Both the position numbers and the translations under genes were made by a program. This document shows positions 1 through 64,000 of a DNA stretch of 64,000 bases, piece by piece; positions within the stretch are counted from its first letter, which is position 1; each line of letters starts with the position of its first letter. The notes under the pieces are model-generated. The model searched no databases. It was given only the letters and a program-made list of their open reading frames with translations, and had not been told where the DNA came from. This DNA comes from Candidatus Methanomethylophilaceae archaeon. GTDB lineage: Archaea; Thermoplasmatota; Thermoplasmata; Methanomassiliicoccales; Methanomethylophilaceae. Location: positions 62,001 through 126,000 of the forward strand of contig CALUHR010000009.1 in assembly GCA_944320495.1 (NCBI GenBank). The letters run 5' to 3'.

Positions 1-540
1 CATGCCGGCGACGGCGACGATGGCGTTCGACGACATTATCTCCTCGGCATGGGCCATCAGCCTGTGGAGTCCGGAGACGCCCGCGTCGTAGATGCGGACC
101 ACCTTGTTGCCCAGGGCCTCAGCGGTCTGGGCCGCCTCCTCGGCCACGGGTATGTCGCTGGTGCCCGCCGTGACGACGGCTATCTGTCCGCGGCGCTCCT
201 CCGTCGGCGTTCCGGCTATGCCTATGCGGCTCACGGGATCGTACCTCAGCCCGATCAATCCGGACACCGCTTCGGCGGATGATTGCGGCAGACGTGTGAT
301 GATGACGGATCCGGACCCGGACGCTAGGAGCCTCTCCGCTATGGACGCTATCTGTCCGGGGGTCTTGGTCTCGCCGAAGATGACCTCCGGCACACCCTGG
401 CGCATCCCACGGTGGAGGTCCACCTTGGCGAACCCCAGGTCCTCGAACGGCTCCATGCGCAGCATGAGCGCGGCGTCATCGGGGGACACGGCCCCTGCGG
501 CCACCTGGCCGAGCAGTCTCCTCAGCTCCATCTCATCCAT
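1..540 (-). CDS. larB: LarB, nickel-pincer cofactor biosynthesis carboxylase (3' end off the window)
   Basis: LarB carboxylates and hydrolyses nicotinic acid adenine dinucleotide in the first step of the nickel-pincer nucleotide cofactor pathway. The visible 180 residues start MDEMELRRLLGQV and include LGFAKVDLHRG and VIFGETKTPGQI, then the AIR-carboxylase-like (PurE-like) core with VVTAGTSDIPVAEEAA and RIYDAGVSGLHRL. About 70 C-terminal residues lie beyond the left edge. The ATG overlaps the end of larE by 8 bases, so the two are translationally coupled. No larC or larA is visible here. The family call rests on these motifs and the larE neighbour and is firm. Confidence 0.92.
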   Translation of the reverse strand, partial: MDEMELRRLLGQVAAGAVSPDDAALMLRMEPFEDLGFAKVDLHRGMRQGVPEVIFGETKTPGQIASIAERLLASGSGSVIITRLPQSSAEAVSGLIGLRYDPVSRIGIAGTPTEERRGQIAVVTAGTSDIPVAEEAAQTAEALGNKVVRIYDAGVSGLHRLMAHAEEIMSSNAIVAVAGM

Positions 541-1297
541 CTCTCACATCCTCCGATATCGAAATCCTGGTGAACCATCCCGAGAGGGCGGCCCCGATCT
601 CCCCGCTGCGTCCCATCGCCTTATCCCTCTGCGACGCGGGCATCTCGACCCTTGCCGATGTCCCGTCGGTGCGGACGCGGAAGCCGCTGAAACCGAGCCC
701 GCGCACCACATCCTCGCTGCTCTCTACGATGTCCAGCAGTTCCCGGGTGAGCGGTACGCCGGTGTCCACCCTGGTCGCCCGGCACGAGTCGGACGGCAGG
801 TCCCATGTGACGAGCCCGTCGACCCTGGAGAGATCCCTGATGCGGTCCTTGGTGAGGCCCGCGTCCCTGAGCGGCGAGACGATGCCCAGTTCTCTGATGG
901 CCCTCATCCCCGGCCTGTCATCCTCCGCGTCCGAGGCGTTTGTCCCGTCTGCTATGACGGGATATCCCATTCCGAAAGCCGCTTCGCGTATGGCGGAGAA
1001 CATGGCGCGCTTGCAGTGGTAGCAGCGATCGGCCCTGTTCTCCGAGATCTCCGGGATCCCGAGGAAGTCAATGTCCAGGACCATGGGTTCCAGCCCCTCC
1101 TCCAGGCACAGTACGATGGCGCGCTCGACCTCCGTCTCGCGGGACAGATGGGTCCTCACGATGACCGGGAGGACGTCCGCTCCCGAGGCATTGGCGCGGT
1201 GCAGGAGGAAGGCGGAGTCCGTGCCTCCGGAGAGGGCTATCGCTACCTTCCCGTTGGCGTCGAAGAAGGATTGGAGGGTCTCTTCGCTCACGTCCAC
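533..1297 (-). CDS. larE: LarE, ATP-dependent sacrificial sulfur transferase
   Basis: LarE adds sulfur to the nickel-pincer precursor using ATP. The 254-residue protein has the PP-loop ALSGGTDSAFLL near residue 20. It also has a CxxC (RCYHCKRAMF, about residue 92) and a later Cys in DSCRATR. Three such cysteines are the pattern of LarE proteins that carry a [4Fe-4S] cluster, instead of sacrificing a single cysteine as in the Lactobacillus enzyme; that assignment is inference. The start is GTG at 1297. It is the first gene of the larEB pair and overlaps larB by 8 bases. Confidence 0.93.
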   Translation of the reverse strand: MDVSEETLQSFFDANGKVAIALSGGTDSAFLLHRANASGADVLPVIVRTHLSRETEVERAIVLCLEEGLEPMVLDIDFLGIPEISENRADRCYHCKRAMFSAIREAAFGMGYPVIADGTNASDAEDDRPGMRAIRELGIVSPLRDAGLTKDRIRDLSRVDGLVTWDLPSDSCRATRVDTGVPLTRELLDIVESSEDVVRGLGFSGFRVRTDGTSARVEMPASQRDKAMGRSGEIGAALSGWFTRISISEDVRDG

Positions 1298-1333
1298 TCT
1301 CAGACCGACGGCGGTTAAAATCTGTTCCGCCGG

Positions 1334-1606
1334 TCACTCGAAGATGTGCTTCTGCCTCTCCTTCGAGATCGACAGCAGGACCTCGGCGATCTGGGACGCC
1401 TCGAACTCCGTCAGGCTGACCTCTTCGCAGAGCTCCTTGTAGTGCTGCTTGACCTCGCGCTCCTTGTCTTCGTCCCAGTAGCGCTGGTGTGAGTTCTTCT
1501 TGGCCTTCGCCAGCTCGTCGGCGATCTCCATGCGGGTGGCTATGAGGTCGATGATCTGCTCGTCGATCGCCTCGATCTGAGACCGGAGCTCATCTGTGTC
1601 GGACAT
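1334..1606 (-). CDS. Chorismate mutase, AroQ type
   Basis: This 90-residue, all-helical protein of AroQ type would convert chorismate to prephenate for phenylalanine and tyrosine synthesis. It contains the typical LRSQIEAIDEQIIDLIATRM helix, with catalytic-type Arg and Lys in ELAKAKK and later ISKERQKHIF. The length matches stand-alone AroQ. The ATG at 1606 is preferred; an in-frame GTG at 1615 would add three residues. A TATA-like AT stretch (about 1631-1642) lies upstream. The gene is separate from larE, which begins 37 bases downstream. Confidence 0.85.
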   Translation of the reverse strand: MSDTDELRSQIEAIDEQIIDLIATRMEIADELAKAKKNSHQRYWDEDKEREVKQHYKELCEEVSLTEFEASQIAEVLLSISKERQKHIFE

Positions 1607-1731
1607 TTCGATCACATCTACCTCAAGGCGAATAGATAAACTTTGGCGGACGCGACGGGGATGCCTCGCTCTCCCGGATTACATCGTGTCACTGCTGACC
1701 TTTAAATCCTGATACCACGATTCGAATAATT

Positions 1732-2229
1732 ATGGACATAGTGGAATCAAAATTCAAGTCCACTCCTGCGCAGGCCGCGGTGGTGGACCTCTTCCTGAGG
1801 GTGGGGGTCAGGATCGAGGACGGTCGCGCATGGTGCGACGGCATAGTCCTCGGCGACTGTGCCATCGGACGCGCGGCGGGCGTGGACCGCAGGGTGGTGA
1901 GGGCCACCATAGAGAAGATAGCGGGGGATCCAGATCTCCTGAGGATCTTCTCCAAGCTGAACTGCACCCTGTCCATGGTGGACATGGCGCCCGAGATCGG
2001 ATGCTCGTCCATAGTTATAACCCCGACCGATTCCCGCATGCCGGGCATCCTGGCGGACGTGACGTCGGTGCTGTACAAGCACGGCGTCTCCGTCAGGCAG
2101 GCGATGGTGGACGACGGCGGCATGGACGGCTCCGCCGAACTCCAGGTGGTCGCCTACGGCAGGATCCCGCCCGAGGCCATCCCCGAGCTGAAATCCTGCC
2201 GCGGCGTTAAGAGCGTTCTTATAAAGTGA
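1732..2229 (+). CDS. HTH plus ACT-domain regulatory protein
   Basis: This 165-residue protein combines an N-terminal helix-turn-helix-like segment (about residues 10-65, with CAIGRAAGVDRRVVRATIEKI) and a C-terminal ACT-like domain (about 90-165, with VITPTDSRMPGILADVTSVL and a following VSVRQAMVDD). This suggests a small-molecule-responsive transcription regulator, perhaps of amino-acid metabolism; the ligand is unknown. CTTTAAAT at 1701-1708 is 24-31 nt before the ATG, so the mRNA is probably leaderless. Its 3' end overlaps the convergent ramA by 11 bases. Confidence 0.72.
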   Translation: MDIVESKFKSTPAQAAVVDLFLRVGVRIEDGRAWCDGIVLGDCAIGRAAGVDRRVVRATIEKIAGDPDLLRIFSKLNCTLSMVDMAPEIGCSSIVITPTDSRMPGILADVTSVLYKHGVSVRQAMVDDGGMDGSAELQVVAYGRIPPEAIPELKSCRGVKSVLIK

Positions 2230-3853
2230 CCTTCAGGTCGAGGGTCTTGAGGACCTTCTTGGGACAGGCCTGCTCGCACCTGCGGCAGGCCGTCCCGGCG
2301 CACCTGTCGGACTGGATCTCGGCCACGAAGGACGAGGCGCCCTCGGGCCTTATGGTCAGCGCCCTCTCGGGGCACTCGCGGACGCAGCTCTTGCATCCGA
2401 TGCATCCCTCGACGACGCCGCTGAGGATGGTGCCGGACTTGATGATCCTGACCTTGCACTCCTCGGTGTCGGGGAGGTCGCGCTTGGCGAACCTCTCCAC
2501 CTTCACTACGGAGGTGTCGGGCGCGACGGGGATGTGCTTCATGTTGTACATGTCGAGCATGTCGTTGTACATGGCCATCGGCATACTGGTGCACCAGAGG
2601 GAGTACTCCACGGAGTAGAGGTTCTTGAAGAACTCCGAGGTGGCGAACATGACGTGGTCTGCCCTGAGCTGCTTCGCGAACTCGCGGAGGCTGTCGAGGT
2701 CGACCTCGCCGAGGATGATCCTCCTGGCCAGGCCGATGGAGGTGTTCCCGAACTGGACGATGTGGGTGGCGCCAGGCGCGACCATTCCGACCTCCATGGC
2801 CTTGCGGGCGTCTACATAGAGTCCGGACGCACCGGACATGTAGGCCTTCCTGACGTCCTCGATCCAGACGCCTGCGGCGTCCATGAGGGTGAGGAATCCG
2901 GCGCGGAGCGCTCCGATCGCCTTCCCGGCCTCGTCGACGTCGTGGGAGCTGATGACGATGCCGTCCTGAAGGGTCAGGGTCCCGGTCTCGGTCATGATCT
3001 TGGGAGGCTGGACGATGCCGGTCTTCATCCCGTTGGCGAGGGCGGCGATGACGCCGGTCCCGGTGATGCCGATGGCCTTGCCGTGCATGGGCCCCTCCTC
3101 GATGACAGCTCCGGTGAGGGGGTCGATGAGGTCGCCCTCCACGGGCGCGAGGGTGTCGTCGAGGACGTAGCATCTCCATCCCCTGTCGGTGATGGCGATC
3201 TCGCTCAGCGCGCCGGGGGCGGCGAGCATCCCGCGCTCAATCTCCTGCCCCTCCAGGGCGGGACCGGCGGCCGCGGACCCGCTGTAGATTTTTCCGTTGA
3301 CGATGAGGGCCATCTCGGCGTTCGTGCCGTAGTCGACGATGATGCAGGGCTCCTTCTCCTCGAGGATGTCCGTCATCATCATCATGGCGATGGCGTCGGC
3401 GCCGATCTCGTGCCTGACCGCAGGGGGGATGATGACCTCCGCGTCCGGCATGCCGTGGATCCCGAGGGACTCGGCGGAGACGATGTCCCCGTTCCTCGGA
3501 GGGGAGACGACGCCCAGTTCGTCCAGCATGTTCTTGCCGGCGAAGGCTAGGTCGCGGATCTCGATGTTCTGGAACAGCGAGAGCTGGAAGGGGTTGCCGC
3601 AGACGCCGATCTTCTCGACCTTGGACAGGTCGATGTTCAGCTCCGCGAAGAGGTTGTTGATCGCTCCGATCATGAGTCCGTGGGCGACCTCCTGTCCCGC
3701 CTTCATGGCGAAGTTGACGTGGTCGATGACGTTCATGCCGGGTATGGGGTGGCGCTCGGTGATCGCCGTCGCCACGGTCTTCTTGGAATCCAGGTCGATG
3801 GCCTGGCAGCGGAATCCGCTGGTTCCGATGTCGAGTGCTATGCCGTATCTCAT
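2219..3853 (-). CDS. ramA: RamA, corrinoid activation ATPase of methylamine methanogenesis
   Basis: RamA uses ATP to reduce inactive Co(II) corrinoid proteins of methylamine methyltransferase systems to Co(I). The 544-residue protein has an N-terminal ASKHA-like segment (ALDIGTSGFR), a DUF4445-type core (IVDYGTNAEMALI, GITGTGVIAAL) and two C-terminal [4Fe-4S] motifs (CIGCKSCVRECP, then CAGTACRRCEQACP). Its ATGA start overlaps the pylD stop, so it is in the pyl operon. That links pyrrolysine synthesis to the Pyl-containing methylamine methyltransferases it serves. The stop is TAA and overlaps the convergent ACT gene. Confidence 0.93.
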   Translation of the reverse strand: MRYGIALDIGTSGFRCQAIDLDSKKTVATAITERHPIPGMNVIDHVNFAMKAGQEVAHGLMIGAINNLFAELNIDLSKVEKIGVCGNPFQLSLFQNIEIRDLAFAGKNMLDELGVVSPPRNGDIVSAESLGIHGMPDAEVIIPPAVRHEIGADAIAMMMMTDILEEKEPCIIVDYGTNAEMALIVNGKIYSGSAAAGPALEGQEIERGMLAAPGALSEIAITDRGWRCYVLDDTLAPVEGDLIDPLTGAVIEEGPMHGKAIGITGTGVIAALANGMKTGIVQPPKIMTETGTLTLQDGIVISSHDVDEAGKAIGALRAGFLTLMDAAGVWIEDVRKAYMSGASGLYVDARKAMEVGMVAPGATHIVQFGNTSIGLARRIILGEVDLDSLREFAKQLRADHVMFATSEFFKNLYSVEYSLWCTSMPMAMYNDMLDMYNMKHIPVAPDTSVVKVERFAKRDLPDTEECKVRIIKSGTILSGVVEGCIGCKSCVRECPERALTIRPEGASSFVAEIQSDRCAGTACRRCEQACPKKVLKTLDLKVTL

Positions 3854-4671
3854 GCCCTCATCTCCTTCTTGATTGTGTAAGCCGCGCTGTTGACCGCCAT
3901 GACCGCGGCCCCTATCTCCAGCGGGTCGTGGATTATCGCCTTGCACCTGGTGCGCCCCTCCAGGTCGTAGTAGTGGGGGACGCCGGGGCTGGATATGATC
4001 GATCCCTGGGCGATGATCTCCCCGGGGATGATGTAGGGCGCGGCGTTGATCAGCAGCGTGTTGTCCGAGATGGCGTTCTCGACCCCCCTTATAGCCTTTG
4101 CGCCCAGAGGTATGAGGGCTTCGGCCTTCGAGTAGTCGATATCGGTGACCTGCACGTTCGCGCCCCAGTCCAGGAGGATGCGTGTCGCCCAGGACCCGAC
4201 CCTGCCGGCCCCGACGACGAGCACGTCCTTCCCCTCGACGCCGCCGGCCGCGTTCTTGAGGCACACGGAGTATCCCATGGCGGTGCCCCAGGAGTTGTCG
4301 GTGTACTTGCGCTCGGCGGTGTTGTAGGCGATGAACATGGGGTCGTCGGACATCATGATGATGTCGGCGCCGAGGTTCGTGGCCTCCGAGAACCCTGCGA
4401 CGTCGGTGCCCTGGGTCACGCATCCGCGCATCCCGAGCCTGGTGGTGATGGCGTTCACGGATTTGGCGAATCCGCCGATGATGCCGAGTCCGGAGGTGAT
4501 CGGGATCGCCGCCGCGAAGAACCTCGAGAAGTCGTAGTCGTCCATCTCCAGGCCGGCCGCCTCCATGGCGATCCCCTTGACGGTCTTGCCCGTCATCTTC
4601 ATCAGCCTGGTGTCGAGGTCCATCTTGTCGTCGGGGACCCCCCAGATCATGTCCTCTGTGAGCCTTGTCAT
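3850..4671 (-). CDS. pylD: PylD, pyrrolysine synthase dehydrogenase
   Basis: PylD oxidises 3R-methyl-D-ornithyl-lysine and closes the ring to give pyrrolysine. The 273-residue protein starts MTRLTEDM and has the characteristic AAAIPITSGLGIIGGF segment and an NAD-binding Rossmann motif (VLVVGAGRVGSWATRILL, about residue 150). It ends in HDPLEIGAAVMAVN. One base separates it from pylC upstream and it overlaps ramA downstream by four bases. Length and motifs match PylD. Confidence 0.96.
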   Translation of the reverse strand: MTRLTEDMIWGVPDDKMDLDTRLMKMTGKTVKGIAMEAAGLEMDDYDFSRFFAAAIPITSGLGIIGGFAKSVNAITTRLGMRGCVTQGTDVAGFSEATNLGADIIMMSDDPMFIAYNTAERKYTDNSWGTAMGYSVCLKNAAGGVEGKDVLVVGAGRVGSWATRILLDWGANVQVTDIDYSKAEALIPLGAKAIRGVENAISDNTLLINAAPYIIPGEIIAQGSIISSPGVPHYYDLEGRTRCKAIIHDPLEIGAAVMAVNSAAYTIKKEMRA

Positions 4672-4672
4672 C

Positions 4673-5839
4673 TCATACCTCCTTGGGTGAGGCGTCGCTG
4701 AGCGAATCCACCCCGCAAGCCTCCATTATCGCCCGCATCACCGACAGGCGGCGGTCTTCGGCCTCCTCGGGGGTCGCCCCGGAGACCATGAAAGTTCCGT
4801 GCCACTCCTCCGCCCCGGGGGAGTAGTCGCTTATCGAGTCGTCCGATCCGAACAGCCCGCTCTCCATCCTGGGCGAGCGGACGTGGGAGAACTCCTTCTC
4901 CCCGGTCGTCTCAAGGGCGCCGTCCTTGAAATGCAGATGCCAGTAGATCCCGGCGCCCCTGCTGCTCGAGACCCCGGTCCATTGCCCTAGCCTCGATTCG
5001 ACGAGCTGGCGCAGCAGGTTGATGCCGGTGGCGGTGAGTATCGCGGCCGGCGTCTGGCTGGGGATGCGAGCGTCGATCTCCAGGTACCTCAGGCCCTTCG
5101 GGGTCTGGATGGCCTCGACGTCCATGAGTCCCCTGAGGCCGAGCCTCTCGGCGGTCCTCTCGGAGCATCCCCTGAATCCCTCCTCGTCCTCCGGTGTGAG
5201 CATCCCGGGGAAGCAGCGGACCTCCTTGCAGTCGTAGCCGCCGTCGAGGACGACCTCTGTCACGATGTAGCTCCTGGCTGTGCGTCCGTCTCCGATGACC
5301 TCCATCGACAGGCTCCTGCCGTGGACGAACTCCTGGATCACGACCTCCTGTCCCATGGACTCGACCCTGCGGACGCCCGCCTCGAGCTCGGCGTCGTCGT
5401 GCGCGACGGACACTCCGAGGCTCCCGCTCAGGGAGGAGGGCTTGACGATGACCGGGAATCCGCACTCAGGCCATCTGCCGGGGAGCGGGACGCCCGCCGC
5501 CCGCATCAGCTCGTTGGATTCGAGCTTGGACTGGGAGACGTCGTAGGCGCGTATGTCGAAGAGGAACGGGATCCCAGCTTCGGAGAGGACGGCGTCCAGC
5601 CTCATGAGCAGGTCGTGCTCCTCGCAGGCCGGCAGGACGGCGTCGCAGGTGCGGAACACCCTCATTGCCCGGTCGGGATCGTTTAGCGGATTGAGGACAT
5701 GCGGCTCGTCGCAGATGGACAGCGCGGGGGCATCGCCCCTCCTGTCGATCACGACGGTCTCGTATCCGGCCTTGTGTGCGAGGAAGACGGCCTCCATGCC
5801 CTGGAGGGCGCCGCCGACTATGCAGAGCCTCGTCTCCAG
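4673..5839 (-). CDS. pylC: PylC, 3R-methyl-D-ornithine:L-lysine ligase
   Basis: PylC is an ATP-grasp enzyme that joins 3-methylornithine to lysine. An N-terminal Rossmann-like segment (LCIVGGALQGMEAVFLAHKAG) is followed by ATP-grasp motifs (FPVIVKPSSLSGSLGV, VVIQEFVHGRSLSMEVI) and LEIDARIPSQTPAAILTATG, giving about 388 residues. There is no ATG, GTG or TTG upstream of the Rossmann motif in this frame. The only start that keeps the motif and does not run through pylS is CTG at 5839, so the start is inferred. The stop lies one base before pylD. Confidence 0.92.
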   Translation of the reverse strand: METRLCIVGGALQGMEAVFLAHKAGYETVVIDRRGDAPALSICDEPHVLNPLNDPDRAMRVFRTCDAVLPACEEHDLLMRLDAVLSEAGIPFLFDIRAYDVSQSKLESNELMRAAGVPLPGRWPECGFPVIVKPSSLSGSLGVSVAHDDAELEAGVRRVESMGQEVVIQEFVHGRSLSMEVIGDGRTARSYIVTEVVLDGGYDCKEVRCFPGMLTPEDEEGFRGCSERTAERLGLRGLMDVEAIQTPKGLRYLEIDARIPSQTPAAILTATGINLLRQLVESRLGQWTGVSSSRGAGIYWHLHFKDGALETTGEKEFSHVRSPRMESGLFGSDDSISDYSPGAEEWHGTFMVSGATPEEAEDRRLSVMRAIMEACGVDSLSDASPKEV

Positions 5840-5847
5840 TCCCCCGA

Positions 5848-6669
5848 TCAGTCGAGCTTGCACCCGTTGAGGTAGGTGTTGCTCTTCCCGGTCTTCCTGA
5901 CGCTGCTCTTGCCGTTCTTGAGCATGAGGAGCCTCTCGAGCCCGAATCCCACGCCCGCCCACGGCTCGTGGACGTCGTGCGCCGGGTCGAGGATGTGGGG
6001 TCCGACGGCTCCGGAGGCGACCTCCGTGCCGTTCACCTCGACGTCGAGCGTCTCCACGTAGACGTCGGACTCCTCCCTGGACAGGGTGTAGTCGAGTCCA
6101 GCGGCCTCCATGACGATGGCGATATACTCCTTCAGGCACTCGGTCGGGTCCCCGTCGGGTCCCATGTCCACCAGGTTCATCATGGTGAACTCCTCGAGGT
6201 GCCTGTAGCTCTTGGATTCCTTCCTGAAGCACTGGCCGATCTCGAAGATCTTGACCGGGCCGTCGGTGTGGTCCCTGAGCCTGCGCATGACGACGTAGAG
6301 GTTGGGCGCCAGCATGGGCCTCAGCGCGCGCTTGTCGTCTATGAAGAAAACCTGCTTGTACAGGTCGTGCTCGGGGGTGATGGTCATCTTCGCAAGCTGC
6401 TGCGTGGAGATGATGGTGGGGGTGCGGACCTCGATGAATCCGTGGGCCACGAGGGCGTCCCTGATCCTGCACTCGAGCTCGGACAGGTCGTGCCTGGTGG
6501 GGGAGGCGATCATGTCGGCGATGGCCGCGTCGTTGGCCGCTTCGGTCTTCGACATGAGCTTGGCGAACTGCCTGTCGCGCTCCGCTGCATCCTGGAAGTC
6601 CAGATCGGAATAGTCGTCGTCGCCGTACTCCATCAGGTGCTGGATCTGGGGGTCCGTGAATCCTGTCAT
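5848..6669 (-). CDS. pylS: PylS, pyrrolysyl-tRNA synthetase (PylSn-lacking type)
   Basis: This enzyme charges tRNA-Pyl with pyrrolysine for insertion at UAG. The 273-residue protein is only the class II catalytic domain: FIEVRTPTII, RALRPMLAPNLY, KIFEIGQCFRKES (motif 2) and GAGFGLERLL-like GVGFGLERLL (motif 3). It has no N-terminal PylSn domain, as in Methanomassiliicoccales. The start at 6669 matches the usual family N-terminus; an in-frame ATG at 6678 would add three residues. It lies 15 nt after tRNA-Pyl and is probably cotranscribed with it. Confidence 0.97.
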   Translation of the reverse strand: MTGFTDPQIQHLMEYGDDDYSDLDFQDAAERDRQFAKLMSKTEAANDAAIADMIASPTRHDLSELECRIRDALVAHGFIEVRTPTIISTQQLAKMTITPEHDLYKQVFFIDDKRALRPMLAPNLYVVMRRLRDHTDGPVKIFEIGQCFRKESKSYRHLEEFTMMNLVDMGPDGDPTECLKEYIAIVMEAAGLDYTLSREESDVYVETLDVEVNGTEVASGAVGPHILDPAHDVHEPWAGVGFGLERLLMLKNGKSSVRKTGKSNTYLNGCKLD

Positions 6670-6684
6670 TTGTAACACTGTCCA

Positions 6685-6755
6685 TGGCGAAAGGCCGGGG
6701 TGTCGATCCCCGCTGGCTAGGTTTTAGAGACCCGCTGGTCGCCGGACCGCCCTCC
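6685..6755 (-). tRNA. pylT: tRNA-Pyl (anticodon CUA), CCA encoded
   Basis: Read on the minus strand the RNA begins GGAGGGC and ends GCCTTTCGCCA. The acceptor stem is seven pairs (two G-U), followed at once by the D arm, without the usual two linker bases. The anticodon arm holds CTA at 6727-6725 (loop TCTCTAAAA). The variable loop is very short, followed by a T arm with CGGGGATCGACACCCCG. This compact form and the loop sequence are those of Methanomassiliicoccales tRNA-Pyl. CCA is encoded. It sits directly before pylS. Confidence 0.96.
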
Positions 6756-6779
6756 TTGGGAGAAATGCCGTGCCAACCG

Positions 6780-6786
6780 TATTTAA
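6780..6786 (-). promoter_or_regulatory. TATA box of the tRNA-Pyl/pyl operon
   Basis: On the minus strand TTAAATA lies 25-31 nt before the tRNA-Pyl 5' end, the archaeal TATA distance. The rest of 6787-6948 holds a second AT-rich element (ATTAAATC, about 6826-6833). I see no gene or RNA there. Confidence 0.7.
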
Positions 6787-6948
6787 CGGTTCGCTAGACA
6801 CCGGCATACCCTGGATTGTCTCAATGGATTTAATAGCTTTCTCGGACCAGTGCGAGCTACACGGGTATGACCGAAGCCTCGTTATGAAGTAAAATTGATA
6901 TAGGATGGGTGAGGCCGAACACACGGCCAGCACCACTGATTGGAGCGG

Positions 6949-7314
6949 TCAGTCGAATTCGACGTCCTCGTTCTGGGTGACCGTGAACTTGATCCCCGCA
7001 TCGGTCATGAGGTTGCTGATGGTGTCGGCGAGGCGGTTCAGGTCCTGGGACTTGGAGTACGTCTTGAGGTAGAACTCGCTCCTGTCCATCGGGAACACGA
7101 GGCGGATCTTGCCCTTCCTGTTGTATCCCTCGGGCTTCCTGTTCTGCTCGAGATCCGACATGTTGAGGTCGATCAGCATCTGGAGGATCTCCTCCTCCTC
7201 GGGCATCTGGCCGATGTCGTCGAGCAGGAGTTTGAGAATGTCGGGGAACACCGGAGCCAGGTCCTTGTAGGGGGTCTTGCCTTTCAGCAGGAAGTTGACG
7301 CTGTAGACCTTCAT
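6949..7314 (-). CDS. Conserved-looking hypothetical protein, 121 aa
   Basis: I do not recognise this protein. It is soluble and acidic with no cysteine pairs or membrane segment. It begins MKVYSVNFLLKGKTPYKD and has the acidic helix PEEEEILQMLIDLNMSDLEQ; a predicted alpha/beta make-up with a ferredoxin-like flavour is a guess. A TATA-like AT stretch (7333-7341, on the minus strand ATAAATAC) lies 20-27 nt upstream, consistent with a leaderless message. It is divergent from thiDN and followed by the pyl promoter region. Confidence 0.7.
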   Translation of the reverse strand: MKVYSVNFLLKGKTPYKDLAPVFPDILKLLLDDIGQMPEEEEILQMLIDLNMSDLEQNRKPEGYNRKGKIRLVFPMDRSEFYLKTYSKSQDLNRLADTISNLMTDAGIKFTVTQNEDVEFD

Positions 7315-7394
7315 CGGGCGACGAACCTAGGCCGCCGTATTTATCGTTGTTGGCCCGGAATCCCTATTATAGATTGGAACCCATGTCGCGACCC

Positions 7395-8678
7395 ATGAGG
7401 ACCGCACTCACGGTCGCGGGTTCGGATTCTATAGGCGGTGCCGGCATCCAGGCGGATGTCAGGGCAATGTCCGTCGTCGGAGTCCATGCTGCGACAGTCA
7501 TCACCGCCGTCACCGCGCAGAACACATGCGGGGTAGACGACATCCTCCCGCTGCCGGAGGAGTTCATCAAAGAGCAGCTGGAATCCGTCCTGAGGGACGC
7601 GGATGTGAAGGCGATCAAGACCGGTATGCTGTACAGCGCGGAGATCGTTGGGACGGTCGCCGATATCCTGGAGGATCATGAGGCCCCCCTGGTCGTGGAT
7701 CCGGTTATGGCCGCCAGCACCGGGAGGTCCCTCTCCGACGACGGCCTGGTCGAGGCCATGAGGAGGAAGCTCCTGCCCATATGCGAGCTCGTCACCCCGA
7801 ACAGGGCGGAGGCCGAGGCCCTCGCCAAGATGCAGATAAAGACCAAGGACGACGAGAGGCTCGCGGCCGAGCTGATCGGGAAGGGCGGTTCCGCCGTGCT
7901 CATGAAAGGCGGTCACTACAACGCCCCTACCGTCACGGACGTGCTCTACCTGTCGTCCGAGTTCACGAAGATCGAATACCCCCGCCTCAAGAAGGCCGGC
8001 CACGGCAGCGGGTGCGTCCTGTCGTCGTACATCACCGCGCACATGGCCAAGGGCATGGACATCGCCAACGCCGTGTTCCAGTCCAGGGAGATGATCCAGG
8101 AGGCCATCGCCACCCAGTACTCCGTCGGGAGGGGCGACCAGGTCGTCAACCCGATGGTCCAGAGAGGGGACAGCGAGGGATTCATGGTGCTGGACGCGCT
8201 CGATTCGGCCGCCTCCCGCATCCTCGACGTCGTCCCGGAGGAGCTCGTGCCCAAGGGCGGGATGAACATCGCTATGGCGATGAGGAAAGCCGCCGGGCCA
8301 GAGCAGATTGCCGCCATCGACAAGAGGATGACCGTCCGCAACGGTATGATCCGCAAGGGCGGGCCCGCCAAGTTCGGTGTGGCCGAGGGGCTGTCATATG
8401 TCCTCATGGGCGTCATGAAGAAGGATCCCGAGACCCGCTGCGTGATGAGCCTCGCCTATTCCGACGACATGATGGGCGTCATGGAGGAGGTCGGGCTCAG
8501 GGCGGTCACTGCCGACATGGTCAAGGACCGGATGATGGAGTCTGCCGAGAAGGCCGTCGCCAAGGTCAAGGGGATGCCCGACGCCATTGTGGACAAGGGC
8601 AACAAGAAGGAGCGCGTCGTGCGCCTCCTGGCCAGGGATACGGCGGACATGATGTCCAAGCTGGACCAGATTCTCTGA
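7395..8678 (+). CDS. thiDN: ThiDN, HMP/HMP-P kinase fused to ThiN thiamine-phosphate synthase
   Basis: The N-terminal ribokinase-fold part (about residues 1-255) is ThiD, which phosphorylates hydroxymethylpyrimidine: AGSDSIGGAGIQAD, DPVMAASTGRSL, LKKAGHGSGCVLSS. The C-terminal part (about 265-427) is ThiN, the archaeal thiamine-phosphate synthase (AMRKAAGPEQIAAID, GPAKFGVAEGLSYVLMG). The ATG at 7395 is chosen because CTATTATA (7365-7372) then falls 23-30 nt upstream; an in-frame ATG at 7383 is possible. A separate thiE occurs at 10.4 kb, so condensation capacity appears duplicated. Confidence 0.92.
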   Translation: MRTALTVAGSDSIGGAGIQADVRAMSVVGVHAATVITAVTAQNTCGVDDILPLPEEFIKEQLESVLRDADVKAIKTGMLYSAEIVGTVADILEDHEAPLVVDPVMAASTGRSLSDDGLVEAMRRKLLPICELVTPNRAEAEALAKMQIKTKDDERLAAELIGKGGSAVLMKGGHYNAPTVTDVLYLSSEFTKIEYPRLKKAGHGSGCVLSSYITAHMAKGMDIANAVFQSREMIQEAIATQYSVGRGDQVVNPMVQRGDSEGFMVLDALDSAASRILDVVPEELVPKGGMNIAMAMRKAAGPEQIAAIDKRMTVRNGMIRKGGPAKFGVAEGLSYVLMGVMKKDPETRCVMSLAYSDDMMGVMEEVGLRAVTADMVKDRMMESAEKAVAKVKGMPDAIVDKGNKKERVVRLLARDTADMMSKLDQIL

Positions 8679-8682
8679 AACC

Positions 8683-8700
8683 GACGGCCTTCGGGCCGTC
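8683..8700 (+). terminator. Hairpin terminator after thiDN
   Basis: A 7-bp perfect stem (GACGGCC/GGCCGTC) with a TTCG tetraloop starts 4 nt after the thiDN stop. A T run follows at 8712-8716. Confidence 0.65.
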
Positions 8701-8726
8701 CCCATTATCACTTTTTAAAAGATGAA

Positions 8727-8745
8727 CCCTGGGCAGTGCCCAGGG
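8727..8745 (-). terminator. Hairpin terminator after the FKBP gene
   Basis: An 8-bp perfect stem (CCCTGGGC/GCCCAGGG, loop AGT) lies just past the FKBP stop. A T-rich tract follows on the minus strand. Confidence 0.6.
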
Positions 8746-8753
8746 AAATGATT

Positions 8754-9653
8754 TCAAGCGTTGATTGAGACGATCTCGATCACGAAGTACAGGGTGACGT
8801 TGCACCTCTCGGCGCAGGTCTTGTACGAGAAGGTGCTTCCGTCGACATCGGTCACGTAGACGGTGTTCCCGTCCTCGTCGATGGCCTGGAGCATCTGGAT
8901 CCCGTCGCCGGCGGCGATGGTGTTCTCGAAGGAGATGACGACCTCGTAGTTACCCTCGGAGTCGAATCCGTTGACGGTGTAGAAGACGTCGCCGAAGGCA
9001 CTGTCCTCGTTGCCGATGTAGTCGTACTTGACGCCGGTGCTGGGCATGTTGGTGATGATGACGCTGTTGTCGGTGACGTCGTAGATCACGCTGGCCTGCC
9101 ATCCGTAGGCGCTGGTGAACGCGATGGCGGATCCCGCCTTGAGGTCGACGTCGGGGTACATGTCGTCGAAGGCCTCCTTGGTCATCGTCTGCGTGGCCGG
9201 GACGCTCAGGGTGGTCGAGACGCCGTTGTGCATGGAGTCGCTGGGTGCGACGTACCCGTCTCCGACGAGGATCTCGAGCTCGATCTTGTCTCCGACCTTG
9301 TGGCCGATGAGGGCATTCTCGAAAGCGGCGAGGTAGTCCCCATCTCCGACCGTGACGTCTATGGGCTTGAAGGAGCTGGACGAGTATTCGTTCGACTTGA
9401 CGTAGCCGTCGTTGTCATCCACACCGGAGAGGCTGGTGTCGAAGACGACGGATCCGTCCTCGGTGTAGTAGCCGTAGTAGCTGCCTGTGTAGTTCACCTC
9501 GACGGTGTCTCCGTACGCGACCTTCGTGTCATCCGACTGGATGTAATGTTCGTCAACGTAGACGCCAAGGACGCCCACGCATGCCACGACGAAAACGACG
9601 AAGCAGACCGAGAAAATCGGGTCTCTCTTCTTCTTTATGCCTTCGCCTGTCAT
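8754..9653 (-). CDS. Membrane-anchored FKBP-type peptidyl-prolyl isomerase
   Basis: This protein likely isomerises prolyl bonds in exported proteins on the outer face of the membrane. A basic N-terminus (KKKRD) precedes one membrane helix (about residues 14-33). Then comes an FKBP core: VAYGDTVEVNYTGSYYG, VVFDTS, an insertion, then VTVGDGDYLAAFENALIGHKVGD and an LEILVGDGY segment. About 150 further residues contain FTSAYGWQASV, as in SlyD-type/archaeal FKBPs, and an acidic C-terminal region. The transmembrane anchor and 299 residues distinguish it from cytoplasmic FKBPs. Confidence 0.85.
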   Translation of the reverse strand: MTGEGIKKKRDPIFSVCFVVFVVACVGVLGVYVDEHYIQSDDTKVAYGDTVEVNYTGSYYGYYTEDGSVVFDTSLSGVDDNDGYVKSNEYSSSSFKPIDVTVGDGDYLAAFENALIGHKVGDKIELEILVGDGYVAPSDSMHNGVSTTLSVPATQTMTKEAFDDMYPDVDLKAGSAIAFTSAYGWQASVIYDVTDNSVIITNMPSTGVKYDYIGNEDSAFGDVFYTVNGFDSEGNYEVVISFENTIAAGDGIQMLQAIDEDGNTVYVTDVDGSTFSYKTCAERCNVTLYFVIEIVSINA

Positions 9654-9737
9654 CTGATATCGGAAGGCACCGATACCCTTGTTATAGATAAAGGGTTCGT
9701 AGAGGCGTTCAGCATCGGGGATGATGTGCCAGAGCCT

Positions 9738-10325
9738 TCATCTGACCCTGAAGTTGACGCCCCATCCGCGGGCCATCTCCCAGCATCTCTCCTCGGACTC
9801 GGGAGGGATCGTGCCTCCGACGACGGAGACCGTGACGTCGTCTAGGCAGCGGCTGATCTCCTCGATGAACTCCAGGATCGCCGGGTACGAGCGGTCCCCG
9901 AAGGCCGGGCGGCAGAGCTCCTCGTACTCCTCGGCCGAGGAGGCGTTGAGACTCACCGAGACCGCGTCCAGGACATGTGCCAGATCAGGGACGATGTCTC
10001 TTCCGTTGATGAGGCTCCCGAGCCCGTTGGTGTCCAGGCGGACCCTGGCCCCGACCTCCGACCTTATGCGGCGCGCTATGGTCAGGAGGTCGTCCAGGCG
10101 CTCCGTGGGCTCCCCGTATCCGCAGAACACGATCTCCCTGGCGTCGCTCGCCCTCTCGATTATCTCGGACACGACCTCGTCGGAGGTCGGCTCACGGTCG
10201 AGCCAGAGGTCGTCCGCGTCCCCCAGACGGCGGGTGGCGTTCCTGACGCAGAACGTGCAGGCGCACGGGCATCTGTTGGTCATGTTGATGTACCAGGTGG
10301 ACCCGTAGCGGTAGAGGATGCTCAT
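9738..10325 (-). CDS. TatD-associated radical SAM protein
   Basis: This 195-residue radical SAM protein has the cluster motif CPCACTFCVRN (CxxxCxxC, residues about 20-27), then EIVFCGYGEPTERLDDLL and RLDTNGLGSLING. It fits the small radical SAM family often linked to TatD nucleases; the reaction is unknown. The start at 10325 (MSILYRYGSTWYINMTNRC) matches family N-termini. Its length, the absence of a PylB C-terminal half and its location argue against it being the missing PylB. It is divergent from thiE. Confidence 0.8.
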   Translation of the reverse strand: MSILYRYGSTWYINMTNRCPCACTFCVRNATRRLGDADDLWLDREPTSDEVVSEIIERASDAREIVFCGYGEPTERLDDLLTIARRIRSEVGARVRLDTNGLGSLINGRDIVPDLAHVLDAVSVSLNASSAEEYEELCRPAFGDRSYPAILEFIEEISRCLDDVTVSVVGGTIPPESEERCWEMARGWGVNFRVR

Positions 10326-10407
10326 CGTCCCGTACTTCGACGGCATCCATGATAAACCTGTTCGATCAACGGGAAACGCCGTATACTGGAGCGCCGTTCC
10401 CCTGTTC

Positions 10408-11109
10408 ATGTTCGATCTTTACGTCGTCACCGATTCCGACCTCTCCCGCGGACGCACCGACGCCGAGACGGCGCGTCTCGCCTACGAGGGTGGCGCCGAT
10501 GCGGTGCAGCTCAGGATGAAGCACACCGACGGAGGGGAGATGCTTGCCCAGGCGAGGGAGATCGCGGCGATGGCGCAGGAGATGGGACGGTTCTTCTTCG
10601 TGAACGATCGCGTGGACGTCGCCATGGCCTCCGGCGCAGACGGCGTCCATCTGGGTCAGTCGGACATCCCCGTGGGGACGGCGAGGAGGCTCATGGGGGA
10701 CGACGCGATCATCGGAGTCTCCGTGCAGACGGTCGAACAGGCGGTGGCCGCCGTCGAGGGCGGCGCGGATTATCTCGGCGTCGGGTCCATCTTCAGGACG
10801 TCGACCAAGCCCGACGCCGTCCAGGCGCTAGGACTCGGTGCCGTGTTCGAGATAAGGCAGGCCGTGGACGTACCGATTGTCGCCATCGGCGGGATAAACC
10901 GCGGGAACATCCAGGATGTCATACGCGCAGGAGCGGATGCGGCAGCGGTGGTCTCGGCCGTCGTCGCCCAGGACGATCCCCGTGCCGCCGCCCACGAGCT
11001 CAGGGATCTTATCCTCAAGGTCAGGCCGCACGTGGTCCCGGAGGAGGTCCCTGAGGACCGATCGTCCTCACACGCTTTCCGAGCGTCCCCTCCCTTCTTT
11101 AATATATAA
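10408..11109 (+). CDS. thiE: ThiE, thiamine-phosphate synthase
   Basis: ThiE couples hydroxymethylpyrimidine diphosphate with thiazole phosphate. The 233-residue TIM barrel begins MFDLYVVTDSDLSRGRT and has VQLRMKHTD, FFVNDRVDVAMASGADGVHLGQSD, GVGSIFRTSTKPDA and VAIGGINRGNI. GTATACT (10380-10386) lies 22-28 nt before the ATG at 10408, supporting that start over upstream in-frame ATGs. About 20 C-terminal residues (after LILKVRPHVV) are low-complexity and lie beyond the usual family end. Confidence 0.93.
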   Translation: MFDLYVVTDSDLSRGRTDAETARLAYEGGADAVQLRMKHTDGGEMLAQAREIAAMAQEMGRFFFVNDRVDVAMASGADGVHLGQSDIPVGTARRLMGDDAIIGVSVQTVEQAVAAVEGGADYLGVGSIFRTSTKPDAVQALGLGAVFEIRQAVDVPIVAIGGINRGNIQDVIRAGADAAAVVSAVVAQDDPRAAAHELRDLILKVRPHVVPEEVPEDRSSSHAFRASPPFFNI

Positions 11110-11129
11110 CAGAGGGCCTAGCCCCCTCC

Positions 11130-13604
11130 ATGCGTCCACAGGAAGACTATCTGCGCGATTTCGCCATCCTGATGACGGACAAGGGGGTCGTGGCCGTATC
11201 TGACCCTCAGCAGATAGCCGTTTACGATTACCTAGACCATTCCGGCAGGAGGAGGCCCAGCGACATAGCCGACGCTCTCGGCCTGCCGTCTTCGTCCCTG
11301 CACTTCGTGCTGGACAAGATGGTCGATTCGGGGATCATTATGAGGTCCAAGCCGGACCCGGCGAAGAAGGAGGTGTACTACTCGGTCCTCGCCCAGAAGA
11401 TCGCGGGCTCCGCCGAACCGTCCCCGACCGCCGCAGAGGATTGCCAGAGGGTGTTCGCCCATCAGGATGACAAGTACCGCGGCGTGGCCAGTGTGGCCAA
11501 CATGTTCGAGAGCTACGCCGCCGAGATCGGGCTGGAGCACAGCCAGCTGAGGTCCAGGTACGTAAGGGACCTGGCCGCCGCCATGAGGGACGATATCGGC
11601 ACTGGGGCGCTGGAGTCGGTGATGCAGGCCATAAAGGACCGCTTCACCGCGCTCACCGGGTACAGGATGAGCGTCTACTCTCTGAATCCGCCCACGATCA
11701 TCTTCGAGGGTGACAAGATTCTGTCCTCCAACATGGACATGCTGTCCGGTCTGGTATCGTTCATGATGACCAACGCCACGGGCAGGACCCTCGGGGTCAG
11801 GTCCGTCGAGGACTTCAGCAACGAGGAGACGTCCAGGTTCAAGGTCACATACGACCGCGTGGAGGAGGCTCCTGAGCCGTACATCAACACTTCGCTCCCC
11901 CAGCTCGGGGAGCCGGAGAGGTTCCTGGTCCTGGACATCGACGGGCGCGTCGCGCTGCTGCTGAACGACATCCAGACCAAGCTGGTGGACGCCATCTACG
12001 AGAGGCCTCTCTGCGTGACGGACGTGGTGAACACGGTCGGGATGCCCAGGTCCACCGTGACGACCAATCTGCTCAGGATGGTCGAGGAGGGAGTGGCATC
12101 CGTGTTCTACTCCGAGTCCGGGGCCTTGTACTACGGTCTCAGCTGCTCGATCCTCATGAAGAGGGTGCGTAGGGTCAGCAGGGATTCGACCCTCACGAGG
12201 GCCGCGGTGAGGTCGGCGATCTCCGGCAACGCGTTCCTGGAGGGCTATCTCCAGTACATGCTCGCGTCACTGCAGGAGCTCGGTTTCGAGACCGACTACC
12301 TGATGGTCGTCCTGGGCGCCAAGTACATGAGGGTCGCCGGACAGGACGGACCCAAGAACTTCGATTCTTACTTCGGCAAGATGTCGGACATCGCCAAGGT
12401 GTTCGGGCTGTCGCTGAGCGTCGTCTCGGTGTACCCGCTGACCATCGGCATCACCAAGGACGGCGAGGGGGAGGCCCCGGCGCCGGCCATGACCTTCGTG
12501 AAGGGGATGGCTCATCAGGGACTGGAGATGGCCTCCTCGGGAATATTCGTCAGAGTCTCGGAGGAGACGCCTGACGACATGCGCGTGTCGTTCAAGGAGA
12601 TCTACCCGTCGCTGAGCATGACGCCGGCGGCGGGATCCGAGGCCGAAGCGGAGGCCGAGGCCGCGCCGACCAAGAAGAAGAGGACGTCCTCCGTCAGGGA
12701 GGCGCTTCGCAACAGGAGCGCCAGGTCCGACGGCAGCCCCGTCAGGACGATGCGCTACATCACCGGCATAGCCGTGGTGCTGTTCGCCGCCGTGCTCGTG
12801 GTCTTCTCGATGGGAGGCGGTATGGACAATACCGCCACCGCCGAGACATATACGATAGATGTCGACGCCGAGGGCGTCACGCTCTACGACGTGACCGGTG
12901 TCGAGATCGAGATGCCCTATGTCGTCCCCGCCAACGGCACCGTGTCGTTCTCCGTCGACCTCGGAGAAGCAGAGGCCGTGGGCATGGTCATCAACGGCAA
13001 GGCGATCCCGCTCGACCGGATGTACGAGGCCGTCGACGGCGTGTACACTGTGACCGTGGACCGCGATATGGATCTCGAGGAGCTCAGGACCGTAACCGTG
13101 TCGAACGGGCTGTCCGCCAGCATCTACGATTTCGGCTATGCGGTCGATGCCTCCTACGCATACAACTTCGACGGGTACTACTCGGCCGTCGACTACATCT
13201 CCTCCGCAGGGGCCCTCTGGACCACCGCGGACGCGTGGATGGTGCTCACGCCCGGCGAGAACGGATACGTCTCCATCGATGACGACGCCGATGTGTACCT
13301 GGACAGGATCGTCGTCCCCGCATGGAGCGACGTCTCCGCCTCGTCTGAGACGCTCCCCGCCGACTACGTCACGGTGGACCTGCAGGGCGAGTACGAGGTC
13401 TGCGGATTCCATGTCGAGGGCGAGATGAAGGTCGCCGCGGGAGAATCCGTGACGCTGGAGTTCGTCAGCACCGACGGTCCCGTCGTCCTCACGCTGACCG
13501 AGGGCGGAAGGGAGTCCAATCTCCCGATGTCGCTCGACCGGACGTTCGTCCTCGAGGTCGACGCCGATTCGACGGTGTCGTACCAGCACACGATCGTACG
13601 CTGA
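11130..13604 (+). CDS. Membrane-tethered winged-helix protein with extracytoplasmic domain
   Basis: I do not know this 824-residue protein as a named family. Residues about 10-85 form an ArsR-like winged helix (IAVYDYLDHSGRRRPSDIADAL, then SSLHFVLDKMVDSGII). About 150-230 may be a sensory domain. About 268-340 is a second winged helix (KLVDAIYERPLCVTDVVNTV, then RSTVTTNLLRMVEEGV). An acidic Ala/Glu linker, a basic patch and a single membrane helix follow (about 543-563, ITGIAVVLFAAVLVVFSMGG). The last 260 residues look beta-rich and extracytoplasmic. The topology resembles a one-component transmembrane regulator of ToxR/CadC style; that role is inference. Confidence 0.7.
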   Translation: MRPQEDYLRDFAILMTDKGVVAVSDPQQIAVYDYLDHSGRRRPSDIADALGLPSSSLHFVLDKMVDSGIIMRSKPDPAKKEVYYSVLAQKIAGSAEPSPTAAEDCQRVFAHQDDKYRGVASVANMFESYAAEIGLEHSQLRSRYVRDLAAAMRDDIGTGALESVMQAIKDRFTALTGYRMSVYSLNPPTIIFEGDKILSSNMDMLSGLVSFMMTNATGRTLGVRSVEDFSNEETSRFKVTYDRVEEAPEPYINTSLPQLGEPERFLVLDIDGRVALLLNDIQTKLVDAIYERPLCVTDVVNTVGMPRSTVTTNLLRMVEEGVASVFYSESGALYYGLSCSILMKRVRRVSRDSTLTRAAVRSAISGNAFLEGYLQYMLASLQELGFETDYLMVVLGAKYMRVAGQDGPKNFDSYFGKMSDIAKVFGLSLSVVSVYPLTIGITKDGEGEAPAPAMTFVKGMAHQGLEMASSGIFVRVSEETPDDMRVSFKEIYPSLSMTPAAGSEAEAEAEAAPTKKKRTSSVREALRNRSARSDGSPVRTMRYITGIAVVLFAAVLVVFSMGGGMDNTATAETYTIDVDAEGVTLYDVTGVEIEMPYVVPANGTVSFSVDLGEAEAVGMVINGKAIPLDRMYEAVDGVYTVTVDRDMDLEELRTVTVSNGLSASIYDFGYAVDASYAYNFDGYYSAVDYISSAGALWTTADAWMVLTPGENGYVSIDDDADVYLDRIVVPAWSDVSASSETLPADYVTVDLQGEYEVCGFHVEGEMKVAAGESVTLEFVSTDGPVVLTLTEGGRESNLPMSLDRTFVLEVDADSTVSYQHTIVR

Positions 13605-13620
13605 AACCAATTCCCCTGCC

Positions 13621-14850
13621 ATGCGCTGTCCGAACTGCGGAGCCGACGTGGTGGGGGATTCCCCATTCTGTCCTAGCTGCGGAGCCGACCTGACCTCCAA
13701 GGTGCGCTCCCGCAGGAGGTTTCTGCTCAACGTGGACCGTGGCGTCCGTCATGGGGCTGCCGCGGCGATCACGTTCATGGCCGTGGTGTCGGTCCTAGCC
13801 GTGGTCCTGTCCGCATTCCCTGCTCCCGCGGTGGAGTCCCCGGGACCGGACGACACCTTCCTACCGCCCGATGACGCCATGGAGCTGAACGACGGATACG
13901 TCGTCCTCGGCGGTGCGTTCTCCGACGGGACCATGTCCGCCAAGGTGGACGGCGAGGGATATCTGGACATCACATTATCGGATGCCGTCGCCGACGGATG
14001 CCACACGTTCCTGTGGGATTTCAGGGACGTCGCCTCTGCGGAATCGTACATGCTGACCAAGACGGAGCAGCAGTATCCGGGCGCGGCATCGACCCTCGAG
14101 TGGATCGAGCCGGACTACGGCGAGTGGACCGTCACGGTGACGTGCGTGTCCGACGAGGGCCAGACCGTCGTTCGGGGGACCATATCGTATTACGGAGACC
14201 TGGAGGAGACAATGGTCTGGGAGCACGAGGGCAGGACCCTCAGGGTGACCTACGGGATATCCCTGGGAGTGTACGCCGCCGCTCTGACGGCCGACTTGCC
14301 AAGGGAGGAGGACTCCGTGTCTGCGGCGCTCGGATGCGTGGATGCGGATGCGGCATCCGCCCTCGAGTCGCTGATCTGGGAGGCATACTCCTCCACGTTC
14401 ACCTTCGACCGCTCGTCCACGGACTACGCCCGCTGCATCCTGTCGTTCGTATCATCATGCATAGAAACTCGCGACGACCTCACCGCGTTCGGCACCTCGG
14501 TGTACTGGAGCACTCCCGTCGAGACCCTGTACAACGGCTACGGCGACACGGGGGACAAGGCCGTCCTCGCAGCGTCCCTTCTGGTTGCCGCCGGCTTCGA
14601 TGTGGCGCTGGCGGATCTGCCGGGGATCTGGGCTGTCGCCTTGTCCGGATGCATGGTCGGGTCCGATGTCCCATCGGGATATGCGGTCCTGGGGATCCCT
14701 GTCGGCGGAACCCTCTACCACGTCTGCTCCGTGGACGGGTTCATGGGCATCGGGATCATGCCGGACCTTTACGGGTACGACGGCGGGATAACCTTCTGCG
14801 GGGAGGTGGCGGGCGGAAGGTACGGACTGACGCTCTGCACAACGAATTAA
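13621..14850 (+). CDS. Zinc-ribbon membrane protein with degenerate transglutaminase-like domain
   Basis: This 409-residue protein has an N-terminal zinc ribbon (CPNCG and CPSCG, residues 3-21), a basic stretch and a membrane helix (about 46-66). A beta-rich region follows, then a C-terminal transglutaminase-like domain. The core STPVETLYNGYGDTGDKAVL (residues 297-316) aligns by eye with KFPVETLWDGGGDCEDTTFL of the protein at 16186-18279. Here Thr310 replaces the catalytic Cys and no clear His follows, so it is probably a pseudoenzyme or binding domain. It lies 16 nt after the preceding membrane protein and may be cotranscribed with it. Confidence 0.7.
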   Translation: MRCPNCGADVVGDSPFCPSCGADLTSKVRSRRRFLLNVDRGVRHGAAAAITFMAVVSVLAVVLSAFPAPAVESPGPDDTFLPPDDAMELNDGYVVLGGAFSDGTMSAKVDGEGYLDITLSDAVADGCHTFLWDFRDVASAESYMLTKTEQQYPGAASTLEWIEPDYGEWTVTVTCVSDEGQTVVRGTISYYGDLEETMVWEHEGRTLRVTYGISLGVYAAALTADLPREEDSVSAALGCVDADAASALESLIWEAYSSTFTFDRSSTDYARCILSFVSSCIETRDDLTAFGTSVYWSTPVETLYNGYGDTGDKAVLAASLLVAAGFDVALADLPGIWAVALSGCMVGSDVPSGYAVLGIPVGGTLYHVCSVDGFMGIGIMPDLYGYDGGITFCGEVAGGRYGLTLCTTN

Positions 14851-14873
14851 TACCGATTGGCAGTCGGCGGTCC

Positions 14874-15356
14874 ATGGCTTTCGGATCCGGCGCTCCATCG
14901 GAGGAGTACAAGCTCGTCGTCCTCGTAAGGACGGATCTCGACATGGGCAAGGGCAAGATCGCGGCCCAGGTCGGTCACGCCTCGGTCGAATGCGCCCTGA
15001 GGGCCGAGAAGAAGGACAAGCGCGCCTTCGACATCTGGATGAACGGCGGTCAGAAGAAGGTCGTCCTCAAGGTCGCCAACAAGGACGAGATGGTCCGCTA
15101 CATGTCCGAGGCCAAGAGCCGCGGGCTCTACGCGTGCATGATCACCGATGCCGGCCGCACCGAGGTCGAGCCCGGGACCAACACCTGCGTCGGCATTGGT
15201 CCCGCCCCCGGCTCCGAGATAGACCGCGTGACCGGCGGCCTCAAGATGCTCCGATCGCGGTCAGCCTGCCGCTGCGGGTGTCGAAGACATACCCGCGCAC
15301 GGCCACATCCGAGGGGATCAGCGGGTGCCCGCTTATCAGCCGGACCGTGGACATGA
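14874..15356 (+). CDS. pth2: Pth2, archaeal-type peptidyl-tRNA hydrolase
   Basis: Pth2 releases peptides from stalled peptidyl-tRNA. It has the family motifs KLVVLVRTDLDMGKGKIAAQ, GHASVECAL, KKVVLKVANKDEM and DAGRTEVEPGTNTCVGIGPA, ending in EIDRVTGGLKML. That natural end falls near residue 126 (about 15251). No stop follows, and the frame continues for about 35 Arg-rich residues antisense to the carbonic anhydrase gene. The tail is probably a non-conserved run-on or reflects an indel. Confidence 0.9.
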   Translation: MAFGSGAPSEEYKLVVLVRTDLDMGKGKIAAQVGHASVECALRAEKKDKRAFDIWMNGGQKKVVLKVANKDEMVRYMSEAKSRGLYACMITDAGRTEVEPGTNTCVGIGPAPGSEIDRVTGGLKMLRSRSACRCGCRRHTRARPHPRGSAGARLSAGPWT

Positions 15357-15768
15357 CCTCGTCCTTGGGGCCGGCCAGTCCGTTCAGCCAGCCGTCGATG
15401 TCCGCCGACTCGATCGCGGCCTCATCTATTCCCCTGGCCTTCATGTGCTCCCTCATCCCGTCCGCCGTCACCTTGCGGGCACCGCAGTCGGTGTGGCCGA
15501 TGACGGCTATCTCGGTGACCCCCAGTTCGTAGACCGCGATGAGCACCGAGTGCATGGTGTCGCCGTAGGGGTCTCTGATGCTGGCCCCGGAGTTCCTGAT
15601 CATCGCCGCGTCGCCGTCGCGGATCCCCAGAGCCCAGGGCAGGAGGCGGGTCAGGCGGGCGTCCATGCATGATATCACGGCGAGGCCCATCCTCGGGACC
15701 TTCGGCGCATCCTCCATCTCCGCGGATCCAAGGAACACGCGGTTGTTCTCGAGGAGCCGGTCGCTCAC
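15241..15768 (-). CDS. Beta-class carbonic anhydrase
   Basis: This enzyme interconverts CO2 and bicarbonate using zinc. The 175-residue protein has CMDARL (zinc Cys plus the Asp-Arg dyad), MIRNSGASIRDP and GHTDCGARK (zinc His and Cys). It resembles the small beta enzymes of methanogens and mycobacteria. The start is GTG at 15768, which overlaps the thiM stop (GTGA), so it is coupled to thiM. Its 3' end overlaps the convergent pth2 reading frame by 116 bases. Confidence 0.88.
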   Translation of the reverse strand: MSDRLLENNRVFLGSAEMEDAPKVPRMGLAVISCMDARLTRLLPWALGIRDGDAAMIRNSGASIRDPYGDTMHSVLIAVYELGVTEIAVIGHTDCGARKVTADGMREHMKARGIDEAAIESADIDGWLNGLAGPKDEVMSTVRLISGHPLIPSDVAVRGYVFDTRSGRLTAIGAS

Positions 15769-16556
15769 AGCTCCTCCCACCTCGCACGGGAGTCCACGGT
15801 CTCGGAATCCATGGAGTCGAGGGCGTCGAGCAGGGCCGGACGGAACGTCCCGGGTCCGCTGCATCTCGTGGCGGCGATCTCCGCGGCTACGTTGAACACC
15901 GTGATCGCGGATGCCACAGACTCCAGGGACGGGCCGCAGGCGCCGACGTAGCATCCGACCACGGACGACAGCATGCATCCGGTGCCCGACACGCGGGACT
16001 GGTAGCTGCTGCCGTTGGACAGTCTCAGGACGGTCCTGCCGTCGGAGACGTAGTCCGTCTCACCGGTGGCCGCGACCACGCATCCGTAGGATTCCGCCAG
16101 ACTCCTGACGCTCTCGGCCTCATCCGACGAACCGCGGGAGTCCACGCCCTCGACCCTCCCTCCGAGTCCGGAGAGCACGCCGATCTCACCGGCGTTCCCC
16201 TTGATGACGGCCGGATTCAGCCCCATGAGCATGCGGGCGGTCTCGGTGCGGTATCCGGTGGCTCCCGCTCCCACGGGGTCCAGGATCATCGGGACGCCCT
16301 TCGAACGGGCGCATTCGGCGGCGATGCGCATGGAGCCGACGGTCCTCTCGTTCAGGGTGCCGATGTTCAGGACCGTGGCCGAGGAGATGGCCACCATCTC
16401 GGGGACGTCCTCGGCGGCATCGGTCATAACCGGCGATCCGCCGGCGCAGATGCACACGTTGGCGCAGTCGTTGACTGTGACATAGTTGGTGATGTGGTGC
16501 ACCAGCGGGACGGTCCCTCTCACACGGGCCATGAACTCGGAAGGTCTGGCGTTCAT
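15765..16556 (-). CDS. thiM: ThiM, hydroxyethylthiazole kinase
   Basis: ThiM phosphorylates the thiazole alcohol for thiamine salvage. The 263-residue ribokinase-fold protein has PLVHHITNYVTVNDCANVCI, SPVMTDAAEDV, PMILDPVGAGATGYRT, VIKGNAGEI and VSGTGCMLSS. The ATG at 16556 (MNARPSEFM) is preferred; a GTG two codons upstream is possible. With thiDN and thiE it makes a salvage-oriented thiamine set. The reading frame of the upstream gene overlaps its first 370 bases. Confidence 0.93.
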   Translation of the reverse strand: MNARPSEFMARVRGTVPLVHHITNYVTVNDCANVCICAGGSPVMTDAAEDVPEMVAISSATVLNIGTLNERTVGSMRIAAECARSKGVPMILDPVGAGATGYRTETARMLMGLNPAVIKGNAGEIGVLSGLGGRVEGVDSRGSSDEAESVRSLAESYGCVVAATGETDYVSDGRTVLRLSNGSSYQSRVSGTGCMLSSVVGCYVGACGPSLESVASAITVFNVAAEIAATRCSGPGTFRPALLDALDSMDSETVDSRARWEEL

Positions 16557-18279
16557 GCGCACCGTTATGCCCGTCGTCTATAACCGACCATCGGACCGAC
16601 TCGATCCTGCATGCGAAGATCGCATCCTCCGGGTGATGCCCTTCGGACGTGTCCCCGATCTCGAAGGAATCCCCGCTGGTCTCGCAGAGGACGAACCTGT
16701 ACCCCAGTATCTCGATGCCGTATCCGGGGGCGTCCAGATCCACGGCGGGCATCGCATGGTCGTCGAAGAGCAGGAACGCCGTCCGATAGCCGGAGAGGCC
16801 CATGATCGTGCCGAACAGGAACGTGGTGTCCTCGCAGTCCCCGCCACCGTCCCACAGGGTCTCCACCGGGAACTTCCAGTACTCATGGGATCCGCGCGTG
16901 TCGATGTCCTCCAGGTACGGCACCGACTGGACGAACTCGAGGACGAACTCCGCGTACTGCAGCCTGTCCAGCCCGGAGCCGAGCTCCATCAGCTTCTCGG
17001 CCATCCTGACGATGACGGGGTCGTCCGGCGTGTAGAACGTCTCCATGTGGGACTGGTAATGCTGTGCGAACCTGGGAAGGGTCGGATCATCATACTCATG
17101 GGCGTACGCCTGGCTGAGGAACACCGTGTCGGAGTACCGGTACCTGATGCCGTCGTACACCCAGGTGAATGAGAACGTCCTCTCGTCCTCGATGAGGAAC
17201 TCGAGGGTGGTGGTGACGCCGTCGATGGCCTTGGTCGCCGTGTACAGCCCCGGGGACTCAGGGCGTGCGACTGCTCCTCCCGAGGCATCGGTGATCTCCG
17301 CGTCTCCGAACCCCATGTCGATGACGTCCTGGAAGCCACTGACGACGACGTATCCGCTCGATGCGCAGGCGCGATAGACGTCGGACGGGGACGGCATGAG
17401 CACCGTGAGCGTGCGGTCGGTGGTGGCGAGGTGGCCGTTCACGTACCATCCCTCGAAACCGTCCCCGTAGGCGTACAGGAACAGCGGCTTGTTGGCATCC
17501 GCCTCCATGACCTCCACCGTCAGCGGATGGTCCGCGTAAACGTTCGGGGCGAACGATGTGTCCGGGTCGTAGCCGAAGACCTCTGTGGTCTCGTAGACGA
17601 CCGTCCCCTCGGTACCCATCCGGGATTCGATCATCATCGGAATCAGGAGGTCCTTGACCCACATGGTGTCGCCGCCCCTGGTCCAGACAGTGACCCTCTC
17701 CTCTCCCATGAACTGGTTGCCGGCGTACGTCCATCCGTCGGTGATGCTCCGGCACCAGCCGGAATGCGACGACCCGTCGGTCCATCCCCCGTCCGGCCAG
17801 GAGTAGAAGACGTTCCTGTCCTGGCTCACCAGCGCCATGCCGTCCCTGACGGTGTCGTAGCCCCAGGTGACGGTCCCCTCGACGGTGTGCGGGATGTCCC
17901 CGTTCCTGTACTCGCCGAAGACGTCCATGGTCCATCCGGTGCCCACGCGCGTGTCCTCCACCCATTTGGCGTAGAGGATGATGTGACCGCGGAGATCGGG
18001 GCTTATCGCCATGATGGGGTTGGTGAGAGCGGCCTCGGTGCACCATCCGGCGAACCAGTACCCTTCCCTCTCGGGGATGGGCAGGGTCGCGGAGGATCCC
18101 GCCACGTAGTATCCCGGGGCGTCCGTCGGAAGGGTTCCCCCGTCCGTGCGGTAGCTGATGTAGAACCTCTCGCCGTCCCGGACCTCCGTGTCGTCCAGCA
18201 CGGTGGTCGCGACGACCGCGGATGCGAGCGTGGCGAACGCCAGGGCAATGGCGACGGCGGCCAGCACGGACTTCCTCAT
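16186..18279 (-). CDS. Secreted protein with Listeria-Bacteroides repeat and transglutaminase-like domain
   Basis: An N-terminal signal peptide or anchor (MRKSVLAAVAIALAFATLAS) is followed by one InlB-type (Listeria-Bacteroides) repeat (about 38-106, ending HIILYAKW). A beta-rich middle and a transglutaminase-like domain follow, with Cys482 (GGGDCEDTT), His508 (FDDHAMPAVD) and Asp514 intact. It is probably a surface protein acting on or binding host or cell-wall peptides. Conserved sequence seems to end near residue 570 (about 16565). The frame has no stop there and runs about 125 Arg/His-rich residues into thiM in another frame, so the true C-terminus is uncertain. Confidence 0.78.
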   Translation of the reverse strand: MRKSVLAAVAIALAFATLASAVVATTVLDDTEVRDGERFYISYRTDGGTLPTDAPGYYVAGSSATLPIPEREGYWFAGWCTEAALTNPIMAISPDLRGHIILYAKWVEDTRVGTGWTMDVFGEYRNGDIPHTVEGTVTWGYDTVRDGMALVSQDRNVFYSWPDGGWTDGSSHSGWCRSITDGWTYAGNQFMGEERVTVWTRGGDTMWVKDLLIPMMIESRMGTEGTVVYETTEVFGYDPDTSFAPNVYADHPLTVEVMEADANKPLFLYAYGDGFEGWYVNGHLATTDRTLTVLMPSPSDVYRACASSGYVVVSGFQDVIDMGFGDAEITDASGGAVARPESPGLYTATKAIDGVTTTLEFLIEDERTFSFTWVYDGIRYRYSDTVFLSQAYAHEYDDPTLPRFAQHYQSHMETFYTPDDPVIVRMAEKLMELGSGLDRLQYAEFVLEFVQSVPYLEDIDTRGSHEYWKFPVETLWDGGGDCEDTTFLFGTIMGLSGYRTAFLLFDDHAMPAVDLDAPGYGIEILGYRFVLCETSGDSFEIGDTSEGHHPEDAIFACRIESVRWSVIDDGHNGAHERQTFRVHGPCERDRPAGAPHHQLCHSQRLRQRVHLRRRIAGYDRCRRGRPRDGGHLLGHGPEHRHPEREDRRLHAHRRRMRPFEGRPDDPGPRGSGSHRIPHRDRPHAHGAESGRHQGERR

Positions 18280-18355
18280 GGCCGGGGCATCCGTCTATCA
18301 TCCTTAAATCATGCAGACCGACAGGCTTTAACGCCGTTGATTCATTCACCCGGAC

Positions 18356-18763
18356 ATGGCGATGATCGACATCGAGTACAGGCACCCCGAGGCGGATCCG
18401 GACGACCCCACCATAAGGCGTCGCACGAACGCCGTCATGTCCCAGTACATCAGGGACCTCATCTTCGAGATGCAGATGGCGGACATCTCGTGCGCGTTCA
18501 AGGAGACCGTGACGGAGGACGGCACCAGGGACGTCAGGATAAACGGCAGGACGATCCCGGAGATCATCGAGGGGCTCCAGATCAAGATGCTCGAGGAGGA
18601 GGACTCCTGCGACCTCGGGAGCACCAGGATGGTCAAGTTCGGCAGGCCCACCCTGGACTGGAAGAGGGAGTGGGTCGAGGACGTGCCCGACACCATCATG
18701 AAGAACGCGATCGCCAAGGTGTTCGCGGACGAGAACAGGAACAGGATCGACGTCATCAACTGA
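18356..18763 (+). CDS. Hypothetical protein resembling DUF2703 (thioredoxin-like)
   Basis: This 135-residue protein starts MAMIDIEYRHPEAD and contains CAFKETVTEDG followed by VRINGRTIPEIIEGL. That layout (IEWRH-like start, central helix, INGxPIEE-like motif) recalls DUF2703, a thioredoxin-like family of methanogens. The usual N-terminal Cys pair is absent here, so a redox role is doubtful. A TATA-like CTTTAA (18327-18332) lies 24-29 nt upstream of the ATG, as for leaderless genes nearby. It precedes tgtA on the same strand but probably forms its own unit. Confidence 0.6.
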   Translation: MAMIDIEYRHPEADPDDPTIRRRTNAVMSQYIRDLIFEMQMADISCAFKETVTEDGTRDVRINGRTIPEIIEGLQIKMLEEEDSCDLGSTRMVKFGRPTLDWKREWVEDVPDTIMKNAIAKVFADENRNRIDVIN

Positions 18764-18853
18764 AACGGTCCCGGGCCGCCGCACGGCGGTCCCCGACCTT
18801 CCAGGTCCCATCGGACCATCACCCTTATGAGAGGCCCCGCCATCGCAACGGCC

Positions 18854-20779
18854 ATGTTCGAGATACTCAGGCGGGACGGACTCGCCAGGATAGGCAGGTT
18901 CACCGTCGGCGACAAGGTCGTCGAGACCCCGGCTCTGCTCCCGGTGGTCAACCCAAAGATCTGCACCGTGCCGCCCAGGGAGCTCCACGACAGGTTCGGA
19001 TTCAACGCTCTGATTACCAACTCATACATCATACGCAACATCCCCGAGCTCAAGGAGAAGGCCCAGGCCATGGGGCTGCACGAGATGCTCGACTTCCCCG
19101 GGGTCATCATGACGGATTCCGGCACGTTCCAGAGCCACATGTACGGCGAGGTCGAGGTCACCAACGAGGAGATCGTCGAGTTCCAGAAGTCCATCGGCAC
19201 GGACATAGGCACGGTCCTCGACGTGTTCACGGAGCCGGACTGGTCCCATGAGAAGACCAAGCGCTCCCTGGAGACCACCCTCGAGAGGACGAGGAAGGCG
19301 TGCGAGATCAAGGGGAAGATGATGATCAACGGCGTCGTGCAGGGTTCCATCTACACCGATCTCCGCGAGTACAGCGCCTCCGCCATGGCCGACATGGACG
19401 TGGACGTCCACCCCGTCGGAGGCGTTGTGCCGCTGATGGAGCAGTACCGCTACTCCGAGCTGGTCGATGTGGTCATGGCATCGAAGAAGGGTCTCAACCC
19501 CTCGCGCCCGGTACATCTCTTCGGCGCCGGGCATCCGATGATCCTCGCTCTGGCAACGCTGATGGGCTGCGACCTCTTCGATTCCGCATCCTACGCCAAG
19601 TTCGCCAGGGACGACAGGATGATGTTCCTCGACGGGACGTTCAGGCTCCAGGACATGCAGACACTGGACTGCGGATGTCCCGCCTGCCAGGGCCACACCC
19701 TTCAGGACCTCAGGAAGATGAGCAAGAACGCCCGCACCAAGCTCATCGCCGAGCACAACCTCTACCAGATCACGCAGGAGCTGGCACTCGTCAAGAGATA
19801 CCTCCGCGAGGGCAGGCTCTGGGAGCTCGCCGAGATCCGCTGCCGCGCCCACCCGGCGCTGCTCGACGGTCTCAGGAGGCTGAGGGAGTGGCAGGACCTC
19901 ATGGAGCGCTACGATCCCATAAGCAGGGAGGGGGCGGTGTTCTACACAGGTCCGGAGACCCGCGCCAGGCCGGTCTACATGAGATACGCCGAGAGGCTGA
20001 ACTCCAGATACGTCCCCGAGACCAGGAAGGCCGCGTTGTTCCCCGAGCCCTCGGGCAAGCCGTACAGCAGACCGTACGCGGAGGAGTTCGCCAGGGTCCG
20101 CCGCGCAGGGTACACCCCGGTGGTGGCCAGCCCGTGGGGTCCCGTCCCCGCCGAGCTGGATGAACTCTATCCTCTGGCGCAGTCCGTCTTCCCGGAGTGC
20201 CAGGACCGCGAGACCCAGGAGGAGTCCGAGAGGCTCACCGCCGAGTTCCTGGAGTCAAAGTTCGACGTGGCCGTGGAGTACGACCAGGTCCCGGATGCAG
20301 AGGGGGAGGATGTCGATGCGGACAAGATCCGTGCCAAGGCCGTCGCCCGCTACCAGTTCGGCATCGATGCCGCCGATGCGCTGTTCAGGGAGCCCATCGA
20401 GCTCGTGAAGTCGAAGAAGACGGGGAAGATCCGCAACGTCATATCCGACGGGGAGCACGTCCTCTCCATGCGTGCCGGCGATGGGATGTACACCCTCAGG
20501 ATGGAGGGCGCCAAGAGGATCGTCGCCGCCGTGTCCGCGCCCTACATGCGCGTCGCGGTGGTCGAGGACTCCGTCCCGTTCGTATCGGAGGGGAGGAACG
20601 CGTTCGCACAGTTCGTGCTCTCCTGCGATCCCGACATCCGCCCGATGGAGGAGGTCATCGTGACCGACCCGTCGGACAGGCCCATCGCCACAGGCAGGGC
20701 GTTCCTGACCGCTTTCGAGATGGGCTCGATGAAGAAGGGGATGGCCGTCAAGGTCAGGTCCGGCTCGGACGACGAATGA
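18854..20779 (+). CDS. tgtA: TgtA, archaeosine tRNA-guanine transglycosylase
   Basis: TgtA swaps guanine-15 for preQ0 in archaeal tRNA, the first step to archaeosine. The catalytic part has LLPVVNPKICTVPPREL, MTDSGTFQSHMYGEVEV, VLDVFTEPDW, GVVQGSIYTDLREYSA and the zinc site CGCPAC. A C-terminal PUA domain follows (IRNVISDGEHVLSMRAGDGM). The ATG at 18854 (MFEILRRDGLARIGRF) matches the family N-terminus, and CTTATGA at 18822-18828 lies 26-32 nt upstream. An in-frame ATG at 18827 would add nine residues and overlap that box. Length 641 residues. Confidence 0.94.
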   Translation: MFEILRRDGLARIGRFTVGDKVVETPALLPVVNPKICTVPPRELHDRFGFNALITNSYIIRNIPELKEKAQAMGLHEMLDFPGVIMTDSGTFQSHMYGEVEVTNEEIVEFQKSIGTDIGTVLDVFTEPDWSHEKTKRSLETTLERTRKACEIKGKMMINGVVQGSIYTDLREYSASAMADMDVDVHPVGGVVPLMEQYRYSELVDVVMASKKGLNPSRPVHLFGAGHPMILALATLMGCDLFDSASYAKFARDDRMMFLDGTFRLQDMQTLDCGCPACQGHTLQDLRKMSKNARTKLIAEHNLYQITQELALVKRYLREGRLWELAEIRCRAHPALLDGLRRLREWQDLMERYDPISREGAVFYTGPETRARPVYMRYAERLNSRYVPETRKAALFPEPSGKPYSRPYAEEFARVRRAGYTPVVASPWGPVPAELDELYPLAQSVFPECQDRETQEESERLTAEFLESKFDVAVEYDQVPDAEGEDVDADKIRAKAVARYQFGIDAADALFREPIELVKSKKTGKIRNVISDGEHVLSMRAGDGMYTLRMEGAKRIVAAVSAPYMRVAVVEDSVPFVSEGRNAFAQFVLSCDPDIRPMEEVIVTDPSDRPIATGRAFLTAFEMGSMKKGMAVKVRSGSDDE

Positions 20780-20787
20780 CCGGGCCA

Positions 20788-20809
20788 CGGGGGCGCGTCG
20801 GCGCCCCCG
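20788..20809. terminator. Inverted repeat between convergent tgtA and fprA
   Basis: A 9-bp GC-only stem (CGGGGGCGC/GCGCCCCCG, loop GTCG) sits between the two convergent stops. It is terminator-like, with no strong T run. Confidence 0.5.
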
Positions 20810-20824
20810 GCCCCAAAAACGATT

Positions 20825-22042
20825 TCAGCTCTCTGAGACCGACGCTGCAATGGCGTCGGCCAGCGCCTCCAGTTCGGGCACCTGCTCCGGTGCCAGGGAG
20901 GACTTTATCGTCAGGGTCTCGCCGACCTTGGTCATGCCCTTCATGCCGGACACGCGCTCCTCGATGATCCTGTCGGCCTGGGGCGCCCAGGAGCCGTTGC
21001 CGATGACGGAGTACCTCCTGTTCTGGACCGCCATGATCTCCATGTCCTCTATCGTGGAGGACATCGACGGGTGCAGGGCGTTGTTGTACGTCGTGGATGC
21101 GAACACGATGTTGGTGAAGCGGAATGCGTCCGCCACCGCGTAGGACGGATGCTCGACGGTCATGCTGTGCATGGTGACGTTCTCCACGCCGCGCTCCTTC
21201 AGCATGATGGCGAGCCTCTCGGCGACCGCCGCGGTGTTCCCGTAGACGGAGGTGTAGGCTATGGTCACACCCCTCTCCTCGGGCTCGTATCTGCTCCAGA
21301 GGTCGTACTTGCCGAGTATGTATCCGAGGTCGCTCCTCCATATGGGCCCGTGGAGCGGGCAGATCATGTCGATGGGGACGTCCTTCAGCTTGGCGATGAC
21401 GTTCTGGACCTTCGCCCCGTACTTCCCGACTATGTTCGCGTAGTACCTCCTGGCCTCGTTCAGGTAGTCCCTGTCGAAGTCGGTCTCGTCCGCATAGAGC
21501 GCTCCGGAGACCGCCTTGAACGTCCCGAAAGCGTCGGCCGAGAAGAGGATCCTCTCGCCCACGTCGTAGGTGAACATGACCTCGGGCCAGTGGACCATCA
21601 CGGCGAAGTAGAACCTCAGGGTGTGTTTCCCCACTACGAGCTCGTCGCCCTCCTTGACGACCATCCTGTTCTTCGGGCTGATGCGGTAGAAGTTCTCCAG
21701 CATGTCGAAGGTTTTGGAGTTCCCGACCACGGTGACCTCCGGCCAGGCTTCGAGTACCTGTGTGATGCAGGCGCCGTGGTCCGGCTCCATGTGGTTGATG
21801 ATCAGGTAGTCCAGGTCCCTCCCGTCCATGGTCTTGCGGAGGTTCCTCCAGAACTTCGAGGCGATGGAGGAGTCCACAGTGTCAAGGAGGCACGTCTTTC
21901 CCTCGGAGCTGATGAGGTACGAGTTGTACGAGACCCCCTCGGGTATCGGGAACGCTCCCTCGAAAATCGTGGCGGTGCGGTCGTCCCCGCCGATCCAGAA
22001 GATGTCGTCCCTTATGGGCACGGCCGTATCCTTAGGTATCAT
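20825..22042 (-). CDS. fprA: FprA, flavodiiron F420H2 oxidase
   Basis: This oxygen-detoxifying flavodiiron protein reduces O2 to water with F420H2. An N-terminal metallo-beta-lactamase-like diiron domain (residues 1-250) has NHMEPDH (diiron ligands), LFSADAFGTF and CPLHGPIWR. A C-terminal flavodoxin domain (about 255-400) has IAYTSVYGNTAAVAERLA. Length is 405 residues with the start at 22042 (MIPKDTAVPIRDD). The gene is monocistronic by spacing and convergent with tgtA. It protects a strict anaerobe. Confidence 0.93.
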   Translation of the reverse strand: MIPKDTAVPIRDDIFWIGGDDRTATIFEGAFPIPEGVSYNSYLISSEGKTCLLDTVDSSIASKFWRNLRKTMDGRDLDYLIINHMEPDHGACITQVLEAWPEVTVVGNSKTFDMLENFYRISPKNRMVVKEGDELVVGKHTLRFYFAVMVHWPEVMFTYDVGERILFSADAFGTFKAVSGALYADETDFDRDYLNEARRYYANIVGKYGAKVQNVIAKLKDVPIDMICPLHGPIWRSDLGYILGKYDLWSRYEPEERGVTIAYTSVYGNTAAVAERLAIMLKERGVENVTMHSMTVEHPSYAVADAFRFTNIVFASTTYNNALHPSMSSTIEDMEIMAVQNRRYSVIGNGSWAPQADRIIEERVSGMKGMTKVGETLTIKSSLAPEQVPELEALADAIAASVSES

Positions 22043-22113
22043 GCGGGTGCGGAGGTCTCCCGGGCTTAAAGAAGATGGCCCGGGGACCTCGGATGGAATG
22101 TCTGTTAACGCCG

Positions 22114-22647
22114 TTATGACCTGTAGTACACCGACCTCTTCATGGGGAGGACGTTCTCGCAGGTCTCGGCGACCTCCGTGAGCTCGGAGGGCATGTCGTC
22201 GACGACGGGCTGGTGCTCCGTGTCTGACAGGACGGCGAAGGTCGGGCTCCTGGACGAGAACTGGAGCCTCATGGCCTCCGCGGTGTCCCCGCCCATTCTC
22301 TCCGACAGTGTGGAATCCCAGCCCTCGGGCGCCCAGTCCTCCAGCCTCTGGTAGTACGCGTCCAGGGCGACCTCCACCTTGGATGCGGTAACCGCGATGC
22401 CCATGTCCGGTCTTCCGACGACCCATTCGGCGAAGAGCCTGGCGCCCTGCCCGTGCTCCAGACGGCCGACGCATGTCCAGAACGGATCGAAGTCGAGTCC
22501 GAGATTCCGGGCGGCCTCGGCGGGCAGCCCCGGTCTGACGAGGGTGCATCTGCCTTCGCCAACCCACCATCTGATGCGGTTGTGGTCTGCGGGGAACCAG
22601 ATGTGCCCCGCCCTCTGCATGGCCTCCGGGCTGTCGTCGTAGCTCAT
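22114..22647 (-). CDS. Hypothetical protein, 177 aa
   Basis: I do not recognise this soluble, Trp-rich acidic protein. It has HIWFPADHNRIRWWVG near the N-terminus and FDPFWTCVGRLEHGQGARLF in the middle. There is no signal peptide, membrane segment or obvious catalytic motif. On the minus strand TTTTATTATG (about 22669-22678) lies 22-31 nt upstream, so the gene is probably leaderless and separate from fprA. The stop is TAA. Confidence 0.65.
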   Translation of the reverse strand: MSYDDSPEAMQRAGHIWFPADHNRIRWWVGEGRCTLVRPGLPAEAARNLGLDFDPFWTCVGRLEHGQGARLFAEWVVGRPDMGIAVTASKVEVALDAYYQRLEDWAPEGWDSTLSERMGGDTAEAMRLQFSSRSPTFAVLSDTEHQPVVDDMPSELTEVAETCENVLPMKRSVYYRS

Positions 22648-22796
22648 GGGGCTCGCATTCCGATGTCTTCATAATAAAAGGGCGCACGGGACGGACGGGG
22701 ATTAAGCCCGGTTGAGGGCCTGATGTAATAAAATGGGCAGTTGGAACCGTCATCCAAATATAATTCGCGGTGCATGCCAGACGTAGGTGTGAGCTA

Positions 22797-23429
22797 GTGG
22801 ACAAGGTAGAGATGTCGCCCATCCTCCTCTCTCCCGGCAACAGGCTGGTGACGGTCTTCGGAGGGGGTAGGGTCGCCCTTCGCAAATGCCGCCATTTTGA
22901 CGGATTCAGGATACGCGTGGTCTCCGAGGAGGTCATGCCCGAGCTGAGGGAGCTGGCGGAGGAGGTCCTCATCGATTCCATCGACAGGGACAACGTCCTG
23001 CGCTACATCGAGGGGTCCGACATCGTCGTGGCCGCCACGTCCGACCACGCGCTCAACGATATGATAAGGGACACCGCTATGTCCCGGGGGATAATGACCA
23101 ACTCCGCCCACGGCGGAGGGGACGTCCTAATACCATCGACCCTCCACAGGGACGGCTGGACGGTCTGCGTGTCATCCGAGGGTCGCGTCCCGGCGTTCCC
23201 ACCCTATGTGATCGAGAGGATCGACGAGATGCTCGACCCATCGTACGATGCGATGCTGGCACTGCTGGTCGACCTGAGGGTCGTCATAAGGGAGAGGATA
23301 CCCACGCAGCCAGGTAGGGCGGAGTTCCTCGCAGGGGTGCTCGCAGATGAGGACGTCTGGGACCTCCTGAGGGAGGGCCGCGGCGGGGAGGCGAGGGAGC
23401 TGGCTCTCGCGAGGGGAGGTCTCCGATGA
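22797..23429 (+). CDS. Precorrin-2 dehydrogenase / ferrochelatase-like (Met8/CysG-N family)
   Basis: This protein oxidises precorrin-2 to sirohydrochlorin with NAD and may chelate metal. The 210-residue protein has TVFGGGRVALRKCRHF (Rossmann), SDIVVAATSDHALNDMIRDTA and TNSAHGGGDVLIPSTLHRDGWTVCVSSEGR, the CysG N-domain pattern. The GTG at 22797 is used here; ATG 22812 is an alternative start that still keeps the fold. AAATATAAT (22755-22763) is the promoter of the whole hem operon. It overlaps hemA by ATGA. Confidence 0.85.
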   Translation: MDKVEMSPILLSPGNRLVTVFGGGRVALRKCRHFDGFRIRVVSEEVMPELRELAEEVLIDSIDRDNVLRYIEGSDIVVAATSDHALNDMIRDTAMSRGIMTNSAHGGGDVLIPSTLHRDGWTVCVSSEGRVPAFPPYVIERIDEMLDPSYDAMLALLVDLRVVIRERIPTQPGRAEFLAGVLADEDVWDLLREGRGGEARELALARGGLR

Positions 23430-24667
23430 TAGTTAGCATGCATGTTACGCACACCTCGGCCGGAGGCACGACGGGTCTGAACGACGTCGTCCCGAGGCTG
23501 GAGGAGGAGGCGGCCAAACGTCTGCCGGGCATACAGTGGATCTCGGAGTACGTGGTGGTCCGCACCTGCAACCGTTTCGAGATTTACGCCGCCACTGGCA
23601 GCAACCTCTCGGTCAGGGAGTTCTTCGATTCGATGATCAGGACGATAGTCCCCTCGTCGAACATCTCGTACACGCTGGACGACAGGGACAGCATCAAGCA
23701 CCTCTTCAGGGTGGTCTGCGGTCTGGACTCCCTCATCGTCGGCGAGGACCAGATCCAGCATCAGGTCCGTGAGTCGTACATGAGGGCGAGAGAGGAGGGA
23801 CATGTCGGAAGCATGCTCTCCCATCTGTTCGACAAGGCGATGGCCGTCGGCAAAAGGGTCAGGACCGAGACGTCCCTGAACAAGGGGGCCGTATCGGTGG
23901 GATCCGCGGCGGTGGAGCTGGCCGAGGGTCGTCTGGGGGACCTGTCCGGCAAGAGCATCACGATCCTGGGGGCGGGCGACATAGCGTCCGTCATCGCGAA
24001 GAACCTTATGGGCAAGAACCTGGGCACCGTCGTCGTCTCCAACCGTACGTACAGCCGCGCCATAGAGCTGGCGAGCGAGCTGGGCGGCAAGGCCGTCAGC
24101 ATGGCCAGGATGACCGACGCCGTGGCGGACTCGGACGTTGTCCTGGTGGCCACGGGCGCACCGCACGCCGTGCTCAAGTGCAGTCATGTCAGCGAGGCCA
24201 TGGCAAGGAGACCGGACCGCCCGCTGCTTGTGATCGATGTAAGCATACCCAGGAACACCGAGGACTCGGTGTCCGGGATACCGAACGTCGACGTGGAGAA
24301 CATGGACTCGCTGCAGTCCATAGCCATGAGGAACGTCGAGCGCCGCAAGTCGGAGATCGCCGCCGCCGAGAGGATCATCACGGAGGAGCTGGCGAAGATC
24401 GACTCGGAGCAGAAGGAGCAGTACGCCAACGACGTCATCAGGCGCATTGGGATCAAGCTCGCGGGCATACGCGAGCATGAGCTTGGAACCGCTAGGTCTC
24501 GTGTGGGTTCCGCCGACATGGAGGAGATCCTCGAAGACCTGTCAAGGGCGATGGTCAACAAGATCACCGCCGAGCTTTACAAGAATCTGAGGGAGGCATC
24601 CCGCGACGGCCGCATGGAGACTTGCGGCGCCGCTGTGGAGCTCTTCGGACTGGAGGATTCGGAATGA
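23426..24667 (+). CDS. hemA: HemA, glutamyl-tRNA reductase
   Basis: HemA reduces glutamyl-tRNA-Glu to glutamate-1-semialdehyde, the committed step of C5 tetrapyrrole synthesis. The 413-residue protein has VVVRTCNRFEIYA (catalytic Cys), GLDSLIVGEDQIQHQVRESY, the NADP Rossmann motif ITILGAGDIASVIAKNL and a C-terminal dimerisation helix (ADMEEILEDLSRAMVNKI). It overlaps its neighbours by ATGA on both sides, so it belongs to a tightly coupled operon. Confidence 0.96.
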   Translation: MIVSMHVTHTSAGGTTGLNDVVPRLEEEAAKRLPGIQWISEYVVVRTCNRFEIYAATGSNLSVREFFDSMIRTIVPSSNISYTLDDRDSIKHLFRVVCGLDSLIVGEDQIQHQVRESYMRAREEGHVGSMLSHLFDKAMAVGKRVRTETSLNKGAVSVGSAAVELAEGRLGDLSGKSITILGAGDIASVIAKNLMGKNLGTVVVSNRTYSRAIELASELGGKAVSMARMTDAVADSDVVLVATGAPHAVLKCSHVSEAMARRPDRPLLVIDVSIPRNTEDSVSGIPNVDVENMDSLQSIAMRNVERRKSEIAAAERIITEELAKIDSEQKEQYANDVIRRIGIKLAGIREHELGTARSRVGSADMEEILEDLSRAMVNKITAELYKNLREASRDGRMETCGAAVELFGLEDSE

Positions 24668-25632
24668 TGTACCCGGAAGTTCGCCTCAGGAGGCTGAGGC
24701 AGAGTCAGAGGATGAGGGACCTGGTCTGCGAGACGCGCGTCAGCAAGGACGAGCTCATGCTCCCCATGTTCTTCGATGCGAACATCGGCGAGACGAAGTA
24801 CACGGACTCCATGCCCGGCGTGCCGACCCACCCGCTCAGCGGATACGACGCCATCGCGTCCGGCATCCAGGACAGCGGTGTCGGGTCGGTCCTGGTCTTC
24901 GGCGTCCCATCGCACAAGGACCCCACGGGCACCGGCGCCTATGAGGAGCACGGCGTGGTCCAGAAGGCCATCGAGGGCCTCAAGGAGAACTCGGACCTGC
25001 TGGTCGCGGCCGATCTCTGCCTGTGCGAGTACACCGACCACGGTCACTGCGGGGTCCTCACGGAGGATGGGGAGGTGCTCAACGACGAGACCCTCGACCT
25101 CTACGCGAGGACCGCCGTCTCCCAGGCCCAGGCCGGTGCGGACATGATCGCACCCAGCGGCATGATGGACGGCGAGGTCGCCGCCATCAGGCAGGCCCTG
25201 GACGACGCCGGGTTCAAGAACGTCCCCATCATGGGTTACAGCGCCAAGTTCCAGTCCGCGTTCTACGGACCGTTCCGCGACATCGCGGACTCCGCTCCCG
25301 GCAAGGGGGACCGCGCCGGATACCAGATGGCCTGGGGCAACGCCCGCGAGGCCATGAGGGAGATCGAGTTCGACATCGCCGAGGGCGCGGACATCATCAT
25401 GGTCAAGCCCGCCCTGCCCTATCTGGACATAATCAGGATGGCGAGGGACCGCTACGACATGCCCATAGCCGCCTACCAGGTCTCTGGCGAGTACGCCATG
25501 ATCAAGGCCGCGGCCGCCAACGGATGGATCGACGAGCAGCGCATCATGCGCGAGTCCATCACCGCGATCAAGCGCGCCGGCGCCGACATCATAATCACCT
25601 ATTTCGCCGAGGACATGGCGAGGATGCTCTGA
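24664..25632 (+). CDS. hemB: HemB, porphobilinogen synthase
   Basis: HemB condenses two 5-aminolevulinate molecules to porphobilinogen. The 322-residue protein has DLCLCEYTDHGHCGVL (metal-site cysteines), MIAPSGMMDGEV, SAKFQSAFYGPFRDIA (active-site Lys) and IIMVKPALPYLDII (second Lys). The first ATG of an ATGATG pair overlaps the hemA stop. The gene order hemA-hemB-hemL-hemC follows the pathway except for hemL. Confidence 0.96.
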   Translation: MMYPEVRLRRLRQSQRMRDLVCETRVSKDELMLPMFFDANIGETKYTDSMPGVPTHPLSGYDAIASGIQDSGVGSVLVFGVPSHKDPTGTGAYEEHGVVQKAIEGLKENSDLLVAADLCLCEYTDHGHCGVLTEDGEVLNDETLDLYARTAVSQAQAGADMIAPSGMMDGEVAAIRQALDDAGFKNVPIMGYSAKFQSAFYGPFRDIADSAPGKGDRAGYQMAWGNAREAMREIEFDIAEGADIIMVKPALPYLDIIRMARDRYDMPIAAYQVSGEYAMIKAAAANGWIDEQRIMRESITAIKRAGADIIITYFAEDMARML

Positions 25633-25636
25633 TACC

Positions 25637-26905
25637 ATGGACCAGTCTGCGAAGCTCTACGAGGAGTCCCGCGGGCTCGCGCCCGGAGGCGTCAGCAGCC
25701 CCGTCAGGATGTTCCAGCCCAACCCCCTCTTCATCGCGAAGGGCCAGGGGTCCAGGGTCACCGACGTCGACGGCGAGGAGTTCATCGACCTGTGCATGGC
25801 GTACGGGCCTCTCATCGCCGGCCACGCACATCCTGAGGTCACTGCCGCGGTGCAGGAGCAGATCGTCAAGGGAACCGTCTACGGCGCCCCGTCCGAGCCC
25901 GAGCTGGCGCTAGTGAGGAGGATCGCCTCGGCGGTCCCATCGGCGGACATGGTCCGTCTGGCCAACTCCGGCACGGAGGCCACAATGCACGCGATACGCA
26001 CCGCTCGCGGGTACACGGGCAGGTTCGGCGTCGTGAAGATGAACGGCGGGTTCCACGGGGCGCACGACGCCGTCCTCGTCAAGGCCGGCTCCGGATCGGC
26101 CGAGGGGGTCCCCTCCTCGAAGGGCGTCCCGTCGGGTGCCACCCAGTACACCCACACCGTCGAGTACAACGACATCCAGGCCATGAGCGACCTCCTCGAG
26201 AAGGACAAGGACATCGCCTGTGTCATCATGGAGCCGGTCCTCGGAAACGTCGGCGTGATCCCTCCGGAGGAGGGCTACCTCGAGGAGGTCAGGAAGGTCA
26301 CGCGCGAGAACGACGTGGTCCTGATCTTCGACGAGGTCATCACCGGCTTCCGTCTCGGGCCCAACTGCGCTCAGGGCCGCTTCGGCGTGACCCCGGACAT
26401 GACCACCATGGGCAAGATCATCGGCGGCGGCTATCCCGCCGGCGCGTTCGCTGGAAGGCGCGACATCATGGAGATGGTCGCTCCGCAGGGCCCCGTCTAC
26501 GTCGCTGGGACCTTCGCCGGCAACCCGGTCACGGCCGCAGCCGGACTGGCCACCATCGACCTCATGGCCAGGGGGGACAACTATCAGACCCTGGAGAGGA
26601 GGAGCGACAGGCTCACCTCCGCGATCCGCGACGCCATGGCCGACAGCGGCGTGCCCGGATGCGTGAACTCCATCGGATCGATGTTCTCGATCTACTTCGG
26701 ACCGGAGCAGGTCCGCAACGCCACCGACGCCGAGAGGACGGACCGCGAGGTCTTCGGCAGGATGTTCCGCTACATGCTGAAGCACGGCGTCTACATGGCA
26801 CCGTCCGCACTGGAGGACAGCTTCGTGTCCATCGCGCACACGGATGAGGACATCGACACCCTCTGCGAGGCCTTCTCCGGATTCATGAGAGAGGAGTCCA
26901 GATGA
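25637..26905 (+). CDS. hemL: HemL, glutamate-1-semialdehyde 2,1-aminomutase
   Basis: This PLP enzyme converts glutamate-1-semialdehyde to 5-aminolevulinate. The 422-residue protein has APGGVSSPVRMFQPNP, RLANSGTEATMHAIRTARG, VLIFDEVITGFRLG and TTMGKIIGGGYPAGAF, with the PLP lysine in the last motif. It starts four bases after hemB and its end overlaps hemC by ATGA. It acts between HemA and HemB in the pathway. Confidence 0.96.
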   Translation: MDQSAKLYEESRGLAPGGVSSPVRMFQPNPLFIAKGQGSRVTDVDGEEFIDLCMAYGPLIAGHAHPEVTAAVQEQIVKGTVYGAPSEPELALVRRIASAVPSADMVRLANSGTEATMHAIRTARGYTGRFGVVKMNGGFHGAHDAVLVKAGSGSAEGVPSSKGVPSGATQYTHTVEYNDIQAMSDLLEKDKDIACVIMEPVLGNVGVIPPEEGYLEEVRKVTRENDVVLIFDEVITGFRLGPNCAQGRFGVTPDMTTMGKIIGGGYPAGAFAGRRDIMEMVAPQGPVYVAGTFAGNPVTAAAGLATIDLMARGDNYQTLERRSDRLTSAIRDAMADSGVPGCVNSIGSMFSIYFGPEQVRNATDAERTDREVFGRMFRYMLKHGVYMAPSALEDSFVSIAHTDEDIDTLCEAFSGFMREESR

Positions 26906-27777
26906 GGGTAGGCTCCAGGGAGTCCAAGCTGGCGATGCGCCAGACCGAGATCTTCGTCCAGCGCATGGCTGTGGCGAACCCGGACGTGACGTGCGAGGTC
27001 GTCGGGATGAAGGCCCTGGGGGACATCGACCTGAAGTCCAGGTTGGACCAGCTCCCGAAGACCGGGGCCTTCGTCCGCGAGCTGGATGACGCGATCCTCC
27101 GCGGGGAGATCGACTGCTCGGTGAACTCCCTGAAGGACATCCCCATCGACATGGACCCGGAGCTCGTCATCGCGGCCATGTTCGACAGGGACGACCCCCG
27201 GGATGTCGTACTGCCGTGCCCCCTCGAGGAGCTCCCCGAGGGCGCCCGCGTGGGCACGGCGTCCGTCCGCAGGGAGAGCATCCTCAGGGACGTCAGGCCC
27301 GACCTCGTGATCGAGCCGCTGAGGGGCAACATCCACACGCGCCTCTCCCGTCTCGATGCGGGGGACTTCGACGCGATCATACTCGCCAAGGCAGGTCTGG
27401 ACAGGATGGGCATAGACAGGCCCATGCACGTCCTCGACGACACGGTGTTCGTGCCGGCCCCCGCCCAGGGCATCATAGCGGTCGAGTGCAGGTCCGATGA
27501 CCAGGAGACGCGCTCCAGGATCTCCAAGCTTGAGAGCCGCAGGTCCAGGGCCGAGGCGGGCGTCGAGCGCGGCATCATGAAGCTGATGGGTGCGGGGTGC
27601 TCCTCGCCCGTGGGAATAAACGCGAAGATGGTCGGTGACTCGATCCATGTCGAGGCCGTGTCATACACGTACACCGAGGAGCCGAGGAGGGTCTCCACGG
27701 ACCTCCCGGTCGACTACGTGATGGACGAGCTCCTGGATATCGCCGAGTACCTGACAGGCAGGAGGGATTCGATATGA
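26902..27777 (+). CDS. hemC: HemC, hydroxymethylbilane synthase
   Basis: HemC polymerises four porphobilinogens into hydroxymethylbilane. The 291-residue protein begins MRVGSRESKLAMRQTE and has VNSLKDIPIDMDPELVIAAM, RGNIHTRLSRLDAGDFDAIILAKAGL, FVPAPAQGIIAVECR and the dipyrromethane-cofactor Cys in MGAGCSSPVG. It is coupled to hemL and cobA by ATGA overlaps. Confidence 0.96.
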   Translation: MRVGSRESKLAMRQTEIFVQRMAVANPDVTCEVVGMKALGDIDLKSRLDQLPKTGAFVRELDDAILRGEIDCSVNSLKDIPIDMDPELVIAAMFDRDDPRDVVLPCPLEELPEGARVGTASVRRESILRDVRPDLVIEPLRGNIHTRLSRLDAGDFDAIILAKAGLDRMGIDRPMHVLDDTVFVPAPAQGIIAVECRSDDQETRSRISKLESRRSRAEAGVERGIMKLMGAGCSSPVGINAKMVGDSIHVEAVSYTYTEEPRRVSTDLPVDYVMDELLDIAEYLTGRRDSI

Positions 27778-28517
27778 CAGGCAAGGTTTATCTTGTGGGG
27801 GCGGGACCCGGCGACCTGGGCCTGTTCACCGTGAAAGGGCTGCAGCTGCTGAGGGAGGCCGACGTCGTCATGTACGACGCCCTGGCCAACCCCGACCTGC
27901 TCCGCGAGTGCAGGTCCGACGCGGAGCTGATAGACGCCGGCAAGCGCGCGCGGGACCATCATCTCAGCCAGTGGCAGACGAACGAGCTCCTGGTAAAGTA
28001 CGCCCAGGAGGGCAAGGTCGTCGTCCGTCTCAAGGGGGGCGACCCGTTCCTGTTCGGGCGCGGGGCCGAGGAGGCCGAGGAGCTGAGGAAGGCGGGGGCC
28101 GAGGTCCACGTCGTCCCCGGTGTGTCCTCGTCGATATCCGTTCCGGAGCTCGCCGGCATACCGGTCACGCACAGGGACTACGCGTCCATGGTGACCTTCA
28201 TCACAGGCCACGAGAAGGACGGCCGCGAGGGCGACCGCATCGACTGGGGGTCCCTTGTGAACGGCCACGGCACGCTCGTGATACTCATGGGCCTGGGCAA
28301 CGCCGGCAACATCTCCAGGCAGCTTATCGAGGGCGGCATGTCCCCAGACATGCCCGCCGCGGTCATATCCAAGGGCTCAACGCCCGAGCAGAGGGTCGAG
28401 GTCACCACCGTATCAGGTCTAGAGGCAACCATCCGCGACAAGGCGCTGGAGCCTCCGGGCATAATGGTCATCGGCGAGGTGGCCTCGGTCCGTGAGAGGC
28501 TGGGTGACCTGGTATGA
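27774..28517 (+). CDS. cobA: CobA, uroporphyrinogen-III C-methyltransferase
   Basis: This enzyme methylates uroporphyrinogen III twice to precorrin-2, the branch to cobalamin, F430 and siroheme. The 247-residue protein has YLVGAGPGDLGLFTVKGL, VVYDAL-like VVMYDALANPDLL, VRLKGGDPFLFGRGAEE and GVSSSISVPELAGIPVTHRD, all typical of SUMT. It sits between hemC and hemD and overlaps both. Its product feeds the cbi genes at 55-63 kb. Confidence 0.94.
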   Translation: MTGKVYLVGAGPGDLGLFTVKGLQLLREADVVMYDALANPDLLRECRSDAELIDAGKRARDHHLSQWQTNELLVKYAQEGKVVVRLKGGDPFLFGRGAEEAEELRKAGAEVHVVPGVSSSISVPELAGIPVTHRDYASMVTFITGHEKDGREGDRIDWGSLVNGHGTLVILMGLGNAGNISRQLIEGGMSPDMPAAVISKGSTPEQRVEVTTVSGLEATIRDKALEPPGIMVIGEVASVRERLGDLV

Positions 28518-29278
28518 CCACGATAGGGTTCACCAGGCCGTCCAAGAGGCTCCCGGACGCCGTCAAGGAGGCGAGGGACCTCGGGTTCGACGTCATGGTG
28601 GCGCCGTCCCTGGAGATCCTCCCAGGCGAGGATTCGGAGTTCAAGAGGCTGGAGGAGTCGATCCCCGGGAGCATCGTCGTGTTCTGCTCTTCCACAGCGG
28701 TGGAGGAGTGCCAGGCGCGCTTCGGCAACGGTCTCGCGGGCATGGTCTCCGGGGTGAAGGTCGTGTCGATAGGCCCCGCCACCACGGCGAAGCTGAAGGC
28801 CGCGGGCATCGAGCCGTCGGCCGTCCCGGAGGACTACTCGTCCTACGGTCTCGTGGACCTCCTCAAGGGGGAGGCATCCGGTTCCCGCATCGTCCTGGTG
28901 AGGTCCGACAGCGGCACCGACGTGCTCTCCGACGGCCTCAGGGAGGCCGGTGCGGACGTCGTGGACGTCGCCGTCTACCGTCTCAGGGAGGCCGGCATGG
29001 GCAACGGCATGCTCCATATGATGATCTCCCTCAAGCAGGGGAAGATCGACGCTCTGGCGTTCTCCTCGCCCATGTCCGCGTCGTCCTTCATCTCGAAGCT
29101 CGAAGATCGCTACGGCAAGGAGAGGGCGGCGGAGTATCTTCACGGGACGAAGATCGCGGCCATAGGGCTGCCAACATCCAGGAAGCTGGAGGAACTGGGG
29201 TTCAAGCCCGACATAGTGCCGGAGAAGACGACCTTCCACGACATGCTGCTGGCCATCCGCGAGGAGTTCCAGCAGTGA
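28514..29278 (+). CDS. hemD: HemD, uroporphyrinogen-III synthase
   Basis: HemD closes hydroxymethylbilane to uroporphyrinogen III with ring-D inversion. The 254-residue, weakly conserved protein has the two-lobed pattern: TIGFTRPSKRLPDAVKEA, VFCSSTAVEEC and VVSIGPATTAKLKAAGI, then IVLVRSDSGTDVLSDGL and ALAFSSPMSASSFI with IAAIGLPTSRKLEELG. It is last in the seven-gene operon and its start overlaps cobA. Position and motifs make the call firm. Confidence 0.9.
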   Translation: MTTIGFTRPSKRLPDAVKEARDLGFDVMVAPSLEILPGEDSEFKRLEESIPGSIVVFCSSTAVEECQARFGNGLAGMVSGVKVVSIGPATTAKLKAAGIEPSAVPEDYSSYGLVDLLKGEASGSRIVLVRSDSGTDVLSDGLREAGADVVDVAVYRLREAGMGNGMLHMMISLKQGKIDALAFSSPMSASSFISKLEDRYGKERAAEYLHGTKIAAIGLPTSRKLEELGFKPDIVPEKTTFHDMLLAIREEFQQ

Positions 29279-29285
29279 GAAAACA

Positions 29286-29300
29286 GGGGCCGATGGCCCC
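29286..29300. terminator. Short hairpin between convergent hemD and the next gene
   Basis: The stem is GGGGCC/GGCCCC with loop GAT, between the hemD stop and the convergent stop at 29305. It probably terminates both units. Confidence 0.5.
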
Positions 29301-29304
29301 CACT

Positions 29305-29715
29305 TCACTGGTTCCCGAGCAGCCTGAAGCAGCACGGGACCTGGCGGCAGGCGTTGGTGAACAGATACACCTGCGTGTCCCTGCCCTTGAGCTTCTCGAG
29401 AGCTTTCTGCCAGTCCATCACGGGCACATCCTGCTCAACGATCCAGTTGATCCTGGTGTCCCCGGACGTCATGTCGTCCATGACGCGCACGAGGTCTCTG
29501 GCGAAGTCCACGTCGTTGTCGATGAGGAAGTCCCTGTCGAGCATCACGACCTTGGAGTCCGGCTCCTGTCTCTCTATCTCGCCTCTCACCAGGTCTATCA
29601 GGAATTGCATCCCGTCCGTGCGGAGGCCACCAATTGATCCAATGTTGCGGTCAGAAACGAAGCCGGACACCTTGTCGCGGGGGTCGCTCTCCGAAGGGCA
29701 GGACTGTATTAGCAT
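29305..29715 (-). CDS. Hypothetical protein, paralogue of the gene at 30543
   Basis: I do not recognise the family. With the ATG at 29715 (MLIQSCPSESDPRDKV) the protein has 136 residues. It shares a layout with the 110-residue protein at 30543-30875: an N-terminal Cys, then FVSDRNIGSIGG here versus FVSDRSVGAVTG there, a central helix, and a Cys-xx-QVP near the end (CRQVPCCFRLL here, CHQVPVVIRL there). It has no membrane segment. Longer in-frame starts exist but add Tyr-rich sequence from an AT-rich promoter region (29780-29880). Confidence 0.6.
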   Translation of the reverse strand: MLIQSCPSESDPRDKVSGFVSDRNIGSIGGLRTDGMQFLIDLVRGEIERQEPDSKVVMLDRDFLIDNDVDFARDLVRVMDDMTSGDTRINWIVEQDVPVMDWQKALEKLKGRDTQVYLFTNACRQVPCCFRLLGNQ

Positions 29716-29852
29716 GAGGTCCGGATGCGCATCGGCGATAGAAATCGATTGGGGTGGATACCACAGGGCGATGGGAACTGGATATGGACGATTAATGATG
29801 TAAGAATTATAAATGATAGACAATAGCTTATAATCCTGTTTGTACACGCTCA

Positions 29853-29860
29853 GATATAAG
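29853..29860 (+). promoter_or_regulatory. TATA box for the membrane protein at 29898
   Basis: GATATAAG lies 38-45 nt before the ATG, giving a leader of roughly 10-15 nt. The AT-rich block 29780-29880 also carries TTTATAATTC on the minus strand, the likely promoter of the divergent gene. Confidence 0.5.
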
Positions 29861-29897
29861 TAGAACGACAATCCTATACTTCAGCCGAGGTTATCCA

Positions 29898-30479
29898 ATG
29901 TCATTCTTCGATAACACGAAAATCGCTGGATGGGGCCTGTTCCTCGTCGCCATCCTGTCGATCATCAGCGCCATCATCTCCATCTACAACGGAGCGGTGA
30001 AGGAGGGCGATGACAGGCTCGCTCTCGTCGTCGCCGGTATCGGTGCGCTTCTGGCGGCCTTCATCTACTTCGGTTTCGGAAACAGCGTCCGCAAGGGCGA
30101 GATTGACAAGAAGATCGACGTCCTCGCTCAGTTCGTCAAGACTGTCGGACTCGCCACCATCGTCGCCTCTCTGTTCGGAGCGATCGCTGGAACCTGGGGA
30201 GTCAGCATCTCCACCTGGTCCAACGTCGGTATGATAATCCTCGGTATCATCATCTGCTGGATCGCCGGCAAGATCAACGACGGCAAGACCACCAACTTCG
30301 ACAGGATCCTTTGGATCATCCTGGTCGTCATCTTCCTCGTCTTCTTCATCCTCAGGCTCTCCGGAGCATTCGGCGGAGCATGGTACGACATCCTCGCCAG
30401 CATCCTGATGGCCATCGTCTACCTCTACATGCTCATCTTCATGTTCGACAGCGATGTCAGGAAGAGGATGGGTATCTGA
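29898..30479 (+). CDS. Polytopic membrane protein, 193 aa
   Basis: I do not recognise the family. By hydrophobicity it has five or six membrane helices (about residues 10-30, 42-60, 78-98, 108-124, 138-155, 163-182), with a short charged loop RKGEIDKKID after helix 2. There are no binding motifs. It lies between two paralogous small genes and upstream of a second small membrane protein. Confidence 0.65.
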   Translation: MSFFDNTKIAGWGLFLVAILSIISAIISIYNGAVKEGDDRLALVVAGIGALLAAFIYFGFGNSVRKGEIDKKIDVLAQFVKTVGLATIVASLFGAIAGTWGVSISTWSNVGMIILGIIICWIAGKINDGKTTNFDRILWIILVVIFLVFFILRLSGAFGGAWYDILASILMAIVYLYMLIFMFDSDVRKRMGI

Positions 30480-30542
30480 TCCGGAAGGATCCGATCGAAA
30501 CCCCTTCCCAAACCCTTTACCTTCTGTCGCGTTCCCCGTCTC

Positions 30543-30875
30543 ATGAGCTGCTGTTCCGCCGAGGAGGACCCCGCCACCCTGGAGGCCAGGGTCTCAGCAT
30601 TCGTCTCCGACCGTTCCGTGGGCGCGGTGACCGGCCCCCGCAGGATGTCCCGCGAGGACTTCGTCAGATACGTAGCGGATGCGGCCAGGACCAAGGGCAA
30701 GGATGTGGTCGTCGAGCCGGCCCCGGGGGACCGCGCCGGTACTCTGGTTTTCATGCACTGGAAGGATGTCGACGACAGTGTGCTGGCCTCCAATCCGGAC
30801 GCCGACATCCTATGCGGCCAGGATTTGTGCCACCAGGTCCCCGTCGTCATACGCCTGAACAGGCTGGATGACTGA
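30543..30875 (+). CDS. Hypothetical protein, paralogue of the gene at 29305
   Basis: This 110-residue protein starts MSCCSAEEDPATLEAR and shares the FVSDRSVGAV motif and C-terminal CHQVPVVIRLN with the protein at 29305-29715. The Cys pairs at both ends could bind metal, but nothing proves it. It starts 63 nt after the membrane protein at 29898. The function is unknown. Confidence 0.6.
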   Translation: MSCCSAEEDPATLEARVSAFVSDRSVGAVTGPRRMSREDFVRYVADAARTKGKDVVVEPAPGDRAGTLVFMHWKDVDDSVLASNPDADILCGQDLCHQVPVVIRLNRLDD

Positions 30876-30914
30876 GACAACCATTAAATGGTCCGGACTC
30901 GCCTCCATATCCTG

Positions 30915-31451
30915 GTGAATTCAGTGGAGGTAGTCGTTGAGAAGTACAATCCCTGGAAGAACTCGATGGTGTCGGGAGTGCTCCTGCTCATCGTCGGTAT
31001 CCTTCTCGCCGCCCTTCAGGGCGAGGGTCTCAAATGGATCATCATCCTCGCCGGGGTCCTCATGCTCGTGTACGGAGCGCTGTCCATCTACGATACGTAC
31101 AGCTCCGGATTCAAGTTCGGAATGACCATGGGCATAGTGGTCGCCGTCATAGGTCTGGTCCTGATCATCGTCCCCAACCTCATCGCGGACATCGCGATGG
31201 CCCTGCTCGCCCTGCTGCTCATAATCATTGGTCTGATGTCGCTACTGGGGGCGGCGCCGGGATTCGCTATAGCGTCCGGATCGAGGTTCGTGTCGATAAT
31301 CGTCGGGGCGATCTTCATCGTCCTCGGTGTTGTCGCCATATTCAACCTGGACGACACCGCCGACGTGATAATGATCGTCATCGGGGTCATGACCGCCCTC
31401 ATGGGTCTGCTCCAGATCTTCAGCTCCTACCAGCTCAAGAAGGTCTGCTGA
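30915..31451 (+). CDS. DUF308/HdeD-like membrane protein
   Basis: This 178-residue protein has six membrane helices arranged as repeated helical pairs with small polar turns (VSGVLLLIVGILLAAL, IIILAGVLMLVYGALSIYD, MGIVVAVIGLVLIIVPN and so on). That is the pattern of HdeD/DUF308 proteins. The GTG at 30915 is chosen because ATTAAATG (30882-30889) lies 26-33 nt upstream, consistent with a leaderless mRNA; longer starts overlap the TATA box. The role is unknown. Confidence 0.7.
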   Translation: MNSVEVVVEKYNPWKNSMVSGVLLLIVGILLAALQGEGLKWIIILAGVLMLVYGALSIYDTYSSGFKFGMTMGIVVAVIGLVLIIVPNLIADIAMALLALLLIIIGLMSLLGAAPGFAIASGSRFVSIIVGAIFIVLGVVAIFNLDDTADVIMIVIGVMTALMGLLQIFSSYQLKKVC

Positions 31452-31462
31452 AACGGTTTCCG

Positions 31463-31486
31463 GGAAGGGGGTGTGTCCCCTCCCCA
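31463..31486. terminator. Imperfect hairpin between convergent genes
   Basis: A G-run/C-run stem (GGGAAGGGG and CCCCTCCCC) lies between the DUF308 stop and the parvulin stop. It is terminator-like but imperfect. Confidence 0.4.
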
Positions 31487-31768
31487 TCACTTCTGTCCCG
31501 TGATCTTGATCACGTGGTATCCGAACTCGGTCTGAACCGGTCCTACGACGTCGCCGGTCTTCCCGGCGAAGCAGGCGTCCTCGAAGGGCTTGACCATCTG
31601 TCCCTTGGCGAACCATCCGAGGTCCCCTCCCTTGGCCTTGGAGGGGCATTTGGAGAACCTCTTCGCCAGGGTGGCGAAGTCCTCGCCCTTGGCGAGGCGG
31701 TCCATGATGCTCTGGGCGTCCTTCTCGTTCGGTACGAGGATGTGCGAAGCGCGTACGGTCTTGACCAT
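31487..31768 (-). CDS. Parvulin-type (PpiC) peptidyl-prolyl isomerase
   Basis: This 93-residue single-domain parvulin contains VRASHILVPNEKDAQSI, DFATLAKRFSKCPSKAKGGDLGWFAKG and FGYHVIKITG, covering the whole fold. It is cytoplasmic, with no signal peptide. The start at 31768 is the ATG just before the domain; longer frames run into the divergent EFR1 gene. It probably assists protein folding generally. Confidence 0.93.
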   Translation of the reverse strand: MVKTVRASHILVPNEKDAQSIMDRLAKGEDFATLAKRFSKCPSKAKGGDLGWFAKGQMVKPFEDACFAGKTGDVVGPVQTEFGYHVIKITGQK

Positions 31769-31895
31769 GCCGACGTGAATCGGCACGGACGATATAATGC
31801 TCCCGTCCGACATCCGATTCAACGCCGTTAACTGGCCTTCATTCCGACCGGTTCCCACCCAGTTCCTTAAATCAGAGGACGTCGACCCTCGGGTC

Positions 31896-32717
31896 ATGAT
31901 ATTCGTCTTCTCCGGCACGGGGAACTCGTACGCGGCCGCCAAGCGCATCTCCGAAGCCATCGGCTCCGGCATGATCGACATCGCCGCGGCGGTGAGGTAC
32001 AAGCGCTACACCTACGACGCCAAGGGAGAGCCCGTCGGGTTCGTGTTCCCCACCTACTACTACGGGCTCCCGCGCATGGTCCTCGAGTTCGCCAGGAACG
32101 TCACAGTCCTGAACCCCGGCAGGGTGTTCGCCGTGACCACCTGCGGGGAGGAGTCCGGAGGGGCCTGCGAGATGCTCGCCGAGGAGCTCGGCAGTCGTCT
32201 GAGGGTCGATGCATCCTACGACGTGGTCATGCCCGACAACTCCGTCTTCGCCTTCGACCCCCCGACAAAGGAGCAGGCGGAGGAGACGCTGAGGGCCGCC
32301 GACGCCGAGATCGACCGCATCATAGGGTCCATCAAGGCGGGTGAGTCGGGAGACATGTGCGCCCACAAGGGTGACAAGGACTGGAGGGAGATCTATGCGC
32401 TCTACGACGAGCAGCGCGTGACGGAGCCCTTCAGGATCACCGACGCCTGCATCGAGTGCAGGATCTGCGAGGACATCTGCCCGGAGCAGATCATCAAGGT
32501 CTACCACAGGAAGCCGGTCTGGGACGAGGAGAAGTGCTCCCTCTGCATGGCCTGCATCCAGATGTGCCCCAAGGGGGCGATAGAGTACGGCGATGCCACG
32601 GTGAACCGCGGCAGGTACTACAACCCAATCTTCTACGAGAGGACCATCGGGATACCGCTGAAGTACCGATCGCGCTCGGCACGAAGAAATACGGTGCTCG
32701 CGTTGGGGGTCACGTGA
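31896..32717 (+). CDS. EFR1-family ferredoxin (flavodoxin plus 2[4Fe-4S])
   Basis: This 273-residue electron-transfer protein has an N-terminal flavodoxin-like domain (IFVFSGTGNSYAAAKRIS, then FVFPTYYYGLPRMVLEF and VTTCGEESGGA). A C-terminal di-cluster ferredoxin follows (CIECRICEDICPEQ and CSLCMACIQMCPKGAI). The ATG at 31896 is supported by CTTAAAT at 31864-31870, 26-32 nt upstream. Its stop overlaps the metY start (GTGA), which suggests coupling with sulfur assimilation; the redox partner is not evident. Confidence 0.88.
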   Translation: MIFVFSGTGNSYAAAKRISEAIGSGMIDIAAAVRYKRYTYDAKGEPVGFVFPTYYYGLPRMVLEFARNVTVLNPGRVFAVTTCGEESGGACEMLAEELGSRLRVDASYDVVMPDNSVFAFDPPTKEQAEETLRAADAEIDRIIGSIKAGESGDMCAHKGDKDWREIYALYDEQRVTEPFRITDACIECRICEDICPEQIIKVYHRKPVWDEEKCSLCMACIQMCPKGAIEYGDATVNRGRYYNPIFYERTIGIPLKYRSRSARRNTVLALGVT

Positions 32718-34057
32718 ATCCCATGGGCTTCAGGGAAGACAGCAACATTCCGGCGGGGCCGCTCAATCCGGACGGCCAGAGGTTCGAGACGGTCATGCTC
32801 CACGCAGGGCAGGAGACCCCGGACCCGTCGACGGGCGCCCGCGCGACGCCGCTCTATCTGACCACATCCTACGTCTTCGGCAGCTGCGACGAGGCGGCCG
32901 ACATCTTCGCGATGAGGAAGCCCGGGAACATATACTCCCGTCTCACGAACCCCACCACGGAGGCCTTCGAGAGGCGCATAGCCGCCCTGGAGGGCGCAAC
33001 GGCCGCCCTGGCCGTCGCATCCGGTGCGGCGGCCATCGCGTACGTGGTCGAGAATCTGACCCGCACGGGCGATCACATCGTCTCCGCCAACACGATCTAT
33101 GGCGGGACCTTCAACTACTTCCAGCACGGGATAAGGGCCCACGGCGTGGAATGCACGTTCGTAGATCCGACGCAGCCCGGGACCGTCGGGAACTTCGAGG
33201 ATGCCATCAGGGAGAACACGAGGATGGTCTTCGTAGAGACCATCGGAAACCCCAACGCCAACCTGATCGATATCGACGCGCTGGCGGAAATGTGTCATTC
33301 CCACGGCGTGCCGCTCGTGGTCGACAACACCTTCGCCACCCCGTACCTGTTCAGGCCGCTGGACCACGGCGCCGACATCGTCATCGAGTCTGCCACCAAG
33401 TTCATCGGCGGGCACGGCGCCGTCCTAGGAGGGGTGATAGCGGAGAACGGCAGGTTCGACTGGGAGGGGTCCGGCAGGTTCCCCTGGATGTCGGAGCCCG
33501 ATCCGAGCTACCACGGCGTGTCCTTCACCGGGGCATTCCAGGATTCTCCTGTGTGCAATCGCATCCGCGCCCTGATTCTCAGGGACATGGGCGCATGCAT
33601 CTCTCCGTTCAACTCCTTCGCCCTCATGCTGGGCCTCGAGACGCTTTCCCTGAGGGTGGAGCGTCATGTGTACAACGCGCAGCGCGTGGTCGAGTTCCTG
33701 AGGGACCATCCCAAGGTCGAGCGCGTGAACCATCCGATGCTGGAGGACCATCCGGACCACACCCTGTACGAGCGCTACTTCCCGAACGGCGCGGGGTCCA
33801 TCTTCACCATAGAGACTGCCGGGGGCAAGGAGGGGGCGAAGCGCTTCGCCGACTCGCTGAGGATGTTCTCACTCCTTGCCAATGTCGCCGACATGAAGTC
33901 GCTGGTCATCCACCCCGCAGGCACCACGCACTCGCAGATGACCGAGGAGGAGCTCCGCGACGCCGGCATAGGCCCGTCCACCGTCCGTCTATCGATCGGA
34001 TGCGAGAACGCGGAGGACATAATCGCCGACCTGTCCCAGGCTCTGGACAGGATCTGA
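32714..34057 (+). CDS. O-acetylhomoserine sulfhydrylase (MetY-type)
   Basis: This PLP-dependent Cys/Met-metabolism enzyme makes homocysteine, or uses cysteine, from O-acetylhomoserine. The 447-residue protein has [70 protein letters not shown] and [13 protein letters not shown] (PLP lysine). The start is GTG at 32714, overlapping the EFR1 stop; ATG 32723 is an alternative. The length fits the longer MetY subgroup better than MetB/MetC. Confidence 0.88.
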
Positions 34058-34064
34058 CGTTTCC

Positions 34065-34084
34065 GGGGCGGGTCCGCCCGCCCC
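34065..34084 (+). terminator. Hairpin terminator after metY
   Basis: An 8-bp perfect stem (GGGGCGGG/CCCGCCCC, loop TCCG) begins 7 nt after the stop. The next gene's TATA box (GTATTTAA, 34091-34098) follows directly. Confidence 0.6.
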
Positions 34085-34122
34085 TCGTACAGTATTTAAT
34101 CGGTCCCACCATTAACCTTGCA

Positions 34123-35619
34123 ATGAATGGGACTAACAAGGCGACCGTGGGGGTCGTCTTCGGGATTGCACTCTTGTTCGCGGCCCTGTCGCTGATGCTC
34201 ACCCTGATGGGCATCATCGAAGACGGGACGCTCTCCCTGTACCTCTTCGCCCCACACGGAGGGGAGCTGGGAATAGACCTGGCAGAGGTGCCGGGTCTGG
34301 AATACATCGTATCGCTCTACGCCGACTTCGTCGCCCTGTTCGGTGACGATATGGTCCAGGCGGCCATCGTCGCCGTCGGGTTCGTCCTCTCCGTCATCGG
34401 GATGGTCACGCCCTGGTCGTTGGGCGTGAAGGGGACCGACAACCCGGCGCAGTACCTGTGGACCCAGAGGCCCAAGGCCACCATCCGCGCCCTCGGCGCC
34501 CCCTGGGGTCTCATCCCCGCGGCCGCATCGAAGCACAAGGCGCTCGCCATCGTGCCGATCGTCCTGCTGCCGTTCTATGCGGTCTGGTCTCTCCTCATCA
34601 CGGTCTTCATGATCATCCCCTACGCCATCGTCAAGGGGGTCATCGGCGGAAGGGTCCGGTCCGCGGCCAAGAGGGAGGACAGGGCCTTCGGGCAGTCCTT
34701 CTCCGTCTGCCCCAAGTGCAAGCGCAACTTCTCCAGGCCGAAGGTCAGGTGCAGGTGCGGGCTCATCCTGGACTACCCCGTGCCCAACGAGTACGGGTAC
34801 AAGGTACATACGTGCAACAACGGGCACGACCTCCCCTGCATTCACGGGAGGAGAGGGGACCTCGTCACCGTCTGCCCGTACTGCGACGCCGAGATCGACA
34901 CCCGCGAGTCCATACCGGTCTCCATCGCGATGGTCGGAGCCGTCGGCGCCGGGAAGACCACCATGATGCTGGCCGCCGTCGGCACGATAACCCAGGTGGC
35001 CAGGTCCAGGGACGTGGCCGTGGAGGCCATCACGCCCGGCGTCTCCAAGCAGGCCGTGGCCGCCAAGGACGTCGTCGCCAAGACCGCATCCGGCGAGCTG
35101 GACTCGGAGTGCCTGTTCCTCCGCTCGAGGGACATGGCCGACCGTCAGCTCATCATCAACGACATCTCCGGTGTGGAGTTCGAGCCGAGGGACGGGAAGG
35201 TCCTCTTTGAGGAGTACTACACCTACTCCGACGGGATCGTGTTCGTGTTCGACCCGGTGTCCCTGGAGCACGGAGGCAGGGGCGCTACCCCGATGGACGT
35301 CTTCGAGTCGTTCCACAGCATGTTCACCCAGATCAACGGCGTCGGGCCCGGGTCCGTATCCAGGATCCCCTTCGCCGTCGTGGCCTCGAGGAACGACGTG
35401 ATGTCCCCGCCTCTGCAGAACGCCAACGTGAGGAAGTTCCTGATCGACAACGGCCAGGAGGGCTTCGTCAAGGTGCTCGAGTCCGTCTTCAGCGATGTGC
35501 GCTACTTCGCTGCATCATCCGTCGGAGAGGACTGCAAGTCAGCCGCCGCGCCTTTCTGGTGGATCGTCGGCAAGAGCGACCAGGAGCTGGCGTCCAGGGT
35601 GCCGGTCCTGTCGGTCTGA
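34123..35619 (+). CDS. Membrane-anchored zinc-ribbon GTPase-like protein
   Basis: This 498-residue protein has three or four membrane helices in its first 180 residues (about 9-30, 82-100, 142-170). Two zinc-binding stretches follow (CPKCKRNF with RCRCG; CNNGHDLPC and CPYCDAEI, about 200-265). A P-loop domain begins with MVGAVGAGKTTMML (about 275). DISG (Walker B/G3-like) and SRND (G4-like) suggest a TRAFAC/GTPase fold like the double-GTPase domains of signalling and conflict systems. GTATTTAA 25-32 nt upstream of the ATG marks a leaderless mRNA. The function is unknown. Confidence 0.75.
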   Translation: MNGTNKATVGVVFGIALLFAALSLMLTLMGIIEDGTLSLYLFAPHGGELGIDLAEVPGLEYIVSLYADFVALFGDDMVQAAIVAVGFVLSVIGMVTPWSLGVKGTDNPAQYLWTQRPKATIRALGAPWGLIPAAASKHKALAIVPIVLLPFYAVWSLLITVFMIIPYAIVKGVIGGRVRSAAKREDRAFGQSFSVCPKCKRNFSRPKVRCRCGLILDYPVPNEYGYKVHTCNNGHDLPCIHGRRGDLVTVCPYCDAEIDTRESIPVSIAMVGAVGAGKTTMMLAAVGTITQVARSRDVAVEAITPGVSKQAVAAKDVVAKTASGELDSECLFLRSRDMADRQLIINDISGVEFEPRDGKVLFEEYYTYSDGIVFVFDPVSLEHGGRGATPMDVFESFHSMFTQINGVGPGSVSRIPFAVVASRNDVMSPPLQNANVRKFLIDNGQEGFVKVLESVFSDVRYFAASSVGEDCKSAAAPFWWIVGKSDQELASRVPVLSV

Positions 35620-35631
35620 AAACACATCCAT

Positions 35632-35647
35632 GCCCCCGCGAGGGGGC
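35632..35647 (+). terminator. Hairpin terminator after the GTPase-like gene
   Basis: The stem is GCCCCC/GGGGGC with loop GCGA, 13 nt after the stop, followed by a T-rich tract (TTCTCCTCTTCTC). Confidence 0.65.
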
Positions 35648-35734
35648 GAATTCTCCTCTTCTCGATCTACGACAACGGGTCGACGTGCCCCGATGTGCCA
35701 GAAGGTCCAGGTCTTGCCGAGGGCGTTTCCAGAA

Positions 35735-35815
35735 CTGGCAGAATGTACAATATTGTATTTGCCCATGTGCCAGTATATTATATGTTCGATAGTTGCAATC
35801 GGATTCGATTTATAG
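35735..35815 (+). promoter_or_regulatory. Promoter and operator-like region of the DAACS transporter
   Basis: TTTATAG (35809-35815) lies 21-27 nt before the ATG at 35836, so the message is leaderless. Upstream is a perfect 12-bp palindrome TACAATATTGTA (35746-35757). It is nested in a wider inverted repeat CTGGCA (35735-35740) and TGCCAG (35768-35773). A further TATATTATA (35774-35782) is adjacent. This looks like a regulator site; the regulator is unknown. Confidence 0.5.
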
Positions 35816-35835
35816 GGTCAGTGTGACTTTGGGCC

Positions 35836-37074
35836 ATGGCACTAAGAGAGGTCTACGAAAAGTGGACATCCATCAATCTTGTAGTGCGCATTGTCGCCGG
35901 TCTTCTGGCCGGCATCGTCCTCGCGCTGATCGTGCCGAACATCGATCCCCTGATCATGCTCGGCGAACTGTTCGTCGGCGCGCTGAAGGCAATCGCACCC
36001 ATCCTGGTCTTCGCCCTGGTCCTGAGCGCCTTGGCGGCCTCCAAACCCGGTCTCGGTACCAAGTTCAGGGTCGTCATGATTCTGTACATAGGCAGCACCG
36101 TCGTCGCCGCCACCGTGTCCGTGCTCATGAGCTACGCCTTCCCCATCGAGGTTACACTGCCTCTCGAGGGGGGCACCCCGCCCGAGGTCAACGACACCTG
36201 GACCCTCATCAGGGGCCTCATCGTCGGGATCTTCACCAACCCCGTGACCGCTCTCATGGACGCCAACTACCTGAGCATCCTGTTCTGGGCGGCCATATTC
36301 GGCCTCGTCATGAAGCAGTTCGGCAACGAGACCACCAAGTCCCTGGCCGCCGACATCGGAAACCTCGTCACCAGGGTCATCAGGATCATCATCGAGTTCG
36401 CCGCCATCGGAGTCTTCGGACTCATCTACGGCACCATCTCCACCAGCGGACTCGGCGTCCTCCTCGACTACGGGGCGCTCATCGTGCTGCTCGTGGCCTG
36501 CATGTGCATCGTCATGTTCATCACCAACCCGCTCATCGGCGCGGTGCTGATGCGCAGGAACCCCTACAGGCTCCTCTTCAAGTGCCTGAGGGAGAGCGCC
36601 GTCATGGCCTTCTTCACCAGGAGCTCCGCCGCCAACATCCCCGTCAACATGAAGCTGTGCGAGGACATGGGCCTTAACAAGGACTTCTACTCCGTCTCGA
36701 TCCCCCTGGGAGCGACCATCAACATGAATGGAGCGGCGGTCACCATCACCGTCCTGTCCCTGAGTCTGGCCTTCACGCTCGGCATGGACGTCCCTCCGGC
36801 GATGGCAGTGATCCTCTGCATCATCGCCACCATCGCCGCGTGCGGAGCCTCCGGGGTTCCCAGCGGATCCCTCATGCTGATCCCCATGGCCTGCTCCATG
36901 CTCAGTATCGACAACGCCACGGCCATGCTGATGGTCAGTGTCGGACTGATCATCGGAGTCATCCAGGATTCCCTCGAGACCGCCCTCAACTCCTCCGCCG
37001 ACGCATACTTCACGGCAGTGGCCGAGGTCGTCGACGCCCGCTCGAAGGGAGAGGACCTGGAGCTCAAGCTCTGA
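35836..37074 (+). CDS. sstT: DAACS-family Na+:amino-acid symporter (SstT-like)
   Basis: This secondary transporter takes up serine/threonine-type substrates with sodium. The 412-residue protein has eight hydrophobic segments and family motifs: the serine-rich AFFTRSSAANIPVNMKL (reentrant loop HP1), the GATINMNGAA motif of TM7 and ACGASGVPSGSLML (HP2), plus DSLETALNSSADA at the end. It is longer than none of its kin and intact. The leaderless promoter and palindromic operator upstream suggest controlled expression. SstT is the closest call; glutamate or aspartate cannot be excluded as substrate. Confidence 0.88.
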   Translation: MALREVYEKWTSINLVVRIVAGLLAGIVLALIVPNIDPLIMLGELFVGALKAIAPILVFALVLSALAASKPGLGTKFRVVMILYIGSTVVAATVSVLMSYAFPIEVTLPLEGGTPPEVNDTWTLIRGLIVGIFTNPVTALMDANYLSILFWAAIFGLVMKQFGNETTKSLAADIGNLVTRVIRIIIEFAAIGVFGLIYGTISTSGLGVLLDYGALIVLLVACMCIVMFITNPLIGAVLMRRNPYRLLFKCLRESAVMAFFTRSSAANIPVNMKLCEDMGLNKDFYSVSIPLGATINMNGAAVTITVLSLSLAFTLGMDVPPAMAVILCIIATIAACGASGVPSGSLMLIPMACSMLSIDNATAMLMVSVGLIIGVIQDSLETALNSSADAYFTAVAEVVDARSKGEDLELKL

Positions 37075-37190
37075 AACCGGTTTCCAAACGCTCGGCTGGG
37101 AACGGCCGGGCGAACTTCCCTTCCTTGTTTCCGTTCATCCGGATCTTCGCATCATGCTCCCGGGCATCCGGCTCTTCATGACGTGATGAT

Positions 37191-37205
37191 GTCAGTGTCA
37201 CTGAC
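37191..37205. repeat. Perfect 15-bp inverted repeat
   Basis: Seven-base arms GTCAGTG/CACTGAC flank a central T. It could be a dimeric regulator site; there is no U tract, so it is not an obvious terminator. Confidence 0.4.
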
Positions 37206-37275
37206 GAACGATGTGTCCCTCTAGGAATCGTCTCCATGTTTCCGGAATGCTCGGGGACCTCCCCCTAATGTCCGT

Positions 37276-37467
37276 ATGCCGAAGTGGCAGGAGATCGAAT
37301 ATGGGGAATACCGAATGCAACACCGGACGGAGGGGATCCCGATGCCAGCGGTGGACGGGCCTCCCTGTCCGGTATGCGGCAGCAGGGAATGGAACAGCGA
37401 GAAGTGCTCCCGGGGGATCATCATGAACTGCCTGGGATGTCGGTACAGGTATCTGATCCCTATATGA
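37276..37467 (+). CDS. Small zinc-ribbon protein, 63 aa
   Basis: This short frame contains CPVCGSREW and CLGCRYRYL, a plausible four-Cys zinc ribbon, with another Cys between. It is too short for a firm call. There is no clear TATA box or ribosome site, but the cysteine spacing and hydrophilic profile are not what a random GC-rich frame gives. It lies just outside the accessory island. Confidence 0.45.
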   Translation: MPKWQEIEYGEYRMQHRTEGIPMPAVDGPPCPVCGSREWNSEKCSRGIIMNCLGCRYRYLIPI

Positions 37468-37507
37468 GGAACCGGTCCAGGACCGTGATTCCTTCCTATC
37501 AAACCTC

Positions 37508-37517
37508 TATATAAAAA
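37508..37517 (+). promoter_or_regulatory. Strong TATA box at the start of the accessory operon
   Basis: TATATAAAAA followed by GG lies 65-74 nt before the ATG at 37582, implying a leader of about 40 nt. This differs from the leaderless core genes. It also rules out the longer in-frame start at 37522. Confidence 0.7.
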
Positions 37518-37581
37518 GGCGGTGAAGACAAACCTTTCTCTTCACTGCCTTCATTATATTACAAAACAAGTCAACCTCGTC

Positions 37582-38745
37582 ATGCCGTCCTACAAGCAGC
37601 ATGACACGGAAGCCATGGTCTTCAGGGAGTACGCAAGGCCGCTCTGCGGCAGCAGGTTCAATCCCATCTACGGGGAGCCGGAACTCCTGTACTCGATGAT
37701 GATGGGCCTCGCACTGAGGGCGAACCTCGACACCATCGAGACGGTGGATGCCTCCGAGAAGAAGCACAAGGTCAACTGCAACGCTGAGAGGTACTCTGCG
37801 ATATGCAAGAATGTTGCACTTGACCTCTCCGGTAAGTCGAGGACCGGAAACGCCCTGTCTGCCCTGAACAGTCACATCACCGACACGTTCCCATATCTCA
37901 TCTCCTTCCTCCCCCGTTTGGTGAGGGCGTCGATCGGTGTCGAACCAGCGGATTCCTGCAGTCACAAGGTGCTCATCGACCGCATCATGGACCGTGACCC
38001 ACACCTCTTCAGGATGATGCCGGGGGACCTTGCCCACACTGACGTATCCCCCGACGGGATGGGGATCTGCGACTACGTCAGGAGCCCGATGTTCCGCAGA
38101 CTGAGGGAGAACTCGGTCCTCTCGATCGCATTCGACAGACGTCTCGTCCAGATCCCAGACATGCCTGCCGACCACGGCAAGTTCACGCTCAGGTCCGATC
38201 TGGAGGACGCCATCGCGATGGGGGCCATCGTCTCCGGATGCATGGATGTCGGCGACTCGACATCGGACAAGATCCGCGGGAGGTCCATGTCCATCATCAC
38301 CGACTCCGGCCGTCTCGCATCGATGATGATCCCTGACGGGTTCGCCGCAGGGGTCCGTCACGACATCGCGGTGGTCGGGCGCATGGACACCGTACCCGGA
38401 GGTGTGATCGGGAGGGGGAGGCGCATCTCAAGGTTCTGCACCGAGTACAGCATCGAAGGAGGTGCCGTCCTCCGTGAGTTCAACGTGTCACCGGAGAACG
38501 CGACGATCGTCAGGAGGGCGATGGGCGACGGTGCCGTGATCGTCACTGCCAGGGAGATGTCCGGGCTGGATGCGGACATCGTGAGCGCTCTGGGACCGTC
38601 CTACAGGCAGGCCCTGACCACGATGGAGGCAGTCGACATACACCTGATGAGGGGCGATCGCTCCGATGCGGACAGGGTCCTGGTGCCCAGAATCTCCGAA
38701 GCGTTCGGAATCCGTGCGAAGGAGGCTGAGGGATGGAGCCTCTGA
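37582..38745 (+). CDS. Unknown protein, 387 aa (first gene of the accessory operon)
   Basis: I do not recognise this soluble protein. It starts MPSYKQHDTEAMVFREYARP, has a helical N-terminal part and a beta-rich C-terminal half (about 170-360, for example GRSMSIITDSGRLASMMIPD and GGAVLREFNVSPENATIV). There is no P-loop, zinc site or membrane segment. The start at 37582 follows from the TATA position. It overlaps the TBP-like gene by 13 bases, so the two are probably made together and may interact. Confidence 0.7.
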   Translation: MPSYKQHDTEAMVFREYARPLCGSRFNPIYGEPELLYSMMMGLALRANLDTIETVDASEKKHKVNCNAERYSAICKNVALDLSGKSRTGNALSALNSHITDTFPYLISFLPRLVRASIGVEPADSCSHKVLIDRIMDRDPHLFRMMPGDLAHTDVSPDGMGICDYVRSPMFRRLRENSVLSIAFDRRLVQIPDMPADHGKFTLRSDLEDAIAMGAIVSGCMDVGDSTSDKIRGRSMSIITDSGRLASMMIPDGFAAGVRHDIAVVGRMDTVPGGVIGRGRRISRFCTEYSIEGGAVLREFNVSPENATIVRRAMGDGAVIVTAREMSGLDADIVSALGPSYRQALTTMEAVDIHLMRGDRSDADRVLVPRISEAFGIRAKEAEGWSL

Positions 38746-39245
38746 GCGTCACATACTTCGCATCCGGACGTCTCTCCCGCAGGGTGGACATCGGTGTCCT
38801 GGAGATGTACGCCTGCTTCGAGACCGTCCTCAGGCCGAGATGTGCCGTCGCACGGTTCGACGAGGGGAGCATACGCGTGAACGCCTCCGGCTCCGTCTCG
38901 GTGTCGGCCGCTTCCGTCGAGGATGTCGAAGGCATCCTGGGATGGGCGGAGGACGCCCTCTCCCGGGTCCTCGGTCCGACGGAGGTCGTATCGTGGGAAG
39001 TGACCAACGTATCGGCCGTCTCGTCGCTGGGAAGGAGGGTGGACCTCATGGAGGTACACAGGGGACTCCCCCGCGGGGTATCGGACTACGATCCTGAGTA
39101 CCATCCGGCGCTAGTCGTCAGGATGGGGGACGGCCTGGTGGCCAGCGTCTACTCCAACGGTTCAGTCTCGATCACGGGCGGGAGGTCGTTGGAAGACATC
39201 CAAAAGGGATTGGACGGATTGGAGAGAATCGTCTCCACTCTCTAA
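38733..39245 (+). CDS. Divergent TATA-binding-protein-like protein
   Basis: This 170-residue protein appears to contain two TBP-type repeats. The second (about 87-169) is clear: WEVTNVSAVSSLGRRVDL, then YDPEYHPALVVRM, VASVYSNGSVSITGGRSLED and a closing helix. It follows the canonical order of N-V-A, vDL, YdPE-FPgLv-Rm, sGkivcTGakSeeDa. The first repeat (1-83) keeps GSIRVNASGSVSVSAASVEDVE. Phenylalanines that TBP inserts into DNA are replaced (His in YHPAL, Tyr in SVYSNG), so DNA binding may differ or be lost. A Shine-Dalgarno-like GAGGG precedes the ATG. Family recognition is by eye. Confidence 0.68.
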   Translation: MEPLSVTYFASGRLSRRVDIGVLEMYACFETVLRPRCAVARFDEGSIRVNASGSVSVSAASVEDVEGILGWAEDALSRVLGPTEVVSWEVTNVSAVSSLGRRVDLMEVHRGLPRGVSDYDPEYHPALVVRMGDGLVASVYSNGSVSITGGRSLEDIQKGLDGLERIVSTL

Positions 39246-39275
39246 TCTCTTAAATTCCAAGGAGCATCCTCTCTC

Positions 39276-42146
39276 ATGGCCTACAGGGGATCCGACGTGA
39301 CGTTGCGTCGGACATTGACGCGGCTTCTCTCGGAGATGGAACCCAGGAGCGTTATGGGTGACAAGGTGGACCTCCCTGTCATGACGCTGGAGGAACTCGT
39401 CGATTACGACGGCGAGTTACGCAGGGTGGGGACGGAGATGCTGAGGAATGCTCCCCAGGATATCGGCCTGCTTCGTCTCCTCGTCAGGATCGCCATCATC
39501 TCACCTCCTAGCGATTATGATGAGGCCATCCATCAGGCGGCGTCGAACATGGCGGACAGCGATTCCCTGGCGTGGACCTACGCCTGTGGTATCGGGACCG
39601 AATCCGACGATGTCAAAGCCATCCGTCTCTTACGGTCGAATAAGGACCTGTCCGCACTGTATTCAGGAATCTGGAACAACTGCGACCTGATCGAGAAGCA
39701 CTCATTCATCCGCAACCGCATCGATATGCCGGACGGAAAGGTCCGGGTAGAGGACCTATTCTCGGCCTACATCAATTCGGACGTCGTATTGGACAGACTG
39801 GTTTACCGGATGGGGATCATGTCATGTCTGACGTCTCACGGGGATCTCGATACGGCTTTCAGAGCGGTATCACTTGTCGAGAGGCTCCACATCGAAGACA
39901 CGGACCTGTTGATGAACATCATTGAATCCATACATCCGGTGACATACGGTCTGCGGGAAGCGACTTACCTGGACGATGAGGAGGTGTTCAAACTCTGCAC
40001 ATTGGAGGATTTCGAAAGGGAACATTCGGCAGAATGGGCTGTATCCACCCTCTCGTCGTGCGGATATCTGAACAAACCTTCGCCGTTCATCGCCATAGGA
40101 CTTCTCAACTCGGACCTGACGGATGCCCAGATGGAACGCATAACGTCGGCTCTGTACTTCTGTCCGGAGAAGGTGGTGATCCAGTGGCTCGACGACGGAG
40201 CGGACCCTTTGGGGCCCACATTGACCAAAGAACGCAGAAGTCTGGATCCGGAGCCAATGGATTCCCGCTCGGCAAATAGCTCGGATGAGGAGTATGTCGA
40301 ATGCATATTGGACTCCAGCAATTTAGAACTGTATTATCAAAACATTCCAGACATATTGGTGAATGCGGAGGGACGGTTCTTTGACGAATATCCCGGCGCC
40401 GATAGATCCGATGATGTGGCAGATGAGGATGGAGGGGATTCATCACTCCGCGAGGATGAGGAGTATGTCGAATGCATATTGGACTCCAGCAATTCAGAAC
40501 TGTACTGTCAAAACATTCCAGACGAACTTGTGGACGAGGAGAGGTTCCTTGACGAATATCCCGACGTCGATGGATCCGATGATGTGGCAGATGAGGATGG
40601 AGGGGATTCATCACTCCGCGAGGAGGAACTCAGGGAGGCGTATTCCGGGGATCCGATAGCTCAGTTCAATGTCGGGGTGACATCCTTGGAGGATTCGAGG
40701 TTCGATGATGCCAAGGCATGGTTCGTGATCTCATCGATACAGGATGTGTCCGACGCACAGTTCAATCTTGCTCTGATGTATCTGGAGGGGAAAGGTATCG
40801 ATGCCGATCCGAGACGCGGTGTAGGATGGATGATGGATTCGGCACTGGGTGGGGACGTGGGCTCGTGCTCCTATCTTGGCTATCTCTACCGCGAGGATGA
40901 CAGTGTGGAGGACGTTGATGGATTGACGAAATCCGATCGTTTTTCCGCAATATGGAATTGGATCGCCGCATCATACGGTGATTCGAACGCCAGTTTCAAT
41001 CTCGCGGTCATGTACGAGTTCGGACTTGGGCTGGAGCAGTCCATGGACAAAGCTGTCACCTGGTACAGGAAGGCGATATCCGATGATGTCCCCGAGGCCA
41101 TGTACAATCTGGGCAACATCTACTATCTGGGGAAAGGCGTCACACAATCCGATGAACGGGCCAGAGCTCTATACGCGAGAGCATCAAGGTTTGGCGATGT
41201 TGATGCCATGTGCAATCTGGCATCAATGGTATGGATGTCTCGTACAGGTCCTAAAGACGAGGAGAAGGCGATTTCCCTATTCGAGAAGGCCGGAGAAATG
41301 GGCTCTGGTCTGGCCTTTCACAACCTGGGCTCGATCTACGACAGCGAAAGCGAACTGCATCATTCCAAAGAGCGTGCTGTCCAGTTCTATTTGAAGGCCA
41401 TCGAACTGGGCGAGATCAATTCGATGATCAATCTGGGGATAATGTACGAACATGGTGACGGGGTGGAGGTGGACCTGTACAAAGCAGCCGATCTGTACAG
41501 AAGGGTTGCTGATGAAGGGGGTCCGGAATGCAACGACTGCAGGAGGCATCTCGCGTTCATGTATATGAGGGGGGATGGGGTGAACCAATCCACCGAGGAC
41601 TGTATACGCCTGTTCGAAGAGGCCGCGGCCTTGGGTGACGAGAGGGCGATGTACAATCTCGGTGCGATATACGACAACGGGGACATCGTCGAGGAATCCA
41701 TCGATACTGCGATCGAGTGGTACGAGAAGGCAATGGAGAACGGGAGCCCAGATGCGGCCAGTGTATTGGGCGACATATATCTCGAAGGCGATGGTGTGGA
41801 TGAATCAGAGGACGCCGCGAACAGATTCTACGACAAAGCCAGAGAGCTGGAGATCGCAGAGACGTTCTACAAACTGGGGAACAGGTCCAGGTCAGAACGC
41901 GATATGGATTCCGCCGAACGGTACTATCGCGTATCAGCATCCAAGGGAAACAAGAGCGCGATCCGCGCACTGGAGGACCTGGGGATCACTTGGAATCAGG
42001 ATCATGTTCCGTCGGAAGCAGATATGCCTCCGGATGCGATCGATGATGCCGACCAGGCCGTTGAGATCGTTCAGAGGCCGGTGATCGCGTCATCCATGAT
42101 GGTTGTAAGACCCACCCTCAGACTGCATGGGAGGATATCCGCATGA
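39276..42146 (+). CDS. Large Sel1-repeat (TPR-like) protein, 956 aa
   Basis: Residues about 1-330 are a helical, repeat-like N-terminal region without clear family motifs. About 337-450 is a tandem duplication of acidic sequence. From about 455 to 915 there are roughly twelve Sel1-like repeats (AMYNLGNIYYLGKGV, NLAVMYEFGLGLEQ, AMYNLGAIYDNGDIVEE and similar). Sel1 proteins are scaffolds for complexes, so this may assemble the products of the island. AAGGAG lies 12 nt before the ATG. Its end overlaps the next gene by ATGA. Base composition is less GC-rich than neighbours. Confidence 0.85.
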   Translation: MAYRGSDVTLRRTLTRLLSEMEPRSVMGDKVDLPVMTLEELVDYDGELRRVGTEMLRNAPQDIGLLRLLVRIAIISPPSDYDEAIHQAASNMADSDSLAWTYACGIGTESDDVKAIRLLRSNKDLSALYSGIWNNCDLIEKHSFIRNRIDMPDGKVRVEDLFSAYINSDVVLDRLVYRMGIMSCLTSHGDLDTAFRAVSLVERLHIEDTDLLMNIIESIHPVTYGLREATYLDDEEVFKLCTLEDFEREHSAEWAVSTLSSCGYLNKPSPFIAIGLLNSDLTDAQMERITSALYFCPEKVVIQWLDDGADPLGPTLTKERRSLDPEPMDSRSANSSDEEYVECILDSSNLELYYQNIPDILVNAEGRFFDEYPGADRSDDVADEDGGDSSLREDEEYVECILDSSNSELYCQNIPDELVDEERFLDEYPDVDGSDDVADEDGGDSSLREEELREAYSGDPIAQFNVGVTSLEDSRFDDAKAWFVISSIQDVSDAQFNLALMYLEGKGIDADPRRGVGWMMDSALGGDVGSCSYLGYLYREDDSVEDVDGLTKSDRFSAIWNWIAASYGDSNASFNLAVMYEFGLGLEQSMDKAVTWYRKAISDDVPEAMYNLGNIYYLGKGVTQSDERARALYARASRFGDVDAMCNLASMVWMSRTGPKDEEKAISLFEKAGEMGSGLAFHNLGSIYDSESELHHSKERAVQFYLKAIELGEINSMINLGIMYEHGDGVEVDLYKAADLYRRVADEGGPECNDCRRHLAFMYMRGDGVNQSTEDCIRLFEEAAALGDERAMYNLGAIYDNGDIVEESIDTAIEWYEKAMENGSPDAASVLGDIYLEGDGVDESEDAANRFYDKARELEIAETFYKLGNRSRSERDMDSAERYYRVSASKGNKSAIRALEDLGITWNQDHVPSEADMPPDAIDDADQAVEIVQRPVIASSMMVVRPTLRLHGRISA
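40284..40621 (+). repeat. In-gene tandem duplication (about 171 and 165 bp)
   Basis: Two near-identical head-to-tail units start at 40284 and 40455, each opening GATGAGGAGTATGTCGAATG and closing with GGAGGGGATTCATCACTCCG. They encode acidic copies beginning DEEYVECILDSSN and ending DEDGGDSSLRE. High DNA identity implies a recent duplication. Confidence 0.85.
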
Positions 42147-43324
42147 GATCCTCCAAGGAGAGATGTTGTGGACGCTCAATCGGCATCATCTATTCGATAC
42201 TATACAGCGATATAGGGGGTGGGATGGACTCGAGAGGAAAAAGGGAGGTGCTGGAGGGACTTTATGGCCCGATGTCCAGATCCATCAGGAAAATGCGGGG
42301 GCTCAGACCGGGCAAAGGGACAGTGGAGCTCCTCGATTTGCCGATGCTGACATTCCTCCAGTGGATCAAGGATTACGGCAACTGCAGTGCGGAATGCAGG
42401 ATCATCCCAAGCAACGACAAGTACGGACTTGCGGCGACGTTCGAAGACATCCAGGTCGATGTTGGGAACTTCAGGAGAAGGGGACAGGCATATGATGACG
42501 ATCAACCTGAGGATGACATCCTCCTTCCAGTATTCGTCGGTGACGAACTCCAACGCTTCTTGAAAGATGACGACGGCCTCCGGTGCCCGGTCCTGCATGG
42601 CCATCCGATGTGCATCGTGGACTTCAGTCAGCTGTTGCCTTACCGTTTCACTGAGGATGCGAAGTCCGGCATATCGCCTCACACCCTTGAACCAGGGACC
42701 ATTTGGATGAGGGCAGAGAGCATCCTGGAAAAGACCCTGAGTCTCATATGGCTGACATCAATGATCGATTTCGATGGAGACCGGGAGTTGCTAAGACTGG
42801 GATGCCCCGTATTGTCATCAAATCCGCCCCCTCCGAAGCAATACGATGTGGAATCCAAGGTGGTGATAATATTCGGGTCCATAGGTAGCTTGGATTCCGA
42901 GTACTACAACCTGAAAGGTAATGACAAGTTCGGTCATCTGGATGCTAACGGACTGAACAACACATACGTCTTCGAACATGATGGCATGCACATCCGTCAT
43001 TACAGGGTCCTGAGCGACGATCCCCGGAATTTGAATAGTCATGATCTCAACGGGAGCATCGGAGAGAGGGTCCTACCAAATATGCTGAAAGATGCCAGAG
43101 ACACCGATGAGATCGGTGTGAAGAGAACAGTCGTCGTCATAGGCCGCACGGACGTCGAGGTTGCGCTGTGGATCATGAAGCAATGCGATTCCCTGGGGCT
43201 GACATACGATACGGCACGTAATCTGGACGAGGGAGGCAAAATGAGCCTGTTCTTCCTCAAGTGCTCTCAACTCTTCGAGAGGGAGAGATCGCTCTCCGGA
43301 GTCGATGGTCCGACCCTTCGATGA
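42143..43324 (+). CDS. Unknown protein, 393 aa
   Basis: I do not recognise it. It is soluble, with a basic N-terminal 60 residues (SKERCCGR, RKMRGLRPGKG), an acidic middle (DDDQPEDDILLPVFVG) and a C-terminal half with two Rossmann-like strands (KVVIIFGSIGS at about 235, KRTVVVIGRTDVEVALWIM at about 330). It has no P-loop. It is translationally coupled to the Sel1 protein (ATGA overlap), so it is likely a partner. It overlaps the convergent metallopeptidase gene by 58 bases. Confidence 0.7.
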   Translation: MRSSKERCCGRSIGIIYSILYSDIGGGMDSRGKREVLEGLYGPMSRSIRKMRGLRPGKGTVELLDLPMLTFLQWIKDYGNCSAECRIIPSNDKYGLAATFEDIQVDVGNFRRRGQAYDDDQPEDDILLPVFVGDELQRFLKDDDGLRCPVLHGHPMCIVDFSQLLPYRFTEDAKSGISPHTLEPGTIWMRAESILEKTLSLIWLTSMIDFDGDRELLRLGCPVLSSNPPPPKQYDVESKVVIIFGSIGSLDSEYYNLKGNDKFGHLDANGLNNTYVFEHDGMHIRHYRVLSDDPRNLNSHDLNGSIGERVLPNMLKDARDTDEIGVKRTVVVIGRTDVEVALWIMKQCDSLGLTYDTARNLDEGGKMSLFFLKCSQLFERERSLSGVDGPTLR

Positions 43325-44526
43325 CCTTCGATCAGACCATCGAAGAAATCTGTTATCGCAAGATCGAGCTCCTCGGATCTCGGGTGCACACTGGATCCCG
43401 TGATGTCCCTCAGGATGTAGGAGGGGCCCGCTCTGATGGTCACATAGATCTCGTACGTCCTCGCGAACACCTCAGAAGGGGAGAGGTAGTACCACAGGTT
43501 CGGGTCGCTGACGAGTCTAGGGAGCACGTCCTTCGAATACAGCGTCTTCACAGGGATGAATGAAGACGATGTCGATGGCCTGTTCATGAAGAAGTCCATT
43601 GCATGTCCGTACTCGTGGACCAGCACGTCCGGCCTGGATGTGTTGACCAGGACGTCCCTCAGCCTCCCGTTGAACTGCCCGATGAAATCTGTTCTGGAGA
43701 ACCTTCTGACCCTCAGATGGAGGTCCGCCCAGGCAGGGGGCCTCGGCAGCACATCCATCGCCTCGAGCCCGATGATGCCCTCGGCCAAAGACCTGATCTC
43801 CGCGGAAGAGACCCTGGGGTCCACATCCAGACCCGTGAAGAATCCGTTCAGTTCCGTCTCATTCAGAAGATTCGTTCCGCGTTCATCTGAGCGGATGTCG
43901 CAGTAGGGGCGCATGGAGGCGGGAACATCCCTCAGGAGTCCTCTCGCACGGCAGTATGCCCTCATCGCGGTGAACAGGAATGCGAACCTGTTCTTCCAGA
44001 GGCCGAACGGTCTGACGGTGCCATCTAAGGTGAAGACCCTCCCGGTCATGTCGTCTGCGGCATCCGAGAAGTATCCGATCTCGCGGGCGGTCCTGGAATC
44101 CGACGTGCGGGACATCTCGAGGATGTCGCGCTGCAGTGCCAGCAGTCCCATTTCAGATGCTATGAGCCCAGGATCAGCCAGTATGCGGTCCCCTTCGGTA
44201 GTGTGCACCGCCCTCCCATGGAGATCGGGGCCGATGGGCACATCCGGGACCAGGAAGATGATGCCGCCATCGGACATCATGAAAAGCAACCTGAGTACGA
44301 TCCCGGGGCGGACGTCATCCCGCTCGATGATGCGGAGGACAGCTGACCGTTCGAGAGACAGGCATTCCGGCTCGGTAGACAGTTCGAGGCCGAACGCATC
44401 CCGCATTCTGGAAGACAGTGCCAGCAGATCCGAGGCGTACGGCGGGAACCCTGCAGCGGCCCATGTCTCGGCCAACGCCTTGAGTCTGGCGGTCGCGTCT
44501 TCGAAGTCATCCATGTCGCATCCCAT
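43267..44526 (-). CDS. HExxH metallopeptidase-like protein (polyvalent-protein type)
   Basis: This 419-residue soluble protein has a zinc-protease motif in DVLVHEYGHAMDFFM (HEYGH, residues 304-308) and a downstream SPSEVFARTYEIYV (351-363), whose Glu would be the third ligand. That motif pair, with an Arg-Thr-Tyr-Glu helix, recalls the metallopeptidase domains of large polyvalent proteins of phages and conjugative elements. The N-terminal 250 residues are helical and unknown. AGGGAGG lies 5 nt before the ATG at 44526. It is the only minus-strand gene of the island and is divergent from the VirD4-like gene. The substrate is unknown. Confidence 0.68.
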   Translation of the reverse strand: MGCDMDDFEDATARLKALAETWAAAGFPPYASDLLALSSRMRDAFGLELSTEPECLSLERSAVLRIIERDDVRPGIVLRLLFMMSDGGIIFLVPDVPIGPDLHGRAVHTTEGDRILADPGLIASEMGLLALQRDILEMSRTSDSRTAREIGYFSDAADDMTGRVFTLDGTVRPFGLWKNRFAFLFTAMRAYCRARGLLRDVPASMRPYCDIRSDERGTNLLNETELNGFFTGLDVDPRVSSAEIRSLAEGIIGLEAMDVLPRPPAWADLHLRVRRFSRTDFIGQFNGRLRDVLVNTSRPDVLVHEYGHAMDFFMNRPSTSSSFIPVKTLYSKDVLPRLVSDPNLWYYLSPSEVFARTYEIYVTIRAGPSYILRDITGSSVHPRSEELDLAITDFFDGLIEGHRRVGPSTPESDLSLSKS

Positions 44527-44615
44527 GAATCCTCCCTCCCACCGATGATGGGAACCTCATCCCGTTTCCGTAACGGAGGCTGGTCATATGCTATGGTCCG
44601 TCCGAGGCTGATGAT

Positions 44616-46562
44616 ATGAAAGACAGCAAGGACAGGGTCAGGAAGATGCTCCAGAAGCAGAATGCCAGAATCAAGGAGGAGACGGAGGACACCATCAAGT
44701 TCATCCCCGATCTCAACGAGGGGTTCTGTCCTCCCGTCATGGTCCGCATCTGGGACGACCATGTGATGTTCATCACCGAGCTCAAACCAGATGTTCCAGA
44801 GAAGGCGAGGCAGAAGGTCTCCGGACTGGTGCATGACTTCAACAAGCGTAACTCAGAGGGGGTGCTGGACTACGACATGGAGGATGGCCAGGTATGGGTC
44901 AGGACCTGGGAGCGTGTGGGAAACGGCCGCAGATTCGGGCCGAAGGACCTCGAGTACCATATCCGCCTGGCCAGGGAAATCTCGTCCTCGGTGACGCCGA
45001 AGATATTCGTGGCATGCTCGGGCATCGATGCCGACCCGGATGAGAACGGGGGATGCACCCCTGGAGGGGACGATCCGTCCGTCATGTACGGACGAATCCA
45101 GGGGGATGCCTCCGAGAGTTTCATGAAAGGCAATCCTGGAGGCGGGATCCCCCTCCGTTTCTGCAACGGGAGGCCAGTTTTCGACGGTTCCCCGTACCAT
45201 GGGCTGATCATAGGGTCGACAGGAGCCGGGAAGACGCACTGTCTCATCATCCCGGCATGCCTCTCCATGGCCTGGAACGGGGAGTCGTTCATGGTCGAGG
45301 ACCCGAAGGGCGAGATCGAGGGGATTCTCGGGGGCGAGCTCAGAAGGCTCGGTTACGAGATCCACACCCTGGATGCCCGTGACCCGTACTCAAGCGACAG
45401 GGTAGGTTTCCTTTCCGAGATCTACGACAAGTACCGGTCGGAGGACCGCTTGGAGAGGGACATGGTGCCCAGGTTACTGGAGGACATGGCGCTGGTCCTC
45501 ATGGACAACGGGAACCCGGACGACAAATACTGGGTGGACATGGCGGCCCATCTCTTCGTGGGATGCGCACAGCTCCTCCTCAGGAGATGCTCTCGCGAGG
45601 AGTTCACCCTTGGCAACATCTATTCTCTGAAGACCGTGTTCGAAAACAACGAGCGTCTCACGAAGATGCTCCTGGAGTCCTTGCCCTCCGACGCCCCGGA
45701 GCGGAGGAACATCTCGGGCACAGTCATCAATGCCGACAACACAAGGAGGTGCATCCTATCATTCTTCGACAGGGGGCTGCTGCCTTACATATCGAACCCG
45801 GGTGTGTGCTCCATGTTCTCCAACGGGGATTTCTCGGCCTCCGATGCCGGATTCAGATCGATGGCGGTGTTCCTCAGGATCCCGGATGAGAGCAGGACGT
45901 TCGACGGGATCGTATCGCTGTATGTGAGCATGGTCTACACGGAGATGATCAGGAGGGCGCATGCGGAAGGCGGAGGAAAGCTGCCCGTCAGGATGAACTT
46001 CATCCTCGACGAGCTGGCCAATCTGCCGATGATCCCCGATCTGGACAAGAGGATCTGCATCTCGAGGAGCCGCAACATACGCTTCATGCTGGTCCTCCAG
46101 AGCAAGAGGCAGCTGGAGGCCAGGTACGGTCCCGCGGCCATGGACATCGTGGTGAACAATTGCGGGAACATAGTCTGCATGGCGAACAGGGACCTCTCAC
46201 TCCTGAAGGAGATCTGCGAGATGGCGGGGGTCGACGGTGTGACCCCGAGGTCCATCTCCCGCATGCCTCCCGGAAGGGCTCTGATCATCCATGGAGGGGA
46301 TGAGCCGTACGTGACGGATCTCCCGACATGGGAGGCCTACGGCATCGTCCCCGGTGAAGGGGTTGCCAGGCCCAGGAGGGATCCGGACCCGGAGGGATGC
46401 TTCGATGCAGAGGACTACATCTTCGGTCTCGTCGGAGTCTTCGAGGAGATGGAGGAGGAAGAGGATGATGACGAGCCGGAGGTGTCGTTCGCTTGGATGA
46501 GGGACAACCTGCGGAATATCATTCACGATGCCCTTGTCAACGATGACGAGGAGGATGACTGA
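44616..46562 (+). CDS. VirD4/TraG-like ATPase without membrane helices
   Basis: This 648-residue ATPase has Walker A GLIIGSTGAGKTHCL (199-207), VEDPKGEIEGI, Walker B RMNFILDELANL (459-470) and VLQSKRQLEARYG, the order seen in type IV coupling proteins (VirD4, TraG/TraD). The usual N-terminal transmembrane helices are absent. Instead, residues 1-125 form a soluble alpha/beta domain that looks YbjN/chaperone-like (inference). The C-terminus is highly acidic (EEMEEEEDDDEPE). It probably forms a hexameric motor that moves DNA or protein. A GAGG ribosome site precedes the ATG. Confidence 0.8.
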   Translation: MKDSKDRVRKMLQKQNARIKEETEDTIKFIPDLNEGFCPPVMVRIWDDHVMFITELKPDVPEKARQKVSGLVHDFNKRNSEGVLDYDMEDGQVWVRTWERVGNGRRFGPKDLEYHIRLAREISSSVTPKIFVACSGIDADPDENGGCTPGGDDPSVMYGRIQGDASESFMKGNPGGGIPLRFCNGRPVFDGSPYHGLIIGSTGAGKTHCLIIPACLSMAWNGESFMVEDPKGEIEGILGGELRRLGYEIHTLDARDPYSSDRVGFLSEIYDKYRSEDRLERDMVPRLLEDMALVLMDNGNPDDKYWVDMAAHLFVGCAQLLLRRCSREEFTLGNIYSLKTVFENNERLTKMLLESLPSDAPERRNISGTVINADNTRRCILSFFDRGLLPYISNPGVCSMFSNGDFSASDAGFRSMAVFLRIPDESRTFDGIVSLYVSMVYTEMIRRAHAEGGGKLPVRMNFILDELANLPMIPDLDKRICISRSRNIRFMLVLQSKRQLEARYGPAAMDIVVNNCGNIVCMANRDLSLLKEICEMAGVDGVTPRSISRMPPGRALIIHGGDEPYVTDLPTWEAYGIVPGEGVARPRRDPDPEGCFDAEDYIFGLVGVFEEMEEEEDDDEPEVSFAWMRDNLRNIIHDALVNDDEEDD

Positions 46563-46565
46563 ATC

Positions 46566-46585
46566 GGAAACGGCGCCGTGTTTCC
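46566..46585 (+). terminator. Hairpin after the VirD4-like gene
   Basis: An imperfect stem GGAAACGGC/GCCGTGTTTCC sits 4 nt after the stop. It may separate the ATPase from the grpE/hsp70 pair or attenuate read-through. Confidence 0.4.
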
Positions 46586-46662
46586 TAAAACGGCGCCCGA
46601 TCCCCGTCTATGGGGTATCACGGCGAAAATGAGCCGCAACGAAAAGAAAGGAGATCCCCAAG

Positions 46663-47265
46663 ATGGCTAGCAGAAGCAAGCGCAACGGAAACAGGAGACA
46701 GAACCGCAGAAAGAGCGGACGCGGGGGAGGATGCTCCCCCGACATGTACCAGAGAGGGCTCGACGAGATCAAGGCGATGATGGTGAGCAGCTTCACAGAC
46801 ATCCGCGAGACGATCGGCTCCGCTGGAAACAGCTCCGGAGGAGTGGTGACCGTCGAGGAGGAAATCATCCGCCGCCTCATCGGAATCGAGAGGAAGATGG
46901 ACTGCCACAGGGATGACGCAGCCGCAGGGGCAGTGCGCGGAGAGGTCCTGAAGGTCGCAGAGATGGTCGAGAGGGCGTACCCTCTCCTCGATGCGATCGG
47001 AGGCGACCCCGAGACCGACAGGAAGATCGCCATGAACACTGCCCTGATGCTCCGCAACTCCGTAAGGAGGATGGGGGTCGAATCCAGGGGATGCTCTGCC
47101 GGCGACGCATTCGACCCCTCCATGATGGAGGCGGTATCCGTCATCGACACCGACGACGAGGCCCTCGAGGGCAGGGTCGCGGACGTCGTCACCAGTGCCG
47201 CCTACTGGCTGGACGGGGAGCTCATCATGCCTCAGGCCGTGTCCGTCTACAGGAGGTGCCAGTGA
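46663..47265 (+). CDS. GrpE-like nucleotide-exchange factor
   Basis: This 200-residue protein has a very basic N-terminus (SRSKRNGNRRQNRRKSGRG), a central helical region (about 60-130) and a C-terminal beta domain. FDPSMMEAVSVIDTDD and then LDGELIMPQAVSVYRR fit the GrpE head (FDPxxHEAVxxVxTDD ... LxGRVLRPAxVxV). It lies immediately before, and is coupled to, an Hsp70-like gene, as expected for a dedicated exchange factor. GGAG lies 10 nt before the ATG. It is divergent from housekeeping GrpE, so it is likely specialised. Confidence 0.7.
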   Translation: MASRSKRNGNRRQNRRKSGRGGGCSPDMYQRGLDEIKAMMVSSFTDIRETIGSAGNSSGGVVTVEEEIIRRLIGIERKMDCHRDDAAAGAVRGEVLKVAEMVERAYPLLDAIGGDPETDRKIAMNTALMLRNSVRRMGVESRGCSAGDAFDPSMMEAVSVIDTDDEALEGRVADVVTSAAYWLDGELIMPQAVSVYRRCQ

Positions 47266-48800
47266 TGTCCGAGGAGAAGCAGTCAGTCGTAATGTTCGTG
47301 GGCGTGGACGTCGGCACCACCCAGACAGTGGTCAGGGTCATCGGTGCATACGACACCGAACCCCAGCAGGTCAATCTCACCGGAAGGACCGCCCCCATGG
47401 CTTCCGCCATCTACATCGCTCCCGACGGTACCATGCTCTACGGGGACCAGGCGAAGCGCAACGCGGTGACCCAGCCCGAGAGGGTCATCCAGCTCTTCAA
47501 GCAGTTCCTCAGGACGAACAAGAGCTGGGATATCGATGGCAAGACATACACCCCTGCCGATGGGTACACGCTCATCATCCGCAAGGTCAGAGAGATCCTC
47601 GAGAGCATGTTCCCCGGTACGGATTTCCAGTTCGTCCCGACCGTACCTGCCAACTACGGCACTCCCGAGAGGGTCAAGGTCACCGATGCCTGCACCGCCG
47701 CCGGCGTCAACGTGATCGCCCTGGTCAACGAGCCCACCGCCGCCGCGCTGTGGTACTTCAGGAACGACTCCAGGCTCATCGGCTCCACCATCGCAGTGGT
47801 GGATCTCGGCGGGGGGACCCTCGACATCACACTGATGAGGGCCGTCAACAACGACGGCCAGCTGGACTTCGAGGTCCTTGCTTCCAAGGGTGTCGAGAAC
47901 CTCGGCGGCGAGAGGTGGACGGCCGACGGAGTCTACAGGCAGATGCTCGAGAAGTACTGCGCAGAGGCCGGCGTGACACCCGAGGACGTCAAGGCCGACA
48001 CCAGGTCCGACATGACCCTCAGGGCCCTGGCCGAGGAGTGCAAGATCGAGCTCTCCCAGGGTTCTACGTCCACCGTCATCGTGCTCTCCATCAGGCCGGA
48101 CGTCGCCGTGACCTTCGAGATGACCCAGCAGGAGTTCGACGAGAACACCAGGGATCTGCTCGCCAACGTCCTGGAGACCCTCGGAAGGGCCATCGATTCC
48201 TCAAGGGAGCGCGACCCCAGCTTCGGACTGCCCGACAGCGTGATCCTCGCAGGCGGTGCCTGCATGATGCCGCAGATCAGGAACGGCATCATCGAGGCAT
48301 ACCCGGAGCTGGAGGGGAGGGTGAGCGTCAAGGACCCCTTCGTGGCCATAGCGAGCGGGGCGGCCCTCTACGGGGCCCTGGGGCTCACCGTGAAGGACAG
48401 ACTGACCAAGTCCTACGGATGCATCGCGCTTGACAACAGGACCGAGAAGGAGAAGGTCTACAACCACCTGAGGGCAGGGGACGAGATCCCCTCCAGCGTC
48501 GAGCGCAGGTACTACACCGTCGCCGACGGGCAGCTCGCCATCCTGGACCGCATCATCGAGAACGAGTGCGAGGGAGCGGTGCTCAGCCCCAACGCCAAGG
48601 GGGCCAGGTGCATCGGCAAGATGAGGCTCGAGCTGCCTCCGGGACTCCCGAAGGGAACGCCCATCGACACCGTGTTCGACACCGACGATGGTGCCGTGCT
48701 CAGAGTGAGGAGCACCTGTGCGGGCAAGGAGGTCTCCACGACGCTGGAGATCTCGACGAAGCCGGTCAGCGAGAAGGCCGTCGACCCGTTCAGCATCTGA
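47265..48800 (+). CDS. Hsp70-like ATPase, short form
   Basis: This 511-residue protein contains the whole actin-like ATPase domain of Hsp70: VGVDVGTTQTVVRV (phosphate 1), VPANYGTPERVKVTDAC, NEPTAAAL, VVDLGGGTLDITLM (phosphate 2) and VILAGGACMMPQIRNGI (adenosine). After about residue 375 only some 135 residues remain, a reduced substrate-binding beta domain with no helical lid. AGGAGGTG just upstream is a strong ribosome site, and the start overlaps the grpE-like stop (TGATG). No dnaJ is adjacent. It is probably a specialised chaperone of the island. Confidence 0.88.
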   Translation: MSEEKQSVVMFVGVDVGTTQTVVRVIGAYDTEPQQVNLTGRTAPMASAIYIAPDGTMLYGDQAKRNAVTQPERVIQLFKQFLRTNKSWDIDGKTYTPADGYTLIIRKVREILESMFPGTDFQFVPTVPANYGTPERVKVTDACTAAGVNVIALVNEPTAAALWYFRNDSRLIGSTIAVVDLGGGTLDITLMRAVNNDGQLDFEVLASKGVENLGGERWTADGVYRQMLEKYCAEAGVTPEDVKADTRSDMTLRALAEECKIELSQGSTSTVIVLSIRPDVAVTFEMTQQEFDENTRDLLANVLETLGRAIDSSRERDPSFGLPDSVILAGGACMMPQIRNGIIEAYPELEGRVSVKDPFVAIASGAALYGALGLTVKDRLTKSYGCIALDNRTEKEKVYNHLRAGDEIPSSVERRYYTVADGQLAILDRIIENECEGAVLSPNAKGARCIGKMRLELPPGLPKGTPIDTVFDTDDGAVLRVRSTCAGKEVSTTLEISTKPVSEKAVDPFSI

Positions 48801-48809
48801 GCAAAAACC

Positions 48810-48838
48810 GACGGCCCCCATGACCTCCGGGGGCCGTC
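48810..48838 (+). terminator. Strong hairpin terminator after the Hsp70-like gene
   Basis: A perfect 10-bp stem (GACGGCCCCC/GGGGGCCGTC, 9-nt loop) starts 10 nt after the stop. It ends the grpE/hsp70 unit. Confidence 0.65.
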
Positions 48839-48851
48839 ATTCCCCGATACC

Positions 48852-49874
48852 ATGTTCTCCGTTCCCGAAGTGGTCGAACCATTCTACTGGGGGCGCCTCC
48901 GCTACACGTCCGAGAGGGAGGCGTACTCTCGCATAAGATCCGCCATGATCGGAGGGTCCGCCTCCGTCGGGGTGGAGGACCTCCGTCTCACTACCGGGAT
49001 GATGCTCGATGTGAGCGACGCCATCTATCTGGACGATCCCATGCTCTTCCACTGTCGCATAGACTCCTGGGATCTTATCGACGGGATGGCCACGGAGGTC
49101 TTCATCACCCAGCACTACACCGAGGCCGCGCGCGCATCGATGCGCAGGGCCATCGGGGATGCGCTCTCCGACGCCTACTACGGATGCCTGCGCGGGGCCC
49201 CCGACATCTTCACAGCAGAGAGGGCGGTCCTGAGATGGCTCAGGGGCAACGTCGTCTACGACATCAAGGAGGCCGATGACAGCATCCCTGAGCACGAGTA
49301 TCGCTCCGTCGTAGGGGCGCTGGTGCACCGCAGGGGCGTGTGCTCATCGATCTCGATGGCCGCCTCGCTCATGCTGAACGCCTGCGGTTTCAGGACGATC
49401 TGCGTAGTCGGGACGTCCCAGGGGGAGGGACACATGTGGGATGCCATCAGAACGCCGTCCGGATGGCTGCATTCTGATTTCACCTTCGCCTTAGGCGCAG
49501 ATGACGTCACATATCTGGACATGGACGACAGGTCCTGCGCCGTCGACCACGAGTTCGACATAGAGCTCCGGGATTACTGGGCGCGATCGGCGGGCTGGAC
49601 GTCCGGTGATGGGCCGGGGGACCTCGGTCCCCCTCCTCGAACTGCGCGTCATGGAGGGTCCGGTAGTATCCGCCGAGCTCCAGCAGCTCCTCGTGCGTGC
49701 CGGATTCGACGATCTCCCCTCCCACCATCACCAGTATCCTGTCGGCGTTGCGGACGGTCGACAGTCTGTGAGCGATCACGAACGACGTCCTTCCGCCGGT
49801 CATCAGGTCCATCGCCTGCTGGATGCGCTTCTCGGTGCGGGTGTCCACGGAGCTCGTCGCCTCGTCCAGTATGA
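48852..49874 (+). CDS. Cytoplasmic transglutaminase-like protein
   Basis: The papain-like transglutaminase core has Cys164 (HRRGVCSSISMAASLML), His194 (GTSQGEGHMWDAI) and Asp209 (WLHSDFTFAL), so the triad is intact. This suggests a cysteine protease or acyl transferase. It has no signal peptide, unlike the two other transglutaminase-fold proteins in this window. Conserved sequence ends near residue 250 (about 49605), right before a terminator-like hairpin. The frame then continues about 90 Arg/Ser-rich residues antisense to the ABC gene, so the annotated C-terminus is doubtful. It is the last gene of the island. Confidence 0.72.
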   Translation: MFSVPEVVEPFYWGRLRYTSEREAYSRIRSAMIGGSASVGVEDLRLTTGMMLDVSDAIYLDDPMLFHCRIDSWDLIDGMATEVFITQHYTEAARASMRRAIGDALSDAYYGCLRGAPDIFTAERAVLRWLRGNVVYDIKEADDSIPEHEYRSVVGALVHRRGVCSSISMAASLMLNACGFRTICVVGTSQGEGHMWDAIRTPSGWLHSDFTFALGADDVTYLDMDDRSCAVDHEFDIELRDYWARSAGWTSGDGPGDLGPPPRTARHGGSGSIRRAPAAPRACRIRRSPLPPSPVSCRRCGRSTVCERSRTTSFRRSSGPSPAGCASRCGCPRSSSPRPV

Positions 49875-51450
49875 CCATGGGGGCGTCCTTGACTATGGCA
49901 CGGGCGATGGCGATCTGCTGCCTCTGCCCCACGGACAGGCCTCCCCCGGACCCTATCACGGTCTGATACCCGTCGGGGAGCGAGCGGATGTACTCATCGA
50001 TCCCGACGGTCCTGCAAGCCTCCTCCACCCTCTCGGGCGTGGCCCCGGGGCTGGTGAACGCCACGTTGTCGTAGACTGTCCCGTCGAACACCCACGAGTC
50101 CTGGAGGACCATGGAGAACTGCTCCCTCACCTGGTCCCTCGACAGCGATGACGTGGGCACACCGTCTATGAGGATCTGCCCGGACCACGGGTCGTGGAAC
50201 CTCATCAGCAGGTTGACCAGGGTGGTCTTCCCCGCTCCCGTGGGACCGACGATGGCGATGGTCGATCCCGGCTCCACGGTCAGGTCCAGTCCGTGGATGA
50301 CCTCCACGTCCGGACGGTATCCGAAATGGACATCCCTGAATTCGACCCTGCCCTCGGCCCTGGAGAATCCCGGGAGCCTCGGGTCGTCCTCCATCTCCGG
50401 GAGGGCGAGGAACTCGAACACGCGTTCCGATGCGGACGCCACGGACTGCATCCTGGCGATGACGTCCGCCAGCTCCGCGATCGGCTGGTTGAACTTCTTT
50501 ATGTAGACGATGAAGGCCGCTATCACACCGTAGGTGGCCGACCCCTCGATGATGAGGACGGATCCTGCGACGCATACCATAACGTAGCCCAGGTTGCTGA
50601 TGAAGTGCATCAGCTGGGGCATCATGGAGGTGATGACCCTCGCCCTGAACGACGAGCGGAACAGCTCCTCGTTGACCCCGTCGAACTCCGCGCGGCTGTT
50701 GTCCCAGTTGTCGTACGTCCTGACTATGTCATGGCCGTAGTAGACCTCCTCCACTATGGCGTTGATCCTCCCGAGGTCCCTCTGCTGGGCCACGAAGAAC
50801 CTCTGGGTGCGGTGCGTGACCACCCAGAGCGCAGCCATGCCGAACAGCGTGGGGATCACCGCCACCAGCGCGAGTTGCCAGCTGGTGAGGAGCATCATCA
50901 CGATGGCACCGATCATGGTGAAGACGGCGTTGATCGTGTTGGAGAAGCTCTCGGCCGAGCCGCTGCGGACCGTGTCCGTGTCATTGGTCATGCGGCTCAT
51001 CAGGTCGCCGACCTGGTGCGACTCCAGATAGGAGAACGGCAGGCGGTAGAACTTGGACGACAGGTCCTTGCGCATCCGGTCTCCGACCCTCTCGGAGGCG
51101 GTGCCGATGATCCTCGACGCCGACGAGTCGAACAGGAAGCTCAGGCCGTAGATGGCCACCAGGATGATGCCCAGCGTCCCGACCCATCCCGTGTCCACGC
51201 GGCCGTGGTCCGGGTCCAGAATGGATGCGGAGATCTCGTCGGTCATCATCTCCAGGAACTGTGGGCCAACCAGCGCCAGGAGCGTCCCGGCCAGCGTGCA
51301 CGCCATGCCTAGCAGGACCGCGCGACGCTCCCTGCCCATGTACGCGAACAGGTTCGCCATCGCCTGTCCCAGGTCCTTGGGCTTGTCGGAACCGCGGGTC
51401 CATCTCGGGCCCTTGGGCTGCGTCCTTGCTCCGGGCTCGGTGCTCGACAT
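49507..51450 (-). CDS. ABC exporter half-transporter with consensus NBD
   Basis: Six membrane helices (about residues 30-330) precede a nucleotide-binding domain with GPTGAGKTT (Walker A), LSVGQRQQIAIARA (signature), VILDEATSSVD (Walker B with catalytic Glu) and AHRLSTVRNAD (H-loop). The start at 51450 (MSSTEPGARTQPKG) overlaps the preceding ABC frame. The family end is near AQFEEG (about 49635); the last 40 residues are a run-on across a hairpin and over the convergent transglutaminase gene. It pairs with the ABC protein upstream as a heterodimeric exporter; the substrate is unknown. Confidence 0.88.
   Translation of the reverse strand: MSSTEPGARTQPKGPRWTRGSDKPKDLGQAMANLFAYMGRERRAVLLGMACTLAGTLLALVGPQFLEMMTDEISASILDPDHGRVDTGWVGTLGIILVAIYGLSFLFDSSASRIIGTASERVGDRMRKDLSSKFYRLPFSYLESHQVGDLMSRMTNDTDTVRSGSAESFSNTINAVFTMIGAIVMMLLTSWQLALVAVIPTLFGMAALWVVTHRTQRFFVAQQRDLGRINAIVEEVYYGHDIVRTYDNWDNSRAEFDGVNEELFRSSFRARVITSMMPQLMHFISNLGYVMVCVAGSVLIIEGSATYGVIAAFIVYIKKFNQPIAELADVIARMQSVASASERVFEFLALPEMEDDPRLPGFSRAEGRVEFRDVHFGYRPDVEVIHGLDLTVEPGSTIAIVGPTGAGKTTLVNLLMRFHDPWSGQILIDGVPTSSLSRDQVREQFSMVLQDSWVFDGTVYDNVAFTSPGATPERVEEACRTVGIDEYIRSLPDGYQTVIGSGGGLSVGQRQQIAIARAIVKDAPMVILDEATSSVDTRTEKRIQQAMDLMTGGRTSFVIAHRLSTVRNADRILVMVGGEIVESGTHEELLELGGYYRTLHDAQFEEGDRGPPAHHRTSSPPIAPSNPGALCRTRGRRRRTCRPCPDM
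49616..49633. terminator. Palindromic hairpin between convergent genes
   Basis: GGGGGACC and GGTCCCCC form a perfect stem. It lies exactly where the conserved parts of the transglutaminase-like and ABC proteins end, so it is probably the terminator for both, although both frames read through it. Confidence 0.55.
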
Positions 51451-53194
51451 CGAAGTCCTCCAGCTGGGAGTGTGCGATCTCGCGGTACAGCTCGCATGAG
51501 GCCATGAGCTCCGCGTGCCTTCCCCTGCCGACGACCCGCCCATGCTCCAGCACGACGATCTCGTCGGCGTCCAGTATCGTCCCGACCCTCTGGGCCACAA
51601 TTATCTTGGTGGCGTCTGCGATCTCGCGGGACAGGGTCTCGCGGAGGTCCCTGTCGGTCTTCGAGTCGAGCGCCGAGAACGTGTCGTCGAACAGGTAGAT
51701 CGGCGGGTCCTTGCAGACCGCCCTCGCGATGGAGAGCCTCTGCTTCTGCCCTCCCGACAGGTTCCAGCCGTGCTGGCTGACGTCAGAGCGTATGCCCTCG
51801 GGGAGACGGTCGGCCAGGTCACCGAGCTTGGCTATGCGCAGGGCGCGCTCCGCCTGCTCCTCGGTGCGCTCCGCGCCGCCGTAGCGTACGTTGTCCAGCA
51901 GGGAGCCTGAGAATACGACCGCGGTCTGGGGCACGTAGCCGATCATGGAGCTCAGCTCGTCCACGCGGTAGTCCCGCACATCGCGTCCTCCTACGAACAC
52001 GTGTCCGGAGGTGGCGTCGTAGAGCCTCGCCATCAACGAGACGACGGTGGACTTCCCGCTGGCCGTCGGACCGATGATGGCCAGCGTTCCACCTCTGCGT
52101 ACAGTGAACGATACGTCGTGGAGGACCTCGGCGTCGGTCCCCGGATAGGTGAAGCTGACGTGCTCGAACCTCACCTCGCCAGGCTCGGTGGCGTCGGACG
52201 CCCCGAGGGCTCCGTCCCTCACGGCTGATTCGTGGGAGATGACGTCCTCGATCCTCCTGGAGGACACCATGACGTTGGGCAGCTGCCGGAGGATCCCGGT
52301 GGTCATCATCACTGCGGAGAGCACCTGGGTGGCGTAGGACGTGAACACTATCATGTCCGAGAACAGCACCATCTGCTCCTCGGTGCTCCCGTAGGCCTGG
52401 TCGATGACGGCCGCCCCGACCCAGTAGATCGCCATGGTCAGGAAGTTCATCATCGCAGCCGAGAGGGGGTGCATATAGGACATCACCCTGGTGACCGCGA
52501 CGGCGTTGTCCCTCAGGTGGTCGGAAGATTCCTCGAAGTCGCGGGTCTGATGCGCCTCGCCGTTGTAGGCGCGGATGGTGCGCATGCCCTCCAGCTCCTC
52601 GCGGGTCTCGGCGTTGACCTCGTCCACGAACCATTGCATCCTGCGGATGTAGGGTATCCCGCGGCTCAGGATGACCGCCATGCACACAAGGAGCACGACC
52701 ATGGCGACGATGGTCACGGATGTCCACTGGAACGAGCTGCCCGCTATCTTCCATATGGCCCAGACAGCGATTATCGGCGCCTTGACGACCGATTGGATGG
52801 CGCGACCGACGAACTGCTGGAGATGGTAGACGTCGTTGGTCGAACGGGTCACGAGGGATGCTACTGAGAACGAGTCCAGGTCTTCGCGGGACCACGATTC
52901 TATCCTTGAGAACTGCATCTTGCGGAGCGTCCTGCAGAGTGCGGACGCGACGCGCGATGCGAGGGCGGCGGTGGCGACGGCCAGCACGAAGCTTATTAGC
53001 GCGCATGCGACCATGTCCACGCCGCATCCGGCGATCACGTCGGTGGCATCCCCTGCCTGGAGATGGTACGTGATCTCCGACATGTATTCGGGGATGCGGA
53101 GGTCCAGATACACCTGCCCCGTTATGAGGAGGATGCAGCAGGCCACCATTCCCCAGTCTCTCTTACGCAGATACCTCAAAATCGCTCTGATCAC
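50981..53194 (-). CDS. ABC exporter half-transporter with degenerate NBD
   Basis: This is a six-helix exporter domain followed by an NBD with GPTASGKST (Walker A), NLSGGQKQRLSIARA (signature) and IYLFDDTFSALD, where Asp replaces the catalytic Glu. That degenerate site is typical of one half of heterodimeric exporters such as TmrAB or BmrCD. The start is GTG at 53194 after AAGGAAG. The conserved part ends near SQLEDFDVEH (about 51440). No stop follows and the frame runs about 150 residues through the next ABC gene in another frame, so the true C-terminus is uncertain. Confidence 0.87.
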   Translation of the reverse strand: MIRAILRYLRKRDWGMVACCILLITGQVYLDLRIPEYMSEITYHLQAGDATDVIAGCGVDMVACALISFVLAVATAALASRVASALCRTLRKMQFSRIESWSREDLDSFSVASLVTRSTNDVYHLQQFVGRAIQSVVKAPIIAVWAIWKIAGSSFQWTSVTIVAMVVLLVCMAVILSRGIPYIRRMQWFVDEVNAETREELEGMRTIRAYNGEAHQTRDFEESSDHLRDNAVAVTRVMSYMHPLSAAMMNFLTMAIYWVGAAVIDQAYGSTEEQMVLFSDMIVFTSYATQVLSAVMMTTGILRQLPNVMVSSRRIEDVISHESAVRDGALGASDATEPGEVRFEHVSFTYPGTDAEVLHDVSFTVRRGGTLAIIGPTASGKSTVVSLMARLYDATSGHVFVGGRDVRDYRVDELSSMIGYVPQTAVVFSGSLLDNVRYGGAERTEEQAERALRIAKLGDLADRLPEGIRSDVSQHGWNLSGGQKQRLSIARAVCKDPPIYLFDDTFSALDSKTDRDLRETLSREIADATKIIVAQRVGTILDADEIVVLEHGRVVGRGRHAELMASCELYREIAHSQLEDFDVEHRARSKDAAQGPEMDPRFRQAQGPGTGDGEPVRVHGQGASRGPARHGVHAGRDAPGAGWPTVPGDDDRRDLRIHSGPGPRPRGHGMGRDAGHHPGGHLRPELPVRLVGVEDHRHRLREGRRPDAQGPVVQVLPPAVLLSGVAPGRRPDEPHDQ

Positions 53195-53214
53195 CTTCCT
53201 TTTTTCTCGAAACG

Positions 53215-53231
53215 ATACCCCATAGGGGTAT
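53215..53231 (-). promoter_or_regulatory. Operator-like inverted repeat before the ABC operon
   Basis: Perfect 7-bp arms ATACCCC/GGGGTAT with spacer ATA lie 21-37 nt before the GTG start. An AT-rich TATA-like stretch is just upstream on the minus strand. It suggests repressor control of the exporter. Confidence 0.45.
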
Positions 53232-53270
53232 GACTATTTTAGATTGCGCTCGGACAGGCAGGCTGGTGGT

Positions 53271-53951
53271 TCAGATGGGTTTATCTCCCGAGGCCTCCAG
53301 AAGTTCGCGCTCCCATCTCTCGAGGAAGGAATCGGCCATGCGGAGGAGCTTCTTCAGGATGGGGATCTCGTATCCGGTCCTCTCCGCGAGCGCGTAGAAG
53401 CCGTCCGCGATCCAGGTTATCCGGACGTCCTCGCCGTCCTCAACCTGGTCGGTCACCTCCCTCAGGACCGCGTCCCAGTCTATACGGGTCGCGCGGAGGA
53501 TGGACTCGCAATCCGCCGCATCTCCCTCCCTCTCGGTTATAGACTTGAAGATGAGGATGTCCTCCGGGGCGCAGGTGCAGAGCCTCAGACCGCCCTTCGA
53601 GAACCTCTCCACCGACCTTCCCGCCATCGCCTCGGAGAACCTGAGTTTCCCGCATACCCTGGATTCGAAGAGGTCGACCCTGTGGCCGTCGTCATCCTCC
53701 AGTATGGAGGACAGGTTCATCCTCCCGTATCCGTCGCCTGGACGTACCGAGCGGAACCCCATCCTCGTCAGCGCCCCGAAGATGGCGTCGTACTCCCGAC
53801 GGCTCGTCACCACCATGTCCTTGGTGAAGAGCTTCCTCCCCAGGTACATCATGGACCCGCCGCCTATCATGTAGAGATCCACCGGACTCTCCAGGCTCTC
53901 TGAGAGACGGGTCATCAGCCCCTCCATCTCCCTCTTCTCCCTTATCGTCAT
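53271..53951 (-). CDS. Nucleotidyltransferase-like protein (AbiEii/DUF6036-like)
   Basis: This 226-residue protein begins MTIREKREMEGLM and has VDLYMIGGGSMMYLGRKL then TKDMVVTSRREYDAI, DLFESRVCGKLRFSEAM and an EDILIFKSITEREGD helix. This is the GGxA/S-type nucleotidyltransferase layout of DUF6036 and AbiEii-like proteins. The second catalytic acidic pair (DMVV where DIDV is usual) is imperfect. It follows a winged-helix gene on the same strand, the order of AbiE toxin-antitoxin pairs. The start ATGA at 53951 is typical of coupled genes. The toxin role is inference. Confidence 0.62.
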   Translation of the reverse strand: MTIREKREMEGLMTRLSESLESPVDLYMIGGGSMMYLGRKLFTKDMVVTSRREYDAIFGALTRMGFRSVRPGDGYGRMNLSSILEDDDGHRVDLFESRVCGKLRFSEAMAGRSVERFSKGGLRLCTCAPEDILIFKSITEREGDAADCESILRATRIDWDAVLREVTDQVEDGEDVRITWIADGFYALAERTGYEIPILKKLLRMADSFLERWERELLEASGDKPI

Positions 53952-54804
53952 GTCTCGTCCCACCCAGGCCGGGGATGCGACCGCAGAGGTCCTTCAGGCT
54001 AGGCCATCCCTCCACGTGTCCGCCCGCGAGTATGGACGACACCATGGATTCGAACCCTCCGTCAGCGCGGACGGACTCCATGTTCCTTAGATAGAACATC
54101 AGGACGCCCATGCGCAGCATGTAATCGCATGTCTTTTCGGCTATCAAGAGCGAATCTTTGAAGACGGTATCTATAGTTTGCGGTTCAGTATGCGATTTGT
54201 AATATGTAGTGTCAAGTCCGATGTCTACACCGTAGTCGTGGAACAGGGAGAACGCCGCCCTCTGGGCGTCGAGTTCGGCGGGGTTGGAGTACAGGACCCC
54301 GTCCCTGTCCCTGCTGTATATGACGGATCCGACGGGCGCACGTGGGTCGTACACATCGGCGAGGTCCTCGAAGCTGTCAAGCATCCTTCTCAGCTCGGGC
54401 CAGAGCGAGTCGTTGATAACGAAGCCCCCGTCCCTTCTGCGTACGACCCCCAAGGACCTGGCGTCGGAGATGCGTCTGTACGCTGTCGCGCGGGAGATTC
54501 CGAGGGCGTCGACGACATCCTCGGGGGTGCGGGGTTCGCGGAGGGTCATAAGGACGTCCATGCCGTGGCCTGACAGCACCGACGCCATCCCAGACGAGAC
54601 TGACATGATGCGGGAGAGGCGGATTCCCGCGGCGCTAGGCACGAGGGTCATACCATCTGGCGAGAGGATGCCCTTCGCTCTGAGTCCCCTAATGGCTGAG
54701 TAGGCCGTCGCGCGTGACGATCCCATCTCCTCTGCGATGGAATCGGCGTCCGTTGTCCCGTTGGATATCGACCGGAGTGCAAGAAGCTCGGATTGTGTGA
54801 ACAT
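53692..54804 (-). CDS. Double winged-helix regulator, possible AbiEi-like antitoxin
   Basis: Two winged-helix units lie at residues about 3-60 (SELLALRSISNGTTDADSIA, SRATAYSAIRGLRAKGI) and about 80-140 (DVVDALGISRATAYRRISDARSLGVV). A domain of unknown type with DSLLIAEKTCDYMLRMGVLM follows to about residue 280. Conserved sequence seems to end near residue 282; the frame then runs about 88 Gly/Arg-rich residues into the nucleotidyltransferase gene. A large inverted repeat just before its start suggests autoregulation. With the next gene it resembles an AbiE-type pair. Confidence 0.65.
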   Translation of the reverse strand: MFTQSELLALRSISNGTTDADSIAEEMGSSRATAYSAIRGLRAKGILSPDGMTLVPSAAGIRLSRIMSVSSGMASVLSGHGMDVLMTLREPRTPEDVVDALGISRATAYRRISDARSLGVVRRRDGGFVINDSLWPELRRMLDSFEDLADVYDPRAPVGSVIYSRDRDGVLYSNPAELDAQRAAFSLFHDYGVDIGLDTTYYKSHTEPQTIDTVFKDSLLIAEKTCDYMLRMGVLMFYLRNMESVRADGGFESMVSSILAGGHVEGWPSLKDLCGRIPGLGGTRHDDKGEEGDGGADDPSLREPGESGGSLHDRRRVHDVPGEEALHQGHGGDEPSGVRRHLRGADEDGVPLGTSRRRIREDEPVLHTGG

Positions 54805-54806
54805 AT

Positions 54807-54849
54807 CTCAAAATTCAATAATAATATTTGATTATTTTAGAATTATGAG
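54807..54849 (-). promoter_or_regulatory. 43-bp AT-rich inverted repeat, putative autoregulatory operator
   Basis: Arms of 19 bp (54807-54825 and 54831-54849) match at 16 positions with a 5-bp spacer; the outer ends are CTCA and TGAG. It covers the region directly upstream of the winged-helix start at 54804 and includes TATA-like sequence. Bound protein would block transcription. Confidence 0.65.
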
Positions 54850-54927
54850 ATGAATTTGGTTGGTGGGATTGATGTAAGCACTGACCCAGCTGCAAAACGT
54901 CGTAATCCCGTAGGGGTGGGGAAAGGC

Positions 54928-54954
54928 GGCCAAGGGGAACCAGGCCCCTTGGCC
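54928..54954 (-). terminator. Hairpin terminator after cbiA
   Basis: A perfect 10-bp stem GGCCAAGGGG/CCCCTTGGCC with a 7-nt loop lies 12 nt past the cbiA stop. Confidence 0.65.
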
Positions 54955-54965
54955 AAGCAAGCTCA

Positions 54966-56357
54966 TCAAAAATCGAATCCCGATTCTCGGTCGATCGTTC
55001 TCTCGCGTCCTCTGGAGTCCCTGTACTCGGCGCATCTCCTGAGGAACCCTAACGGAACCTCCGGGTTCGAGTAGTAGTACATGTGGGGGTACCCGGCGAG
55101 GAGCGTCCCGGTGTCGTTGATGCACCTGTACGTGGTCTCCCTCTTGGAGGCCTCCCAGTCGTCCCCGTTGGACTCGCTGTCCCAATAGTGGAACTCGTGC
55201 CCCTTGACGACCGGCCTGGACCCCATCATCCCGTCCTCGTCGACGGGCTGCAGCGTCACATAGCCGAACCTGCAGAGCTTCCCCGTGTTCCAGGTCCTGC
55301 CGGGTATGGCGCCCACCATGTACCTCTCGACCCCGTCCCCGTCCTCCATCCTCTCGTGGAGGTACATGAACCCGCCGCATTCGGCGATGCATGGCATGCC
55401 CGAGGCAATCGCATCGCGGATGTCGTCCAGCATGGAGCGGTTGGACTCCAGCTCCTCCCCGTGGAGCTCCGGGTACCCTCCGGAGAGGACGATGCCGTCC
55501 ACGTCCGAGAGATGCTCGTCTTGCATGGGCGAGAACCTGACAATCTCGGCGCCGCACCTCTCTAGCAGCTCGATGTTGTCCTCGTAGGTGAAGCAGAACG
55601 CGTCATCGTCGGCAAGGCCGATCCTCACCGTCCCGTCGACCCTCCCGACCGTGGGAGCGGAGTACTCCAGATTCGGCGCGGAGCGCGCCATCTCCAAGAT
55701 GCCGTCGATGTCCACGGTCCTCTCCAGCTCCTGTCCGAGCCTCTTCAGCCTGTCCCTGAGCTCCTCCACTTCTCCGGGCAGGACCAGTCCGAGATGCCGG
55801 CTCTCCAGCACGAGGTCCTTCAGCTTCGGGACGTATCCGAGAGGTCTGATGCCCATCCTCTCGGCCTCCGGCGCCAGGGCCTCGTAGACCCTCTGGGACA
55901 TCTGGTTGAAGATGACGCCGGAGATTCTGTTGGGGCGGAAGTCCTTGAATCCTTTCAGCACCGCGAGCGTGGAGAGGGACGCTCCCCTGGAGTTCACAAT
56001 CAGGATGACCGGTATGTCCAGCTTCTCCGAGACGTCGTAGGAGCTGGCGTCGGTCCCTGTGAAGTCGACCCCGTCGTAGAATCCCATCACACCCTCGACC
56101 ACGGAGACGTCGCATTGCTCCGCGGTCCGGCCGAATAGATATCTCAGCGTCCGGGCGTCGACGAAGTAGGCGTCCAGGTTCTTCGATCTGGCGCCGATAA
56201 CGCGGGAGTGGAACATGGGGTCGATGTAGTCCGGACCGCATTTGAACGAGGCGACACTCAGTCCGCGGTCGACCAGGGCCTGCAGGAGGCCGCAGGTGAT
56301 CAGAGTCTTCCCGCTGCCGCTGGCGGGCGCGGCGATCATGAACCTCGGAAGGCTCAT
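54966..56357 (-). CDS. cbiA: CbiA, cobyrinate a,c-diamide synthase
   Basis: CbiA amidates cobyrinate side chains a and c with ATP and glutamine. The methanogen homologue CfbB does the analogous step on Ni-sirohydrochlorin, but the cbi context here favours CbiA. The 463-residue protein has FMIAAPASGSGKTLITCGL (P-loop), SFKCGPDYIDPMFH, VEGVMGFYDG, then a glutamine amidotransferase-like domain with GIVLSGGYPELH and CIAECGGFMYLHE (nucleophile Cys). It overlaps the cbiJ-E-T stop by four bases. Confidence 0.92.
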   Translation of the reverse strand: MSLPRFMIAAPASGSGKTLITCGLLQALVDRGLSVASFKCGPDYIDPMFHSRVIGARSKNLDAYFVDARTLRYLFGRTAEQCDVSVVEGVMGFYDGVDFTGTDASSYDVSEKLDIPVILIVNSRGASLSTLAVLKGFKDFRPNRISGVIFNQMSQRVYEALAPEAERMGIRPLGYVPKLKDLVLESRHLGLVLPGEVEELRDRLKRLGQELERTVDIDGILEMARSAPNLEYSAPTVGRVDGTVRIGLADDDAFCFTYEDNIELLERCGAEIVRFSPMQDEHLSDVDGIVLSGGYPELHGEELESNRSMLDDIRDAIASGMPCIAECGGFMYLHERMEDGDGVERYMVGAIPGRTWNTGKLCRFGYVTLQPVDEDGMMGSRPVVKGHEFHYWDSESNGDDWEASKRETTYRCINDTGTLLAGYPHMYYYSNPEVPLGFLRRCAEYRDSRGRERTIDRESGFDF

Positions 56358-58339
56358 CTGCCCCTCACCACCGCGATGTAGACGGGGTTCTGCCCGAACA
56401 TGAGGTGGTACGAGCCGAGCTTCTTGGAGCGGGCGACTGTGACGTTGATGATGTCCTCCTCCACGAGCCCCAGATCCCTTATCACCTGGGCGGTCTCGGC
56501 TATGGTCTCTATGGTCACGGAGTTGATTACGATGCGGACGTCGGGGTTCTTGTCCAGCAGGCACTGCACGATCTGCTTCAGGTTGCCCGACGAACCACCG
56601 ATGAACGCGTGTGTGGGGGACGGGAGGTCGGCCATCGCCTCCGGAGCCAGGCCCCTGACGATCTCCAGGTTGGGGGTCTTGAATCTTCTCTTGTTGATCT
56701 CGATGAGGTCCGCCGCGGCATCCTCCTTCTCGATGGCGTAGACCCTCCCGTTAACCGCGGTAAGGGCCATCTCGATCGACACGGACCCGGTGCCGGCGCC
56801 GACATCGTAGACGACGGAGTCGTCGCAGAGCTTGAGCTTGGCCACGGACAGCGCGCGGACCTCCGACTTGGTCATGGGGGCATCCCCCCTGACGAACTCC
56901 TCGTCGGGTATGCCGACGGGGTTCCTCCTGTCGGGGCTCCCGTTGTAGATCATTGCCACGCACAGGTCCCCGAAGGAGTGTGCCAGCAACTCGTCCGGTG
57001 ATCCTCTGACGATCCTCTCGGACGGGTATCCGAAGTCCTGGCCGATGGCCACTTCGACGTCCATCCCGTATTCGGACAGCTGGGAGCACATGGCGTGGAC
57101 GGTGTCCTCGCCGGAGAGGAGGGTGAAGACCTTCGCATGGGTGTTCGCCAGCCCCACGATGTTCGCGTCGCGGCCGTGGGCGCTGGTGACGTACGCATCG
57201 CTCCACGTGTCTCCGAGCTTCGAGGCGAAGTACACGAGGGACGAGATCCCGCATTCCACGTCGACTTCGTACTCCTCCGGGTCGAGGGCCTGCAGGAGCT
57301 TCGTAGCGCCGCTGTAGAATCCGGTGTCGCCGGAGAGCAGCACCGCTGCATCCGTGAACTGCGGATGGGAGTCCAGATACCCGCGGATGGCGTCAGCCCT
57401 GTATTCCACGAGGACCTCTTTGCTGGACGTGTCGATGGATTCCACCATGCGTTTGGCGCCGATCACGAGGCCGCATCCGGCCACCCTCGCGGCTGCCCTC
57501 TGGGTCATGTCCCCGGGGCCCATGCCGATGCCTACGAGGGCGACCCTGCGTCTCTCCTCCGATGGGGTCTCCGCATCCGTGTGGTCCAGTCCTAGTCTGT
57601 CGTCCAGCATCCTAACAACCTCTCCATAATCGTGGCCCGACTCGGCGGGCCTGCTGATGAGCACGATCTTCGCACCTGCGCGTCTGGCGGCGCGGACCTT
57701 CTCCTCGAATCCGCCGATCGTTCCTGAATCCTTGGTGACGAGCCATCTCGCACCTGCGCGCCTCAGCGCGGCCAGGTTCTCCTCCTCCGTGAACGGCCCC
57801 TGGGCGGCGATGAGGTGCGACCCCTCGAATCCGAGCGACACGGCCTTCCCCATGGATTCGCCTGTGGAAAGGACGCGTGCCGTGAGTCTCTCCCGGTAGT
57901 CTGGTATCTCCGTGTACAGGTGGAGCTCGTTGGACCCGGTGGAGACCAGGACGTTGCCCTCGGTCCCCTTCAGGAACTCCACGGCATCCTTCACGGAGGG
58001 GACCTCCACTATGTCGTCCGGCGCGCATCCGCCGTCCCTGACGAGCCTGATGCATTCGACTCCCGCCTCGGAGCACCCCTCGCGGATGTGCTCCGATATC
58101 CTCCTGGCATAGGGATGGGTGGCGTCGACGACCAGGCCGTAGCCGCAGTCGCGGATCACCCTGGCTATGCCCTCGGCCCCGCCACAGCTCCCGACCTGTA
58201 CGTCCACGCCGTCCTCCTCCATGACCACTGCCCCGTACTCGGTGGCGACGCGCACATGGACGGGCACGCCTCTGGAGTGGAGGTATCTGGCTACGGCCCT
58301 GCCGTCGGCGGTCCCGGAGAAGACCAGAACGTCGGTCAT
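56354..58339 (-). CDS. cbiJET: CbiJ-CbiE-CbiT triple fusion (precorrin-6A reductase, C5- and C15-methyltransferase)
   Basis: One 661-residue chain carries three corrin enzymes. Residues 1-245 are CbiJ/CobK (VLVFSGTADGRAVARYL, VVDATHPYARRISEHI, GSHLIAAQGPF, WLVTKDSG). Residues 264-460 are CbiE (VALVGIGMGPGDMT, VLLSGDTGFYSGA). Residues 476-661 are CbiT (EFVRGDAPMTKSEVRAL, VVYDVGAGTGSVSIEMAL, THAFIGGSSGNLKQIV). It reduces cobalt-precorrin-6A, methylates C5 and C15 and decarboxylates. CbiE-CbiT fusion (CobL) is known in bacteria; adding CbiJ at the front is unusual. It overlaps cbiA and cbiG by four bases each. Confidence 0.92.
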   Translation of the reverse strand: MTDVLVFSGTADGRAVARYLHSRGVPVHVRVATEYGAVVMEEDGVDVQVGSCGGAEGIARVIRDCGYGLVVDATHPYARRISEHIREGCSEAGVECIRLVRDGGCAPDDIVEVPSVKDAVEFLKGTEGNVLVSTGSNELHLYTEIPDYRERLTARVLSTGESMGKAVSLGFEGSHLIAAQGPFTEEENLAALRRAGARWLVTKDSGTIGGFEEKVRAARRAGAKIVLISRPAESGHDYGEVVRMLDDRLGLDHTDAETPSEERRRVALVGIGMGPGDMTQRAAARVAGCGLVIGAKRMVESIDTSSKEVLVEYRADAIRGYLDSHPQFTDAAVLLSGDTGFYSGATKLLQALDPEEYEVDVECGISSLVYFASKLGDTWSDAYVTSAHGRDANIVGLANTHAKVFTLLSGEDTVHAMCSQLSEYGMDVEVAIGQDFGYPSERIVRGSPDELLAHSFGDLCVAMIYNGSPDRRNPVGIPDEEFVRGDAPMTKSEVRALSVAKLKLCDDSVVYDVGAGTGSVSIEMALTAVNGRVYAIEKEDAAADLIEINKRRFKTPNLEIVRGLAPEAMADLPSPTHAFIGGSSGNLKQIVQCLLDKNPDVRIVINSVTIETIAETAQVIRDLGLVEEDIINVTVARSKKLGSYHLMFGQNPVYIAVVRGR

Positions 58340-59364
58340 AGGAACCTCGCCTCCACTCTCTTCGAACAGATAGCGATGGTCATGCCGTCCCTGGGGGTCT
58401 TGCGGAGCACGAACTCCTCCCCTCCGGCGATGACGGCCGAGCGCTCGCAGACGCAGTCGACGTCGGTGACGCTGCTCACGAACTCCGATCTCGAGAACTC
58501 TCCCTCGAGGGAGTTGAGCTCCTCCGCGGAATGGAACGATGCCGGCACCCTCAGGCGCCTGGCCAGCTCGAGTATGGCCTCCTCGTCCCTCTTGATGTCT
58601 ATGCTGGAGACGGCGGCAACCCTCTGGCGGGCGATGCCAAGGCCATCCAGCGTCGATTTGACGAAATCCCACAGCTTCGCGGGGTCGGTCCCGCGTTTGC
58701 AACCCACTCCCAGTACGATGTCCTGCGGCACGAGGTTGAGAGTGACATCGAACGGCTTCTCCCCCGGATCGGATGATATGCAGACGCCCAGCTCTCCGGA
58801 GTCTGCGGGTGTTATGCCGTCCGGGAGATCGCCCCCCACGGGGATGTTCGAGCGGAATCCCACGAACCTCCCGTCAAGAACCCTGGCCGAGACGTCCTTG
58901 GCGATGGCCATGCTGGAGATCCTCATGCCGTTCCTGGAGGCGAAGGTGTCCACCGAGAACTTCCCGTTCAGGTCCGTGGCGGTGGTGATTATCGGTTCGG
59001 AGCCCATCCTGTCCGCTATCCTGGCGGTCAGCTCGTTGCATCCGCCGATGTGTCCGGACAGGAGAGCCACCGCCCAGCGACCGTGCTCGTCCATGCAGAC
59101 GACCGCGGGGTCCGTGGTCTTGCTCCTCACGTAGGGGGCGATGTATCTCACCGCGATGCCGATGGCTCCGATGTAGACGATGGCGTCGCATTCGTTCCAT
59201 GAGGCCCCGGTCCACTCGCCCACCTTGCCCTCTATCCTCTCTACGCCAAGGCTGTCCGACGTGGTCTTGCAGTAGATCCTGACGTCGTCCTCCCTCAGCG
59301 CCTCCTTGAGCCTCAGCGCCGTCCTGCACCCGTTGGTGGAGAAGGCGACCGCGTCGATCCGCAT
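58336..59364 (-). CDS. cbiG: CbiG, cobalt-precorrin-5A hydrolase
   Basis: CbiG opens the delta-lactone and releases acetaldehyde, the anaerobic-pathway ring-contraction step. The 342-residue protein has AIVYIGAIGIAVRYIAPYV, VCMDEHGRWAVALLSGHIGGCNELTARI (the core motif) and a C-terminal CbiG domain (IVLGVGCKRGTDPAKLWDFV, then VAAVSSIDIKRDE). The ATG at 59364 lies within the 3' end of cbiD. It marks this as the cobalt-early pathway. Confidence 0.94.
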   Translation of the reverse strand: MRIDAVAFSTNGCRTALRLKEALREDDVRIYCKTTSDSLGVERIEGKVGEWTGASWNECDAIVYIGAIGIAVRYIAPYVRSKTTDPAVVCMDEHGRWAVALLSGHIGGCNELTARIADRMGSEPIITTATDLNGKFSVDTFASRNGMRISSMAIAKDVSARVLDGRFVGFRSNIPVGGDLPDGITPADSGELGVCISSDPGEKPFDVTLNLVPQDIVLGVGCKRGTDPAKLWDFVKSTLDGLGIARQRVAAVSSIDIKRDEEAILELARRLRVPASFHSAEELNSLEGEFSRSEFVSSVTDVDCVCERSAVIAGGEEFVLRKTPRDGMTIAICSKRVEARFL

Positions 59365-60509
59365 CGCAGCTCCCTCCTGACCTCGTCGAGGAGCTCGTCC
59401 GCCAGGCTCGTCTTGCCCAGCAGTCCGTATGCCGACGAGAACATCACAGCCCCCGTCCGGATCCTTCCGCCAGTGCGGTGGTTCATATGGAACTCTATCT
59501 TCTCGACAAGGAGCTTCGAGACCTCGGGGATCAGCCCCTCCCTGTCGATCACGTCCAGGGCGTCGTCCGTGGATATGCACCCCATGATCTCCCTGACGCA
59601 GTCCATCGACGCTCCCGCAATCGCCGCGTTGGCGGCGAGGATCTCCATCCTGGCATCGGCGTTGCGCGAATGCGTGTTCATGATGCCGCCGGCGAGCTTG
59701 ACCATCTTGCCCAGATTGGATACGAGGACGATGTCCACGCCCAGCTCCACCGCGCAGTCGAGCATCTCGCCGACGAAGTTGCTGCATTTGACGGCGAACT
59801 CGGGGTCGATCCCGTCGATCCCCTCGGAGAAGTCCCTGCCGTAATTGCCAGGCACAACCAGCAGAACCTTGTTGCCGTCGGCGGCGCGCACCCTCATCTC
59901 GGTGCGGATAGTCTCCACCAGGGCGGTCTCGCTCATCGGCTCCACTATGCCGCTCGTCCCGAGGATGGAGATCCCCCCCTCGATTCCGAGGCGGGGGTTG
60001 AACGTCCTCTCCGCAATCTCCGTTCCAGCCGGGACGGATATGACCGCCCTCAGGCCCCCGGTGTATCCCATCGCGGATGACACGTCCTCCAGGGCCTCGC
60101 GGATCATGGACCTCGGGACGCGGTTTATGGCGGCGTTGCCAGGCGGCTGGTCGAGCCCCTTGCGGGTCACCCTTCCGACCCCGACTCCGCCGTCTATCTC
60201 GATCCCCTCGGGGATCATGGACACCTCAGAATAGACGAGAGCACCGTGGGTGGCGTCGATGTCGTCGCCGCCGTCCTTCCTGACGGCACAGGATGCCGTT
60301 TCCCCATCGATCCTGAGGTCCTCGACGGGCAGGTCCAGGACTATGCCCTTGGGGGTCGTGATGCTGACCGTCTCCACGGGAGTTCCCAGGAGCGCCATCG
60401 CCGCCGCCTTGCTGGCAGCGGTCGCGCAGGTCCCGGTGGTGTGGCCCCTTCTAAGACGCTTGTTGTTCACATAGACGTACATCTCGTCGGGTCTGGGGCC
60501 TAGGGTCAT
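59313..60509 (-). CDS. cbiD: CbiD, cobalt-precorrin-5B C1-methyltransferase
   Basis: CbiD methylates C1 in the anaerobic corrin pathway. The 398-residue protein has RRGHTTGTCATAASKAAAMAL, VGRVTRKGLDQPPGNAAINRVPR, ISVPAGTEIAERTFNPRLGI, ISILGTSGIVEPMS and MVKLAGGIMNTHSRNADARM. The ATG at 60509 is preferred over 60545, since the longer form overlaps the TATA region. The last 15 residues overlap cbiG in another frame. It is first in the minus-strand cbiD-G-JET-A operon. Confidence 0.95.
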   Translation of the reverse strand: MTLGPRPDEMYVYVNNKRLRRGHTTGTCATAASKAAAMALLGTPVETVSITTPKGIVLDLPVEDLRIDGETASCAVRKDGGDDIDATHGALVYSEVSMIPEGIEIDGGVGVGRVTRKGLDQPPGNAAINRVPRSMIREALEDVSSAMGYTGGLRAVISVPAGTEIAERTFNPRLGIEGGISILGTSGIVEPMSETALVETIRTEMRVRAADGNKVLLVVPGNYGRDFSEGIDGIDPEFAVKCSNFVGEMLDCAVELGVDIVLVSNLGKMVKLAGGIMNTHSRNADARMEILAANAAIAGASMDCVREIMGCISTDDALDVIDREGLIPEVSKLLVEKIEFHMNHRTGGRIRTGAVMFSSAYGLLGKTSLADELLDEVRRELRCGSTRSPSPPTGAGRR

Positions 60510-60592
60510 CTCTCGTCTCCTGCAGTTGGATGAATATACCAACACTTATATTATTCCCGACGCTACCCTGAAAGCAGGAAGAGTGGTCTGTG
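60510..60592. promoter_or_regulatory. Divergent promoter region between cbiD and cbiL
   Basis: CTTATATTA (60545-60553) serves the plus strand 40-48 nt before cbiL. On the minus strand AATATAAG (about 60546-60553) overlaps it and would serve cbiD. A shared, possibly coregulated core for both cbi operons. I see no cobalamin riboswitch. Confidence 0.6.
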
Positions 60593-61309
60593 ATGGCTGG
60601 AAAGCTTTACGGAATCGGCGTCGGACCCGGGGATCCCGGTCTCCTGACGCTCAGGGCCAAGGAGATCCTTGACGGATGCGGGATCATCGCGTATCCCGTT
60701 CGCAAACTCGGGGAGGGTAGCACGGCCTTCGACATCATCAAACAGGTCGTGGACGTCTCCGAGAAGAGCGTCGAGGAGTTCCTCTTCGACATGAACCCCG
60801 ACGATTCCGTCCGCGAGAGATGCCGCGAGGAGGCCATGGAGAAGATGTGCATGCTCCTGGACAACGGGGAGGACATAGCCATGGTCACCCTCGGGGACGC
60901 GGGCGTGTACAGCACCTACATGTACATCGACGCCGAGATCAGGTCCCGCGGATACGAGACCGAGGTCATCCCAGGGATCCCGTCCTTCTGTCACGGTGCC
61001 GCCCTGGCCGGCGTTCCGCTCATGATAGGGAACGAGGGCCTCGCCGTCGTGCCCGTCGCCAAGGAGAACACCGCTCTTCTGAGGGACGCCCTCCGGAACT
61101 TCGACAACGTCGTGGTCATGAAGGCGTTCAAGTCCATGCCCCTCATAGCCGAGACCATGGACGAGTTCGGCATCCCCCGCGAGGGTGCCACCGTTGTGAG
61201 CAACGTCGGGATGGAGGGCGAGTACATCGGCCCCATGGACGACGACCGCAAGTACGGCTACTTCACGACGGTCATCATCAAGAAGAACAAGGGAGGCAGA
61301 GAGATATGA
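60593..61309 (+). CDS. cbiL: CbiL, cobalt-precorrin-2 C20-methyltransferase
   Basis: CbiL methylates C20 of cobalt-precorrin-2. The 238-residue SAM methyltransferase has LYGIGVGPGDPGLLTLRAKEIL, the family segment IAYPVRKLGEGSTAFDII, VTLGDAGVYSTYMYI and VIPGIPSFCHGAALAGVPL. The ATG at 60593 is used (GTG 60590 is in frame). It overlaps cbiF by ATGA and heads the cbiL-F-H-C operon. Confidence 0.94.
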   Translation: MAGKLYGIGVGPGDPGLLTLRAKEILDGCGIIAYPVRKLGEGSTAFDIIKQVVDVSEKSVEEFLFDMNPDDSVRERCREEAMEKMCMLLDNGEDIAMVTLGDAGVYSTYMYIDAEIRSRGYETEVIPGIPSFCHGAALAGVPLMIGNEGLAVVPVAKENTALLRDALRNFDNVVVMKAFKSMPLIAETMDEFGIPREGATVVSNVGMEGEYIGPMDDDRKYGYFTTVIIKKNKGGREI

Positions 61310-62061
61310 TCTCGTTCATCGGAGCCGGACCCGGGGACCCGGAGCTCATCACAATAAAGGGAAAGAGGCTTATCGAGCAGGCAGACGTAATCATCTACGC
61401 CGGATCGCTGGTCAACCCGGACGTTCTGGAGGGCCACAAGGCCGGCGCGGAGATCTACAACAGCGCCCTGATGGACCTCGACGAGGTCATCGCCGTCATG
61501 GAGAAGGCCGAGAGGGAGGGCAGGAAGGTCGTGCGCGTGCACACCGGGGACCCCGCCATCTACGGCGCCCACAGGGAGCAGATGGACAGGCTCGACGAGC
61601 TCGGGATAACCTACGAGGTCATCCCCGGCGTGTCCTCCGCCTTCGCCACCGCGGCCGCCCTAAACGCGGAGTACACGCTCCCCGGGAGGAGCCAGACCGT
61701 CATATTCACCAGGATGGAGGGGAGGACCCCCATGCCGGAGCGCGAGAAGCTCCCGGACCTGGCGAGACACCACGCCACCATGGTCATCTTCCTGTCCATC
61801 GGATTCATGGACGAGATGGCCAGACAGCTCCAGGAAGGCGGATACGAGCCCACCACGCCCGTCGCCGTGGTCTACAAGGCGTCCTGGCCGGACCAGAGGA
61901 TCGTCCGCGGGACCCTGCAGGACATCGCCCAGAAGGTCAAGGATGCGGGCATCACGAAGACCGCCCTGACGGTCGTCGGCGAGTTCCTCTGCGAGGACCA
62001 CGAGCTCTCCAAGCTCTACGACAAGCACTTCACAACCGAGTTCCGCAAGGCGAAGGAGTGA
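61306..62061 (+). CDS. cbiF: CbiF, cobalt-precorrin-4 C11-methyltransferase
   Basis: CbiF methylates C11 of cobalt-precorrin-4. The 251-residue protein has ISFIGAGPGDPELITIKGKRLI, VIIYAGSLVNPDVLEGHK, VVRVHTGDPAIYGAHREQMD, VIPGVSSAFATAAALNAEYTLPG and QTVIFTRMEGRTPMPE, all diagnostic of CbiF/CobM. It overlaps cbiL and cbiH by four bases on each side. Confidence 0.95.
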   Translation: MISFIGAGPGDPELITIKGKRLIEQADVIIYAGSLVNPDVLEGHKAGAEIYNSALMDLDEVIAVMEKAEREGRKVVRVHTGDPAIYGAHREQMDRLDELGITYEVIPGVSSAFATAAALNAEYTLPGRSQTVIFTRMEGRTPMPEREKLPDLARHHATMVIFLSIGFMDEMARQLQEGGYEPTTPVAVVYKASWPDQRIVRGTLQDIAQKVKDAGITKTALTVVGEFLCEDHELSKLYDKHFTTEFRKAKE

Positions 62062-62999
62062 TCCGGATGGCGAAGGGAAGGCTACACGTGGTCGGGTTCG
62101 GACCCGGCGGGAAGGACGACATGACGTTCCGCGCCGCGCGTGTCATAGAGAACGCCGACGTGGTCACCGGATACACGACGTACATCAATCTCCTGAGGCC
62201 GATCTTCCCGGACAAGGTCTACAAGGCCACCGGGATGATGAAGGAGGTCGAGCGCTGCAGGATGGCCATAGAGGACGCCGTGTCCGGGAAGGACGTGGCG
62301 ATGGTATCATCCGGAGACTCCGGCATCTACGGCATGGCGGGGATCATCTATCAGCTGGCGGACGAGATGGGCGCCGACATCGAGATCGACACCGTCCCCG
62401 GCATCACCGCCGCATCGTCTGCCGCATCCATCCTGGGCGCACCGCTGATGCACGATCTGGTCATCGTCAGCCTGTCGGACCTGATGACGCCCCTGGACCT
62501 GATCATGGACAGGGTCGGGAAGGCGGCCGAGGGCGACTTCATCACATGCATCTACAATCCCAAGAGCAAGACCAGGACCGAGTACCTGGGCATGGCGAGG
62601 GACATCCTTCTGAAGCACCGCTCGCCGGAGACCCCGGTCGGCATCGTCAGGAACGCCGGCAGGGAGGACCAATCGAGCAAGGTCACCACCCTGGGCGGTC
62701 TCGACCCCGCGGACGTGGACATGTTCTGCATCGTGATCGTCGGGAACTCGCAGACGTACGTGTCCAACGGCCGCATGATCACACCCAGGGGCTACAGGAT
62801 CCAGGGAGGCGAGCGATTTGACCATCGAGATAGTGAGACCCGAGGACATCGAGAAGCGCAGCATGGAGATCATAACATCGGAGCTCAACGGCCGCACCTG
62901 GCCGGAGCCCCAGTTCTCCATCGTGAAGAGGTGCATCCACACCTCCGCCGACTTCGACTACGCGGACAACCTGGTGTTCTCCGACGGGGCGGCGGATAA
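62058..62999 (+). CDS. cbiH: CbiH, cobalt-precorrin-3 C17-methyltransferase
   Basis: CbiH methylates C17 and drives ring contraction. It has LHVVGFGPGGKDDMTFRAA, VVTGYTTYINLLRPIF, VAMVSSGDSGIYGMAGIIY, TVPGITAASSAASILGAPLMHD and FITCIYNPKSKTRTEYL, typical of CbiH/CobJ. The GTG at 62058 overlaps the cbiF stop; ATG 62067 is an alternative. The family end (MITPRGYRIQGGE) is near 62815. There is no stop, and the frame runs about 60 His/Arg-rich residues into cbiC, so the true C-terminus is uncertain. Confidence 0.93.
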   Translation: MIRMAKGRLHVVGFGPGGKDDMTFRAARVIENADVVTGYTTYINLLRPIFPDKVYKATGMMKEVERCRMAIEDAVSGKDVAMVSSGDSGIYGMAGIIYQLADEMGADIEIDTVPGITAASSAASILGAPLMHDLVIVSLSDLMTPLDLIMDRVGKAAEGDFITCIYNPKSKTRTEYLGMARDILLKHRSPETPVGIVRNAGREDQSSKVTTLGGLDPADVDMFCIVIVGNSQTYVSNGRMITPRGYRIQGGERFDHRDSETRGHREAQHGDHNIGAQRPHLAGAPVLHREEVHPHLRRLRLRGQPGVLRRGGG

Positions 63000-63459
63000 G
63001 GGCGTCGCCGCCATCCGCGCCGGTGCGGACATCGTCACGGACACCAAGATGGCCGCCGCGGGCATCAACAAGAGGAAACTCGGGGCCTACGGGGGGAGCG
63101 TCCACTGCTACATCAGCGACGAGGACGTCATGGCTGAGGCCAAGGGCCGCGGATGCACCCGCGCGACCATCTGCATGGAGCGCGGCGCGGACGTCGGCAT
63201 GGAGAGGCCCGTCATCTTCGCGATAGGCAACGCGCCTACCGCGCTGGTGAGGCTCTGCGAGCTGGTGGAGGAGGGCAGGGTGAAACCTGCTCTCGTCATC
63301 GGTGCGCCCGTCGGATTCGTCAACGTCGTCGAGTCCAAGGAGATGACCATGGAGACCATGGAGAGGCACGGCATCCCGTACATCGTCCCCAAGGGCAGGA
63401 AGGGCGGCTCCAACATCGCGGCCACCATATGCAACTCGATGATCTACTTCAAGGGTTGA
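62818..63459 (+). CDS. cbiC: CbiC, cobalt-precorrin-8 methylmutase
   Basis: CbiC moves the C11 methyl to C12, giving cobyrinate, the substrate of CbiA. The 213-residue protein has IEIVRPEDIEKRSMEII, VKRCIHTSADFDYADNLVFS (catalytic His), IVTDTKMAAAGINKRKLG, AIGNAPTALVRLCELVEEG and KGGSNIAATICNSMIY. The start is TTG at 62818. It is last in the operon. Confidence 0.95.
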   Translation: MTIEIVRPEDIEKRSMEIITSELNGRTWPEPQFSIVKRCIHTSADFDYADNLVFSDGAADKGVAAIRAGADIVTDTKMAAAGINKRKLGAYGGSVHCYISDEDVMAEAKGRGCTRATICMERGADVGMERPVIFAIGNAPTALVRLCELVEEGRVKPALVIGAPVGFVNVVESKEMTMETMERHGIPYIVPKGRKGGSNIAATICNSMIYFKG

Positions 63460-63468
63460 AGATCGAAG

Positions 63469-63500
63469 GAAACCCATTACGGCGCTCCGGCGCCGGTTTC
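63469..63500. terminator. Two-part hairpin between convergent cbiC and pirin genes
   Basis: Inner stem GGCGC/GCGCC (loop TCCG) is enclosed by GAAACC/GGTTTC. It is placed between the two stops and probably terminates both. Confidence 0.55.
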
Positions 63501-63512
63501 TCCAATCAGAGA

Positions 63513-64000
63513 TCAGGGCGCATCCGATGGCCGGGACTCCGTCCCGTCGGCATAGCGTATGAACCTCCCGGTTCCCAGAGGCTGGGCCTTGTCGATGATG
63601 TCCCAGGGCCATTCGAGGAACTCGTTCCTGCGGATCTCGTCGAGCGCCCTGCGGACGTCCTTCAGGTCCCCCAGGTAGACCGGGCCGTACGAAGCCATCT
63701 TCTGGCCGATCGGCCTCCCCTCAAGGAGCCAGAACACGGATTCGGTGTCCCCGTTCTCTATGGTGAATCCGCCGAGGTCCGAGAACTTCATCCTCGTGTA
63801 GAAGTCGACTTCGGTGTCGCAGACCTTCGCCTTGTCCCCCGACACGAAGTAGAGGTTCCTTCTCGCCCCGTCGGCGGCGGGGTCCACATCCATGCGGGCC
63901 CCGGGATCCATCCTGATGCGGAGGATCCTCACTCCGTTGGCGATCCGGGCGTATGATGTGGAGCTGGGGGATTCCGCCTCCCTGCCTCCGAACCTCCCGC
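63513..64000 (-). CDS. Pirin family protein (5' end off the window)
   Basis: Pirins are bicupin proteins, some with quercetinase activity. The visible 162 residues are the C-terminal cupin: NGVRILRIRMDPGARMDVDP, RRNLYFVSGDKAKV, then the typical pirin end WLLEGRPIGQKMASYGPVYL with LKDVRRALDEIRRNEFLEWPW. An in-frame GTG at 63932 exists, but the coding pattern continues upstream to the window edge (GGREAESPSSTSYARIA), so this is the 3' part of a longer gene. Confidence 0.8.
   Translation of the reverse strand, partial: GRFGGREAESPSSTSYARIANGVRILRIRMDPGARMDVDPAADGARRNLYFVSGDKAKVCDTEVDFYTRMKFSDLGGFTIENGDTESVFWLLEGRPIGQKMASYGPVYLGDLKDVRRALDEIRRNEFLEWPWDIIDKAQPLGTGRFIRYADGTESRPSDAP

Follow-up and report, generated by a model that had tools for sequence, protein, structure and literature searches.

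The 170-residue product of a gene in a 64,000-nucleotide stretch of archaeal DNA (the whole stretch that was analysed, hereafter the window) and two relatives from the same genus are accessory TBP-like proteins that, judged by their alignment to TBP, have lost DNA contacts but retained the acidic residue pair that contacts TFB. The window protein is encoded between a partner gene, which it overlaps, and a gene for a Sel1-repeat scaffold. The features of the locus are as follows.

37507..37519, plus strand: strong archaeal-type TATA-box-like element (CTATATAAAAAGG), presumed cassette promoter, read from the sequence
37582..38745, plus strand: partner protein, 387 residues from the ATG at 37582, with HMM-detected relatives at L057:4788-5834 and L060:7944-8972
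38733..39245, plus strand: TBP-like protein, 170 residues, identified by Pfam TBP and by an AlphaFold2 model with Foldseek
38733..38978, plus strand: degenerate N-lobe (residues 1–82), predicted from the topology of the AlphaFold2 fold, pLDDT 35–59
38991..39242, plus strand: C-lobe, a significant TBP repeat (residues 87–170), from sequence scores, pLDDT 73–88
39087..39098, plus strand: YDPE (residues 119–122) of loop L3, with the acidic TFB-contact positions C.L3.2 and C.L3.4, from the alignment and the positions of PMC7221094
39102..39104, plus strand: His124, replacing the first DNA-inserting Phe of the C-lobe, from the alignment
39150..39152, plus strand: Tyr140, replacing the second DNA-inserting Phe of the C-lobe, from the alignment
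39276..42146, plus strand: Sel1-repeat scaffold, 956 residues, Pfam Sel1 E 1.5e-62
42143..43324, plus strand: 393-residue protein, its gene joined to the Sel1 gene by an ATGA overlap

Fold and contact residues of the TBP-like protein

The reading frame of the TBP-like protein is intact (ATG at 38733 to TAA at 39243–39245), its GC3 of 0.80 matches that of the neighbouring genes, and the encoded protein is acidic (pI 4.85). Pfam PF00352 matches residues 89–168 only (52.7 bits, cut-off 22.9, E 3.8e-14), the NCBIfam TBP subfamily models match residues 38–168 (6.8e-14), and the M. jannaschii TBP matches at 8.5e-12; PADLOC and PHROGs gave no match. Against a half-TBP HMM trained on the canonical TBPs of relatives, the C-terminal half scores 40.7 bits (shuffle maximum 6.6, n = 2000), which bears out the TBP repeat that the first-pass annotation of this DNA had read there. 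The N-terminal half, taken by itself, scores 0.7 bits with the same HMM, a value reached by 87 of 2000 shuffles and hence not significant, and is marginal against an HMM made from the N-halves of its two relatives (2 of 2000 shuffles). Because of these shuffle-controlled scores, the TBP homology of the C-terminal half is firm, and the claim that the N-terminal half is a degraded copy of the repeat rests on the predicted fold, which supports it.

The AlphaFold2 model (m84a487c48cc0) was calculated without templates from an alignment of the three accessory sequences only, with canonical TBPs left out. It has a pLDDT of 63.6 (73–88 in the blocks of the C-lobe, 35–59 in the N-lobe) and a pTM of 0.58, and its strands and helices follow the order of the TBP repeat twice, minus the first helix of the N-lobe. 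In a Foldseek comparison with the PDB, every one of the best 44 matches of the model is a TBP or a chain that contains one (E 2.4e-9 to 8e-7, TM (query) 0.5–0.66), and the alignments extend over ~180 columns, i.e. both lobes. The structure predicted for the window protein thus has the TBP fold. Topology and Foldseek alignments together suggest a divergent bilobed, possibly saddle-like arrangement, in which the N-lobe is modelled at low local confidence and its assignment is of moderate confidence. Most matches to viral structures (BFVD) are to TBPs from large DNA viruses. Like the window protein, these are TBP-fold mimics outside the core machinery, but their hosts are eukaryotic and the window protein has no match on archaeal viral contigs; large DNA viruses with TBP-like proteins usually encode their own TFIIB (PMC7221094).

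A TBP acting as a TATA factor carries two pairs of minor-groove Phe, and the window protein does not have both. In its C-lobe they are replaced by His124 and Tyr140, so the alignment confirms the His and Tyr substitutions proposed at first reading; the corresponding residues are G/N and S/N in the two relatives (G026 and G025, respectively). In the N-lobe, Phe is absent from the first position, and at the second the automatic alignment places a Phe and a by-eye motif alignment an Asn. The S1 Val of the C-lobe is also replaced, which leaves S1 Asn and the CTG Thr as the sole DNA contacts among the C-lobe positions checked.

The acids at C.L3.2 and C.L3.4 contact TFIIB/TFB, the E284R/E286R substitutions weaken transcription, and bacterial TBP lobes do not conserve these acids (PMC7221094). 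In the aligned window protein they correspond to D120 and E122, and to D/E and E/E in the relatives (loops YDPE, YDPE and YEPE). Across the three C-lobes the acids are kept in six of six cases versus three of 15 for five DNA-contact positions (Fisher p 0.0015), a statistic that lends support but is not proof because it comes from only three sequences (n = 3) and classes picked post hoc, after the sequences had been read. The N-lobes of all three proteins lack the acids at the equivalent positions; therefore, those of the C-lobes are not retained for the fold alone. Compared to a canonical archaeal TBP (PF00352), the window protein shares the predicted two-repeat fold, the C-lobe YxPE loop and the length of 170–182 residues, but it lacks the DNA-inserting Phe and most other DNA contacts, its N-lobe is degenerate, and its gene, overlapped by that of a partner, belongs to a sporadic cassette.

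The cassette and its recurrence

The TATA-box-like element precedes the probable start codon of the partner (ATG at 37582) by ~63 nt; if the GTG at 37522 were the start, the partner would be 407 residues long. The partner has no match in Pfam, NCBIfam, PHROG or PADLOC, and its predicted structure (pLDDT 33) is uninformative. The start of the TBP-like gene overlaps the end of the partner gene by 13 nt, which supports the earlier proposal of cotranscription for the upstream gene. Cotranscription of the whole cassette is unproven because the Sel1 gene, which follows after a 30-nt gap, may have its own promoter, a TTAAATT element ~23 nt before its ATG. The setting of the TBP-like gene in an accessory operon is supported. 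A score of 7.0 bits (shuffle maximum 3.0) between the 393-residue protein and a 333-residue protein of related loci is suggestive of a relationship between the two sequences. Just upstream of the partner gene is a 63-residue ORF (37276-37467, plus strand) with a CxxC-17-CxxC zinc ribbon that faintly resembles the Rrn7/TFIIB ribbon, at a score below the cut-off. A 419-residue orphan (43267-44526, minus strand), convergent with the cassette, carries a zincin-like HEYGHAMD motif at residue 304.

Overlapping TBP-like and partner genes are found in three genomes of one genus, namely that of the window host and two rumen metagenome-assembled genomes (MAGs): G025 (L057/L079, JAEEJP010000106.1), where the two genes overlap by ATGA, and G026 (L060/L080, JAFYAH010000001.1), where the overlap is 13 nt. 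Between the two MAGs, the partners share 32% identity (E 1e-34). With an HMM built from these two and excluding the window sequence, the window partner scores 16.2 bits against a shuffle maximum of 4.0 (n = 1000), and all three are therefore taken as homologous. In two overlapping sets, 147 genomes from the order and 400 from the class, no further genome with the pair was found, and direct scans of IMG/VR viral contigs yielded no relative of either protein. A scan of genome contigs with the window TBP-like protein alone gave nothing, and the partner alignment retrieved the two MAG records. The three accessory TBP-like sequences are ~25% identical and sit on very long branches.

In G025, an LRR/Sel-type gene divergently adjoins the pair, and in G026 the same kind of gene adjoins an additional copy of the pair that has decayed. 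The first ~340 residues of the window Sel1 protein score 35.1 bits with an HMM of the L057/L088 proteins (shuffle maximum 3.5, n = 1000). A homologue of the Sel1 N-terminal region thus adjoins both the G025 pair and the decayed G026 pair, so that the pair and its Sel1-type neighbour form an accessory cassette that recurs, is sporadic in distribution and in some cases is decaying.

In-frame TAG codons occur in the G025 and G026 copies. The TBP-like frame of G025 (L057:5831-6367, plus strand) contains two and no other stop, and homology resumes after each. Pyrrolysine is possible at these codons because the genus encodes pyrrolysyl-tRNA synthetase (PylS); in the window its gene lies at about 5854-6522 on the minus strand. 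Three LRR/Sel-type genes (L057:2493-4538, L088:8063-10031 and L088 at about 15.4-17.5 kb, all on the minus strand) likewise have an in-frame TAG, at an equivalent place (codons 390, 388 and 371 of the stretches read), the protein sequence being conserved before and after it; that of G025 additionally has a TAA further on.

Other candidates were set aside. The extra TBP of another genome (G029:C7; L056:8540-9142, plus strand), with a degenerate N-lobe and an intact C-lobe, is a different divergent TBP that canonical HMMs score best; its gene overlaps a long transposase-like ORF on the opposite strand. Weak PF00352 matches in G029:C27 and G026:C55 were rejected, being located in V/A-type ATPase loci.

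The first-pass annotation had also spoken of element DNA, a notion that found no support: no integrase, tRNA or replication gene was found in the cassette locus, and there is no tRNA anywhere in the window. Among the genes scanned with Pfam and NCBIfam, a VirD4/TraG-like ATPase (44616-46562, plus strand), which has an N-terminal extension of ~150 residues, is the one conjugation gene recognised. PADLOC recognised no defence gene among the cassette neighbours, with only a weak mad8 match of this ATPase, and no Rfam RNA was found at 36–49 kb of the window. The ATPase is present in 11 of 102 genomes of the family, often close to Sel1 genes, and in several of them it is preceded by a separate gene of ~150–180 codons. 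GrpE-like and Hsp70-like genes (46663-48800, plus strand) lie immediately 3' of it in the window. A single VirD4–TBP element was rejected because the TBP-like/partner pair is missing from the VirD4 loci of other genomes.

Accessory TBPs beside archaeal defence genes

Among plasmid proteins, the window protein best matches a haloarchaeal TbpC whose gene lies directly 3' of a BREX-5 pglZ. The loss of the N-lobe Phe in TbpC has been described, its function being unknown and the protein considered either nonfunctional or very specialised (PMC4230888). In a survey of 21 plasmid TBP loci from one collection (in two more records no TBP was annotated), one analyst first labelled each locus from its annotation as defence-adjacent or not, a defence-adjacent locus being one next to genes of BREX, type I R-M, methylase-helicase or DUF1156 methylase type, and the residues were scored only then. 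All 13 defence-adjacent haloarchaeal TBPs (L089, L091, L094, L097-L100, L102-L104, L108, L110 and L112) lack both N-lobe Phe and keep the C-lobe Phe and the TFB-contact acids, and the eight TBPs beside other genes retain all four Phe (N-lobe loss in 13/13 vs 0/8, p 4.9e-6). The association persists after removal of sequences more than 65% identical (9 vs 5, p 5e-4). One example is the H. salinarum TBP at L097:9001-9546, which follows a methylase-helicase pair and has no N-lobe Phe pair. In Haloquadratum (L112), a SprT-type metalloprotease also adjoins the defence TBP.

The same signature, N-lobe Phe lost and C-lobe Phe kept, is found in two Methanomethylophilaceae TBP paralogues that adjoin hsdR in type I R-M loci (L059:7871-8389, plus strand, and L058:8599-9237, minus strand), the only such paralogues among 147 genomes of the order. 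They are 54% identical, come from hosts of different genera and each have a DUF262-like protein beside them. With the window protein they share the host family, the loss of the N-lobe Phe and an acidic C-lobe loop (YEPE), but they keep the C-lobe Phe, and their neighbours are HsdRMS and the DUF262-like protein.

TbpC resembles the window protein in being an accessory paralogue on accessory DNA with a disabled N-lobe and retained TFB-contact acids. It differs in keeping both C-lobe Phe, which the window protein has lost, and in adjoining, in the cases read, BREX, R-M or methylase-helicase genes; no known DNA-defence system was recognised within two genes of the window protein. Conflict systems of the TOTE/TALON type that contain a TBP are also known, with a TPR-CSD protein plus TBP (PMC12458937). 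As in these, a TBP-type domain and a TPR-like (Sel1) protein share an accessory cassette in the window, but the cassette lacks a cold-shock/OB domain, YprA helicase or nuclease: Pfam gives Sel1 repeats and no CSD/OB or nuclease domain.

In a tree, a single branch (78/97; in 76% of bootstraps) has all 15 defence TBPs on the same side, a grouping subject to long-branch caveats. An HMM of defence TBPs gives the window protein a score of 52.8, compared to 37.8 and 35.9 with canonical HMMs, and all three accessory proteins score higher with it than with canonical HMMs; the divergent control TBP of G029 (L056) scores better with the canonical HMM. This preference is only suggestive of an alliance between accessory and defence TBPs in sequence because a more diverse training set makes an HMM more permissive. 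The survey suggests that altered TBPs regularly belong to the anti-virus operons of archaea, and the defence link may explain the orphan haloarchaeal TbpC. A broader proposal, on balance rather doubtful, is that a dedicated lineage of accessory TBPs, DNA-disabled in the N-lobe and with a TFB-binding C-lobe, travels with DNA-modification defence, TbpC being a defence component and the window protein an extreme, fully DNA-blind branch that acts on TFB and has acquired a Sel1 scaffold and another partner. The literature searched, with incomplete coverage, contained no report of a link between TBP and defence.

Candidate roles of the window protein

The first-pass annotation had suggested redirection of host transcription, marking of element DNA or reuse as a protein-binding module. 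Protein binding is favoured among these, with TFB as the best-supported candidate target, and marking of DNA ranks lowest, given that all three family members have lost DNA contacts. A single canonical TBP (G000:C3:143978-144499) and a single TFB are encoded in the host genome (1.77 Mb, 14 contigs), both outside the cassette, so that TFB would be a shared target. From its PylS gene and from its congeners, rumen MAGs labelled Methanomassiliicoccaceae/Methanomethylophilaceae, this methanogenic host is assigned to the Methanomassiliicoccales.

For the window cassette we infer binding of TFB and of the partner, a regulatory effect and any role in defence. Our preferred reading, put forward tentatively and at somewhat less than an even chance, is a DNA-blind TBP paralogue that docks on TFB and/or its partner and lets the cassette throttle or redirect initiation. 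Having lost TATA-box insertion and kept YDPE in the C-terminal stirrup loop for TFB contact, the protein would be produced together with its partner from the overlapping genes of a sporadic cassette, usually with a Sel1/LRR scaffold, and would dock on the single TFB of the host without any bending of DNA, either as a decoy or as an adaptor that is recruited. The time or place of docking would be set by the partner and perhaps also by the Sel1 scaffold, and the cassette would thereby throttle or redirect TFB-dependent initiation, plausibly in a stress or anti-virus response. Docking on TFB is supported by the recurrence, in archaeal defence operons, of TBPs with a disabled N-lobe and intact TFB contacts. 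If true, archaea deploy reduced versions of a universal transcription factor in accessory, probably defensive, cassettes, haloarchaeal TbpC gains a concrete testable role within a BREX, R-M or methylase-helicase operon, and natural proteins separate DNA bending from TFB docking, two TBP activities that are normally inseparable.

Alternatively, the TBP fold could be reused purely as a module for protein contacts, holding the partner, perhaps together with the Sel1 scaffold, and touching neither TFB nor the transcription machinery. The absence of DNA contacts from all three members, the overlap of the partner gene in all three genomes and the proximity of Sel1/LRR scaffold genes agree with such a module, which we consider possible though somewhat unlikely, but the acidic TFB-contact loop, kept in the C-lobes and lost from the N-lobes, is left unexplained by it. 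That the gene is a decaying, functionless TBP paralogue under relaxed selection appears improbable: the very long branches, the decayed second copy in G026, the in-frame TAGs of the G025 and G026 copies and the presence in three genomes only point towards decay, but the window ORF is intact with a coding-type GC3 (0.80), gene order and overlap are conserved, a TBP fold is predicted, YxPE is intact in three sequences ~25% identical, and the stops in the G025 TBP-like gene are exclusively TAG in a genus that encodes PylS. Most improbable is an alternative promoter-recognition factor of altered DNA specificity that drives cassette or element genes, for which the TBP fold and the accessory TBPs of archaeal plasmids, differing in DNA-contact residues, can be cited, but against which stand the replacement of both C-lobe Phe and S1 Val, with S1 Asn and the CTG Thr alone left, the acidity of the protein (pI 4.85) and the ordinary strong TATA box of the cassette, which the host TBP could use.
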